A stretch of DNA of 57,205 nucleotides. Source: Spraguea lophii (Eukaryota > Microsporidia > Spragueidae). The notes under the pieces were generated by a model. That model searched no databases, was not told where the DNA came from, and saw nothing but the letters and a program-made list of their open reading frames with translations. This document shows, one piece after another, positions 1 through 57,205 of this stretch (positions within the stretch are counted from its first letter, which is position 1; every line of letters begins with the position of its first letter). Location of the stretch: positions 1-57,205 of the forward strand of contig LDOQ01000232.1 of NCBI GenBank assembly GCA_001887945.1. The letters are read 5' to 3'. The position numbers were made by a program, and so were the translations under genes.

Positions 1-115
1 AGATGAAATTATATAAAATTATTTTCATGTGAATTTTATTTAAATGTATGATTAACTAAGGAAGAATATTCAATAAAAGTTGTTATACATGTATCTGTTT
101 TAAATAACCTTTTAA

Positions 116-500
116 TTATTGTTAAAATGTTTCAACCGATTGACGTTTATCATGATCAGAAATAGATAGTTCCTTAGATTACAAATGACATGTACTAACT
201 ATCTTTTCATATACACATATTCATCCAATACTATGTTACAGAATATTATAATTTTATATATGGGATAATTAATTAGAATTCGAATCTCATTGATATGGTT
301 ATAACATTCTTCTTGACATAATACTGATTCAATGTTAAATCAATATCGGAGTTACAACCATATTGACTAAACACTACTTTAATCTAATAATGAGAAATTA
401 CATAAGGCATAACCAAATTATACTGTCGAATCCATACCCGCTCAATTATCCTCGTTTTCCTTCTATCTTAACTATATTTTTCGATTTTTTTATATAATAA
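116..500 (-). repeat. Decayed SINE copy (a)
   Basis: This stretch can be aligned by eye, on the minus strand, to most of the body of the young SINE at 48555-49044. Shared landmarks in order are a TACCATGG-like block near 150, TGTACTAAC at about 193, the CAGAATATTATAATTTT block near 240, the AATCAATA block near 343, AACACTACTTTAATCTA at about 370 and an ATAAGGCATA block near 404. The tRNA-like head is not recognisable. It is heavily AT-decayed and therefore old. The ends are approximate. Confidence 0.6.
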
Positions 501-504
501 CGTT

Positions 505-2260
505 ATGCTTCTTCATTCTATCAAAATACCTGAGTTGTATAAAAATTATCAAACAAATATTATAAATATTTTGCCGGTTATTTATTACATGTTAATTCCG
601 ATTTATATTATAACAAATTTCATAAGAGATTATAATAATTATGACGGCTTAAAATTTAATACTAATCTGACCAATATAAGATAAATATACCCTACCAAAG
701 GTATAGAATTAGAAGGAAAACATAATAGAAAACCCGAAAACAATTATACTAGACAAGAAAGAAATGGTAATTTCTACGAAGAAGAAATAAATTACAAAAA
801 ATGTATTGTGTAAATTATTTAAACAACTAGCTACAATAGAATTGATTTACTTAAAAATTTTATCTATATGTATAAAGACGAGAAAATATATTAAAGATAT
901 CAAAAATAATTTAAGAGTGATATTTAAATATTACAGATATAATTCCTTCCCTAATATCTCAAATAATTAGAGGTATAACAGAAACTGAAATGATAAAATA
1001 TCTAATTTTCTTATTCAATAATACAAACAAAATTAAAAATAACAAACATATTAATATGCTAAAATGATTAAAATAAACGAAAAAATGCATAAATCAGAAT
1101 AAAACAGATTATTTATCTTCATTATATTATATGGTAAAACAAAGAATACGTGTGGTAATTGTATAGAAAAACGATATTTAAATAATATTCAGAAATACTA
1201 TACAAGAAAACCAACAAATATAGTTAATATAAGAAAAACTACAGTAGATAAACCAATGTAATAATAGTTGTGGTGTAAAAACAATAAACAACTAGTTTTA
1301 ATAAAAAAAACAATAATTATAAACAGTATAAATAATAAAATATCATCTGAGGACAAAGAAATCATCGATAAAGAAAAGATTGAAAACCCTCTAAAGATTC
1401 AATACGATGGAAAAGTTATAAAAATCAATTTCAAAAAATATAATTTTAAATTATTATTTAAAACCATTGTGTTCAAATATTATATAGATAATGACATATT
1501 TGATCACACCGCTATTAAAATATATTATTATAGATGTATATACTTATCTCGGAAAATGTATAATATTATTTATACCGATAATGTAAACAATTAAAAAATT
1601 TGATAATATTCAAAGAAAATACATGTAATATACAATCAAGTATATTTAATATACCTTCTTCCATATACGAACTAAAAAATAAAATCATCAATAAAATATA
1701 TTCTTCGAAAAAATAACAGATGAGATAAAGACAACAAGTTATATATATTATTATATCACATGCTATTCTTATATAGTACCTAAATGATTCTTACGAATAT
1801 AATATACTGTGGTATATCAAATTATAAATTATAATGTCGAATGTATTACAAAGATATTTAAAGAAATATATAATATCATAGCAGAAAAAAGTATATAATA
1901 CATGTGTATTAAAGCTTATTGAATATTATTATTTCGTAATCAATTATTGTGTTTCGAGATATAAGAACCTATATATAACAATGAATACCTTCAGATTTAT
2001 AACTGAAGATACAAAGATAATAGAAAGTCTGGGTAAATTATACAAACATTTTAAACAAATAAACATAAAATCAAACAAAATCCAATAATTATATTTATTG
2101 CTGGATACTGTTTAAAAACTGAAGATGAAATAATATTATTTTATATGATGAAAATATTACATGGTGTGTTTAATAGAAAATTGTATTTATTTATAACTTT
2201 AATAACAGTAAAAACAAGTATATTCTGCTTATATATAAATTTATTAATACTGTAGATTGT
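505..2260 (+). pseudogene. Decayed protein gene, unidentified
   Basis: Protein-like stretches follow each other on the plus strand but jump between frames and are broken by stops. An ATG at 505 opens a frame of 59 codons with a hydrophobic segment (around ILPVIYYMLIPIYIIT). It ends at a TAA at 682 and then stays open in the same frame to 811. Frame 3 is open over about 936-1064 (contains QIIRGITETEMIKYLIF). Frame 2 is open over about 1076-1258 (contains YGKTKNTCGNCIEKRYL) and again over 1268-1591. Further pieces occur near 1620-2090 and 2081-2254. The longest piece, at 1268-1594, has no ATG at its start and is probably not a gene by itself. I do not recognise the family. The pattern is what an old inactivated gene looks like, but chance open frames in AT-rich DNA cannot be excluded. 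Confidence 0.4.
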
Positions 2261-3150
2261 AACTTTCTACTTTATAGATTTCTTTAATTGAATAATATAT
2301 TAAAAACATGAAAAATAGAAATAAAAGTTTTTTTGAAAATTTGTTTGTATTTTTTAAAATATTGAATTATGTAAAAATATTTTTATACACAAAAAACTGC
2401 AAAATTTTCGAAAATGAAATCTGATTCTTATTGGGCCCAACATTTTATTCACTTGTTTTTAAAATTTATATAACATTTATATAAAACTAAAGTTTTTTTA
2501 GAAAAAATTTATTTACAACATAATCCAGCAGATCTAGAAAAACATTATTTATTTACTACCTAAATTTAATTTTATCAATTGTATATACACCACTGATCTT
2601 GTTTCATTCATTGAATAAGAGCTTATAAATATTATCTTTTTGCTTCTTAAAAGTCAGATACCATATGAATCATCGAAATTTTAAATTATTATAAGTCATG
2701 ATTAAGAATTTAGATAATAATAATGAGGTTGAACAAGGAAGACATGAGGTAATACACTTTAATACATCCCAGGAGTCCACAAAATAGGCGTATTACAAAT
2801 CAAACATGTAAATTTTTAAGATAATAAGATGAATGCTATTAGTTTTTATTTAAAATAAAATTAACTTTTTTAAAAGAATAAAAAATAATATTTTTTTATT
2901 TTAAAATATTTTATTATATATTCAATTATTTTTATATATTACTTAATTAAATATATATTCAGAGTTATGTACTTATTATATTTATATTATTATTCTTATA
3001 TTAGATATAACATTTTCTACATTTTTATTTATTTATGTATAACTTCTATTTGGAATTTAATTTTTATAAAATCGTAATTCATAATAAACACATTCTCTTT
3101 ATATTTAAAATTGTAATTCATAAAAGAATATATTTTTATTTTAAAAATTA
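2261..3150. other. Gene-poor AT-rich spacer
   Basis: This is the upstream region of midasin. The only small open frame with an ATG is 29 codons long, at 2698-2787, with no CCC motif. I see no repeat or RNA gene. Confidence 0.5.
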
Positions 3151-3161
3151 TCCCATAAATA

Positions 3162-6100
3162 ATGCAAACATATTTTTTCATAGACACCAAAAATTTTAAC
3201 AGATACAAAACAAAGTATAACAGCTATATAAAGATGACAAATTCCATATTACTTTATGGTAATGGTGCTAATGAATTTATAGAATCATATTATACTAAAG
3301 AATATGATTTACATAATGGATCTAAATATCATAATATTATGGTATTGGATGCAAGAGAAGTATTGGATCCCAAATTATTAGTGGGATCATATACAATAGA
3401 TGGAGGGCAGTTGGAAGAAAATGAAGGAATATTGATAACTGCTATCAAAGGAGGTAAAAAGTTTATTAACAATAAAATAAATAATAACAAAAGTAATATA
3501 ACTGGTAATAATACTTATAATGATAACAATATAAATACTAACATCATTAATAATACTGATATCAATAATACAAATATCAATTATGATATAGAATCTATAT
3601 TTATTATAAAAAATATACATATGAATTTACCATTACTTAATTTTCTACAACCTCTTATATACGAGAATAAAATAGAAAATTTCAAAAATAAAATATTCTA
3701 CAATAAGAAATTTAAATTGATATTAACATCAGAAATAGATATAGAAGGTAGATACTTTAAGATTAATGTTACAAATGATTATAATAATATTTTATACAAT
3801 GGTTATAATACAAATGATAATCAAAATAATGATATAACTGATAATAATAAACTTAATGATAAATTATATGATAGTAATATAACTGATAACGATAAATTAA
3901 ACAATAAAAATAAGAACGATAGTAATATAAATATTATAGAAAATAAAATATTAATAAAATATACAAAAGAATATATAGGTACAGATAAAGAATTCAATAT
4001 AAAAAATATATTAAGATTATATAATACATATAATTATACTAACAGTATAAAAGATAGAGTATGGTTATATAATATAATATCTACAATATTATATTCATGT
4101 GATACAATAGAAGAAAAAAAGAATAAAGAATATGAATTAAGAAAAGATCTGGTATTAGCAGAATCTGATATAAGTAATTATAATAATAACAATATTAGAA
4201 ATAATAACATAGATAAAACAGATAATAAGAATAATGAATATAACAATAATCATAATTATAACATAGATTATAAATCTATAATAGATAATATAGATTTAGG
4301 ATTAACTACAAATCTTAAATATCTTATAAAAGATATAATATTTTCTATAAATAATAATCTACCAGTATTGTTGATAGGAGATACTGGTACAGGTAAAACT
4401 ACATTAATACAACAGATACATAATATTATTTATAATTATGATGGAGATAATAAATATAATAATAGATTATTGGTATATAATATTTCTGCAGATACCGAGT
4501 TATCGGATTTAATAGGTAGTTATAAAAGTTTTGATGTAAATAATTTATTTAATAGAATAGAAGAATATCTAAAAGAAAATGATAATAATGATAACAATGA
4601 TATAAATGATATTGATATAGATAATGTAGATAAAATAAATGATAACAATGATATAGATAAGATAAATGATATATCTGAGAAAATAGTATATTATAAAGAA
4701 TTATTACATAAGAATAATATAAATATCTTTAATAAAGATATTGCTATAGCTTCTAAAATAATAAATTCTAAGAATAATTTATATTACAGTCATTCTATGC
4801 TAATAGAAGCTATGGAGAATGGGTATTGGATATTATTAGATGAAATAAATTTATGTAATAATGAAGTATTACAAGCATTGGATAGTATATTAGATACTAA
4901 TAAACATTATAATCTATATAATACGAATGGAGATGATAATTGTTGTTATATTAATATAGAATTTATGGATGAGAGAATACGTATACATCCTAATTTTAGA
5001 GTATTTGCAACTATGAATCCAGAGGGTATAGGTAAGAAAGATTTTAATACTAAAACTTTTACTAAGATATATTGTGATGATTTTAGTAACAGAATAGATG
5101 ATATAGAAATAGTAACAGAATATATTCTTAAAAAGAAACAAGATGAAAAATATTATAATAATTCACAATGTTACGATAACAATAATACTGATGAGGTTAC
5201 TAATATTTATAATAGTACTTTTATTTATGCAATATCTCAATTTTATTATACTTTACGTAAGAATATGTCTAAATTATATGGGTATGGTAAGAAGCCTTTA
5301 ATTTCCGGTAGAACATATTGTCGAGTATTGAAAGCTATTCAGGAAGAGGAAGAAGTGTATAAAATAATAAATTTATTGATATTAACACAGTTAGAACCTG
5401 AGAGTAAAAATAAGGTTGTTAGTGAGAGTACATTTTTACAGGAATATAGAAATAAGATGATAAATGGTAATAAAAAAGATTGTAATAGAAATAAATATAG
5501 CGTAACTACTAATATAAAGAATATTAATAATAATTTTATAATAACGCCTGAGATATATAATAGATTGTGTTTAATATCTACTGCTATAGATTTAAATATA
5601 AGTGTATTATTAGAAGGAAGTACATCTACGGGTAAAACATCTATTTTATTATATTTAGCTAATTTATACGATAAGAAGATAATAAGAATAAATAATCATG
5701 AGAATACCGATAGTAGTGATTATATAGGTAGAATGATAATTAAAAATAATAATGATAATAATGACGGGGAGAATACAAATAAACACGACAGAGAGAATAA
5801 TAACAATAATGTGTTGAATACACAATTTATGCCAGGTCCATTATTTGATGCTTTAACAAATGGGCATTGGCTTCTTTTAGATGAATTAAACTTATGTTCT
5901 AGTGAAGTATTAGAACTTTTAAATTCCGTATTAGATGATAATAAATCATTATACGTTCCATTTATCAATAAAACCATCAAAGCACATAAAGATTTTAGAT
6001 TATTTGGAACACAAAACAGTGCACTTTATGGAGGAAGAAAGCAATTATCGGAAGCATTTAGAAACAGATTTGTAGAAATTAACTTTGGACTAATGAGTTT

Positions 6101-9100
6101 AGATGAGATAAAAGAGGTTATAGGCAAAATAAATACCAACGATAATATCATAAATACACATAACAACATTCAATATCTACCTACATTATTTGTTAATATA
6201 TTTATGGATGTTTATAAGATGTTATCATCTATTTCATCATCGTATATTACACTTAGAGATTTATTCAAATGGGTTTATAGATCTAATAGATGTATAAATA
6301 CATTATATTATAATGGTAAGATGGTATTTATAAATAGAATAAGAGAGAATAAAAAGGAAATAGAAAATATGTATAATCAAGTATTTTTTAAGCATAATAA
6401 AAATCATACAATAAATTTTTGTAATAACAATAGAAATAAGGAAATAGATAATCTATATGATATGTTAAATAATGAATATAAAACAGATAAATTATACAAT
6501 ATAATATATAATAATCAAGATAATAGAAATATAGAGAATAATAATAGATCTAATAGAGATATCGAGAATAATAGACATAATAAAGAATATTATAAAAACA
6601 CCAAAAATATAAATTTATTTGAATCACAGAAAATATTATTATTAAATATTTTAATATCTTTTCAGAATAATGAACCTATACTGATAGTAGGTGATACTGG
6701 AATGGGAAAAACAAAAGTATGTGAAATAATAAAAGATATAATAGAAAATAATGGAATGGAAATAATAAATTTACATGCAAATATAGAAGCATCAGATTTA
6801 ATAGGGCAATATACCATCAATAATAAAAATAATTATAATGCATATGATGATGATAACAAAGATTACAATAATAAAGATGATATAGATAAAAATAAATATA
6901 ATAAAGATGATGCAGATAACAATAATACAGATATAATATTTAGAGATGGTGTAGTTACTAGATGTATACGTAAAGGTAAAATATTATTATTAGATGAAAT
7001 TAATTTATGTTCAGATTCTGTTATAGAAAGAATAAATTCTATATTAGAAGTAGATAATAAAAATAATAACAATAAAGATAATACCAATAGTAATACTAAT
7101 TCTAACAACAATAAATCATTATTTATACCTGAAATAAACAGTAGTATATCTATACACTCTAAATTTAGAGTTATAGCTACTATGAATCCAGGAAATGATC
7201 ATGGAAAAAAAGAATTATCACCTGCACTTAGAAATAGGTTTACAGAGATATGGTATGAAATGAGTGATGAAGAAATAAAAAATGTATATGAAAATATGAT
7301 AGGTAATTTCTATTACAGTAAAATAAATGATAAATTGAATATAAGAAAAATAGAGTTAATAAGAAAATATATATTATATACCAAAGTAGAATATAATGCT
7401 ATGAGCAATGATAATAGTAGTGATGTTATAGGTGATGGTGATAGTAATGTTAATGATAGTAATAAAATAAAGAGAATAAAATATAATAGTAAATATATAA
7501 TAAATATAATAGAAGAAAGAAATATTTCTCTTAAAGAATATTTAAATAATTTAGAAGAAAAAATAAAATATAAAATATTCTTAGATGTTATAGAATTATG
7601 TAATATAAATAATAAAGAGAATAATAAAGAATATACAGATAATAATATTCATTATATAAATAATAGTAATATGGTAGGAGTAAAATATAATAATCAAATA
7701 TATTCTATAATAAAATATTATAATAATGATGATGATGATAATGATAGTAACAGTGATGATGATAACAATAACAAAGATACTATCACTTATAGCAATAATA
7801 GTAATAACAATGATAGTAATATCACTCTTACTGATATAAAATATAATTTTAATACTCCTACTACAGTATATAATCTATATAAAATATTACGCTCTCTTTC
7901 TCTTAATACGCCTATACTCCTTAGTGGAGAACCTGGGATAGGAAAAACTTCTATAATAGAAAATATAGGAAGATTATTAAATTATAATGTAGTAAGAATA
8001 AATCTGAGTGAAGGAACAGAGTTTAGTGATCTTATAGGACATTATATACCATACGTAGATAATAATAATACTGATAATAAAAATAAAGATACTAATGACA
8101 GAGGTAAAGATACCAATATAAAGATAAAATTTACTTATTCTTCATTCACCAGAGCATTGTTACAACCATATACATTTATAATATTAGATGAAATAAATCT
8201 ATGTACACAGAGTGTAATAGAAGGATTAAATAGTTTATTTGATTATAGAAGATCTATATACATATCAGAATTAGATCAAACTATAAAGATTAACCATTAC
8301 AAGAATAATAATACTAATAATATAGGTGATATAAATGATACTAATAATAATAATACGAATAGAAATGATAAAATAATATATACAGATAATATTTATGTAT
8401 TTGGTACAATGAATCCTTCTAATAATAAAAATAATAGAAAAATATTACCTAAGAGTTTTAATGATAGATTTATAAAAGTACATATGAATAAATACAATCA
8501 GATAGATATAGATCTTATAACAGAGAGTATAATTAATAATATAAATAATAAATATACTAATGATATCAGTGATAGTAATATTAATAAAGATATTACTAAT
8601 AAAACTGATAATAATGATATAAACAATCTATCATTAAGAGAAAGAAAGATAAGTATAGCTATAGGTAGTAACTATTATAAAAATATAAATATTACATATT
8701 ATTTTGGATATTATATTAGAATAGGTAGAGTAATAATAGAAGATATAAATAATAATCTTATTACATTTAATTATGATAGAGATAATAGAATTGATAGAGA
8801 TAATGATTATACTATTACTAGCAATCGTATAAATCATATTAATGATATCAATGATATAAATATAAATTATAGAACAATAATAAATAATAAAAGAATAACT
8901 ATAATAGATGAATATTCATATTCTAATATAAAAGATATAGATATTCTATTAAATAATAATGATGATAATAATAAAAATGGTATAAATGATACTACTAATA
9001 ACAATAATACTAAACATATTAATCACAGTAATATTAACAATAATATAAATTATATTTTATTGCATAAACAATTATCTTCTATACATAATATTCTTATAGC

Positions 9101-12100
9101 TTATGTAAAGAAAATACCTATTATTCTTAGAGGTAGTGGTAGAAATAGTTTTATAAACTTTATATCTAATATATTTAATCATAAGATAGATAGAATATAT
9201 TGTTATAATGAAATAGATACTAATGATTTAATAGGAATGTATGTAGTAGATATAGATTATAATAAATATAATAATAGTAATATAGATAATAGTTATAACA
9301 ATAATAATGGTAATGATAATAAAAGTAGTGATGATAAGAGTAGTATAAAAGATTATAACAATAATAATACAGTAGATAATACAATAGATAATAGTAATAC
9401 CAAATTAAAAGTATATTGGAGTAATAGTAAATTAATAGAAGCATTAAATAATGGATCATTAATAGTTTTTAATAGACCAGAATTAGTAGAATATTCTGTA
9501 TTTGATAGATTAAATTCTTTATTTGAAGAAAATAGAGAATTATATATAACAGAAAGATCGCATGACAGTAATAATACGATACATGATAATACTAATATAA
9601 CTAATAATAAACATAGTATAACTAAGAATACTAATAAAGTTGATATAAAAGATAATACTAGATTAATATTACTAACAGAATATAATCTATCTCCTGCTAT
9701 AGAAGATAGATGTTATAAAGTAGAATTAGAAGAAAATAAAACTATAACAGATATATATAAGATACTAAGATCTAATAGTAAAGATATAAATGATATAAAT
9801 GATAATACTTATACTATTGATAGTAATACTACTAATAATCATATAATGAATGAAGAATATATAGAATATAGAAATAATAAAATAAATAATAGTATTAAAT
9901 ATTTGATGAATAAAGAAACTATGATAATAGAAGGATTAAGAAATAAATTATTATCTTTCATACACTTAGATAATAATATAGATGATATAGATGATAGTAA
10001 TACAAACATAAATACTACATATAATAATATAGATAATACAGATAATATAATAAGTAATATAAATAATAATTTATTATATCTAAATAATTATTTTAATAAT
10101 TATTTATATGAAAATGATATAGAAAATATGTTTATAAGAATATTAGATATAAAAGATTATAATACTAATAATATAGATTATAATAATAGTAATATAGATA
10201 ATACTACGTATAACAATGATAGTGAGATAAAAGAAATATATAATTTTTATAAAGAAATAAATAATTATAAAGATGATATCGATTCTTTGTATAATACATT
10301 CTGTAATAATAAAGATAATAATATTAATAATACTACTAATATATCATTTAAAGAATATATAAGATTAATAGAATATAAGGATAAAGAAGAATATAAATAT
10401 GCTAAGAGTATAGAAGAATATAAAATATTTTATATTCTTAATAATAAATATAATGATAGTGGAAATGATAATAGAGATAATATGAATGATGGTAAATATA
10501 TTAATATACATGGTAATAACCATACCAATACACATGATAACATACATAATATTAATAATAACCATATAAATAATTTATTATATGCTACTGCATTACCTGA
10601 ATATTCTTATGATAATAATTTATATTTAAAATTATTATCTTATGCATCTGTATCTGATCCTTTATATTTAATTCTTTATAGCATAAACAATACTAAGAGA
10701 GATATATTGGTAGAATTAAAGAATATGTATAAATATAATAGATATGATAGAGATAAGGTATATAGATATATAAACAATAGAGATAAATATATAAATGTAA
10801 TAGAAGCAATAGAAAGAAAGATAAAAGATAGAAGAAATATTATAAATGTAATAAAAGAAGAATATAATTGTATATATGATGGTTATGATGATAGTAATAA
10901 TAATAGAGATAAGTATATTGATAATAAGGATATTAATATTACCAATGATATTACTAATACATATAACAATAATACTAATAGTAGTATCTATAAAATAATA
11001 TATAAGATATTAAATAATAATAAAGAATATGAAGATATATTAACTTATAGAATAATATATTATTATAATAAAATAATAAAGAATACATATTACTCTTATT
11101 ATAATATATTAAATTATTATTATGATATAAACGATAAAGATGATAACATAAATACTATTAAAAATAATATTAAAGATAATATAAATAATCTTAGTATCAC
11201 CAATAATAACATAAATGATATAAATGATATAAACAATAATACTACTATTACTACGATTAAGAATATAATTAATTATATAGGAATAATAAAAGATATAGAA
11301 ATAAAAGAATATCATTCTGAATTATTCTATAATATTTTAAATAATAGAAAATGTAGAAGATCTTTATTATCTAATGTAGTATATGAATGTATATCTAATA
11401 TTACATATAATAGAGATAATAATATAGATTTAGAGATAAAGAATGAACATTTAGATTTATTAATAAAATATATAAATACTAATAATAAAAATGATGATAA
11501 GATAATAGATGGTAAGAATGATAAGAATAAGGATGATGACAGTAATAAAGATACTGATACTAATAAAAATATTATTACTACTAATAAAGATAAAGATAGA
11601 ATAGACTATAGAAATTATATTTATTTAATAACAAGAGATTATGATATAAAAATATTAGAAGAATTTATTATCAGTGGTACTGTTAAAGAATTTAAAGATA
11701 GATTATATTTTATAATAGAAATTATATTACAGTATTATAATAAGTATAATAAAGATGATATTACTACTAATAAATATAACAGAGATAATAATAATACTAC
11801 TACGAATATTACTAATAAAAATGCTATTAGAGGTGGGATAACCTTTAGTAATCCTAATCATAATATAATATTATATTATATTTATAATAGAATATTTGAT
11901 TATGATAAAATATTATATATGTATAATCTATCTTTACAATATATAGCATATAATATATTAAATAAAGATATAGAAGGTAGTAATATGGTTATAGGATATT
12001 TAAAAGATATAAATATTAATGTTAGAGATACGTGTATATGTAATAAAGATAATAATTTAGATAAAAATAATAGTGAAGGTAATGATAATGATAATAAAAA

Positions 12101-14417
12101 GAAGTATGATAATGAAGGTAATAAACATAATCTGGATAATAATATAATAAAAATATTATTAAATAGATTATTGTATAATAATAAAGATAGTTCTATCAAT
12201 GAATGTGAATGTATGAAATGGAAAAGATGTAGAAATATAGATATATCTACTATTAGAAAGATATTAGATAATATATATAAAGAATATAAAATAAATTATA
12301 ATCTTAAAGATTATTATCTAAGAGAAGTAATTCATAAAAAAAATAATGATAATATAGATGATATAAATAATTATAATAACGATATAAACGGTAATATAGA
12401 TAATGATGACATAGATAATATAAATAATAATAATAACAATGATATACATGATGTAAATGATAACGATAATACAACCAATATAAATATAAATAATATAGAA
12501 TTGTATGGTAGAAAAGAAATAATGATAGCCAAGATATTTGTTAAGAGTATAAATTACAATGATGAATTATTTAATAAGTTATTTTATTTAATTTTATATA
12601 AAAATATTTATTCTGCCAATAATAAAAATAATAATTACGAGTATGTAATAAATTATATATATTTTATTATGCATATATTTACATCTACTCTTACTGAAGA
12701 AGGTACTGGTATTAGAGAAGGTGCTGGTGTTGATAATATATCAGATATTGAATATGAAGAAGAATTGGGTTCTGATGGTAATGGTGATGATAGTGATAAT
12801 GGTGATATAGAAGAAGATGATGGTGTGGATATGGAAAATAAGGGAGATAAGTATGATGTAGATATAGAAAATGTGGAAGATATAGAAGATGTAGATAGTG
12901 GGAATATCAGTGATGGAGAAGAATGTAATATTGATTATAATAAAAATGATGATAATGAAGACGGTAAAGATACAAATGAGGATGGTAAAGATATAGATGG
13001 CGATGTAGAAGGTGATAATAATGATGCTGCGGATGATGATACAAATAATGATATTATGAATGATAATGAGAATATAAAAGATGATGATGAAATAGGGGAA
13101 GTAGAAGAATTTATAACTAATTATAATGATGAAGATGATAGTATTAATGAAGCTACAGAAGATGAAGATAGTGAAATAGAAGATGAAGATAAAGAAATAG
13201 AGGAAGTAGAAGATGTAGATAATGAAATCGAAGAAATAGATAATATCAACGATAAAGAAGGTAATAACATAAAAGAAAATGATAAAGATACAATAGAACA
13301 ACAGATATCACCCTCAGAATACAAACCATCCACAAATATCATAAATGCTGAACAATCCACAACAAACGTAGAGGTAGATAACTACACCCCAGAATGTTAT
13401 ACGAACGAAGGAACAGAAGAAGGATATGAACTTTCAGCAGAAGGAACAGAAGAAAACAGAGACAGAATAAAAAATACCACAAATAAAAATATAGATACAA
13501 ATACCATTTACAATAAATCAATAGATAAATTATATAACCATCTATCATATATCCTAGAACAGAATAAAAAGAATAAATACCAAGGAAATTATAAATCAGG
13601 AAAAAAAATAAATACGAAGAAGATAATAGATCTAGTAGTATTTAATGATACAAAGATATGGATGAAGAAAATATATAGTGATAGAGAATATACAGTAAGA
13701 TTGTTTATCGATAACAGTCAGTCTATGAACAACAATAAAAATAGAGATGATAGGAATGGTATGCGTAATAACAGTTTAACAAGTAATAGAAATGAAATGA
13801 GTAATATAAGCAATAATAACATAAACAATAACAATGATAATAACATAGATACTATTACAGAGAATAGTTCTGTAAAAGAAATAACAGAGAATACATATAA
13901 AATGTTATATAAAACATTAAAGAGATTTAATATAAATGTAGAAATGTATAGATTTGGAGAGAAATTAACAAAATTATCTTTACACGAAGATAATAACATG
14001 TATACTACTAACATAAATACTACTAATACATATAATAATATATCATTTATAGAGAAAGATACAGATGTTAATTTTATTAATGATTATACAGATGGTATTA
14101 ATATAATTATTAGTGATGGATTATTTCATAGTGTATTACCAGTATCTAATAATTTTCTATTAGTAATAGTAGATAGTAATATAATTAATATTAATAAAGT
14201 AAGAATAGACAATGATATAAATATTAATAACAATAGTATATATGGTAATAGTATATATGGTAATAATACTAATAGCAATAGCAATAGTAATGCTAATATA
14301 AGAATAATAAGATATTTAGATTCTTTGTATATTAATTATGTAATAGTAAATAATATAGAAGAAATAGAAGATAAAATAATAGAAGGTATAGATAAGATGT
14401 TTAGAAATATTATTTAA
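3162..14417 (+). CDS. MDN1: Midasin, AAA+ ribosome-maturation ATPase
   Basis: Midasin (Rea1/Mdn1) is the dynein-like AAA+ machine that strips assembly factors such as Rsa4 and Ytm1 from pre-60S ribosomes in the nucleus. The protein of 3751 aa shows six AAA modules. Module 1 (from residue 24) has a degenerate P-loop (GNGANEF). Modules 2-5 have good Walker A motifs at about residues 404 (GDTGTGKT), 815 (GSTSTGKT), 1174 (GDTGMGKT) and 1584 (GEPGIGKT), each followed by LLDE-type Walker B motifs with the NLC signature. Module 6 (about 1986) is degenerate (GSGRNSF; FNRPEL). A linker follows, then an Asp/Glu-rich segment (about 3185-3380) and a C-terminal MIDAS domain with the D-x-S-x-S motif DNSQS near 3512 and SDG near 3650. 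It is shorter than yeast Rea1 (about 4900 aa), although Asn/Asp-rich runs interrupt nearly every module. CCC at 3152-3154 supports this ATG. Confidence 0.95.
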   Translation: MQTYFFIDTKNFNRYKTKYNSYIKMTNSILLYGNGANEFIESYYTKEYDLHNGSKYHNIMVLDAREVLDPKLLVGSYTIDGGQLEENEGILITAIKGGKKFINNKINNNKSNITGNNTYNDNNINTNIINNTDINNTNINYDIESIFIIKNIHMNLPLLNFLQPLIYENKIENFKNKIFYNKKFKLILTSEIDIEGRYFKINVTNDYNNILYNGYNTNDNQNNDITDNNKLNDKLYDSNITDNDKLNNKNKNDSNINIIENKILIKYTKEYIGTDKEFNIKNILRLYNTYNYTNSIKDRVWLYNIISTILYSCDTIEEKKNKEYELRKDLVLAESDISNYNNNNIRNNNIDKTDNKNNEYNNNHNYNIDYKSIIDNIDLGLTTNLKYLIKDIIFSINNNLPVLLIGDTGTGKTTLIQQIHNIIYNYDGDNKYNNRLLVYNISADTELSDLIGSYKSFDVNNLFNRIEEYLKENDNNDNNDINDIDIDNVDKINDNNDIDKINDISEKIVYYKELLHKNNINIFNKDIAIASKIINSKNNLYYSHSMLIEAMENGYWILLDEINLCNNEVLQALDSILDTNKHYNLYNTNGDDNCCYINIEFMDERIRIHPNFRVFATMNPEGIGKKDFNTKTFTKIYCDDFSNRIDDIEIVTEYILKKKQDEKYYNNSQCYDNNNTDEVTNIYNSTFIYAISQFYYTLRKNMSKLYGYGKKPLISGRTYCRVLKAIQEEEEVYKIINLLILTQLEPESKNKVVSESTFLQEYRNKMINGNKKDCNRNKYSVTTNIKNINNNFIITPEIYNRLCLISTAIDLNISVLLEGSTSTGKTSILLYLANLYDKKIIRINNHENTDSSDYIGRMIIKNNNDNNDGENTNKHDRENNNNNVLNTQFMPGPLFDALTNGHWLLLDELNLCSSEVLELLNSVLDDNKSLYVPFINKTIKAHKDFRLFGTQNSALYGGRKQLSEAFRNRFVEINFGLMSLDEIKEVIGKINTNDNIINTHNNIQYLPTLFVNIFMDVYKMLSSISSSYITLRDLFKWVYRSNRCINTLYYNGKMVFINRIRENKKEIENMYNQVFFKHNKNHTINFCNNNRNKEIDNLYDMLNNEYKTDKLYNIIYNNQDNRNIENNNRSNRDIENNRHNKEYYKNTKNINLFESQKILLLNILISFQNNEPILIVGDTGMGKTKVCEIIKDIIENNGMEIINLHANIEASDLIGQYTINNKNNYNAYDDDNKDYNNKDDIDKNKYNKDDADNNNTDIIFRDGVVTRCIRKGKILLLDEINLCSDSVIERINSILEVDNKNNNNKDNTNSNTNSNNNKSLFIPEINSSISIHSKFRVIATMNPGNDHGKKELSPALRNRFTEIWYEMSDEEIKNVYENMIGNFYYSKINDKLNIRKIELIRKYILYTKVEYNAMSNDNSSDVIGDGDSNVNDSNKIKRIKYNSKYIINIIEERNISLKEYLNNLEEKIKYKIFLDVIELCNINNKENNKEYTDNNIHYINNSNMVGVKYNNQIYSIIKYYNNDDDDNDSNSDDDNNNKDTITYSNNSNNNDSNITLTDIKYNFNTPTTVYNLYKILRSLSLNTPILLSGEPGIGKTSIIENIGRLLNYNVVRINLSEGTEFSDLIGHYIPYVDNNNTDNKNKDTNDRGKDTNIKIKFTYSSFTRALLQPYTFIILDEINLCTQSVIEGLNSLFDYRRSIYISELDQTIKINHYKNNNTNNIGDINDTNNNNTNRNDKIIYTDNIYVFGTMNPSNNKNNRKILPKSFNDRFIKVHMNKYNQIDIDLITESIINNINNKYTNDISDSNINKDITNKTDNNDINNLSLRERKISIAIGSNYYKNINITYYFGYYIRIGRVIIEDINNNLITFNYDRDNRIDRDNDYTITSNRINHINDINDININYRTIINNKRITIIDEYSYSNIKDIDILLNNNDDNNKNGINDTTNNNNTKHINHSNINNNINYILLHKQLSSIHNILIAYVKKIPIILRGSGRNSFINFISNIFNHKIDRIYCYNEIDTNDLIGMYVVDIDYNKYNNSNIDNSYNNNNGNDNKSSDDKSSIKDYNNNNTVDNTIDNSNTKLKVYWSNSKLIEALNNGSLIVFNRPELVEYSVFDRLNSLFEENRELYITERSHDSNNTIHDNTNITNNKHSITKNTNKVDIKDNTRLILLTEYNLSPAIEDRCYKVELEENKTITDIYKILRSNSKDINDINDNTYTIDSNTTNNHIMNEEYIEYRNNKINNSIKYLMNKETMIIEGLRNKLLSFIHLDNNIDDIDDSNTNINTTYNNIDNTDNIISNINNNLLYLNNYFNNYLYENDIENMFIRILDIKDYNTNNIDYNNSNIDNTTYNNDSEIKEIYNFYKEINNYKDDIDSLYNTFCNNKDNNINNTTNISFKEYIRLIEYKDKEEYKYAKSIEEYKIFYILNNKYNDSGNDNRDNMNDGKYINIHGNNHTNTHDNIHNINNNHINNLLYATALPEYSYDNNLYLKLLSYASVSDPLYLILYSINNTKRDILVELKNMYKYNRYDRDKVYRYINNRDKYINVIEAIERKIKDRRNIINVIKEEYNCIYDGYDDSNNNRDKYIDNKDINITNDITNTYNNNTNSSIYKIIYKILNNNKEYEDILTYRIIYYYNKIIKNTYYSYYNILNYYYDINDKDDNINTIKNNIKDNINNLSITNNNINDINDINNNTTITTIKNIINYIGIIKDIEIKEYHSELFYNILNNRKCRRSLLSNVVYECISNITYNRDNNIDLEIKNEHLDLLIKYINTNNKNDDKIIDGKNDKNKDDDSNKDTDTNKNIITTNKDKDRIDYRNYIYLITRDYDIKILEEFIISGTVKEFKDRLYFIIEIILQYYNKYNKDDITTNKYNRDNNNTTTNITNKNAIRGGITFSNPNHNIILYYIYNRIFDYDKILYMYNLSLQYIAYNILNKDIEGSNMVIGYLKDININVRDTCICNKDNNLDKNNSEGNDNDNKKKYDNEGNKHNLDNNIIKILLNRLLYNNKDSSINECECMKWKRCRNIDISTIRKILDNIYKEYKINYNLKDYYLREVIHKKNNDNIDDINNYNNDINGNIDNDDIDNINNNNNNDIHDVNDNDNTTNININNIELYGRKEIMIAKIFVKSINYNDELFNKLFYLILYKNIYSANNKNNNYEYVINYIYFIMHIFTSTLTEEGTGIREGAGVDNISDIEYEEELGSDGNGDDSDNGDIEEDDGVDMENKGDKYDVDIENVEDIEDVDSGNISDGEECNIDYNKNDDNEDGKDTNEDGKDIDGDVEGDNNDAADDDTNNDIMNDNENIKDDDEIGEVEEFITNYNDEDDSINEATEDEDSEIEDEDKEIEEVEDVDNEIEEIDNINDKEGNNIKENDKDTIEQQISPSEYKPSTNIINAEQSTTNVEVDNYTPECYTNEGTEEGYELSAEGTEENRDRIKNTTNKNIDTNTIYNKSIDKLYNHLSYILEQNKKNKYQGNYKSGKKINTKKIIDLVVFNDTKIWMKKIYSDREYTVRLFIDNSQSMNNNKNRDDRNGMRNNSLTSNRNEMSNISNNNINNNNDNNIDTITENSSVKEITENTYKMLYKTLKRFNINVEMYRFGEKLTKLSLHEDNNMYTTNINTTNTYNNISFIEKDTDVNFINDYTDGINIIISDGLFHSVLPVSNNFLLVIVDSNIININKVRIDNDININNNSIYGNSIYGNNTNSNSNSNANIRIIRYLDSLYINYVIVNNIEEIEDKIIEGIDKMFRNII

Positions 14418-15812
14418 TAAATATATTTTATTTAATGAAATATATTATTTTAATTATTACATTCATAATTTCATTTCTATGATATCTCTTCTTTTACAAC
14501 CACAATCTTTCTGTTCTTAATTATAGTCGATTGAATATATACAATTATTTCATCTTTTAAGTTCAATGATAACTTTACCACAAATTAGATCAGGTTAGGT
14601 TAGTATAGGTAATATTACTTCTATATTTGCCTTATAAATAGATTTCAATTCATATTAATAACTTATATTTTCTGTACTTTTTAGCTTCTACTCCCTCAAG
14701 ATTATCTAAACACGTAATTATAATTTTAATAATCTTTATCATATATAAAAATATTTGCTTTGTTATATTTAATAAATAAAGTAGTTTTAATGAGAGAATC
14801 AACTTTTATTCGGATCTTATTATACCGGCTCTACATCCTTATCTCTTAACTTTATATTCTTTTTTTATTTGGTATTTATTGTATATTTGTAAATGAATAA
14901 TTTTCAAAACTTCGTTATGTCATAGTTTACATTGAGTTCCTATCGTACATCCACATCTTGCTGTCATATGATCTAGTGTTTTATTACGCTGACTGTAATT
15001 TGGATATTTCTATCCATCTATTTATTTTTGATACGATATAAATAATATAAATATACCTTATGCTTATAATGTTATTTTCTTTAAAAATAATGCCATATAA
15101 TATTTTTTATTGTTTTAGTCAACAATTCTGCTTCATGTTTATTTTAAAAGAATTATTATTTATTTTCTCAATTTTATATTTATTCAACAAGAAATTGTTA
15201 TTAAATCTAATTTTATATAATCGTTGAATTCATAATGACAATTATTAATAGTAATATAATCTGAATAATACTATCATTATAACTATTGTTATAATTATAG
15301 ATTTTATAGCTTCTAAAAATATAAAAAATAATCTAATATCTGATATAAAAAGAAACAAATTTTAAATGCAATTAGAAATAAATTAAAATATTTAGTAGAA
15401 CAAGCAAAAGCTAAGAAGGAAATAAATAATTAATCGAAATAATATATTATAATTAATTATATCTCATTTGTTAGCATATAATATATTATAATTCATTTGT
15501 TAATATATCAAATTAAAGAATGTATAATATAATAGATCAGATTAAACAACCTATAATATAATAAATTAATTATAATTCATTTGTTAACAATTATCAAAGA
15601 AATAATGATAATTGAAATTAAGAAGATAAAATGTATTGTAAAATGAATATAAATATAAATAATATAATTATTGTGATATTATATTCTTTTTATATTAATA
15701 TCCTTTTATTATTCTTTATCATCCTTTATCATCCTTTTATCATAATATAACCCTTTATTATCATCATTTTATCCTTTTATTATATTAATATATTATTTTT
15801 AGAATAAAATAT
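14418..15812. other. AT-rich spacer with short repeats
   Basis: No gene is supported. A 29-codon protein-like scrap, without a start codon, ends with TAA near 15433. Imperfect copies of TATAATTCATTTGTTAA lie near 15488 and 15570. A run of short ATCCTTT-type repeats lies at about 15700-15780. A short GGTTAGGTTAG at about 14593 is too short to be called telomeric. Confidence 0.4.
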
Positions 15813-15913
15813 TATTGATTCTCCTTTAATTTATTATATTGATTTTGATTCTCCTTAATTTATTACAATGATTATTGATTCTCCTTAATTTGTTATAATG
15901 GTTGTTGATTTTT
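15813..15913. repeat. Tandem repeat, 30-31 bp x about 3.3
   Basis: Three successive units begin TTGATTCTCC(T)TTAATTT and a partial fourth follows. The units differ at only a few positions. The array ends about 115 bases before the small secreted-protein gene at 16030. Confidence 0.75.
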
Positions 15914-16029
15914 AGTATGTTCTATTATAATATTACTTATATTTTTAATTACCAATAAAATATTATTGGTTACTTTTTATCATTTTTTTACTGGTTGAAA
16001 GTATAAAAGAAAATAAAAATGTAAGTGTA

Positions 16030-16263
16030 ATGAATTTTATTAAATATTTATTATTCTTTGTATTATCTTTAACAGCAGAAACACCAAATGAAAATCCTGT
16101 ATGTTCAGATGATAAATGTAGTGGTGTAAACAATAGAAATAGTAGCAGTTTAAGAGAGAATGATGATAATGGTTTAAGAGAGAATGAAGATGACAATGTA
16201 AATACAACAAGTCAAGCACCAGCGCATTCTAGTGGTGCAAAAGAAGAAAAGCCAACATACTAG
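16030..16263 (+). CDS. Small secreted protein
   Basis: This is a 77-aa protein with a clear N-terminal signal peptide (MNFIKYLLFFVLSLTAETP, cleavage expected after the Ala-rich end near residue 16-17). The mature chain is short, hydrophilic and acidic. It has two cysteines close together (VCSDDKCSG) and a short internal duplication (SLRENDDNG / GLRENEDDN), followed by a Ser/Thr/Ala/Pro-rich tail. I do not recognise a family. Small secreted acidic proteins of this kind are common, lineage-specific microsporidian genes and could be spore-wall components or host-directed proteins. There is no CCC motif next to the ATG. The overlapping antisense frame looks like its shadow. Confidence 0.6.
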   Translation: MNFIKYLLFFVLSLTAETPNENPVCSDDKCSGVNNRNSSSLRENDDNGLRENEDDNVNTTSQAPAHSSGAKEEKPTY

Positions 16264-16393
16264 ATGAGAATTAAAATGTGAATACTTCTCAGTAACTTTT
16301 TTATTTGTTTTTTATTGATAATTATTATTATTCCTTATTTCCTATTGATAACCTCTAAACAATTTTCTTATTTCTTATTATCCTTTAATGAAA

Positions 16394-16500
16394 TTACGGT
16401 CCTATAATGGTCTATGAACATGTGATCCTATGAAAGTACATTTAAACTTATACCAATACAATTCACTACGTATATACATCAACCTGTTATCCCTCTCCAA
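16394..16500 (-). repeat. SINE fragment (b) upstream of PRE2
   Basis: About 107 bases match the 3' third of the SINE, read on the minus strand. Matching blocks include GGTCCTATAATGGTCTATGA against the young copy's GGCCTACCATGGTCTGTGA, then ACATTTAAACTT, then the TATATACAT block. The fragment ends some 55 bases before the PRE2 start codon. Confidence 0.55.
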
Positions 16501-16554
16501 TGTTTAATTTATAATTTTGTTTTTAATTTAATTTTAAGATAAACAATACCCTTA

Positions 16555-17250
16555 ATGCAAATATTCTCCGAACCTATACTTCTAGACAAAGAAATTTCCA
16601 TAGAAAATACGAATATGGTAAAATCTCCTGTAGAACCATTCCACGGTACTACTACTGTCGCATTTGTTTACAAAGGCGGTATTGTTGTTGCTGTTGACAG
16701 TAGAGCGAGTAGTGGTAGTTACATAGCCAGTAGATCAGTTCTCAAGGTTATTGAAGTGAATGATTATCTTCTTGGAACTATGGCAGGTGGTGCAGCAGAT
16801 TGTTTCTACTGGGAAAAACTTATGGGTATTTATGCAAAAGAATATTCATTAAAATACAATAGAAGGATAAGTGTATGTGCTGCCAGTATGAAACTTAGTA
16901 ATGATATTTATCATTATAAAGGTAAATTTAGCATAGGAAGTATGGTGTGTGGATATGATAATGATTTTCATATATATTATGTTGATGATAGTGGTAAAAG
17001 AATAAAAGGTAATCTATTTAGTGTAGGTAGTGGATCTACAATAGCTTATAGTGTATTGGATAGTCAGTATAAATATGATATGGAGAAAGAAGAGGCTTTA
17101 AACTTGGGAAGAGATGCAGTCTATCATGCAACAATAAGAGATGCGTATTCTGGTGGAAGTATCAATTTGTTTCATATAGGAGAAGAAGGTGTGAAGAAAA
17201 TAGGTAAATACGATGTGGCTGAGTTATATGAAGAGAAAAATCATAAATAA
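16555..17250 (+). CDS. PRE2: 20S proteasome subunit beta5
   Basis: This is the chymotrypsin-like catalytic beta5 subunit of the 20S proteasome core. The protein is 231 aa. The mature chain begins at the catalytic threonine of GTTTVAF (Thr32 or so) after a short propeptide of about 31 residues. The hallmarks are all present: VAVDSRA with its Asp, LLGTMAGGAADC, the lysine of RSVLKV (the Lys33 equivalent), VGSGSTIAYSVLDSQY and RDAYSGGSINLFH. Alignment in memory to yeast Pre2 is close along the entire length. CCC at 16549-16551 lies just before the ATG. The stop codon overlaps an AATAAA-like string, which could act as polyadenylation signal. Its immediate upstream DNA includes a SINE fragment. 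Confidence 0.97.
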   Translation: MQIFSEPILLDKEISIENTNMVKSPVEPFHGTTTVAFVYKGGIVVAVDSRASSGSYIASRSVLKVIEVNDYLLGTMAGGAADCFYWEKLMGIYAKEYSLKYNRRISVCAASMKLSNDIYHYKGKFSIGSMVCGYDNDFHIYYVDDSGKRIKGNLFSVGSGSTIAYSVLDSQYKYDMEKEEALNLGRDAVYHATIRDAYSGGSINLFHIGEEGVKKIGKYDVAELYEEKNHK

Positions 17251-17597
17251 AAAATACTTTTAACATATTTTTTTTAAATAAACTAAGAAAAGATTAATAG
17301 AGGTTATTATGAATTAGAAGTTTGATGGTAAATAAAATATAATAACAATCAAAATATAATAAAAAATAATATAATATACTAGATGCGTGTATTACATGCA
17401 AGTATAGAAAATATATATTAACATTGACTGTGATATCAAATTATACATATATAAGATAAATAACTTTAGGTTAGGATAGGTTATGATTACACAAATATAT
17501 TTAATTTAAATTAAATAAACAAAATTAAAAGATTAATTTCTTATTTTGTAATAAATAGATTTTATATCCTAATTTCATTATCTTATATTCTTTATAT

Positions 17598-17930
17598 TTT
17601 ATTTGTAAAAATTTTATAGCATACAGTAGTCTATGACATTTAATTCTTAAAACATATTTTAATACATACTAACTGGTTTCTTTACATATATGCATTAATC
17701 ACATCTTATCCTGTATTTCGAAATGTTATAATTTTGCACATAATACATTCATCATCCTATCATCTTTAATAAGATTTTAATATCTTTCTTAATATAATAA
17801 TATCATTCGATATAGAGATTACAATTACACCAATTAAACATTATTTTAATATAATAATAAAATTGTAATACAAAGAATAATTAATATTACTCAACACTCT
17901 TCATCTTCTTCTTTTCTATTTTATTCTCTA
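17598..17930 (-). repeat. Decayed SINE copy (c)
   Basis: On the minus strand this aligns to the SINE body. Landmarks are AGTCTATGACATTTAATTC (about 17627), ACTAACTGGTTTCTTTACA (about 17669), ATATGCATTAATC (about 17688), the AATGTTATAATTTTGC block (about 17722) and ACAATTACACCAATTAAACA (about 17820). It is strongly AT-shifted. The tRNA-like head is lost or unrecognisable. The preceding 17251-17597 is AT-rich spacer with nothing else recognisable. Confidence 0.7.
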
Positions 17931-18079
17931 TTTAAAAAATAGAAACAAACACAAAATAAAAACTTCAAATAAAAAATTAAAAATAAAAAAGATTACTTTT
18001 AAACTTTTATTTACAACTATCATAATCATAATCATCATACTTATCCATTATATCATAACATTTAGTATTATAACACTAA

Positions 18080-18751
18080 TTATCTTACAACACCATTAAC
18101 CTCGTATTTTACACCCAATAAAAACATTAAAGCCACCACCAACACCAAACACGCGATAATCAACATTTGTTTATAAGAACCAGCCATAGTTGCTGAACCC
18201 TCTTTACTGCCCAACACACCAAATATACCACCGATAATTAATATATAATAAAACAACAACGAAATAAATCCATTTACCGTATAATACAATGGAAGCAACA
18301 CCAATACAAAACATATTATTTTCACCATTTTAACCTTCCCATCATTTTTCTCCATTGCAACCAACAAATACAAAAAATACCCACTAACCACTGTAAACAA
18401 CACATCAACTAAAAACAACAACAAATACAACTGTTGCACATAACCAGTAGAAATAGAAGATAGTGGTTTAGCCACTATAAAAAACAAAAAGACGGAAACA
18501 GCCAAAATACAACTACCCACGACTAAAAAATCATTCATCTCATAAATTTTACGCGTCCTACTTTTTTTATACACAAGAAAATACAATACAGCCATCACCA
18601 TTAAAGATATAATACCCAATAATACACTACCAAAATAACCAGTCATAACAATACACAGAGATATTATAGCAAATATACATAATATTATATTTATACTCAC
18701 ACCATTATCATATACAGGATATACAATCTTAGGAATGTTTATACAATTCAT
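18080..18751 (-). CDS. Seven-TM membrane protein
   Basis: The protein is 223 aa counted from the first ATG at 18751. The open frame extends seven codons further upstream but contains no other ATG. It has about seven hydrophobic helices, near residues 19-36, 40-60, 74-95, 108-131, 142-160, 163-185 and 196-214, with short loops and one basic loop (KKSRTRK, about 62-68). No soluble domain or catalytic motif is visible and I do not recognise the family. A small integral membrane protein or transporter of the endomembrane system is possible, but that is inference from topology only. There is no CCC motif at the start, only TTTCC about 10 bases upstream. Codon use is less AT-extreme than in midasin. 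Confidence 0.75.
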   Translation of the reverse strand: MNCINIPKIVYPVYDNGVSINIILCIFAIISLCIVMTGYFGSVLLGIISLMVMAVLYFLVYKKSRTRKIYEMNDFLVVGSCILAVSVFLFFIVAKPLSSISTGYVQQLYLLLFLVDVLFTVVSGYFLYLLVAMEKNDGKVKMVKIICFVLVLLPLYYTVNGFISLLFYYILIIGGIFGVLGSKEGSATMAGSYKQMLIIACLVLVVALMFLLGVKYEVNGVVR

Positions 18752-19069
18752 AGAATAATGGAAATAATACACAAAATATAAATATAAATAAAATATCTAC
18801 AAAGAGAAATATTAAATTACGTAAATATTACAGAATGTAAATTTAATAAGATTAAGATTAAGAGTGAAATAATGTGAGATGGTTGAGAGTGAGGTATATT
18901 GATATAGTAATAATATAATAGAAGATGTTTGATGATATGTATTATAATATATATTAAGATAATAAAATAATATTATTAAGTAATGATAATAGTATTAATC
19001 TTATTATTATCTATTATACTACCACCATACCATTATATCTCAATCATAAGATAATATTATAGTTACTAA
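18752..19069. other. Spacer between divergent genes
   Basis: AT-rich DNA separates the minus-strand membrane-protein gene from the plus-strand 56-aa gene and must hold both promoters. I see no repeat or RNA gene. Confidence 0.4.
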
Positions 19070-19074
19070 CCCAT

Positions 19075-19245
19075 ATGAAAGATAATGTCTTTGAAGATTT
19101 AAAAATAAGTTTAATAAATATATTGGATATATTATCTAATGAGCTTATAGACATAGAAAATAATAAAGAAACAAAGATTAAATCTTTAACAGATGAAATA
19201 GAAGAAATACAAAATAGAATTTATAATGAATATATAGAAGAATAG
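19075..19245 (+). CDS. Small coiled-coil protein (56 aa)
   Basis: A 57-codon open frame begins MKDNVFEDLKISLINILD and ends EYIEE. CCC at 19070-19072 lies two bases before the ATG, exactly as in housekeeping genes of this window, and that is the main reason to call it real. The protein is acidic and almost wholly helical in character. Heptad-like spacing of Leu/Ile (I..L..I..I, then IKSLTDEIEEIQNRI) suggests a coiled coil. I do not recognise the family. A small subunit of a larger complex would fit, but this is a guess. Confidence 0.6.
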   Translation: MKDNVFEDLKISLINILDILSNELIDIENNKETKIKSLTDEIEEIQNRIYNEYIEE

Positions 19246-19264
19246 AAATTATTTCTTTTTAAAT

Positions 19265-19350
19265 ATATTTTATATTCTTAGTTATACTTTATCTTCTTAG
19301 TTATCTCTTACTTCTTAGTTATCTATTCTTTATCTCTTACTGCTATACAC
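19265..19350. repeat. Short tandem TTCTTAGTTAT repeats
   Basis: Three near copies of TTCTTAGTTAT lie about 20 bases apart between two convergent genes. They may be simple-sequence drift in a 3' region. Confidence 0.5.
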
Positions 19351-19444
19351 TCATTTATTCTACATACTCGCTATTTACATCCAATATCACTTCTATCCAC
19401 ACACTCCCTTATCACCAAACACATCATCACACTCTACACACTTT

Positions 19445-21178
19445 TTATAAAGCTTCAAAGTTAAATTGATTAACTTCTTCTTTCTTTATTTTCTCTCTTC
19501 TTCTCTTCTCTTTAAGACATAAAAATAATACTGTGATCATATTGAGTATAAGTATACCTATCATTATAATAGCCACTAAATATTTATATTCTCCTAAAGT
19601 TAAAAACAAATCTATACGCGGACTATCATTATTTTTTACTGGTTGAATATACAATTCTGAATTTGGTATAATTCTTGATGGTATTAAATATTTTCTATTT
19701 TTATACGGTACATATACTTCTAAATCCATAAGCTCTTTATTTTTACCACCTAATCCTATAAACGAATAATTATAAAGGTTGATATAACTAGTTTGTATTG
19801 CCTGATAACCTATTCTTAAACTATCATTAGCTAAAAATCTATATGTAACATTATAATGCATAAGATCATATCTCTTAAGTCGTGTAGTATTCAATATTAA
19901 TCTTAATTTATTTTTTAACATAATATTTTCATATGCAATAAGATCGCATTCTTCACCAGAATTATAATTTACAACAATAGCATATTTTCCATTCATTTTA
20001 AACGTGCATATCGATTCTATATTTCTTTTATGCATTATTTCACCTTTAAGCGGTTTATATTCAAACTTCCTCTTATTCCCATCTTGTATATTTTTTAACA
20101 ATCTTAATTCTTTTTTTGCCGTAATAATAAAAATATCAGGATATCCATCAGACGTTGTATCAATAACATAAAATTTCCCTCCATCGATAGCACAGCCATC
20201 ATTTAATCCCAAATCTTTAAACGTGCGTCTATATTCATAATATTTTTTACTATTCACATTCATATGTATAACTAAATACGGTGTATCACCAGATAGTGTA
20301 ATATACGCGATATCTATAATACCATTACTATCAAAATCAGAAATTATAAAATTACTGATATCTTCTTTTATCACAATAGAATTATATATTTTCTTTTTAT
20401 CATTCGTATAAAAATTTATACTTTTACCAGTATTCTTAGTTTCTAGAAATATAAATATATCTTTATCATCAATTCTTAAATATGAGAATGAATGGTTTTT
20501 TCCTAATTTCCAATCCGTAGCATATTCACTACCGTTTATATCTTTTATAAAACATTCACCATTATACATACCTATAATACTCACTCTATTATTTTGTTCA
20601 ATAATCGATGGTATTACATTAGATACTTTATTCAAAGAATTATAATATAATTTATTCTCTTTTATCTCAACGTATCCTAATTTATATGTTTTATTTATAT
20701 GATTTGTTTTGTTATTAAGGATAGCAGTAAGACTTGTATTACTTGTATTAGTATGCTTATCGTTTGTATTATTACTGTGATTATTGTTAGTATGGTTGTT
20801 ATCATTAGCATTATCGTTAATGTTAACATTATCTTTCATATTATCTCTCATATCACCATCATCCTTACCACCATCTACCATACCATCATTCTTATCACCA
20901 TCCTTATCACCACAATCCTGTACAACAAAAAATACTAAACTATTATTTATTGTTATAGGATTAATATTTACAATATTTTCCAATGCTATATCTTTATATA
21001 TTTTACTTTTACTAGAAGATATTATTAATTTAAATTTTTTCTTTTGTGTATCTGTTCCTAATAAATATAATCCTTTACCATAACTAGTATCTACATATGA
21101 TAATAATATAAAATTATCTGCAATGATAGAAGAATTATCAAATTCATAGTTTTCATTAGATTTGAACATTCCAAACAT
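19445..21178 (-). CDS. ITFG1/TIP-like FG-GAP membrane protein
   Basis: The protein is 577 aa and resembles the ITFG1 (T-cell immunomodulatory protein, TIP) family of type I membrane proteins with a beta-propeller-like lumenal or outer part. FG-GAP-type calcium-loop motifs are visible at about residue 285 (SDFDSNGIIDIAYI) and about 345 (DTTSDGYPDIFII). The C-terminal part carries the family-typical SFIGLGG, RIIPNSELYIQP and FLTLGEY stretches. One transmembrane helix follows (about 536-558), then a basic cytosolic tail ending NQFNFEAL, much like the family's conserved C-terminus. The N-terminus has no obvious signal peptide, which is unusual. Residues about 96-150 are an Asp/Asn/Thr-rich insertion. 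The coding strand reads GGGGG 7-11 bases before the ATG (21185-21189), a GGG-type variant of the start motif. Confidence 0.8.
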   Translation of the reverse strand: MFGMFKSNENYEFDNSSIIADNFILLSYVDTSYGKGLYLLGTDTQKKKFKLIISSSKSKIYKDIALENIVNINPITINNSLVFFVVQDCGDKDGDKNDGMVDGGKDDGDMRDNMKDNVNINDNANDNNHTNNNHSNNTNDKHTNTSNTSLTAILNNKTNHINKTYKLGYVEIKENKLYYNSLNKVSNVIPSIIEQNNRVSIIGMYNGECFIKDINGSEYATDWKLGKNHSFSYLRIDDKDIFIFLETKNTGKSINFYTNDKKKIYNSIVIKEDISNFIISDFDSNGIIDIAYITLSGDTPYLVIHMNVNSKKYYEYRRTFKDLGLNDGCAIDGGKFYVIDTTSDGYPDIFIITAKKELRLLKNIQDGNKRKFEYKPLKGEIMHKRNIESICTFKMNGKYAIVVNYNSGEECDLIAYENIMLKNKLRLILNTTRLKRYDLMHYNVTYRFLANDSLRIGYQAIQTSYINLYNYSFIGLGGKNKELMDLEVYVPYKNRKYLIPSRIIPNSELYIQPVKNNDSPRIDLFLTLGEYKYLVAIIMIGILILNMITVLFLCLKEKRRREKIKKEEVNQFNFEAL

Positions 21179-21342
21179 TTAATACCCCCTAGGAAAAAGA
21201 AAATAAATAAAACAATCAAAAATATTGGTTTAAGGAAAAGGAGAAAAATATTATTGATAGAATTATTAATAGTTATTGGTAGAATGAATTTAGTATTGAT
21301 TTAATATTGATTATTGATAATATATAATGATAACCATTAGAT

Positions 21343-21455
21343 CTAATAACAACAATAATACATATAATATATATAATACTAATAACAACGATAATACATA
21401 TAATATAGAATGATAACTATCAATTACTAATAACAACGATAATACACATAAATAT
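21343..21455. repeat. Tandem repeat with CTAATAACAACGATAATACA core
   Basis: The core recurs at 21343, 21379 and 21427. Spacing is 36 and 48 bases because part of the unit (AATGATAAC block) is missing from one copy. The array lies between the TBCC-like and ITFG1-like genes. Confidence 0.75.
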
Positions 21456-21462
21456 ATTTTAA

Positions 21463-22275
21463 TTACTCTGTTGTATATTTAAGTGTATAATTTACCATTG
21501 ACCCTGGCATACTAAAATCATTAACATTTTCCCATTGATTTTTATTTCTATCTAATCCTTCTTCTAAATATTCTTTTATAATTATATTATTACTCTCTTC
21601 TATAAATATTCCACTATCAGTATACGCTATAATCTCTATATTTATACATTCTTCTAATCTTATCTGTTTAGCTTTACATATAATAATACTATTCTTAGTA
21701 TTTCTTATTACTAATGATTCATCAGCTATACATTTTATTGATATATCATAACAATTATCTATTTGTATTTCATTACCATGTATAATGTGTTTTAATGTAA
21801 TGTTGTTGTTATTGTTATTAGTGGTATGGTTGTTATTGGTGGTGGTATTAGTATGTTTAGGTGTGTTAGTATTGTTAGTATTATTATCACTTATATGGGT
21901 TTCATTACTTTTATTATCACTCACACACTTACTATCACTCACGTACTTACCTATACCATCACTATAACTATCACTCATACCATCACTATCAACATTATCA
22001 CTTATATTATTATTATATATTCTTATTATATTACTTTGTGAATAATGAATATTTATTTTAATATTTTCTTTTTCTTTTACTATGAGTGCTTGTGGTTGTA
22101 TATTTTCATATTCTTGATATAATTGTTTTATTATTTTTAAATTATTTAAAGATATTTTTTTATTGTAGAATGATTTTATATCGTTAATTGTATGTTCATA
22201 ATCTATAATTGATTGTTTAGCTTTAATAATATTATTTTGATGTAATAATAATTTTATTTCTTCTATGATATTCAT
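21463..22275 (-). CDS. TBCC (tubulin cofactor C)-like protein
   Basis: This 270-aa protein looks like tubulin-binding cofactor C, which acts in the final step of alpha/beta-tubulin heterodimer folding as GTPase activator. The N-terminal 75 residues form a helical region like the TBCC spectrin-like domain. The C-terminal 110 residues are a right-handed beta-helix of the C-CAP/TBCC type. Successive rungs read IQIDNCYDISIKC, VIRNTKNSIIICKAKQIRLEEC and GIFIEESNNIIIKEY, and then NQWENVNDFSMPGS, the family's N-x-W-x-x-V-x-DF signature. The catalytic arginine usual in the QxR motif may correspond to KQIRLEEC. Between the two domains lies a Ser/Asp/Asn/Thr-rich spacer (about residues 88-160). CC(T)TAT lies just before the ATG. 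Confidence 0.75.
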   Translation of the reverse strand: MNIIEEIKLLLHQNNIIKAKQSIIDYEHTINDIKSFYNKKISLNNLKIIKQLYQEYENIQPQALIVKEKENIKINIHYSQSNIIRIYNNNISDNVDSDGMSDSYSDGIGKYVSDSKCVSDNKSNETHISDNNTNNTNTPKHTNTTTNNNHTTNNNNNNITLKHIIHGNEIQIDNCYDISIKCIADESLVIRNTKNSIIICKAKQIRLEECINIEIIAYTDSGIFIEESNNIIIKEYLEEGLDRNKNQWENVNDFSMPGSMVNYTLKYTTE

Positions 22276-22602
22276 ATAAGGATTATAAAATAAATAAATA
22301 TATATAATAATATATTATGTGTGATATATGTGATATATATGATAGATGAGTAAGTGATATTATGTGTGATATAAGTAGATGGTAGTAATACGATTATAAT
22401 AATAAATGATAATAAACTATAATACATAACATATAAATAATATTTATTTTATTTATTACCAGAGGAATATAAACTCTTTTACCTCTTTATTATTAAATAT
22501 ACTTTTATCTATCTATTATTAAATATATTTGTACTAATCATTTACTAATAAGTATACTTTAACATGTTTATTATTAAATATATTTTATTGTTTTATATTA
22601 AT
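22276..22602. other. AT-rich spacer with simple repeats
   Basis: Short repeats of TGTGATATA (about 22319-22370) and TTATTATTAAATATA (about 22487-22590) are seen. No gene or RNA is supported. Confidence 0.4.
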
Positions 22603-23340
22603 TTACATTAAAGACTCATAATTACTATATTTTCTTTTTAAAGCTTCGTATTCACTCCATTCCATATCGATTATACAATGACTATTTATATCTTCTTCTA
22701 TGTTATCTAAAATATAACATTCTTCATTTTCGAACGAGAGTGTAGCCTTATTGGATTTCAGAACGAAAGATAGATAAAACATATTTTCTATTGTTTTAGA
22801 ATAACTCTCCTTATCTAAAACCAATTGATAAAAATTGATTTTTTTTCTCTCTTTTAATATATGTTCTATTTTTGCGATTATATGTTTTGTATTATCTTTT
22901 TCTGTCTTTCTCTCTGTTAACAATGTTGAAGAAATAGAATTATTTAAATTGAATGTTTCTTTTACTTTTTTCTGTCTTTCTGTTTTAATTACATATTTAA
23001 TAGATGTTGGTTCATATAAATACATTCCTATATATTGTATATTATTAATATATCTATTTATTTTATTAGTATCAAAATCTTTAAGTAATTGATTTATATT
23101 TATTTTTTTATTTCTATGGTTCATTTGAAATTGGACGGATGATCGTTTTGTAGATTCGGTGGATATTTTGGCATCCATTTTCAATAGATTCGTATCTTCA
23201 ATACTGTGGAATAGTTTGTTGGTGCGGGAAATAATATCGTCAAGTATTGTATTGTCTTCAATCATGTCGTCCTTTTTTATATGTAGTTCAGTGTATATTT
23301 GTATGTATTTGGCATAAATGGAGTCTTCGTTGTTTTGCAT
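22603..23340 (-). CDS. NSE4: Nse4, SMC5/6 complex kleisin
   Basis: Nse4 is the kleisin that bridges the Smc5 and Smc6 heads in the nuclear SMC5/6 DNA-repair complex. The protein is 245 aa, shorter than yeast Nse4 (about 400). The N-terminal half contains the Smc6-neck-binding helices, with MDAKISTES typical of the family near residue 54. The C-terminal winged-helix part, from about residue 165, has the diagnostic INFYQLVLDKESYSKTIENM and FYLSFVLKSNKATLSF. The C-terminus is acidic. ATCCTTTA immediately precedes the ATG, a shortened form of the CCC motif. Confidence 0.88.
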   Translation of the reverse strand: MQNNEDSIYAKYIQIYTELHIKKDDMIEDNTILDDIISRTNKLFHSIEDTNLLKMDAKISTESTKRSSVQFQMNHRNKKININQLLKDFDTNKINRYINNIQYIGMYLYEPTSIKYVIKTERQKKVKETFNLNNSISSTLLTERKTEKDNTKHIIAKIEHILKERKKINFYQLVLDKESYSKTIENMFYLSFVLKSNKATLSFENEECYILDNIEEDINSHCIIDMEWSEYEALKRKYSNYESLM

Positions 23341-23564
23341 TAAAGGATAAAAAATTATAAATTTTATATGTGTTATGTATATGTGACATGTATGTGTTAT
23401 ATTACTTATATGAATGTTATAGATAAGAATATTTAATTATAAATGTTATATACGTGATATGGAGGAATGTTTCTTAAGATAATATTTTATTTGTTATTTT
23501 TAATTGTTTTTATGCTTAGATCAAGAGGCTTTCATTTCTTTTTTTAAATTAAATTATAAAAATA

Positions 23565-23995
23565 ATATTTTAATTATTATCGAGGTATTTCAGTCTGTTG
23601 CAGTTTATTGTAGTTTATGGTATTTGATTTCTAAAATATATTTAAACTTATATTAACTGGTTTCGTTACAGATATGCATTAATCTTATTTTACTTTATAT
23701 TTTAGAACGTTAGCATTTTCCATGTAATACAATTATCATTCTATTATCCTTAATGAAATTATAATATCTTTCTTGGTATAGTAATATATACTTATTAATC
23801 AATATAGGTATTATAATTAAACCAGTCAAACATTAGGTTAACTTAGCACTAAGGAATATCGTACAAGATATACATTATCGAATCTTCACACAATTAATTA
23901 TCTTTTATTTTTTTTGTTTTGATGTCTTCCTGTGATATAAATATCCGAACCAGTTAGACTTTAAACTTGGTTATCATCCTACAGTAACTAAATCA
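23565..23995 (-). repeat. Decayed SINE copy (d), nearly full length
   Basis: This aligns on the minus strand across almost the full element. Landmarks include ATTAACTGGTTTCGTTACAG and ATATGCATTAATCTTA (about 23660-23690), TTTCTTGGTATAGTAATATA (about 23770) and a relic of the tRNA-like head (TATCCGAACC, CTTGGTTATCATCC, about 23943-23980). It is strongly AT-shifted. The flanking 23341-23564 is plain AT-rich spacer. Confidence 0.75.
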
Positions 23996-24062
23996 ACAAA
24001 GTTGAAATAACTGATAGAAAGGCTTTCTCCTTAATAAAATAAATAATATTTTTAAAAATAAT

Positions 24063-24983
24063 TTAATCTTCTAATTCATATTCCATATCGCTTCCATCTT
24101 CATTTACAACATCTAAACTCGTCTGATATTTCTTTTTTATCAAATCTATGAGTTTATCACTAAGATATCCATTTTTTCTATCACATTCTTTTTTGAGATA
24201 TTTATTTCTATCACTTTCGATCTCTGCGATTGTTTCTTCATCCAAATATAATGCTTTTTTTCTTTTTATTGGTAATACCTGATATTTATACGCATTTACA
24301 TCTGTAGTTGGATTATATCCATATTTTATCCAGCTTGTTTGCCACGGTCCATTTGTACAGTAATATGCTATCAATGGTAAATATTTTTTATATTTTTGCA
24401 AATGGCTATAATCCTTCTTAATATCAATGAATTTCCATATTTTTTTTATTTCAAATAATTTTTTAAATGCGTTTTCCGCCTCCTCATTTCTTTCTCCCGA
24501 TATTATTTCCATATTGCATTCGATAGGCCATTCTCCATATTTTGTAAAATACGGCATATTTTTTTTCGTTTGTTCACATTGATAATCCTTAAGATCAAAA
24601 GATTTGAAATTGCCAGAAGTTGAAATTATTGAAGGTGTTGACATAGGAAAATAAAATTCAGGTGGAAAAGTCGCCATATGATCAAGATCTAATCCTATTT
24701 CATAATTTTTTAATTGTTGTATAAAATTCGAATAAAATTTTGTGGCAAAATCACTATTCGGAATATAGAAATCGGAAAATTCAAATTCATATAAATCTAC
24801 CTGTTTGTATGTTACTTCGTTATTTATAATTTCTATAATATATGCATGTTTTGAAGATTTTGAGGCTGTAATAATTTTACCGTCTACCGATTGTAATAAT
24901 TTTGATTCATAAACATCATCCCTCTTTTCTAAATATATATCTGTGTTTTTTAAAAGTAAAGGATAATCTACGACATCTACCAT
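24063..24983 (-). CDS. TFC1: TFIIIC subunit Tfc1/GTF3C5-like
   Basis: This is a subunit of the RNA polymerase III factor TFIIIC, corresponding to yeast tau95 (Tfc1), fission yeast Sfc1 and human GTF3C5, which helps bind the A box of tRNA-type promoters. The 306-aa protein keeps a recognisable dimerisation barrel at the N-terminus (about 1-75) and a DNA-binding region (about 125-240). The signature YYCTNGPWQTSWIKYGYNP, near residue 208, strongly resembles the family's DGPWRxxWIRxGYDPR motif. The C-terminus is acidic (GSDMEYELED), as in the family. It is much shorter than yeast Tfc1 (about 650 aa). CCC at 24985-24987 precedes the ATG by one base. Confidence 0.85.
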   Translation of the reverse strand: MVDVVDYPLLLKNTDIYLEKRDDVYESKLLQSVDGKIITASKSSKHAYIIEIINNEVTYKQVDLYEFEFSDFYIPNSDFATKFYSNFIQQLKNYEIGLDLDHMATFPPEFYFPMSTPSIISTSGNFKSFDLKDYQCEQTKKNMPYFTKYGEWPIECNMEIISGERNEEAENAFKKLFEIKKIWKFIDIKKDYSHLQKYKKYLPLIAYYCTNGPWQTSWIKYGYNPTTDVNAYKYQVLPIKRKKALYLDEETIAEIESDRNKYLKKECDRKNGYLSDKLIDLIKKKYQTSLDVVNEDGSDMEYELED

Positions 24984-25037
24984 AGGGTGTATTTTTATAA
25001 ATAAATAATTATTTTTTTTTTTGTAAATGGAATTTTT

Positions 25038-25380
25038 ATATTTATAGAGGTATTTTATTTAGCCGTGGTTTACTATAGTTGGTGGTTTTTGGTTTCTGCG
25101 GCATATTTAACTTTGTATTAACTGATTTCATTACAGATATGCAATAATCTTATTTTATTTTTTCAAGAGTGTTAAAGTTGTGTATATGTTGCGATCTTCA
25201 TGTTATCATCTTTAATAAGGTTTTAATATCTTCTTTGACGTAATAATATATATTCATAAATCAAGATAAAGATTGTAATCACACCGGTTAAACACTGCTT
25301 TAATACAGTAATAAAAGTATAGCTAATACTACGTTATCAAACTCTCACCCACTCAATATTTATTGTTTTATATTCAAACA
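25038..25380 (-). repeat. Decayed SINE copy (e)
   Basis: On the minus strand this matches the SINE body. Landmarks are ATTAACTGATTTCATTACAG and ATATGCAATAATC (about 25118-25150), the AAGAGTGTTAAAGTTGTGTATATG block (about 25165), CACCGGTTAAACACTGCTTTAAT (about 25281) and CTCACCCACTCAA (about 25353). The tRNA-like head is missing. Confidence 0.72.
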
Positions 25381-26188
25381 ACTTATTTATTTACATCTTA
25401 TTTTTATTGCATAATTAGGAAATTCATTTATAAAAATTTTATGGTTCGAGATTGAAAATTTAAATAATTGTATATTTATAAAAATTTTCAAAATATTATT
25501 TTCCATTCTTTTTGAAAAAAAAATCTAAGAATTAACTGATGTAATTGCAATTATTATATTAACTGGAAATTTTAAAACATTATACCATAAAAAAAGATGA
25601 TATAATCTCATTAAAACTTGTTAAACGCTAACCACATACATAATTATAATGTTCAGAAATATAAAGTAAGATATGGTTAATCAATCAAATATAAAATAAA
25701 ATTACTCCAAGTTACCTGATGAATTAAAACTTCCATTGTCTTAAACCATAATAGTAACAAATTATCAGAATGTAATTTAAAATAACTTCTAATGTATCAT
25801 ATGATATGATAATTTATTTAAAAATCAAATTATAAAGTTATGTAATAGATTAAGATTAAAGAACGAATAATAACATATATACAGGTTATTAATTTAAAAA
25901 CATTGTAAAAATAATTAAATTAAAAATATATATGAAAATCCCTTATAAGTAATATGAGAGAAATATCTATTATTACATCTAAAAGATATTTGATATTATA
26001 ACCAACTGAATAAATCTTTATAAATATAATACTACCCATATAATAATTATAATGTTTGATATAAATTTATATTGTAATTATAATAATAAAAGAATTCTAT
26101 GGCTATTTAAAGGTATATTGTATTATCATAAAGAAAAAAATAATAAATATTCAATTATTGAATAAAAATATTTTTTACCGAATAAATT
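25381..26188. other. AT-rich spacer
   Basis: No open frame, RNA gene or repeat is supported in this stretch, downstream of the eL6 gene. Confidence 0.4.
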
Positions 26189-26704
26189 TTAATGATTAAT
26201 TTCATAGAAATCTACTGTATTATTAATTTCATATGGTGTTTCAAAGTATTTCTTCATGAATTTCTCATTTTCTATTTCCTTCAATAACAACTCTTCAATA
26301 TCGTTTTCCTCCTTTGTTAAAACCTTCTCCTTGGTATTAAATTTCTTAAAACTTCTTTTAGATTCCTTTGCTCTATATTTCTTATCCAATCTTATATCAA
26401 GTACTATAGATGTTCTGAGTAAAAATCTTTCATCGATTTCAAAAAGACCAATACCATTAATAGATGGTAATCCCATGCATAATGCCTTATTATCTTCTGT
26501 TCTTGATAAATATACTACTCTGTATGATGCATATTCTCCTTCAAGAACAACCACTACATTACCTTGTACTAGATCTGTTCTTAATTCTATTGGTGCTGGT
26601 TTATGTAATTCTAATAATTTCTCTGCAAATGCAGGTATATCGTCAGCAGTATAGTAGTTTTTTATATTCGATATGTTTAAACGTTGTTGTCTTTCTGATT
26701 GCAT
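26189..26704 (-). CDS. RPL6: 60S ribosomal protein eL6
   Basis: The 171-aa protein matches ribosomal protein eL6 (L6e), a large-subunit surface protein. After a short N-terminal part, the SH3-like core runs from about residue 40. It shows LRTDLVQGNVVVVLEGEYAS, RVVYLSR, the CMGLPSINGIGLFEIDERFL block (equivalent to TGPFxINGVPLRRVNQRYV) and TSIVLDI. The basic linker KKYRAKESKRSFKKF and a helical acidic tail follow. Its length is close to yeast eL6 (176 aa). CCC at 26707-26709, in ATCCCTAATG, supports the start. Opposite-strand open frames are shadows. Confidence 0.92.
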   Translation of the reverse strand: MQSERQQRLNISNIKNYYTADDIPAFAEKLLELHKPAPIELRTDLVQGNVVVVLEGEYASYRVVYLSRTEDNKALCMGLPSINGIGLFEIDERFLLRTSIVLDIRLDKKYRAKESKRSFKKFNTKEKVLTKEENDIEELLLKEIENEKFMKKYFETPYEINNTVDFYEINH

Positions 26705-28078
26705 TAGGGATAAAAAAATAAATATTGAAAAAAAAATAATATTTTTATTTTTTTAATGAAAATAAAACAAAATAAATTTTTTATAAAGAAATAAATGTAA
26801 TTAAATGTTTTATCGTTAATAATATTTATTTGTTGTGCTATGATTATATTGTTTTATAAGTATAAGGATATTATTGGTTTATATGATTGTATGATTAGAT
26901 GGTTTATAGATATAAAGAGGTTTATGCTATTATTGATTTATAGATATAAAGATATTAAAATTATATGTTTGTCGTTTATTTGGTACATTAAAATTATGAA
27001 TTAAATATTTTTTATTCCTTAGTTGTCTGAAGTAATGTAGAATATGCTGTATGTTTATTTTATCCATTAAAAATATGAATAAATCAGAGGATATTTCTAT
27101 ATATGTAACACATGTGATTATATGTTACTTAAGATTCTTAATAATTTCATATTTATTAGTTTTGATACGTTAATTGTATTAATTTCATTTTATTTTAATT
27201 TCATAATATTTGTATATGATGGATTTAATTGTCTTTTTTTAGTTCTAATTTAATTATAATTTTTTTTATTATAATAATAACTAAGCTATTGTTAACATAA
27301 AGTAGTTTTCCAGGATCCAATTAAATATTGTTATAATATAAACTTAAAATAATATACAAATATGTAATATTATATTATTATTTTCATTTCTTTTATATTT
27401 TAAATTTATATTAACGTATTCAAGAGGATTTGAAATTTTGACTTCTAAATATTTTTTTTTAAATAAAATTTTACCCTTAGTATTATTTACTCTTCATCAG
27501 TCGAAAGAATCTTTTGATTTTTCCTAAAGATTAACGTGGTGTAGAATGCGAAAGAATACTCTTAATTTTTGGAATATGGCCTTTATAGGCTTTTTATATT
27601 AAATAAAATTTATTGTATTTTCTTGCCACAAAGCAAGATCATGGAGGTGTTTGTTTTTATGATGATGTTTGGCGTATAATATTTTTTGTTTATTATTTTA
27701 TTTTTATTATTTTTAAAGAGTTGGGTTGGTTTAAATGTAATTATTGATGATAATATCTTTATAATAATATCTAAAATAATATGATAATTAATTATTCTAT
27801 AGTTATTTATAATAATCTAGTAATAAATAAGTGAAGGATTTTCCTTCTGGTAAAAAACAAAAAAATATTTTAGTAATAATCTTTCAAAATTCAATGGTGG
27901 TATTGAGATATAATAATATTTTATTAACATATTGATAAACTAATACACAGATATACCAATAATATTATTAAGGTATTATAAAAATATTAGATACTCTATT
28001 TTTAATACAAAAATCAAATCATTATTTAGTTTAATTTTAAAATTCTGTTATTTTAAAAAAATAAAATTTTGTCCTATA
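26705..28078. other. Long gene-free spacer
   Basis: About 1.4 kb between divergent eL6 and kinase genes. Two copies of TTTATAGATATAAAGA lie near 26902 and 26937. A segment at about 27490-27690 is less AT-rich and can form a small GCCT/AGGC hairpin near 27580, but I cannot assign it to an RNA family. Confidence 0.4.
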
Positions 28079-28088
28079 CCCTTTGATG
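28079..28088 (+). promoter_or_regulatory. CCC start motif deciding the kinase start
   Basis: ACCCTTTGATG places the CCC run (28079-28081) five bases from the ATG at 28086. This sets the start at 28086; the in-frame TTG at 28083 is not needed. Confidence 0.75.
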
Positions 28089-28985
28089 GAAGAATATTAC
28101 GATAAAAAAATAATTGGAAAAGGTACGTATGGTAAAGTATATAAATGTATTGATAAAGATTTAAATAAAGTTATTTCCGTCAAAGAATTAGATAATGAAG
28201 ATGTACATTTTACTACTGTTAGAGAATTAAAGAGTCTTAGGATGTTGAGACATAAAAATATTGTAGAATGTTATAAAATATTTCATAAAGAATCATTTCA
28301 TATTGTAATGGAATATGTAGATTATGATTTATCGGTGCTTATTGAAAGAAAAACTATTTTTTCTGAAATGGCTATAAAAACAATTATAGGTCAAATATGT
28401 TCAGGATTGGAATATATGCATTCTTTGAATTTAATACACAGAGATATTAAACCTGGAAATATATTAATTTCAGAAGAAGGTGTGGTGAAAATAATCGATT
28501 TTGGACTCACACGTGAAATTTCTTCTACGATGACACATAAAACATGTAGTCTTTGGTACAGGGCACCGGAACTTCTTCTCGGAAAAACCAATTATGATGA
28601 GAAAGTGGATGCATGGCCATTAGGATGTATTATTTATGAAATGATAACTAAAAAAATATTATTTAGTGGTAATGATGAATTAGAACAAATTCATAATGTT
28701 TTTAATGCATTGGGATCTCCTACTGTTGAATATCCATTAAGTAATATGATAAAATTAAATAGATATAATCGAGATGAATCGTGGGTTGATATAATAGGAA
28801 ATTATTTTAGAAATCTTGATGCTAGCAATGATCTTATTTTTCTTCTTGGCGAATTTCTTAATATAAATCCTAAACATAGATTATCGGCTAAGAATTATAA
28901 ATTTCTAAATTTTCTAGAAGGAAATGAGTCATTGAGTATTAGGCCAGGTATTATAGAAGTTAGAAATTTTGGTAGAAAAATGTAA
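28086..28985 (+). CDS. Divergent cyclin-dependent-type kinase
   Basis: A 299-aa Ser/Thr kinase of the CDK group, consisting of almost nothing but the catalytic domain. It shows the Gly loop GKGTYGKVY (11-19), the ATP lysine K33 (ISVKEL) and a C-helix FTTVRELKSL (42-51) in place of a PSTAIRE-like helix. HRDIKPGN (118-125) and DFGLTR (138-143) are present. In the T-loop, THKTCSLWYRAPELLLG has Ser155 where CDK2 has Thr160. VDAWPLGCI then replaces the usual VDIWSxGCI. The catalytic Lys, Asp120 and Asp138 are all present, so it should be active. Which CDK it is (cell-cycle, CTD or other) cannot be told. CCC sits just upstream of the ATG. Confidence 0.85.
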   Translation: MEEYYDKKIIGKGTYGKVYKCIDKDLNKVISVKELDNEDVHFTTVRELKSLRMLRHKNIVECYKIFHKESFHIVMEYVDYDLSVLIERKTIFSEMAIKTIIGQICSGLEYMHSLNLIHRDIKPGNILISEEGVVKIIDFGLTREISSTMTHKTCSLWYRAPELLLGKTNYDEKVDAWPLGCIIYEMITKKILFSGNDELEQIHNVFNALGSPTVEYPLSNMIKLNRYNRDESWVDIIGNYFRNLDASNDLIFLLGEFLNINPKHRLSAKNYKFLNFLEGNESLSIRPGIIEVRNFGRKM

Positions 28986-29025
28986 ATTATAGAAATAAAA
29001 ATTTTAAAAACTATGTTTTATTTGA

Positions 29026-29691
29026 TTATTCTTCGTCTTCTTCTAATCCTCCTTCTGCTGATAAAAGATTGGCTGATAAATCAGATTCATTTTCTTCTTC
29101 AATTTCACTAAGAAGATTACTGACTAAAGGTTTTGCTAAAAGTTTATCCGTTTTTTTATCTTTTGTATCTTCTTTCTTCTCTTCCTTTTTGCTTCCTTTT
29201 AGTTCTTCTTTTTTATTTTCTTTTAATTCCTCTTTTTTGGTTTCTTTTGTATCCTTTGCGACTGCGAAAGCTGTTTCCTTATTTTTAAGTGCAGATAATC
29301 TTCTTGATTTTAGAGCGCTTTTCTTTTCAGTTTTATCTTTTTTCTCTTCTTTCTTCTCGTCCTTTTTCATTTCTGCTTTAGCATTTGCTGATTTTAATGA
29401 TTTTTTTTCTTGTGTTTTTTCACTTTTTTTGTTATCATCTTTGCTTGCAAGTTTGGAACTTTTCTTTTCTGTTTTTTTATCGTTATTTTTACTCTCATCA
29501 TTACTAGAAAGTTTAGATTTGGATTTATCAGTTTTTTTCAATTCATTTTTCTTCTCTTTCTCTTTTTCTTCTGCGGCTAATAAAGATCTTCTTTTAACCA
29601 AATTACTTCTTTGCATTAATTTTTGTGTTAATCCACTTGCCTTTGCTACTATAGAAGAAATATATACCAGAGCTAATATTACTTTGTTCAT
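29026..29691 (-). CDS. Lysine-rich secreted protein
   Basis: The protein is 221 aa from the first ATG at 29691. The frame stays open seven codons further upstream but without another ATG. A signal peptide is clear (MNKVILALVYISSIVAKASG). The mature part is dominated by Lys, Glu and Ser in KKxEKK-type runs and has no cysteines. Short dibasic-plus-leucine spots interrupt it (KRRSLLAAEE near residue 33, SRRLSALKN near 130), and it ends in an acidic tail (EEENESDLSANLLSAEGG then EDEE). High-lysine secreted proteins without structure occur among microsporidian polar-tube and spore-wall proteins, for example PTP2-like ones, but no diagnostic feature links this one to them. There is no CCC motif. 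Confidence 0.7.
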   Translation of the reverse strand: MNKVILALVYISSIVAKASGLTQKLMQRSNLVKRRSLLAAEEKEKEKKNELKKTDKSKSKLSSNDESKNNDKKTEKKSSKLASKDDNKKSEKTQEKKSLKSANAKAEMKKDEKKEEKKDKTEKKSALKSRRLSALKNKETAFAVAKDTKETKKEELKENKKEELKGSKKEEKKEDTKDKKTDKLLAKPLVSNLLSEIEEENESDLSANLLSAEGGLEEDEE

Positions 29692-29800
29692 TTGCTTTGT
29701 TAGTTTCTTCACGTTAAATACATGTTTTTAAACAATGTTTTATCTTAAAACAACTGTTTTACAAAAGATAATTTGATATGATTTTTATATTTAAAACATA

Positions 29801-30223
29801 TTATTTTTTATTTGAAAATATTGATCTAGATGTATTTAACAAAGTCAACAATTGTGAAAGTTCTTTTTTCAGATCATCATCACAACTACCTAATAATTCT
29901 CTTATCTTTTCAATAAAATATGATAACTCGACTTTAATTTTTTCTCTGTTCATGTTTTGACTTTTAAGATTTGATGATAGATTATCAATACGCATAGATA
30001 ATATATTTGCCACATCGGGATTTCTTTCACGAATTTTTACATTAATATTTCTAGCATGTGAAAGTGCCATAATCAGTTCGGTATTATTTGTTTCATTTGC
30101 GACATTATCTGCGATATCTTCTGTTTCAGTATTTATTGTACTGTAGAATATAAAAAGTAGCATAGATATAAAAAGCATACCTATGATGGTATAACATACA
30201 AAAAAGAAAGTTTTCATATACAT
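29801..30223 (-). CDS. Single-pass signal-anchored protein
   Basis: The protein is 140 aa (138 if Met3 is the start). The N-terminus holds one strong hydrophobic helix (FFFVCYTIIGMLFISMLLFI, about 6-26) that could be a signal anchor or uncleaved signal. A helical, charged domain of about 105 residues follows, with heptad-like repeats (IREL, LKKELSQLLTLL) suggestive of a coiled coil. There are two asparagine sequons (NET, NNT region). No family is recognised. It runs in the same direction as the Lys-rich secreted protein and lies about 110 bases upstream of it. There is no CCC motif. Confidence 0.65.
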   Translation of the reverse strand: MYMKTFFFVCYTIIGMLFISMLLFIFYSTINTETEDIADNVANETNNTELIMALSHARNINVKIRERNPDVANILSMRIDNLSSNLKSQNMNREKIKVELSYFIEKIRELLGSCDDDLKKELSQLLTLLNTSRSIFSNKK

Positions 30224-30460
30224 ATTTTGATTTTTCTGTTTTAAAAAAATTCTCCTTTTTCGAAAGTAAGATATTGATTGGGAGAAAATAAATCAAAACC
30301 ATTCAATCAAAATACAATAGAATAGAATTCTAAAAAAATTGTATCATTGTGAAAATGAAGAATTGATAACAATTTAATAAAATAAACTGATTGATTCTTA
30401 AAAAAACAATAGAATGTTTTAAAAGGATCTTTACAAATAAACCCATTAAAATTTTAGTAT

Positions 30461-30629
30461 TTTTTAATAAAACTTTTATTTATGGAAGTCTCCTAAACGT
30501 CTGCGGCCTACCGTGATCTATGACATTTAATTCCTAAAGCACATTTAAACGTGTATTACCCGGGTTTTCGGTATATACGCATTAATCTCATCTTACCTTG
30601 TGCTCCAGAATGTTGAGATTTTGTGTACT
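30461..30629 (-). repeat. 5'-truncated SINE copy (f)
   Basis: On the minus strand this covers only the 3' third of the SINE, from the CCAGAATGTTGAGATTTTG block to the A-rich tail (ATAAATAAAAGTTTT). It is still well conserved (TCTGCGGCCTACCGTGATCT; TATACGCATTAATCTCATCT). It is flanked by AAATTTTAGTAT (30449-30460) and AAATTTTTGTAT (30630-30641), which differ at one position and look like a target-site duplication. The flanks 30224-30448 and 30642-30842 hold nothing else recognisable. Confidence 0.75.
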
Positions 30630-30842
30630 AAATTTTTGTATAATAATAATTCTTTTTTGAGATAATGTAAGAAATGTATAAATGTATTAAATTTAGGTTA
30701 ATATGTATTTAATAAATGTTTAAATATCCAACAGGATATGATGACCACTCATCTAAGGAAACTTTAATGATAATTAAAATTTTATAACTTAAAACAGATA
30801 TCTTTTAATTTATAAAATAAAAATAACGCTTTAATTTCTATT

Positions 30843-32699
30843 CTAATATGAAGGTGTTCTAAACTTTCCTTGTCTTACTCCTAAAGCTATAATCCATTTT
30901 AAAAAATTTGTTATTTCCTTTACTCTATAAAAATATATAGCATCGTTATGCTGTAGAGCAAATTCAAGAACAGGTAATGTAATTTTTGTTATTCCATTGA
31001 TACTATTTAAATAAATATCAAATTCTCCACATGTTTCTTTAATATCATGTATTTCATGTGTAATTTCTATAAGATCATCCTCAGGTCTTAAACATACCAA
31101 TAACATCCTAGATATAATATTTTTTCGTAAAGTATCGTTTTTTACCAGAAATAATCTACATTCTAAAATATTCAAAATATATTTCTTTGTATAAAAAAAT
31201 TCAGGACTCTCTTCCAAATATAAATCATAATTTTGTTGTATAGGTCTTCTATCGTTACTTGATCTCAATTTACTACCATTATAACAGATGAAATTGTTGC
31301 CTCTCAATTGAAAATAATTATCTTGATATTTGTTGTTTCCTCCTCTTTTTTCTATTTTCCCTATTAAAATAGAAGTGCGTAAATCATTGATTTTATAACA
31401 ATCTTCAATGTTCATTTGTGTATTTTGCGAATCGATTATGAATTTTTTAGTATTAGGTGTTTCTATTTTTAAGCATTCTCTTTTATTCAATCTTTCTTTT
31501 GTTTCATAAAATAATGACAAATTATTACTTTTTTCGCTTTCTTCTTGCAATTCTATCGTGTTTATACATTCTGTAGATATTTTTCCTATATGTGAAGAAT
31601 CTTCAAGATGGAACCGATTTACTTTCATTTGAATTTTATTCTGGCTAAGAATTCTATTTCTCAAATTATCATTAGAGCTTGCGAAAATATAGTCTTTATC
31701 ATTCATATCGTTTTTAATAATTTTAAATTCTCCCATTTCCTCTTCGTATTCATTTATTATATTATCACTATCCTCATTATCTAAATAATCAGATGATGCA
31801 TTAGGTCTTATAGCTATACTCTCTCCTGAATCTTCTTCTATTTGCGTTGAGAAACTATCATGTTCGTAACCTAACTCTTTTAAATCATTTACTAGTTTAA
31901 GTGTTTGGAATTGCTCTTTTATTTTGTTTATAATAGAGCTTGATAGTTCATTACTTTCATTATCACATATTTCATGAGATTCAAACATTTCGGACTTATA
32001 AATTTCATCTGACGAACCAGAGTATTTTGGAAAATCTACATCATCTTTCGAGGATGATTCGGTTGTTTCAATAATGACTTCAACAAGTGAAGCTTCTTTT
32101 AAAAATTCATCTTTTTTATGTTCTTTATTATCTATTGTTTTCTTTATTGCGATTTTAATGCTATCTTCTTCATTTTCTTGCAAATATTCTATGTTTGTTC
32201 TGAAATTTTCAATCACGTTGGTTGTATGATCAACAGTAGAATTGGAAATCTCTACAAAACCTTTACTTTCCGATTCTTCCTTTTCTATAGTTTTGCAATT
32301 ATTTTCAACATAAACATCTTCATTCTGATTAATCTCTTTATTTTTTTCACTATTTTTATCTTCTTTCTCGTCTTCATTATTAGGATTGTCATACATTTGG
32401 TAAACTTTTTCTTTTATATTTTCATCTTTATCATCTTCTTTTTTTCCTGATAGACAATTTTTAGAATCTTTCATATTACACATACTACAACCTAATCTAT
32501 CATATCGATTCCTCAAATATGACGGATCGATCTTTCTTATCTCATTTTTCGTATTATTATCCATTATCTCTTCTATATAATCAATCTCATCATATCCACA
32601 ATTACATATCAACCTTTCATCAGCCGAACGTATAAAATTTTCATCTATTATTACATTTAAGTTTAAGTTAGTGTCACTAACACATTCTTTTCTCACCAT
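30843..32699 (-). CDS. PH-like domain protein
   Basis: A 618-aa acidic protein. Residues about 1-430 are largely unstructured and rich in Glu, Asp, Asn, Ser and Lys. A cysteine cluster near the N-terminus (ICNCGYDE; LGCSMCNMKDSKNC, about residues 31-83) could bind metal or form a small fold. The C-terminal part, about 440-612, looks like a pleckstrin-homology domain. It starts with strands IGKIEKRGGNNKYQDNYFQL and RGNNFICYNGSKL and ends with a helix carrying the conserved tryptophan (FLKWIIALGVRQG). A role in membrane or phosphoinositide binding is inferred from that domain only. It is a single gene, transcribed in the same direction as the TLDc gene, with no CCC at its ATG. Confidence 0.7.
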   Translation of the reverse strand: MVRKECVSDTNLNLNVIIDENFIRSADERLICNCGYDEIDYIEEIMDNNTKNEIRKIDPSYLRNRYDRLGCSMCNMKDSKNCLSGKKEDDKDENIKEKVYQMYDNPNNEDEKEDKNSEKNKEINQNEDVYVENNCKTIEKEESESKGFVEISNSTVDHTTNVIENFRTNIEYLQENEEDSIKIAIKKTIDNKEHKKDEFLKEASLVEVIIETTESSSKDDVDFPKYSGSSDEIYKSEMFESHEICDNESNELSSSIINKIKEQFQTLKLVNDLKELGYEHDSFSTQIEEDSGESIAIRPNASSDYLDNEDSDNIINEYEEEMGEFKIIKNDMNDKDYIFASSNDNLRNRILSQNKIQMKVNRFHLEDSSHIGKISTECINTIELQEESEKSNNLSLFYETKERLNKRECLKIETPNTKKFIIDSQNTQMNIEDCYKINDLRTSILIGKIEKRGGNNKYQDNYFQLRGNNFICYNGSKLRSSNDRRPIQQNYDLYLEESPEFFYTKKYILNILECRLFLVKNDTLRKNIISRMLLVCLRPEDDLIEITHEIHDIKETCGEFDIYLNSINGITKITLPVLEFALQHNDAIYFYRVKEITNFLKWIIALGVRQGKFRTPSY

Positions 32700-32858
32700 A
32701 ATAAAAGAATGGAGTTATTGAATTTATAAAACCTCCTTTTATAATTAAGAATTCAATTGGTAATAAAAATATCATAAAATTTTAATTGAAGAAGTAAAAC
32801 GATTTGCGGATATTTTAAAATAGTCTCCTTAAAATTTTTTTTATCAACATACCTTTAT

Positions 32859-33488
32859 TTATAAACTAATTGACCATATTTCAACTGTATTAATCTTAAA
32901 ATAATTATCAGATGTTAAAAGTTCGTTATTAAATGTTGTAACACTGTTTGTTTCGCCAGATAACATGTTAGAATTGAACAACAATCCATATGAACTATCA
33001 TCACATCCAAATGCTAAATAATCTTTTTCACAAATACAAAAATAAGGATCAATACCAGTATAAGAGAATTTTGTGATAGATCTTTTTGAATCTATATCAT
33101 TAATTTTAAAAAGAAAAGCATTCCGCTCATGTGTTGTTACTTTTTTTAAAGATATTTTACCATTGTAATAGACACCAAATTTCTTGTTATCATCATCTTT
33201 ACATATAATAACATAAGGTGGAGCAAATTGTTTTACATTATCATATAATGTTCTTAAACTGAATCCATGCTCCGTGGTTGAATATGCAAGATTCCAGCTT
33301 TCTGAAATTCTATAACCCATTGGTAACGCAGTCATAACTGATTGCAATGTATTTTTACATAATATACTTTTATCATATTTTTTCTCATCGTATAATAGTT
33401 TGAATCCCCGTGTTATATCGTAATCGTTATTCGTATAAATTACAGGTTTCCTAAGTGGTTTATCTGTACTCCAACTAATACAACCCAT
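32859..33488 (-). CDS. TLDc-domain protein
   Basis: The 209-aa protein is almost entirely one TLDc domain, the fold of OXR1, NCOA7, TBC1D24 and Rtc5. The visible signature is LPMGYRISESWNLAYSTTEH, then FSLRTLYDNV, VIICKDDDNKKFGVYYN, FSYTGIDPYFCICEKDYLAF and GLLFNSNMLSG, with EIWSI at the C-terminus. In yeast and mammals TLDc proteins bind the V-ATPase and protect against oxidative stress. A V-ATPase-related role here is inference. The N-terminus starts MGCISW; glycine at position 2 followed by cysteine could be acylated. On the coding strand a GGG run lies about 20 bases upstream of the ATG. Confidence 0.85.
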   Translation of the reverse strand: MGCISWSTDKPLRKPVIYTNNDYDITRGFKLLYDEKKYDKSILCKNTLQSVMTALPMGYRISESWNLAYSTTEHGFSLRTLYDNVKQFAPPYVIICKDDDNKKFGVYYNGKISLKKVTTHERNAFLFKINDIDSKRSITKFSYTGIDPYFCICEKDYLAFGCDDSSYGLLFNSNMLSGETNSVTTFNNELLTSDNYFKINTVEIWSISL

Positions 33489-34168
33489 GTATTTTGCGTA
33501 AATTCCCTATTTGTTTAGAAAGATTATGATAAACTATTTTTGGCATTTATTTTTTAAAGCTCTAAAAATCATTTGTTAAAACTTTTTTAAAAACCCAATT
33601 ATGTTTTTCGAATGATTTTGTTGGTTATTCACCGAATATAAAATGTTTTAATTTATCAATAAAATTATATTATTTGATGATATTATGTATTATGGATATT
33701 AAATATTTATTTTATTGATTATGATGTAAATATATCACATTTAACTAAATATTTTTTTAAATATATAAATTATAATTGATACAATAAATTTACCATTTAT
33801 AGCAAACAAAAAATTATTTATTTTTTAAAAATATTACGTAAAATATTCTATAAAAATTAATCTTTATAAAAATAAAATATTAAACTACATTATTGATAAT
33901 TAAAATAAAATATATTACGGATATAGAACACATCAAATATAGTAAGTCTGAAAATTACTATAAGCTATTATTTTAAGGATAAAATATCTTTATAAGATTT
34001 ACGTATATGCTATAAAAAACAATAATTATATTATTAAATAATATGAGAAAGTGAGGTAAACTATCGATATTAATTTATTTCTTGCGAATATAAATAAATA
34101 AATTATACCATTTTTTAAAATATCTTATAAAACAATGAAAATGTTTTTATTAGAGTAATAAATAAAAT
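33489..34168. other. AT-rich spacer
   Basis: I see no gene, repeat or RNA between the TLDc and GATA genes. Confidence 0.4.
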
Positions 34169-35425
34169 TTATTGAGTTTTCTTTGCCTTTTTAGGGGTTT
34201 TGACTCGTGCCCTTTGATTATATTTTATTTTAATTCTTGTTGGTCTAGGCAATCCTTTCTTTTTAAAATACAGACCACAAGCATTACAGACTTTTATTCC
34301 ATTAGCTCTTCTCCAAAATGTTGTATGGTCTATACCACACATTCCACAAAATTTAAAATTTTTCGGTGTCTTCCTTTTCCCATTAACTTGTACCGGCTTG
34401 GTTGAAAATGTTTTCCTTGGATCGCACACAGGCTCTACCGCTTCTTCTTGGAGAGTATCATAGTAAAATTGGTTATTATATATTTTATTCATAGGAGCTG
34501 AATGTTTATTTCCTTGAAGTTTTAAATCACTAGTATGTGTTGGATTTACATATGAATCTGGGGAATAATAGAACTCAACATCAGCTACATTTCGATAATT
34601 ATAAGGTTGGTATCTACTTTGATAATAAGCAGTATAAGCTATATCTTTTGGTACTACGACCGCATTCTCCGGTTTCTCCTTTATTTTTTTGGGTCTTCCA
34701 ACTTTTCTTTTGATAGGCTTTTCATTCGAGGTTTCTGATTTTTTCTTATTAGTTTTATTTTTTTCATCCAATTTCGATTTCTTGTTGTTAATATCTTCAC
34801 TTGGAATAGATTTCTCACAAAATTGTTTGGTTAATGTTTCAAAGTACATTTTACTATTTCCCAATTCTTCATTATTTGGCAATTTAACACCTAATACTTT
34901 CGATTCTAATTGGGTTGATCTCATTTCATTATGATTATTAAAATCATAAGGATTTTCTTTTTTCATATAATCGTTAAAGTGATATGGTTTTGTATCATAA
35001 ATAATATTTTTATTGATTTTCCGATGTTGATTTTCATTGAAATAGATTGTTTCTTTCTCGACCTTTTCTGGTAGAATATATTTAAAATCCCGTCTAAATT
35101 TTTGAGATCTATGTTTTTCATATACAAAGTCATTATCACGATTAAAATCAGCACCTTTATTCATTATATTTTCTTCTACTGAGAATGCAGGATAATCGTG
35201 TATTTCTTCTTCCTTGATTGCGTATTTTCTCCATTCTCTATTTTCCATCCTATGAACATATATATCATCGTAGAAAAACCCATCATCATAATCATTTGTA
35301 TTCGTATACGTACCATTATTTGCTTCTATTGAAAAATCTTGATTTACTTTATTTTCATTTTCTTTATTTCTTATTTCATTTTTTTTGAGAAGCGGATTTA
35401 TGAAACTATGCATTTCGTTCTCCAT
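34169..35425 (-). CDS. GATA-type zinc-finger protein
   Basis: A 418-aa probable transcription factor. One GATA finger is near the C-terminus, with cysteines at 360, 363, 380 and 383 (CGMC ... CNACGLYFKKKG), the TTFWRR stretch that corresponds to TPLWRR, and a basic tail (RPTRIKIKYNQRARVKTPKK) as in fungal GATA factors. The loop between the cysteine pairs has 16 residues, against 17-18 in typical GATA fingers. An AT-hook-like KRKVGRPKKIKEKP lies near residue 241. The rest is disordered, rich in Asn, Tyr, Lys and Glu. It probably binds GATA-like DNA sites in the nucleus; targets are unknown. GCCATT precedes the ATG, so there is only a weak C motif. Confidence 0.85.
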   Translation of the reverse strand: MENEMHSFINPLLKKNEIRNKENENKVNQDFSIEANNGTYTNTNDYDDGFFYDDIYVHRMENREWRKYAIKEEEIHDYPAFSVEENIMNKGADFNRDNDFVYEKHRSQKFRRDFKYILPEKVEKETIYFNENQHRKINKNIIYDTKPYHFNDYMKKENPYDFNNHNEMRSTQLESKVLGVKLPNNEELGNSKMYFETLTKQFCEKSIPSEDINNKKSKLDEKNKTNKKKSETSNEKPIKRKVGRPKKIKEKPENAVVVPKDIAYTAYYQSRYQPYNYRNVADVEFYYSPDSYVNPTHTSDLKLQGNKHSAPMNKIYNNQFYYDTLQEEAVEPVCDPRKTFSTKPVQVNGKRKTPKNFKFCGMCGIDHTTFWRRANGIKVCNACGLYFKKKGLPRPTRIKIKYNQRARVKTPKKAKKTQ

Positions 35426-36369
35426 AATGGCTTATAAATGAATCACATTTATAATGATTTTTTTATTGATAACAATTTTTAAAAAATTAAAAAAGATCGA
35501 ATTTTAGAATATGAAAAATGAACATATAATAGATACGATTTTGCATACAGGAGAAAATATATTTATGTAATAGTTACTTAAAGAATATATAGTGATTTTT
35601 GTATATAAAATATTTTTTATTTTTGAAATATGACAAAATTATAAAAAAAAGAATTAAAAAAATAGGAGAAGAAAAAATCAAATAATATCTCTTGTTAAAA
35701 TAAAATATATTTTAATATAAAATCGAAAATTAAAATATTCCAAGATCTTATATTTTTTAAATTAAAATATATATTCAAGAAATATTAACAAATTTTTTTT
35801 TGAAATCCTTTGTTGTTTACAGAATGGCTTCAGAACTAAATAACAGAATGGATAAATTCAGCAAAAAGAACGGTGAACCAGGAAGGACAATCACTTACAT
35901 ATTATCAACTAATAATATATGCTTTCTCATTTATTTTTAACAATTTTCCATTTATTTTAAAATAAAATAAAAAAAATATTTTTTTTGACATGTATTTTTT
36001 GAGATTCATTTTTAAATAATTTCTAATTCATTTCAATAAAAAAACATTACCATGCTCGCTTAAAGCCAAGCTAATAAACACAGTGGTGTTATAACAATTT
36101 TATTTGACTTGCCAGCGTTATAAAATCTATTATGTTAAAAATATATTTTTTAAAAAAAATTTCTTTATATATTTTAGAAAATTAAATTTCAATCATGTGT
36201 CATTTTAAATATCTATCCAAACATTTCAATTTATTATCAAATGCAACATTGTTCTATTCTGTAAATATATATCAATAACATCGATAAAACTATAGTTTTA
36301 AGCAATTAAAAAAAGATTTTGTTTAAAAATGAAAAAAAGATCTAGACTTAAAATTTGAGTATTTAACCA
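35426..36369. other. AT-rich spacer, one 38-codon frame
   Basis: A 38-codon frame at 35824-35940 (MASELNNRMDKFSKKNGEPG...) has less AT-biased codons than its surroundings but no CCC motif and no recognisable family. Nothing else is supported. Confidence 0.35.
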
Positions 36370-36765
36370 TAAGAGTTTATTTATTATCAGTGCTCGAAAA
36401 GAAACCATAAATTATTAGAGGAAGAGTAAAGAAATTTTCATTCGAACCAATTTTTGAGGCTAAAATTTATTCAAAAAATTTATGATATATTTCTATGAAT
36501 AATTCTTTTTCTAGAATATCTTTTATTAAAGATTTTTCAATATAAAGAAGTAATAAAAAATTCATCCTATCTTGACTTTGACTGTCCTCGGCGAGTTGTT
36601 TATAATTTTCTTTCCATTGAATTAGAAGAGATTGAAAAAGTTAAAAGGAATAGGTATGGATATTCATCCTCTCCAAAATTATCAAGAAAATTTAAATCGC
36701 TCAACATGTCCATTGTTTTGGAAACAGCTTTATATATTAATTTTTTGACATCAGTATATAGATAT
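36370..36765 (-). pseudogene. Decayed protein gene, unidentified
   Basis: On the minus strand one frame is protein-like from about 36765 to 36600 (contains AVSKTMDMLSDLNFLDNFGE). Near 36625 the sense continues in another frame (contains QWKENYKQLAEDSQSQDRM and IEKSLIKDILEKELFIEI) to a TAA at about 36468, beyond which it stays open to about 36380. One frameshift and one or more stops break it. There is no start codon context. The family is not recognised. The surrounding 36766-37916 is AT-rich and may contain more remnants that I cannot support. Confidence 0.45.
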
Positions 36766-37916
36766 TAGCTAAATTTTCTAAAATATAATCTAGCTAAAAA
36801 CTTACAAATATAAATTTTTCATAATTTCAAAAACTATATTACCTGGTAAAAAAAGTAAGTTTTAAAGATTTTTTTGACAATTTTATATGGATAATATTAA
36901 GAAAGGAGTTCTCTTGAATTTTCAAAAAAATATAAATGTTTCAAATAAGTCGTTTCTTTTTTAGGTTGGTTTATTTAGAATTATTATGAATAAAAAAAGA
37001 AGAGAAAATTTTTGACAAAATTGGAGAGCTTGGAATAATGCATCAAAATAACAGCTCAAAATATTTAATAAAGTTTGTTTTTAGAAAAACCAATAAAGAT
37101 ATATTTTAAAAAACAATTGAATATATTAATAAAGTTTATTCAATATAACAAATGTTTTCACATACAAGAATCTTTTCTAAACTTCATTTTAAAAGGGCAT
37201 TAGCGAATACCTTTTAACCCCAAGATTATATTTTAAAAGCGATAGAAAAATACATTAAAATTCAAACATTACAAACTAAATTGGGTTTGAATAATATTAT
37301 AATACATTATTCTTCTAAATCAAAATTATTCCTCAATGGACATAATATAGAAATTCGATATATCCTATTTTATTTATCAGAAATAAATATTATAATTAGC
37401 TACATTAGTAATTAGGATAATTATATTTCTTGTTTTTAACCCAAATAATAGGAATAATTAAAGATTTGCATCGGAAAAAAATACAGACAATGGTTTAGAT
37501 TGTCAATATATAATTTTTTTGAAAATAATTACCATGTGTAAATATAATTTCATTAAATATATTTTTTATTGAAATGTGTAGAAAAGTCTTTTTAATATCG
37601 AATTTCTTAAATAGCATGGTTTAAATATATTCAAAACGTTTTATCTGTTACGATACACTATGATATTAGATTGTCAAATTTTTTAAAATACAAGTACAGT
37701 AACTGCTATCATTATATATATTAACTTCATTTTACATTAGACTCGATTTTTCTTTAAGTTTACATATTTTTTAATTTCCAAGATAAATATTAAAATGTCA
37801 TTTTCTTTGAAAATATTTGTTTATATTCTCGTTTCTTCTTTTATTTACATAAATATAATTTATAAAAATAACAAAAAGTTTGGTGGTTAAAATTAATAAT
37901 TTATTCAACTTTTAAT

Positions 37917-39677
37917 TTATTTTTTTTCTTTTTTCAAAGAACTTTTCTTTTTTTTATTTTTAGATACTTTTTCTTCTCCTTCAGATATGTCTTTTTTAAC
38001 ATCTTTTTCCCCATCTATTGTTTTAGATTTCTTATCTTTTTTCATTTTCTTCTTAGAAGATTCAAGATTATCTGTATCGTTTTTTATATTAGAATCTTTC
38101 TCTTCCTCATGTGCTCTTTTTTTCTTCTTTGGCTTTTCAATAGATTCTTTATCCGAAACAATATTGGATTTTTCGGTATTAACAAGTTTTTTATCAGTAT
38201 CGGATTTTTTATATTTACTCTTCTGTTTTTCTTTAGATTCTGATTTATTTTTTAAGCTGTCATCATGTAAATCCTTATCTTCGTTTTTTGACTTTTTTTC
38301 TTGAATTTCATCTTTTTTATTTTCAGTATGTTTTCTTTTACGTTTATCTTTTGGTTTCTTGGTACTTTCAGTTGGAATAGAATCACTTGTATCTTTCTTC
38401 TTCTGTTTATTTTTTTTCTTTTCAACATTACCGGTTTTATCTTCTTTGATATTTTTTAATTCCCTAAAAACTTTTTCAAGAACATCATCAGTTCTTTCTA
38501 TTTCCTCTCCTGTTTTAAAAGAAACTATTTTCTTTTCTACTAAATCCTTCAAGGCCTTTCCATATTCATTTGTTCTTAAATCTCCAAAACTATCGATCCT
38601 ACTAGCAATAGAACATTTAGAAGCCAAAAATCTACACAATCTTGCTCTGAATTTTCTTTCAGCCCTTTGAACACAGCTAGTATTAAATATTGAACCATAT
38701 TTAGGTGTACTACTTTTCATTTTCAATGCTCTAAAAAGTGCCTTCTCTGCACCTAACACCTGAAGAGTGGAAGATGGGCATTTACTTAAATTTAATAATC
38801 CACCAGCTTTTTCAATCAATTGAGCAGCCATTTTATCTCCCAAAAGTTCTGATAAATTTGGAGCAACCACGGTTATTTTATTATGAAGATAATCTTCCAT
38901 ATCTTTTTTTATTTTGATTTTTTCATCTATAACATCAATTAACCTTTTTAAATTAATTTTATCAATTCCTGATATTTCACTTCCTATCGTATTTTCAAAA
39001 TTATATTTTATTTCCTGAAATTTATCTTCACCAAAGATTTTCAAATCTTCCAATTTAAAATCAGTACTCTCCATAATTTTAATAGCTTTAATAAAATTAC
39101 TAATTTCTGGAAGAACAGTTAAAAGTTCTGGAAAGACCCACCCGTATATTTCCTTTGCTTTCATAGAATATAAATTTATATCTTTATCCAATTGTTCTAT
39201 TGTCAAAAAAGATTGAATAACAAAATTATCTTCTCTACTAATATTATATTCTATTTTAGATTTTGATACCTGATGAGATAATGCCAATCTAAACTGATGC
39301 ACATCCTCTTTTGACACTTTAAATAATTTTGACTGATTTTTTCTTATTCCCCTCATAATCTGCGGACTATTTTTTACTTTATACCCCAATTCTTTTAATT
39401 TATAAGATAAACTCTTATCACAATATATAATCTTAACATCATTTCCTTCTAAAAATGAATTTAATTCTTCTGGTATTTCACCATTAGCTATTTTCTGTAA
39501 ACTTTCAAGTGCTATTTTTACATCATCAAATCTATAAAATGATTTTAGCTTAACCACTTGAACCAATTTTGCAAATTCTTCATATTCACTTCCAACAATA
39601 TCAGAGCCTATATTTTCTGGCTCCGAAATAACAAATAATCCATATCCCATTGAATGTTCAAAAAGTAAATGTTCCAT
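37917..39677 (-). CDS. NOP56: Nop56, box C/D snoRNP core protein
   Basis: Nop56 is a core protein of nucleolar box C/D snoRNPs, which guide 2'-O-methylation of rRNA and U3-dependent processing. The 586-aa protein shows the NOP5NT domain (MEHLLFEHSMGYGLF, residues 1-15, onward to about 70), a coiled-coil and NOSIC region (about 160-230), and the Nop RNP-binding domain (about 240-400). The Nop domain includes VVAPNLSELLGDKMAAQLIE, LSKCPSSTLQVLGAEKALF, TPKYGSIF and FLASKCSIASRID. The LLFE...GY start and the SKCPSST variant identify Nop56 rather than Nop58. The tail from about 415 consists of KKK/E-rich repeats, typical of nucleolar Nop56/58. CCC at 39680-39682 lies three bases before the ATG. 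Confidence 0.95.
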   Translation of the reverse strand: MEHLLFEHSMGYGLFVISEPENIGSDIVGSEYEEFAKLVQVVKLKSFYRFDDVKIALESLQKIANGEIPEELNSFLEGNDVKIIYCDKSLSYKLKELGYKVKNSPQIMRGIRKNQSKLFKVSKEDVHQFRLALSHQVSKSKIEYNISREDNFVIQSFLTIEQLDKDINLYSMKAKEIYGWVFPELLTVLPEISNFIKAIKIMESTDFKLEDLKIFGEDKFQEIKYNFENTIGSEISGIDKINLKRLIDVIDEKIKIKKDMEDYLHNKITVVAPNLSELLGDKMAAQLIEKAGGLLNLSKCPSSTLQVLGAEKALFRALKMKSSTPKYGSIFNTSCVQRAERKFRARLCRFLASKCSIASRIDSFGDLRTNEYGKALKDLVEKKIVSFKTGEEIERTDDVLEKVFRELKNIKEDKTGNVEKKKNKQKKKDTSDSIPTESTKKPKDKRKRKHTENKKDEIQEKKSKNEDKDLHDDSLKNKSESKEKQKSKYKKSDTDKKLVNTEKSNIVSDKESIEKPKKKKRAHEEEKDSNIKNDTDNLESSKKKMKKDKKSKTIDGEKDVKKDISEGEEKVSKNKKKKSSLKKEKK

Positions 39678-40831
39678 GAGGGATAATTTATATTTTTTTG
39701 AAAAAAAATAAAATATTTTTATAAAATAGAATAAAAAGTTTTAAATATAAATAAATTTTAAAATCTATATACAATTAAATAATATACGTGTATTATATAC
39801 ATATGATTATTAACGATAATATGGATATGATTACATAAAGAATAAAATAATATTATTATATCAACAAAAATAAATTATTGAAAAAAGATGGTCAAGTAAT
39901 AACAATAAAATAATAATTTTATAATATTTTACTATAAAATAAATACGTATAAAAATACCAATAATTTACTAAATAAAATATTTTTTACATAAATCATAAA
40001 TACAATCAATAGTATAATTCAATTTTAAAGAAAATAAATAATTATATATAAATATTATTTATATCAAACAGTTATAAATTATAAAATATTTTAATATATG
40101 TTTTTATAATAAAGTATTTTTGAATTACAAATTATCCGAATGATAATATTCTGTAAATCATAGAAATAGGTAGATGAAAAGATTTTATATTTCTTTGGTA
40201 GAAAAAAATATTAAAGACAAAATATAAATTATTATGATACTTTGACATTCTGTTTCTATTCATAAAGTAAATCAAAAAAATATATTTTGTAATTAATGTA
40301 ATAATAAATAAGATTATCTTAACTTAAACTAATATCATGTAGGATATGTTTATATTCTTGATAATTTATGAATTTTACTTTTATATTATTAATTACTTTA
40401 AATTTCTCTTTATTTTCCCGCCAAAATAGGAGAAAATTTTTCACTAACATAATCATTGAATTTAAGTTAGTATATATATTGTAATTTTTTTATTTTCTTA
40501 TACTCTGATGGGAAACAAAGAGAGTTACATATTTTGTTGAGTATTAAACTTTAAAAAATATAAATAGTAAATATTGATGGTTTAAAGATAAAATAATGTT
40601 TAACAATATATTAAATATATGTATATACGTAAATATACATTTATATTTTCTATTGCGATATTACTTTTTAAAAAACATAACATTGAAATTTTTCTATCCT
40701 TGGATATTACTAACTTGATGTATTTTCTATTTCCATCTGAGAAGAAGAAATTTTTCATCTATTTATTACTGGGATTCTTTGTTATATTTCGATAAATAAA
40801 ATATTTTTATATTTAGGAACATTTAAATTTC
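39678..40831. other. Gene-free spacer
   Basis: About 1.15 kb of AT-rich DNA between NOP56 and the 3' end of MUS81. No reading frame, repeat or RNA gene is supported. Confidence 0.4.
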
Positions 40832-42076
40832 TTAATAAAAATAATAATGTATAATTTTATCAGCCCATTTATCACCTAAAAAATTATCTTTTATTTGTAA
40901 TTGAAATAATTCTTTCTTTAATTCTTCTTCTTTCCATTTTTTATAAAAATTTTGAATTGTTTTATATTTCTCAGCTATACATTTAGCTTTAAACGAAGAT
41001 AATCCTCTTATTGCCAACAATGATCTATAAAACACATCTTCTATTGTACACTTACCAGTTTTTACAAAATTATGGTTAAATTCAGAATATCTCATTAAAT
41101 TATCTTCATTAAAAATATCCATTTTTATTTTTTTATCAATCAATGATATTAATTCCATGGTTTCTGTAATACTTGTTGTTTCTAAAACATTTATATTCTC
41201 TAATTTCAAAGAGGTAATCATTTTCTTGGTGTATTCTACTCCTATTTTATTTATTTGCGATTTTTTAAGATTTTCTATTATGTAAAATATTTTAAATTTT
41301 GTATTTTTCAATCTTCTCTTTTGTTCTTTTAATCTACCATCGGTAATAGAAGAACAAAAATCATCTCCACATTTTCTTTCTATGATATACGGTAAAATAT
41401 ATTCTTCATTATTTTCTTTTTTAATCCAAAGAAAATCTCCGAGAGGTAAACTTCTAGTTTCAACCCCTATATCTTTTATTTTTAGATTTTCTTGAAAATA
41501 ATCTCTTTCTCTTCTATTTTTCATCTCTCTACTATCTACTATAAGTAATATTTCATCTACTACAGTTTCATTAATAGAATCATTACTAAATAATTTTTCT
41601 GATAATTCTTTCCCTTTGTCTGTAAGATAAAATTTCAAAGGATTTTTTTCTTTAAAAACAATACCATTTTTTAAAAGTGTAGCCATCGAAGACCACGCAT
41701 TATATCTTTGTGCTTGAAAATCCGCATCTGTATATTTTGCACCACGTTGCGTGATTTCTAATTTTGTTAATCCTTCTTCCAAATACAAACATTTTAAAAT
41801 CGCGTAAGCCCCACTTCTATAAGATGGTATATAATTTTCATTTACTATTAATTGTTTTGTATTATCATTTTTAGAATTTAACACGCATTTTATTTTTTCA
41901 ACAGTCTTTTCACCAACATTTTTCAATGTTTTTAAATTTTCTATTGTTATTGTTTTATCTGTGGATACTAAATAATTATAAAGTTTTTGTAAATTATATT
42001 TTGTTTTAGAATTATTTCTTTTTGCAATGTTAAGCAAATGTTTAACAGCATTTATTATTTCAGAGCTTTCTTTCAT
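40832..42076 (-). CDS. MUS81: Mus81 structure-specific endonuclease
   Basis: Mus81, with partner Eme1/Mms4, cuts branched DNA such as 3' flaps and nicked Holliday junctions. The 414-aa protein has an N-terminal helix-hairpin-helix (about 1-68, LKNVGEKTVEKI) and the conserved winged helix (about 88-155, SGAYAILKCLYLEE and QRYNAWSSMATLLKNG). The ERCC4 nuclease follows, with VDSRE (about 177), LPLGDFLWI (about 207) and the active-site block IIERKCGDDFCSSITDGRLK (about 229). A C-terminal HhH region ends it (AIRGLSSFKAKCIAEKY). The ERKxxxD motif is intact, so it should be catalytic. The length is shorter than yeast Mus81 (632). No Eme1 gene is in the window. CCC at 42080-42082 lies three bases before the ATG. 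Confidence 0.93.
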   Translation of the reverse strand: MKESSEIINAVKHLLNIAKRNNSKTKYNLQKLYNYLVSTDKTITIENLKTLKNVGEKTVEKIKCVLNSKNDNTKQLIVNENYIPSYRSGAYAILKCLYLEEGLTKLEITQRGAKYTDADFQAQRYNAWSSMATLLKNGIVFKEKNPLKFYLTDKGKELSEKLFSNDSINETVVDEILLIVDSREMKNRRERDYFQENLKIKDIGVETRSLPLGDFLWIKKENNEEYILPYIIERKCGDDFCSSITDGRLKEQKRRLKNTKFKIFYIIENLKKSQINKIGVEYTKKMITSLKLENINVLETTSITETMELISLIDKKIKMDIFNEDNLMRYSEFNHNFVKTGKCTIEDVFYRSLLAIRGLSSFKAKCIAEKYKTIQNFYKKWKEEELKKELFQLQIKDNFLGDKWADKIIHYYFY

Positions 42077-42139
42077 TTAGGGTAATGTAATATAATTAAA
42101 ATAAATAACATTATATTTTAAAATACAAAGTAAAAGAAA

Positions 42140-42290
42140 TCCTTTGAATTTACGTATATCATAGAATAAAAAAACTAGAAATAATCTTTTTAACTCGGAT
42201 ATATCTTAGAATAAAAATAAATTATAAATAATACCTTTTAACTCGGATATATAATAAAATAAGAATAAAATAGATTATATATTTATTATT
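42140..42290. repeat. Tandem repeat, about 45-48 bp x 3
   Basis: TTTTAACTCGGATATAT recurs at 42189 and 42237 with a diverged earlier unit from about 42144 (AATTTACGTATATC), followed each time by AGAATAAAA-like sequence. The array fills the shared upstream region of MUS81 and the divergent 42415 gene. Confidence 0.7.
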
Positions 42291-42414
42291 CTGTTTAATA
42301 TTTATATTTCTTTTCGTTCCTATCATTTCTTTACAAATAAAATTATTTTTATATAGTAATCAAAATAATTAAAAGAATGTCACTGGCTATAAATAATCAT
42401 GAAATTATATATAT

Positions 42415-42786
42415 ATGTCTTATACAAGATCGAATAAAGAATTGGTAATTTATTTAGTAGTAATTTTTTTATTGGTTAGTGCGTTAAACATAGGTATTTG
42501 CCTTTATAATGGTTATACGATAAATCAGATAATTGGTATTTGTAAGAAACTTGATGTTAAGATGAAAAATAACAATAATAATAAAGAAGAAGATCAGAAA
42601 ATTGATAGGCCGGTAGAAAAAATAATAATAAATCAAAGAGGAAATCCTCATTTACAGCGAAGAAGAAATGAAGCGTTAGAACGAAATAGAAAAGAGGTAG
42701 GAAATAAAAATGATTGTAAGGATGAGAAGAACGTAAATAATGAAAATGTAATAGCAGAAAATGAGGCGTGCGAGAATAAGCGATAA
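42415..42786 (+). CDS. Small signal-anchored basic protein
   Basis: The protein is 123 aa. A short hydrophilic N-terminus is followed by one hydrophobic helix (LVIYLVVIFLLVSALNIGIC, about 10-29), as in a signal-anchored (type II) protein. The remaining 90 residues are highly charged, with Asn runs and an Arg-rich piece (NPHLQRRRNEALERNRKEV). No family is recognised. Downstream of the TAA the sequence stays protein-like in the +1 frame from 42791 to 42937, so the C-terminus may have been lost by a mutation. No CCC motif is seen. It is head-to-head with MUS81, separated by about 340 bases that hold the tandem repeat. Confidence 0.55.
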   Translation: MSYTRSNKELVIYLVVIFLLVSALNIGICLYNGYTINQIIGICKKLDVKMKNNNNNKEEDQKIDRPVEKIIINQRGNPHLQRRRNEALERNRKEVGNKNDCKDEKNVNNENVIAENEACENKR

Positions 42787-42790
42787 TTAA

Positions 42791-42940
42791 GAAGAGAATA
42801 AGGCCGATAGTCTGAACTTAAACAAAGATAGAGATGAAGTAAAGAATAAGATGAAAAATTATCAAAAAATTGTCATGGAAAAGGATACTAAGGAGTTGCG
42901 AAAGTGGAAAAAAATGGATAATAATTTCAGAAATTAAAAT
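42791..42940 (+). pseudogene. Possible decayed C-terminal part of the 42415 gene
   Basis: In the frame +1 to the preceding gene, 49 codons are open (contains DRDEVKNKMKNYQKIVMEKD) and end in TAA at 42938. Composition is similar to the upstream protein (Lys/Glu/Asn-rich). Two in-frame stops, TAA at 42784 and TAA at 42788, separate the two parts. Confidence 0.35.
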
Positions 42941-43184
42941 TGTTTAATGTGGTTCTTTGAAACATTGATTTTTTTTACCTTTAAATTAAAAATCTTATAT
43001 AAATATTTTTTAATTATACATAAGTTTAATAAAGTTATAGGATGATAAATATTTATTTATTACATCTATGATGTGTAATTTATTTTTCTATTATTTGCTG
43101 AATATCTATTTATTTTATTGAATTGGCTTTTAAAATAATATGTTTATAAAATAACATTTCAAATATTATCAAAAATTTCCAGGT

Positions 43185-43545
43185 AATTACTATTCATTAT
43201 ACCCTGAAGCTGTTGTTACCCAAGTAACTATATCAACTGATTTATATACATATATACATTACCTTATTTTACCTTATAATCTAAGATATTTTAATTTTGC
43301 ATATAATACAAGTTTACAAATACGATTTCGACATGATTAAAATTTTAATATTGTTTTTGGTATCGTATTGATTGTATCTCTAATTAATACGGAAATTGTA
43401 ATTACACCAATATAATATTAAATAAAATTTTAATTAGATAATAGGTATGGTTGGTTAATGTTACAGATTATGATACCCTATAGTTATCCAATAAAATATT
43501 TAGTTATGATAAATTCTTCATGGATCGGGAGTTGAGAAATATTTT
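43185..43545 (-). repeat. Decayed SINE copy (g)
   Basis: On the minus strand this aligns across the element. Landmarks are the TATCAACTGATTTATATAC and TACATTACCTTATTTTACCTT blocks (about 43230-43280), TTTTGCATAT (about 43303), TTTTTGGTATCGTATTGATT (about 43354), ATTACACCAATATAA (about 43401) and TTCATGGATCGGGAGTTGAG near 43520, a relic of the head's B-box region. The rest of the gap to Dicer (43546-44186) holds only AT-rich spacer. Confidence 0.65.
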
Positions 43546-44186
43546 ATGAAATCAAAAGATAAATGTAAAAAATATAAAATATTCTAATAAAATGTTTTAA
43601 ACAGAAAAAGTATAATTTTTTATAAAGGAATACAATAATAAACAAATAGCATATTAATAATATTTATGGGTATTGAATATTATAATTTAAAATACCATAT
43701 CAATATCATTATCAATAAACCAATATGATAATATAAATATTACTTATTATAAATTTTATAGTAAATTAATTATAAAAAATAATATATTCCTAAAAACGTA
43801 TTTTTTAAAGCCAATGATTGGTAACTGTTTATTTTAAAGCCAATAGTTAAGAAATACTTTTTATAGTAATAATTAAGTAATATAAACATAATAACATGAT
43901 TAAGAATTTATTAAGTAATCTGTACGCCATTAAATTATTATTATTTACTATTATAGTTCCTAAGCTTTTATGAATATATGTATCATATAAGTGTTAGATT
44001 AAGTCATTTTTTGAGATGTATGCTATAAATAATTTTATTGTTTATTTTCAGAGAATAAACAATAAAATTAAGTTTAAAAATCCACAATTTTATTTTTTTT
44101 CTAAATTATTTATTTATAGAAAATGCTGACACTACTCCTATTTTTATTTTTTTAAAAAAAATTTAGGCCTAATAATTCGATATAAT

Positions 44187-47100
44187 ATGGAAATGGCACA
44201 TAAATTAATTGGAACTTATAATATAGCAAAAGAGATAAATAATAATACAAATTATGAAATACAATTTTATATCGATGAAACAATACAAAATACAAAAGAA
44301 AATTTTAAAAATAATAATGATGACAATGAAGAAAATGAAAACTATAATAATATTCTTATTATTGTAGATGACAAAGATACACCAGAATTTAATAACATAA
44401 ACGATTATCGAGATATTTCATTTAAATCCTTTTTAGAAAAAATAAAACAATTCAATAATAAAATCAAAGGAAAAAATAAATCACAAAAAGTTGTAAAAAT
44501 GTTAGAAAATATCAATTTTGATAAAAACGAAGATAATACAAATAAAAAAATTGTAAATAATAATATAATAATCACAGTATCTAAATTTTTAAAAATTGTG
44601 TTACACGGTCTGTTAGATATCAATAGCTTTTCTAAGATTATAATAAAAAGCGAGATTATAAGAAAGGAATTGATTACTGGTTTTAAATATTTTTATTTTC
44701 TTAGATACAAAGAAAATGTAAATTATATACGTAAAATACAAATTATTTTATATACAGCAGAAGAAATAACAGAGAATATAAAATTATATTTCAACATACC
44801 GGATTCCCAAATAGAAGATAAAAATAAAGAAAATAATACATCGCAGTTTAATAAGATAACATCATCACATGAAATAGAAATAATAATGTATACAGATAAC
44901 AATAATAAATTTACAAAGCTAATGGAATTGGTAAACGAATATGATGAATATAAAATATATTTTTTAAAAACAGAATATGATCCTAACGAAAATATTTTAT
45001 TTAAAATAACAAACATACATTTCATAAAAACAGAAGATGAAGAAGAACAATTCATAAATTCAAATAATATTCATAAAAATTTTACACAAGATAAAAATAT
45101 AAAAAATGATTTCTTTATGAATAGAAACAATATTTTAATTATTTATGATAATTTAAACACATATGATATATTACCTAAAGATATATTGTATCATAAAACA
45201 TTTTATTTCCAACACAAAGGAAATAGTTATACGAACCTTTGTAAACTTAGAGAAACTTTATTTGTACAAAAAGTTAATGAGGAAAAAAAGACTATAAGAT
45301 ATATTTATAAGGATAATCCATACATCATTAAAAATGAAAACGATGATATCAATATTACGTATGCTGTTATACCATTTGGATTTAGTGCTCTTTTTCTCGA
45401 TCATATTCTTATAATGATAAAAGATATATTTGAATCTCAGTATTTATATATAAAAGATATATCTAAAATTACTATAAATTATAGAGAAGTTACGTGTGAT
45501 AAAACATATGAAGATATTTTAAATATACACACTGATAGAGAAAATGTTGATACTTCCAATAATAATTATTTTATATGTTTATTATCTTTACCACCTGTAC
45601 ATTCATCATATGTATTCAATTGTACATTTATTAGTACACCATATAGTAAAAAACGTGATGCACAAAAAGATGTAGCAATAAAAATAATAAATGAAATGGT
45701 TAAATGTGAATTAATCGATAATAATTTTATTCCTGATCCTAAAACATATTTAGAAAATAATAAAAATTTTAAGAATATGCTTCTAACGGCATATCATGAA
45801 AAAGAGAATATAAATTTATTAAATTACACAAAAGATTATAATTTTATACTAAATAATATAAAAGGTATTAATGAAATTAAAACAGCAAAACATAATGTTG
45901 AAGATGTTAAAAAGAAAATAAAGAAAAAATATAGTATTTTTATAAATAAAGAAAATATAAATCATGATACTGAAGTTGAAATAGATGTTGTATATAGAAA
46001 AATACCAAAATGTCTTAATGATTCTATAAAAATAGAAAATATTATAATAGACGGTAAAGAAGAAAACACAGTTGAATTATATTGTTATCTTTTTAAAAAT
46101 AAAAATTCCGAAAATACAGGAATATTATGTAATAAATCATTTATAGGAGATATCCATCTTCCAATATTATCAATATATTATTTAGGAAAATATAATATAA
46201 ATGAATTACAAATGAAATATATTTTATTTTATCAGATAACATACTTTTCTTTATATTGCAATAGAAAATCAAATATGGAAGCAAGTAATTTTTATAAAAC
46301 TGATAAAATATCTAAGACAAAAAAATATAATTATTTAATGGTACCAATAAAAGATAATAAAATAAATTTTCAATATCTTGAACAAGTTTGTAAAAATTAT
46401 TTGATATCTAATGTATTCAAACAAATAGAAAATAATAATTTAGATATATTATATAATAATATTTTATTTAATCCATTTACTAAACAATATTATATTTATG
46501 GTACAACATCAGAAAAGAAAATGACGGATAAAATATCAATGAATTATAAAAAATCGGATAAAAAAAATAAAAAAGAATCTCTATATACTGGATATTTAAC
46601 TGAAGAATATGAATCATCAGATGAAGAAAATGAAATTAAAATAAAGAATAAAACGTATTATGAATATTTTGAAGAAAAATATAATATTAGATTAATATAT
46701 AAAGACGCGAAACATTTAATGTTTAAAGGATTTTTTTATATTGGTTGTAAAGGAAAGATATTGAATAAATATAATATAAACAGTGTGAGTATAGGACAGC
46801 GAAAGAATGATAATGATTGTAAAATAGAAAGGAAACCAATTGTCAGAGGAAAAGTATCAGTTATTTTAAGTTCTGAAATATTACATGTGACAAATTTTAA
46901 AATCACGGAACTTGTAGATTTTCATAATTTTATGTATAATTTATATATTTTTGAGTCTGTTTCATTAGCAGAAGAATATAGAAAAGAATATGATATGGAT
47001 ATAGATTTAATGTTAGTGATGAAAGCTTTAACACATAAAAATATATTTAATAATGTAGAAGAAGAAATGACAAATACACCACAATCTAATTTTAATTATG

Positions 47101-48314
47101 AAAGATTAGAATTTTTAGGAGATACTATTTTTAAATATTTAGTATCGCAACATTATTTTTTAAGTTCAGATGAAAATAATACTACGGGGTCTATAGTCGA
47201 TATGAAATGTGAAGATATTTGTAACAAAAATCTTTATTCTGTATCAAAAAATTTAGGAATAGAAAAATATATGACAATAGTAAAATATCATAATGAATTA
47301 TTTCAAACACCTTCTTTAGAATTTTTGTTAAATTATTGTGAGCCATTTAAAAAAGAATACGTAGATAAAAATCTAAATAAAAATAAATCAAAAAATCTAT
47401 CAGAGTTTATAGAAAAAGTATTAGAATTTTTTGATTCAACAGAAATTTTCCAATCAAAAACACAACATGATTTTTTAGAAAACCAATGTACAGCTTCTTC
47501 TAAAAATGAAGAAAATACTATTCATCACAAAAAAATATTTGCGGATGTTGTAGAAGCATTAGTAGGAGGAATATTTTTAACTTCGGGTTTAGAAAATACC
47601 CGAGAAAAATTATATAAAATGAATATTCTGAAAAATAACAGCCAAATAGAAAATATAAAATTAAATTTAAATGATATATCTGAATATCCAACAATAAAAA
47701 AATTATATGAAAATTTTAATTTATTAAAAGAAGATGAAATAAAATACACAGAAGAAATTTTAAAATATCAATTTAAGAATAAAAGTTTAATAGAAAAAGC
47801 TATGATACATACCTCGTATAACATAGAAGGTCGAAGACCAGATAAATCTTTATTTCATAAATTAGAACTTATTGGCGATGCAATATTAGATTTAGTAGTA
47901 ACCATGGAAGCGTGGTTAGATAATGATGAAGCTATGATAAATTATAATATAGAAGAATTAAGAATTCATATAAAAGAAATAGAATCTTATAAAAAAAGAA
48001 ATATAAAATTAAAAAATATTACACCTGAGGATTTACATACTTACAGAAGAAAAAGAGTTAACAATAATTTGTTAGGGGTTATCCTGTATAAACTTAATTT
48101 ATTCAATGTTATGAAAACACATAAAAATAATTCTAATATTGTTGAAAAAGATTACAAAGATGTTATAAATAATATTAATAATGGAAATAAAATAAGTAAG
48201 ATGTATGGGGATATTTTAGAAGCTATATGTGGGGCAATATTGATTGATTGTAATTTTAATGTTGATGTATTTTATACGTTTTATAAAAAAGTTATAAAGA
48301 ATGCAAATAAATAA
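44187..48314 (+). CDS. DCR1: Dicer-like double RNase III, helicase lost
   Basis: Dicer cuts double-stranded RNA to siRNAs for RNA interference. The 1375-aa protein keeps a dimerisation-type dsRNA-binding fold (about 385-512, VIPFGFSALF ... YFICLLSLPP ... STPYSKKRDAQKDVAIKI) and a platform/PAZ-like region (about 620-900, YLMVPIKDNKINFQYLE, then YYEYFEEKYNIRLIYKDAKH). RNase IIIa has NYERLEFLGD (about 970) and FADVVEALVGG (about 1117). RNase IIIb has FHKLELIGDAILD (about 1223) and YGDILEAICGAI (about 1342). The acidic residues of both active sites are visible. The N-terminal 340 residues resemble a ruined helicase (IIITVSKFLKIVLHGLLDI), with no Walker A motif and no DExH box. There is no second dsRBD after RNase IIIb. 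The start lacks a CCC motif, although GGCC lies about 20 bases upstream. No Argonaute gene is in the window. Confidence 0.92.
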   Translation: MEMAHKLIGTYNIAKEINNNTNYEIQFYIDETIQNTKENFKNNNDDNEENENYNNILIIVDDKDTPEFNNINDYRDISFKSFLEKIKQFNNKIKGKNKSQKVVKMLENINFDKNEDNTNKKIVNNNIIITVSKFLKIVLHGLLDINSFSKIIIKSEIIRKELITGFKYFYFLRYKENVNYIRKIQIILYTAEEITENIKLYFNIPDSQIEDKNKENNTSQFNKITSSHEIEIIMYTDNNNKFTKLMELVNEYDEYKIYFLKTEYDPNENILFKITNIHFIKTEDEEEQFINSNNIHKNFTQDKNIKNDFFMNRNNILIIYDNLNTYDILPKDILYHKTFYFQHKGNSYTNLCKLRETLFVQKVNEEKKTIRYIYKDNPYIIKNENDDINITYAVIPFGFSALFLDHILIMIKDIFESQYLYIKDISKITINYREVTCDKTYEDILNIHTDRENVDTSNNNYFICLLSLPPVHSSYVFNCTFISTPYSKKRDAQKDVAIKIINEMVKCELIDNNFIPDPKTYLENNKNFKNMLLTAYHEKENINLLNYTKDYNFILNNIKGINEIKTAKHNVEDVKKKIKKKYSIFINKENINHDTEVEIDVVYRKIPKCLNDSIKIENIIIDGKEENTVELYCYLFKNKNSENTGILCNKSFIGDIHLPILSIYYLGKYNINELQMKYILFYQITYFSLYCNRKSNMEASNFYKTDKISKTKKYNYLMVPIKDNKINFQYLEQVCKNYLISNVFKQIENNNLDILYNNILFNPFTKQYYIYGTTSEKKMTDKISMNYKKSDKKNKKESLYTGYLTEEYESSDEENEIKIKNKTYYEYFEEKYNIRLIYKDAKHLMFKGFFYIGCKGKILNKYNINSVSIGQRKNDNDCKIERKPIVRGKVSVILSSEILHVTNFKITELVDFHNFMYNLYIFESVSLAEEYRKEYDMDIDLMLVMKALTHKNIFNNVEEEMTNTPQSNFNYERLEFLGDTIFKYLVSQHYFLSSDENNTTGSIVDMKCEDICNKNLYSVSKNLGIEKYMTIVKYHNELFQTPSLEFLLNYCEPFKKEYVDKNLNKNKSKNLSEFIEKVLEFFDSTEIFQSKTQHDFLENQCTASSKNEENTIHHKKIFADVVEALVGGIFLTSGLENTREKLYKMNILKNNSQIENIKLNLNDISEYPTIKKLYENFNLLKEDEIKYTEEILKYQFKNKSLIEKAMIHTSYNIEGRRPDKSLFHKLELIGDAILDLVVTMEAWLDNDEAMINYNIEELRIHIKEIESYKKRNIKLKNITPEDLHTYRRKRVNNNLLGVILYKLNLFNVMKTHKNNSNIVEKDYKDVINNINNGNKISKMYGDILEAICGAILIDCNFNVDVFYTFYKKVIKNANK

Positions 48315-48434
48315 TTATTTTATTCTATGTATTTAATTTATTAAATAGTAAGTTAATTTACAATTTTACTTTTACAAAAGAAATATTATACATTGAATTT
48401 GTAAGATATTTATTCATAAAATACAAATAATTTA

Positions 48435-48537
48435 TACTACATAATTTCATTATATGTATTACTTCTAAATTTCCTTATATTATAAATGTTATAGTTTTAT
48501 AAAAATTAATGAGATTGTAGCTAAATTATTGTTATAA
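48435..48537 (-). repeat. Left part of an old SINE copy (i)
   Basis: ACTTCTAAATTTCCTTATAT and AAATGTTATAGTTTTATA resemble the CTTACCTTATGC and GAGTGTTAGGATTTTGCGTA blocks of the young copy. It is cut by the insertion of the young SINE and probably continues at 49062. Confidence 0.45.
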
Positions 48538-48554
48538 TAACCGTCAAGTTACTT
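48538..48554. repeat. Target-site duplication of the young SINE, left
   Basis: TAACCGTCAAGTTACTT is repeated exactly at 49045-49061, on the other side of the element. Confidence 0.9.
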
Positions 48555-48981
48555 TTTTTTTACGAATGAAACTTTTATTTATCAAAGCTTCCTGGCCGGT
48601 TGCGGCCTACCATGGTCTGTGACCTTCGGTTCCTCGAGCGACATTAAACTTGTACTAACTGGTTTCACTACAGATATGCATTAATCTCATCTTACCTTAT
48701 GCTCCAGAGTGTTAGGATTTTGCGTATGGTGCGCGTCGCCGCCCCCACTTCCAGCTCTTAAGGAATTCCCAGCCTCTTTCGTTGCATAGTATTGGCCGAG
48801 TCACAAATCAATACAGGGATTGCAACTACATCAGCTAAACACTACTTTAATCTAGTAGCGGGGCCGTCATACAAGGCACAGCTATGCTGCGCTATCGAAA
48901 CCTCACCCACTCAACAACCTTTTTCTTCTCTTCTCCGTTTATTATTATTCTTTTTTTGTTTTGAAAAATTTTCTGGATGAG

Positions 48982-48992
48982 GGATTCGAACC
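48982..48992 (-). promoter_or_regulatory. Pol III B box of SINE h
   Basis: GGTTCGAATCC on the minus strand is a perfect match to the B-box consensus GGTTCGANNCC. Confidence 0.85.
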
Positions 48993-49025
48993 CGCCAGGC
49001 TTGGGGTTTGGTTACCACCCCACGA

Positions 49026-49036
49026 CCACTGGGCCA
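49026..49036 (-). promoter_or_regulatory. Pol III A box of SINE h
   Basis: TGGCCCAGTGG on the minus strand fits the A-box consensus TRGYNNARNGG. The gap to the B box is normal for tRNA-type promoters. Confidence 0.82.
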
Positions 49037-49044
49037 GGCGGGAC

Positions 49045-49061
49045 TAACCGTCAAGTTACTT
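49045..49061. repeat. Target-site duplication of the young SINE, right
   Basis: TAACCGTCAAGTTACTT, identical to 48538-48554. Confidence 0.9.
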
Positions 49062-49190
49062 ATATATAAGAGTCACAATAATATTAACTACGTACTACTT
49101 TAATCTAATAATGGAACCAGTTATAAAAGATAATCAAATTACATATCAACCCACTCATATTCTACATTCTTTTTTTTGTATATATACATT
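49062..49190 (-). repeat. Right part of an old SINE copy (i)
   Basis: AAGAGTCACAATAATATTAA, GTACTACTTTAATCTAATAA and CAACCCACTCATATT match the GAGTCACAAATCAATA, ACACTACTTTAATCTAGTAG and CACCCACTCAA blocks of the young element, in the same order and orientation. It is therefore the continuation of an older copy split by the young one. Confidence 0.65.
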
Positions 49191-49478
49191 GTCCTATGTC
49201 TTTTTGTAATTTATACGTAATGGATATTTGACTTTGCTAAGTTTGGTTAATAGGCTTTCAATTACTTGTCTAACAACGAAATTTTTTGTATTTTTAATAA
49301 TAAAATTTTATATATTCAGAAAGACTATAAAAACAATTATTATATATATTTAAATATATATGAAACAGATTAAGAATGAGTCTATATCTATTAATCCGAT
49401 TTTTTTCTTAAATACGTAAAGAATAAATTTATTTGATAATTTCATAATAATTTGGAGAAATAATATTTATTGATGTCT

Positions 49479-51482
49479 TCAATATTTATATTTTTTCTTA
49501 ACATAAAATAGATCTTCAAAACCCCAAGACACAGTTAATCCTTCATCCAATTGATCACAATTATTTAAATGTTCTAATTCTACACGTATTAAAGCCCATA
49601 AAAATCTCCTAATAATTTCTGCACATAAAAATGCTATTGGTAAACAAAATCGTGTGAATATTTGAAAATATGTTACTATCCATAAGATTCTTACGCAAAT
49701 ATCATAACAACAGATTAAAATATACCAAAATAAAGGAAATAATTTCTTTTTCCTATCAATTCCCCAATCCATTTTAAAATCCCATAATAAATTTACAAGG
49801 GTAGAAACACCTAACACCCCAGCACCTATAATTTTAACAATATTAGAATTATCTTTAAATAAAACAAAAAATAAAGATATAAAACTTAATAAATATTTTA
49901 TAACATTACACGTTTGTATAAAATATCGTTTTTCATCATACATTCTTCTACCACATTGCAACATACGTAAAACAAAAGGAAAAGCAGCGACAGAAATTAA
50001 TACATAAGAATTATTATATAAATATACAGAAAATAAATTTCTAAAACATTCACTATAAGATATTAATATATCAGCAACAAAGAATAATCTAAATCTTAGA
50101 GTACAAAATGGTGCTAAAATTTGTTTCATAATAATTTCATAGAAATATTTCCTAGGTATCCAATATGGTAGCAGATGAGTAAATGTAATAATCGATATAG
50201 CAGATAATATTGTACAATAAAAATAATCGTTATAAAAATTAAAATTATTTAAAGTGAAATAAATAATATGGTTAATAAACATTGCAATAGAGAATATAAA
50301 TATATGAGTATATGCTGTAAAATTCGAAGTTATGTTCCAGCCCCATACAAAATCGTAGTCTATTTTATATTCATCAAATATTGCTTTAGAAACCCCAAAG
50401 AGCCAAAATCCCAATAAAATAAGCTGTATATTCAAAAAAAGTTGAAAGAGTCTACTTGTAGTATTTTTAGTAACTTCTTCTATAAAAAGAAAAATAGATA
50501 ATGTTGACAACCCGCCCGATAAATATATTTTATAAGAATCTATATTTTTCCTAAGTAATATATTAGGTACCATATTCACTGTAAATTGTTTATTATCTCC
50601 CGGGAAATTTATTGTATAATATTTTTCTATTTTTTCAAAAATCATATTAGGAATAGGAGAGGTAGAGAACATAATCTTAGAAAGAATATATTTGATATCA
50701 TCAGAAAATACGTATGAAGAAGAGTTATCTTCATGATTCTTACTGTAGATTTTTAAAAGCTTAAATATCGCTTCTTTATTAATTTTTTGGAAATTTATTA
50801 AATCGTTTAAAATTTCCAAAAAAATTATGGTTTTTCTTTTATTTTTATTGTTATTTATATTTGTAAAATAAGTTCTTATTTTATTATTAACGTTTGTCAG
50901 AAAACCTGATTTAATAGGAGAGACTTCATTATTTTTTTTATTTTTTTCTTTATTCTGTATATTTTCATCATCTAAACAATCTCTATCAATATAATTCTCA
51001 TGTTCTGTCGTTTCCATAGTAGAATATAAATCATCCCCTGGTATCATATCTTCATTATCATCATATCTATCATATTCACATTTAAAATCAGTTTTTTTTG
51101 TTTTCTTGGAGTTTTTCATTTTTTCTCTTTCTAATTTATGTTCTACGAATATTTCTTTATAAAACTCTTTTTCATCGGGAGTTAATGAACGGCCATCATA
51201 AATTTTCAAGTAAATTTTTTTTATCTGTGAAAGCCGTGTTTGAGTAAATATCGGGTCTTCTTTAATCTTCCTCATACTAGGTTTCATAGTTTCTTTTTGT
51301 ATATTTAAACAATTATTTATTATTATCTGAAATGTATTATTAACTTTAATTATATTATCCATTAATTTTTCGATAAACAATCTTTTATAATTCTTTGCTA
51401 GAATACGCAATTCTTTATAATTTATGTAAGATTTCTTACATGGAATAATTCCTCTTTGTTTAAAATATTTATAAAATTCCAT
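49479..51482 (-). CDS. SPX-EXS protein, XPR1/SYG1-like
   Basis: A 667-aa homologue of XPR1/Syg1, the phosphate exporter regulated by inositol pyrophosphates. The N-terminal SPX domain (about 1-275) starts MEFYKYFKQRGIIPCKKSYI with the typical NYKELRILAK helix and contains a charged insert (about 115-185). The helix-rich EXS domain spans about 310-660 with about eight to ten hydrophobic helices. Family blocks are FVWGWNITSNF, LPYWIPRKYF, RMLQCGRRMYDEKRYF, LLWDFKMDWGI and RRFLWALIRVELEHLNN, the last being the EXS signature. The location is probably the plasma membrane or an endomembrane. Phosphate export or sensing is inferred from the family. CCCC at 51485-51488 lies two bases before the ATG. 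Confidence 0.92.
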   Translation of the reverse strand: MEFYKYFKQRGIIPCKKSYINYKELRILAKNYKRLFIEKLMDNIIKVNNTFQIIINNCLNIQKETMKPSMRKIKEDPIFTQTRLSQIKKIYLKIYDGRSLTPDEKEFYKEIFVEHKLEREKMKNSKKTKKTDFKCEYDRYDDNEDMIPGDDLYSTMETTEHENYIDRDCLDDENIQNKEKNKKNNEVSPIKSGFLTNVNNKIRTYFTNINNNKNKRKTIIFLEILNDLINFQKINKEAIFKLLKIYSKNHEDNSSSYVFSDDIKYILSKIMFSTSPIPNMIFEKIEKYYTINFPGDNKQFTVNMVPNILLRKNIDSYKIYLSGGLSTLSIFLFIEEVTKNTTSRLFQLFLNIQLILLGFWLFGVSKAIFDEYKIDYDFVWGWNITSNFTAYTHIFIFSIAMFINHIIYFTLNNFNFYNDYFYCTILSAISIITFTHLLPYWIPRKYFYEIIMKQILAPFCTLRFRLFFVADILISYSECFRNLFSVYLYNNSYVLISVAAFPFVLRMLQCGRRMYDEKRYFIQTCNVIKYLLSFISLFFVLFKDNSNIVKIIGAGVLGVSTLVNLLWDFKMDWGIDRKKKLFPLFWYILICCYDICVRILWIVTYFQIFTRFCLPIAFLCAEIIRRFLWALIRVELEHLNNCDQLDEGLTVSWGFEDLFYVKKKYKY

Positions 51483-51873
51483 ATGGGGAGGAATGTAAAA
51501 TAAATAAAAATCATATAATAAAAAATCAAAGATGACAAAAACAAAACAAAATAACCAATAAAAAATAACAAAATAAAATTGTCTAATTATAAAATATTTA
51601 TTATAGAGTATAAAATCATTTATTATATTTTCAAAAATATTTTATAAATTAACAAAAAAGATCATTATTTTTTTAAAAAACAAAATATTAGTCATAAGAT
51701 ATAATAAATATAAATATATATTGTAATTCTTAAGAACGCATAAAATGTTATTTTTAGCTATGTTTTAAAGATGATTTTAATAAATTATATTTTTTTTTAT
51801 TCTTTGTTAGAAAAAAATCGAATAAGATATTTATATTAAGAAAATATTTTTAATCTATTATATCACCATGTAT
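51483..51873. other. AT-rich spacer
   Basis: Upstream region of the SPX-EXS gene up to the Merlin target site. Nothing else is recognisable. Confidence 0.4.
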
Positions 51874-51881
51874 GATTTTTG
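51874..51881. repeat. Target-site duplication of Merlin element, left
   Basis: GATTTTTG, repeated at 52886-52893. Eight bases is a typical Merlin duplication length. Confidence 0.8.
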
Positions 51882-52885
51882 GGCTGATGAAACGTACACG
51901 GGTCATTTTTGAAAGTAATTAATTTTTTTTTGAACCCTTCTTTTTTTTTAAATAAAAACGATGAAAAAATTTGAATTTCATACGTTGTTTAATACTTTAA
52001 AAACTCTATTAATATCTAAATCTTTATGTTTATGTTGTTTACATAAGTTGTCAGAGAAAAGTGGATCTAAAAACATTTTGAGATGTAGGAAGAAAGGATG
52101 TAATATGACCTACAATGTTTTAGAAGGTCCATTTATTGAAAGTAAAGTTGAAATTGTTGCTATTGTTGATATTTTATATTTTTATATATCTGGTTATACG
52201 ACTAAACAAATAGAACTTCAATTGAATGTACATAGGAATAATATAAGAGCAATTTTCAAAAAGTTTGATATAATATTAGAGAATTTAAAGAAAGAACAAA
52301 GAAGTAAAATTGATGGTGACGAGATAATAGTTGAGGTAAATGAATCAAAATTCGGCAAAGGAAATATAATAGAGGAAGAATGGTTGAAGGGGTTTGGATA
52401 TTAGGTGGGATAGAAAGGACACCTGAAAAAAAATGTTTCTTTGAAGTACTTAGATTTAGAAACAAAGAAAGTCTAAATATCTAATCCAAAATAATATTAA
52501 AATTAATACACACGTATATACTGATATGTGGAAAGGATATTCTGATTTAGGATAAATAGGTTATATTCATAAAACGGTTAACCATAGTAGAGAATTTGTT
52601 AATTGGAAAAGGGGTGTCCATACAAATGCAATAGAAGGCACTTTGGCCACATTGAAAGAATTTACTCCTAAAGGATATAGATCACAAAAATATGTGGTAA
52701 GATATTTAAATATTTATGAATTAAGGGAGAATTTAAAAGAAGAGTTTTATAAACTAGTTATTCTTAATTGTTTTAACAAGAAATTATTAAATTTTATTTA
52801 ATTTTTGGTTATTTTTTTTTAAAAAAAGAAGGGTTCAAAAAAAATTAATTACTTTCAAAAATGGCCCATGTACGTTTCATAACCC
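51882..52885 (+). mobile_element. Merlin (IS1016/ISXO2-like) DNA transposon
   Basis: The element is 1004 bp with terminal inverted repeats of about 66 bp. The left repeat starts GGCTGATGAAACGTACACGG at 51882 and the right one, on the minus strand, starts GGGTTATGAAACGTACATGG at 52885. Over the first 66 bases they differ at four positions and by one base in a T run. The 8-bp target duplication GATTTTTG flanks both ends. Between them is a single transposase gene (51961-52801) that begins directly after the left repeat. Merlin is a eukaryotic DDE superfamily related to bacterial IS1016/IS1595 elements and is known in microsporidia and animals. This copy is no longer autonomous because the transposase is broken. 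Confidence 0.9.
51961..52801 (+). pseudogene. Merlin transposase, broken
   Basis: The first 147 codons are open to a TAG at 52402. They include a zinc ribbon (CLCC ... RCRKKGC), a helix-turn-helix part (YTTKQIELQLNVHRNNI) and the start of the DDE domain (VEVNESKFGKG). The usual first catalytic Asp of this motif is Asn here. The frame is shifted around 52358-52365. The correct sense then continues in another frame (RMVEGVWILGGIERT) to a TAA at about 52483. A third stretch (VYTDMWKGYSDL, second catalytic Asp) has a TAA near 52553 and then runs open through KTVNHSREFVNWKRG and HTNAIEGTLATLKEF (catalytic Glu) to the stop at 52799. At least one frameshift and two stops disable it. Confidence 0.88.
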
Positions 52886-52893
52886 GATTTTTG
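52886..52893. repeat. Target-site duplication of Merlin element, right
   Basis: GATTTTTG, identical to 51874-51881. Confidence 0.8.
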
Positions 52894-53228
52894 AATTACT
52901 TATTTTCAGGTATTTATTGACTTTTCAATTAATATTAATTGGGTCATGTGAAATGTATTGGTCTTTCATTTCAAGTTTTAAAACTGAAAATAACAATTCG
53001 ATATAAGACATTTGACTCACTTCCCCATTTTTTTTCTTTTTTTTAGATTTGTTATGAATGCTTAAATAAAAATTTAAAAAATTATTATAAAGATCATATC
53101 AAACCTTGATTTTTTAATTTATAATCGGTCATTATACATATATATGTATAACTAAACACATTTTTCTTTCCAATACAGATAATAGATAAGTTTTTGTTAT
53201 TAAAAATTTTTTTCCTTGGCGATTGAGT
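52894..53228. other. AT-rich spacer
   Basis: No feature is supported between the Merlin element and the next SINE. Confidence 0.4.
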
Positions 53229-53694
53229 TTTTTTAATGTGAAACATTTATTTATCGAAGTTTCCTGGTCAGTCGTGGTCTATGTCCTTTGTTCCATAACG
53301 TACATTTAAACTTGTACTAATTGGGTTTGCTACGGATATACATTAATCTCATCTTACCTCATGTCCCACAACATTATAATTTTGCATATGCTATATGGTA
53401 CCGATCCTCCCAATTTTTTAAAGATTTTTAATCTTTTCTTGGTATAATGCTGGCTAAGTTACGAATCAATACTGGATTGCAACCTTGCAAAATAAAGATT
53501 ACTTTGACCTAGTAATGAGGTTATCATACAAGGCATAATTAATATTACGCTATCGAATCCCAACACTCAACGACTTTCGCTTCTACCTTTTATTTTTTTT
53601 TTGAAAATTCTTCTGAGTGATGGATCCAAACCGTTAAACTTTGGATTTGGTTATCACACCACGACTATAGTAATAAGCAGGCGTGATAGACGGG
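53229..53694 (-). mobile_element. Full-length SINE, moderately decayed (copy j)
   Basis: On the minus strand the copy covers the full element from the tRNA-like head (53694 downward) to the ATAAATG tail and a T/A run. Its B box is damaged (GGTTTGGATCC at about 53622-53632 against GGTTCGAATCC). The body keeps TTTCCTGGTCAGTCGTGGTC, ATATACATTAATCTCATCTT and GACCTAGTAATGAGG blocks. Possible short target duplications (CGATTG near 53219 and 53711) are too weak to be sure. The changes relative to the young copy h are mainly toward A and T. Confidence 0.8.
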
Positions 53695-53912
53695 AATAAA
53701 TATAAAACGATTGGAAATTAGAAAATAATTATTCTTTTTTCTTATTTGCGATAAATTTTAAATAGAATGTTTTAAATACAATTAAAATAGAATCTAAAAA
53801 ATAATATTAATTTTTTTGTTAAGGATTAAATTTTAAACCTGTTTTAATTGTTTTTAAAAATATAAAAAGTAGAGAAAGAAAAAAAAAGATTCACGTTATC
53901 AATTTTCTTTAT

Positions 53913-54923
53913 TTAGAAGAAAATCAATATTGAGGACAAAACGGCCTGAAAGCATAACATAAGAGATAAAATACTTTTAAATCCGTTTTTTTCTTGGGAA
54001 TCTTCGTTGTTGTCCTGCACATCATCTACTGTCGTATTTCCTGATTGGTTATTTTGACTTGGGATTCCATCTAATATCTTTTTAATAAGCGTTGTTATTA
54101 GTTGATCATTTTCTAATTTATCTTTAAACAACATCGTTAATAATCTATTTTCTATTGTTTCATGGGAAGATAGATATTTAACTATATTTTCTGTGATAAA
54201 ATCAATATTATCATCTTCTATTTTTTTAGCAAGTAAATTATTATCAGTTTCTAATTCGAATTTTTGTATGTGATATGAATCAAATCCAGATTTTGGTATC
54301 TGTAAAAAAAAAGTTTTTTTACTAATTCTTGTTTGATAATTTTTCTCGTCTATTTTCAACTCTGTTAAGTTAGATCCACTACCAGGCTTAGTATTAACAT
54401 CTATTGTTGCAGGTGTATCTTCTATTTCCGAGTCATTGCTATTATAATCATAAACACTAGCATTAAAAGTTTCAAATCTTATAACAAAATTATTCTTATC
54501 TTCTTGGAAACCGTTGTCAGATAAAGGAAAAACTATCCAATAGTTGTTGGCGGCTTTGTTATATAATTTGCTATCGTTCGTATTCTTCTTTTTTGTGGCT
54601 TTACAAACCATTGCTTCGATCGATAATTGATTATCATCATTATCCGGTAATTTTTGTACAAGAAAGCCACTCAATTCGAAATCATATTCAACATCTATTT
54701 TTCTTAATGGTCCTTTTGCATTCCCATCAGTTACTTTAAATATAATTTCTTTGACTTCTTTCGTAGTTCTACTTTTATCATAAGTTACTACACCTCCTTT
54801 CATCATGTCTAAAGTCTCATTGTTGAATTTTATAACATTACCACCTTGACTTCCTTTAATAGAAAATTCATTAGGCATTAATAAAACATTCAAAGTTAAG
54901 CACAATATTCCGGTTATTTTCAT
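53913..54923 (-). CDS. Secreted, possibly GPI-anchored surface protein
   Basis: The protein is 336 aa from the second ATG at 54923, chosen because CCC (54927-54929) sits three bases before it; an ATG three codons upstream lies before the motif. A signal peptide is clear (MKITGILCLTLNVLLMPNEF). The mature part is acidic and rich in Asn, Asp and Lys, with short beta-strand-like segments, two cysteines and at least seven N-x-S/T sequons. Sequons may not be used, because microsporidia studied so far lack N-glycosylation. The C-terminus is a hydrophobic tail (SILSLMLCFQAVLSSILIFF) after a charged stretch, as in a GPI-anchor signal or a tail membrane helix. No family is recognised. A spore-wall or plasma-membrane protein is the simplest guess. 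Confidence 0.7.
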   Translation of the reverse strand: MKITGILCLTLNVLLMPNEFSIKGSQGGNVIKFNNETLDMMKGGVVTYDKSRTTKEVKEIIFKVTDGNAKGPLRKIDVEYDFELSGFLVQKLPDNDDNQLSIEAMVCKATKKKNTNDSKLYNKAANNYWIVFPLSDNGFQEDKNNFVIRFETFNASVYDYNSNDSEIEDTPATIDVNTKPGSGSNLTELKIDEKNYQTRISKKTFFLQIPKSGFDSYHIQKFELETDNNLLAKKIEDDNIDFITENIVKYLSSHETIENRLLTMLFKDKLENDQLITTLIKKILDGIPSQNNQSGNTTVDDVQDNNEDSQEKNGFKSILSLMLCFQAVLSSILIFF

Positions 54924-54926
54924 TAA

Positions 54927-54929
54927 GGG
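54927..54929 (-). promoter_or_regulatory. CCC start motif deciding the start
   Basis: The coding strand reads ATGCCCTTAATG. CCC lies three bases before the second ATG, with the same CCCTTAATG as at PRE2, so translation probably starts at 54923 rather than 54932. Confidence 0.65.
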
Positions 54930-54932
54930 CAT

Positions 54933-55515
54933 ATAAATTCCCGACTTTTAAGCTTAAAAGATCATTAAAATAATATTTATCAAAAAAAGGGGTTTTCGTT
55001 TTTTGATAAATAAAAAAAGGATGAAAAATTATGAAAAAAACAAAATTATAGATAAGAAATAAAAAAGAAAAAAGTAATTTGTTATCTTGTCAATGTCAAA
55101 TGTGATCTGCTGTCAAGAAATTTCTTAGATGATATCATAATAATTTCCGAAAAAAATCAGAATATGAATTATATAATATTATACACGTAAATCGAACAAT
55201 TTTTTATTTAAATTCAACATCAAGAAATAGAATAAAAATTGATAAAAAATGCTTTTAACTTTATTTTGAAAACCCCCATTTTTGAAATTGAAAAATTTAT
55301 AAATTTTATAATACATATAAGAAGATTTTACTCAGTTGACGTATATAATGTACTTTGTTAAAATGCAATAAAGCAATTATGAATTATAGAAGATGGTTTT
55401 AATAAATACTTTTTAAATTAACTAAAAAAATCAAATGTCCTGCAAATTACAGATTCGACAGAGACAGACATACACTGAAAGAATTATTTTTTTACAACAT
55501 CAGATATTTTTAGGC
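54933..55515. other. AT-rich spacer
   Basis: Between the surface-protein gene and the plus-strand SINE. No gene, RNA or repeat is supported. Confidence 0.4.
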
Positions 55516-55528
55516 AATAATGAATATT
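55516..55528. repeat. Target-site duplication of SINE k, left
   Basis: AATAATGAATATT, repeated exactly at 56026-56038. Confidence 0.82.
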
Positions 55529-56025
55529 GAGAGCACGCTCAGCACAGTGGTCGTGAGGAGGTAATCAATTTCAAGCCTGATGGGTTCAAATCCCTCATCT
55601 AGAAGAATTTTCGAAAAAAATAATAATAAAAGATAGAAGAGAAGAAGAGAGAAAAAAGGTTGTTGAGTGGATGTAAGTTCAATAGCGCAGTATCAACTGT
55701 GCCTTGTATGACGGTCTCACTACCAGATTAAAATAGCGTTTAGCGAGTGTAATTGCAATCACTGTATTGATTTGTGACTTGGCCAATGCTATGCCATGAA
55801 AGAGGTTAGGAATCTCTAGAAAACTGGAAGGGGGCGTCGACGTGCATCATGCGCAAAACCCTAACGTTTTGGAATATAAGTTAAGATGAGATCAATGCAT
55901 ATCTATGACGAAACTAGTTCGTACAAGTTTAGATATGCTTTAGGAACTGAAGCTGAAGGTCTCAGACCATGGTAGACCCCAACCGGCCAGGTGACTTGTA
56001 TAAATAAAAGTTTATTAATAAAAAA
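55529..56025 (+). mobile_element. Full-length SINE on the plus strand (copy k)
   Basis: The copy has all parts. The tRNA-like head includes an A-box-like GCTCAGCACAGTGG at 55537-55550 and a B box GGTTCAAATCC at 55583-55593, which fits the consensus. The body follows (TTGTTGAGTGGATG, GTGCCTTGTATGACGGTCTC, GATGAGATCAATGCATAT, CAGACCATGGTAGACC, AACCGGCCAGG). The tail is ATAAATAAAAGTTTATT plus a run of seven to eight A. A 13-bp target duplication flanks it. It is the second youngest copy, and the only one on the plus strand. Confidence 0.88.
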
Positions 56026-56038
56026 AATAATGAATATT
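56026..56038. repeat. Target-site duplication of SINE k, right
   Basis: AATAATGAATATT, identical to 55516-55528. Confidence 0.82.
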
Positions 56039-56500
56039 AATTATCTTGAAAAATAATCTTTAAATATGAACACAACAATAAAAACATAATCGATTTAGAA
56101 AAAAAATAAATTGTTTGAGTAAAATTATTTCTTTTTTTGCGGAATTTAGCAGTTCTTAAACAAAACAATATATGTTCTTTATATAGAAAAAATATGGAAT
56201 TGATAAAAAGTAAGTGCAGTGATGGTTTTATTTTAAGATGTCACACCTATGTAATAAAAAGATACTTTATGTAAGAATCAGCATCGTGTTGCGTAATATT
56301 AAATTAGTTTTGATTATCATAATTCAAGTAATATATGATGAATTCAAAATATAGGATCAAAGATATATTAAAAGAAATATAAATATCATTTCATGGTCTG
56401 AAATCAGTGATATTATTTTCCGAGTCGTATATAATAAAAATATGACAATAAAAACAAATGATTTAAAATAGATAAGCTACTATTTTCGAAAAAAAGTATA
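56039..56500. other. AT-rich spacer
   Basis: No gene, RNA or repeat is supported. It may contain the decayed 5' part of the following transposase relic. Confidence 0.35.
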
Positions 56501-56525
56501 CTGTTGGAAGACCAATAAACAAATT

Positions 56526-56750
56526 TGCGATATAGATAGGGTAACTAGAGAAATATTTTTTGAGGCAACAATTACAAAAAATGCAAAATTTCAGAGGCAC
56601 ACTATTAAGAAACATGTTAAAGAAGGTTCAACAACATTAACAAATTGTTAGAGTGGATAAAAAAAATTTAAAATTTAAACCATAAATCATTTAAGAAACT
56701 GTTTAAACCAAAAACAATAGAGAAATAAACACCTAAACAACCGAAGCAAT
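56526..56750 (+). pseudogene. Merlin-type transposase relic
   Basis: One frame from 56526 reads REIFFEATITKNAK, then IKKHVKEGSTTLTN, like the IS1595/Merlin core before and at the second catalytic residue (usually xxTDCW; here TNC followed by a stop). After several stops, INHLRNCLN matches the VNHSREFVN block of the element at 51882. PKTIEK near 56711, in the same frame, matches the TxAIE or TQTIE block with the catalytic Glu. It belongs to a different and older Merlin copy than 51882-52885, since its residues before the second Asp site differ. No inverted repeats are recognised. Confidence 0.65.
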
Positions 56751-57205
56751 TTGGTGATGACTGAAATATTTGATAATAATAAGAAAAACAGAATTTAAAT
56801 AAGATGCTTTAGGGGCGAATTCAGGATATTTTTAGAAATATGATAATTTCGGTTTTGTAAAAATTATGTGCAAAATAAAATGCTTAAAAGATCTTAAAAA
56901 TAATCAGAAAGCTTTTTTTATTTGAATTTATTATTGTCTTTGGTGTAGTTAATATCATTATTACCGATAACTATGATAAATTAAGAAATAAAATGATATG
57001 ACGATGGATTCTGGAATATTGGATAGATAAATATAATATTATAAATAATAAAATATACTTTATTTTACATCAATAAATGAATTTGTTTATTCTGTTATAA
57101 TATATTTTTAACCTTTCCTTTTTTGGTTTAAATCAAAAATAATAATAAGCTGAAAATATTATAATTAAAAATAAATATTATATTATATTTAAATAATGAA
57201 ATAAT
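56751..57205. other. AT-rich terminal stretch
   Basis: No reading frame, RNA gene or repeat is supported to the end of the window. Confidence 0.35.

Follow-up and report, generated by a model that had tools for sequence, protein, structure and literature searches.

The tRNA-related SINEs of Aspergillus fumigatus, AfuSINE2 among them, are described in the available part of PMC5063351 as combining internal Pol III promoter features with a tRNA-unrelated region. They are 140-493 bp long with target duplications of 4-14 bp, and one of them resembles a LINE-like sequence. By description, the element of Spraguea lophii considered here is alike in these respects. It differs in number, as the A. fumigatus SINEs are low-copy whereas the Spraguea element occurs at well over 100 places, and in its tail, which is an A-run rather than the ACT repeats of one A. 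fumigatus SINE. The other relevant systems are stringent SINE/LINE pairs. According to the accessible text of PMC3747384, the SINE 3' end in such pairs comes from the partner LINE and may form a hairpin, and both elements may end in poly(A). The Spraguea pair is similar. However, its shared 3' end is split into two blocks whose spacer differs, and its hairpins lack covariation support.

For microsporidia, a repeat table of Nosema bombycis has a bulk SINE entry of 28,669 bp, equal to 0.18% of that genome; in the available part of the paper (PMC3614468) neither an element nor its structure, target duplications or a LINE partner are described. An earlier note on the DNA analysed here, made from the sequence alone, had stated that no well-described SINE family in microsporidia was known. 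No described family was found among the matches listed in the literature outside subscription papers, supplements and Repbase, and the word "SINE" is absent from the main text of PMC3749934, PMC4202319, PMC3486916 and PMC8206274. The statement has to be qualified by the bulk category of N. bombycis. S. lophii is a microsporidian of monkfish, and the part of PMC3749934 available to us reports retrotransposon transcripts in its spores, four non-LTR transcripts in one place and five LTR transcripts in section 6. These come from the same species as the SINE. The Spraguea SINE is a known kind of element in an unexpected host.

Structure of the element

The window, that is, the whole stretch of 57,205 nucleotides that was analysed, is contig C28 of a genome of 5.27 Mb in 73 contigs. 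It contains a 490-bp element on the minus strand (48555..49044), whose identity as a SINE is near certain. Very probably it is a young tRNA-class SINE of S. lophii that is retroposed by a LINE of the same genome, one having an APE-type endonuclease.

In the minus-strand sense the element begins with a tRNA-like head (element positions 1-72; 48973..49044). A two-box pattern search placed in it an A box TGGCCCAGTGG (49026..49036) and a B box GGTTCGAATCC (48982..48992), separated by 33 bases. When the A-box/B-box pattern was relaxed, it had a single match in the 57 kb window, and none in 100 shuffles. The head is followed by a run of five T (48964..48968), a possible Pol III terminator, and by a noncoding body (48645..48963). 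Then come a block that the SINE has in common with the LINE 3' UTR (element positions 401-455; 48590..48644), a 3' tail with ATAAATAAAAGTTTC (48562..48589) and an A-run of seven A (48555..48561), which is longer in many other copies. The 17-bp sequence TAACCGTCAAGTTACTT occurs as an exact match on the 3'-end side (48538..48554) and on the 5'-end side (49045..49061). The boxes with their spacing, the noncoding body, the A-run end and the perfect 17-bp duplication had all been claimed in the earlier note, and all are present, though the boxes are on the minus strand.

The longest stop-free frame has 43 codons in the sense direction and 72 on the other strand. At E-values up to 10, Rfam yielded only a 13-nt tmRNA piece over the B box (E 0.13) and one match with E 7.9, both unconvincing. 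We rejected the idea that the body is coding or that it corresponds to rRNA or another known RNA.

Further copies lie in the window: an older, nearly full one with 80% identity (55542..56026, plus strand), a decayed one in pieces with 73-90% identity (53239..53665, minus strand) and a 3' fragment with 77% identity (30466..30627, minus strand). The gene just upstream of the element (44187-48314) encodes Dicer; the protein has RNase III domains and is identical over 1375 residues to Dicer of S. lophii 42_110. Elsewhere in the window, positions 3162-14417 form a single open frame of 3751 codons.

Origin of the head and candidate Pol III signals

The head was compared with 40 tRNA genes of the 57 listed. 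The best score was with Leu(tag), 17.5, followed by Arg(tcg), 17.0; the largest best-of-40 score among 200 shuffled heads was 14.5. Neither ARAGORN nor Rfam called the head a tRNA. Judged by these scores, the head appears tRNA-like and not traceable to a single tRNA, Leu(tag) and Arg(tcg) being near-equal candidate parents. The earlier description of the element as tRNA-derived has to be softened accordingly.

The two boxes constitute a candidate internal Pol III promoter. In 36 of 40 tRNA genes the first downstream run of at least four T is T5 or longer. We compared T-runs in 68 full SINE copies whose identity to the window copy is 94% or more. In 67 of them the longest internal run does not exceed four (four T in 63 copies, three in 4), which appears compatible with Pol III transcription. 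The window copy is the only one with five T. Since this run directly follows the head, the window copy may be a poor source, and the compatibility does not extend to it.

Copy number and genome share

In a genome DNA search with the window copy as the query (best 40 of 456 candidates scored), at least 40 copies, the query included, matched over their full length at 97-100% identity, and 4 others matched in part. Patterns of 20 bases with at most three mismatches were found at 180 places for the B box (reversed control 0), at 117 places for the central part (control 0) and at 353 places for the 3' tail (control 11). Such many dispersed copies are characteristic of SINEs. The 180 B-box places are far from the handful of copies below which the earlier note would have given up its reading. 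If all 180 copies were full length, they would make up 1.7% of the genome, and we estimate the share roughly at 1-2% of 5.3 Mb. The excess of 3' tails over heads (353 vs 180) is suggestive of 5' truncation; however, the GC-rich head also decays faster.

Seven of the 73 contigs (C3, C19, C35, C36, C46, C47, C48) begin inside a SINE copy, and seven further ones (C15, C22, C25, C54, C56, C58, C60) appear to do so by match positions. Several of these starts fall at the same element position. They are probably an assembly artefact concealing copies, and the family explains some contig breaks of the assembly.

A preference for tRNA neighbourhoods was considered using 105 SINE places of 180 (100 from the B-box pattern list and 5 from the DNA search) and 57 tRNAs. 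The observed and expected numbers of places near tRNAs are 2 vs 1.0 within 200 bp, 5 vs approximately 1.7 within 500 bp, and 5 vs 2.8 within 1000 bp. The excess is weak, hence no preference is claimed.

Age and source lineages

Among 112 distinct SINE matches, 78 are full-length and were retained, and 34 partial ones were left out. The median divergence of the 78 copies from the column majority is 1.43%; 68 of them diverge by less than 4%. The closest pairs show no difference at the compared columns (smallest nearest-neighbour divergence 0%). The family is young. Most of these loci were picked via the B-box pattern list and are biased to an exact B box, so lower divergence of the head is not claimed.

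Low divergence could also be explained by one or few sources, and the body has no known relative in Rfam; both would be in line with retropseudogenes that stem from a single functional Pol III RNA of the cell, as opposed to a SINE with its own source copies. Against this, at 18 columns (two being gap variants) 12% or more of the 68 young copies show a second state, suggesting that there were several source lineages, and the divergence, ranging from less than 1% to about 20%, suggests long-lasting amplification. Moreover, a 3' part common to a LINE is not expected for a cellular RNA. We consider retropseudogenes very improbable, and interpret the copies as a SINE family.

The G+C content is 46% in the SINE and 43% in the LINE piece, compared to 22% in the window. 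In the 68 young copies, the per-site frequency of changes from G/C to A/T is approximately double that of changes in the opposite direction (1.66% vs 0.75%).

Target duplications and empty sites

Of the 78 full-length SINEs, 56 are flanked by an exact duplication of 9 bp or more, 54 by one of 10 bp or more, and 50 by one of 12 bp or more. The duplication lengths range from 9 to 17 bp, and 42 of them measure 13-15 bp. In the control, 22 of 6006 mismatched flank pairs reached 11 bp. When up to two mismatches were allowed, duplications were seen in 54 of the 67 SINEs whose identity to the window copy is 95% or more and in 2 of 11 older copies, compared to 1.6% of control pairs. The absence of target duplications, which would have spoken against a SINE, can be set aside given the 54 copies with exact duplications of at least 10 bp. 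The target consensus in the flanks of full-length copies is AT-rich with no clear motif. A is lacking in front of the duplication, but this is due, at least in part, to the rule used for matching.

At locus L087 (G000:C45:91500-94600), two SINE copies lie in inverted orientation (944-1439, plus strand; 1690-2186, minus strand) with their flanking duplications exchanged, as expected if recombination between the copies inverted the segment of about 250 bp between them. This locus supplies 2 of the 22 control pairs reaching 11 bp.

When the flanks of 54 copies were joined, eight had a match elsewhere spanning the junction. The four listed are paralogous empty sites that contain the target once and no element, some of the alignments having small gaps near the junction. 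The pairs are L002 and L031 (84% over 295 bp), L077 and L078 (85% over 144 bp), L055 and L004 (79% over 176 bp), and L096 with L036 and others (74-76%).

Target duplications of variable length and an A-rich 3' end are both typical of SINEs. One could instead think of a DNA element (MITE) or of a small LTR element with tRNA-like boxes, since LTR elements that are non-autonomous and contain small-RNA-like sequences have been described (PMC10886601, available in part). Yet the lengths of both the duplication (9-17 bp) and the A-run vary, and by eye there are neither inverted-repeat termini nor a terminal direct repeat, making an element of either type extremely improbable.

The resident LINE

The earlier note had predicted an active reverse transcriptase elsewhere in the genome, and a non-LTR retrotransposon with 3' UTR sequence common to the SINE was indeed found. 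A reverse transcriptase search of the genome gave nine matches, two of them non-LTR by our reading (C72 and C48). The LINE piece at C72:3-1439 contains reverse transcriptase and endonuclease-like segments and is cut by the contig end. Its Pfam matches are weak and do not reach the curated cut-offs, with an E-value of 0.0018 for RVT_1, 0.0019 for Exo_endo_phos_2 and 0.051 for Exo_endo_phos. The same holds for the Exo_endo_phos match (E 0.00066) of a separate first piece, which lies in another frame. Relatives of the C72 element carry an Exo_endo_phos endonuclease together with RVT_1, and it is mainly from them that the putative APE-type label is taken. No intact full-length LINE was seen in the genome, the best piece being contig-cut and having a frame change.

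Degenerate relatives occur at C48, C21 and C1. The 3' half of the LINE lies at the start of contig C21, and a relic at about C1:71203-71763 is similar to both halves. A search from the 3' half (best 40 of 109 candidates scored) gave 41 rows, of which 17 are LINE places and the other 24 match the shared block alone, at known SINE places.

In five of seven 5'-truncated LINE copies the two flanks match over 10-22 bp, similar to the duplications of the SINE, and none of 42 mismatched pairs reach 10 bp. The remaining two, L116 and L117, have flanking matches of 7 and 5 bp, and three longer copies with the 5' flank near a contig start have matches of 3-6 bp. LINE pieces are found at several contig ends; as contigs break in repeats, this gives no sign either way of subtelomeric LINE arrays.

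Several other observations were made at these loci. At L123, a SINE fragment directly follows a LINE 3' copy (93% over 30 nt). By our reading, L108 (G000:C21:1-5000) has two consecutive non-LTR elements, both 5'-truncated, at the contig start, and then a 68-bp LINE piece, 98.5% identical to C72, in an open frame otherwise unlike the LINE. Of the nine reverse transcriptase matches, L099, L100, L101 and L104 were set aside as Ty3/gypsy-like by motif reading; the frames of L099 and L101 are open over 515 and 395 codons, respectively. L103 and L106 were likewise set aside, as one telomerase-like frame. The frame at L103 (G000:C2:66528-66776) is asparagine-rich, 1239 aa long, and resembles telomerase reverse transcriptase by motif reading. 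The remaining match is at C5:73895 (L105).

The shared 3' end

Comparison of the SINE end with LINE 3' ends, suggested in the earlier note, produced a block of 43-55 nt at 84-93% identity together with, in some copies, a short terminal motif. In the genome, SINE positions 401-455 align with the LINE 3' UTR at 84% over 55 nt (E 4.2e-9), and the identity rises to 93% over 43 nt with LINE copies L112 and L120. LINE copy L115 does not have most of the block. The stretch preceding the A-run contains ATAAATAAAATTTTC in the LINE and ATAAATAAAAGTTTC in the SINE, with 14 of 15 positions identical. In comparison with 500 shuffles, this terminal motif is matched by 0-3 of them for 4 of 11 LINE copies and by 2-152 for the other seven, and it is weak in several copies. 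The distance from the block to the A-run is about 130 nt in the LINE and about 35 nt in the SINE, the LINE having approximately 100 nt between the block and the terminal motif that are absent from the SINE. The shared 3' end is therefore discontinuous. Sequence common to the 3' ends of a SINE and a LINE of one genome is present nevertheless, and the proposed partnership is well supported by the sequences.

The shared-block RNAs of the SINE and the LINE are predicted to fold into the same two hairpins. The z-scores of three sequences are -1.6, -3.1 and -1.5, and only one of the three is much more stable than its shuffles. Counted covarying pairs in the hairpins were no better than in shuffles, which do as well or better; conservation by compensatory changes was not observed in the SINE/LINE block.

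These data bear on how the LINE would recognise the SINE. Both elements end in an A-run, their blocks lie at different distances from it, and the block fold has no covariation behind it. It is possible, if doubtful, that the A-run alone is recognised, in the relaxed manner of mammalian L1, and that the block is a now unneeded relic of the origin of this real SINE. On the other hand, the block is up to 93% identical over 43 nt between SINE and LINE copies whereas the sequences on either side of it differ, and even old SINE copies retain it in recognisable form. Recognition involving the block itself seems the better candidate.

Sequence sharing by itself has no direction, so the LINE might have acquired its 3' UTR block from the SINE. 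This is very improbable: the old LINE relic L121 (C5) already has the block, the relic L125 (C9) has the block end and the UTR downstream of it, and a LINE tail on a SINE is the usual direction, as stated in the accessible part of PMC3747384. We favour transfer from the LINE to the SINE. The short LINE copies L119 (C8) and L120 (C6) begin within a few bases of the block start, a hint that reverse transcription stops or switches template there; this could be how the SINE was assembled. Patterns of 22 and 30 bases from the block had no exact matches in viral_contigs and genome_contigs, collections that do not hold eukaryote genomes.

Discussion

The likely life cycle of the element can be outlined as follows. 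RNA polymerase III would start at the internal A and B boxes and produce an RNA of about 500 nt, ending in the stretch borrowed from the LINE 3' UTR and the A-run. The LINE reverse transcriptase would recognise this 3' end, presumably at the shared block. The LINE would nick AT-rich DNA, and the SINE RNA would be copied in by target-primed reverse transcription, leaving duplications mostly of 13-15 bp. The family may be active at present.

As the G+C content of both elements is far above that of the window and the young copies drift to AT, recent horizontal entry is possible. A fuller scenario, which we regard as tentative and rather unlikely as a whole, is that of an active SINE/LINE pair in a reduced microsporidian that keeps Dicer, where the SINE captured the structured 3' UTR of the LINE and was amplified to more than 100 similar copies, and where the pair may have arrived recently by horizontal transfer.

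Microsporidia are a textbook case of genome shrinkage. A SINE with this genome share and a LINE partner indicate that retroposition can still build a shrunken genome. Its insertions provide markers for comparing S. lophii isolates, and the SINE/LINE pair allows one to ask whether the retained Dicer pathway restrains such elements.
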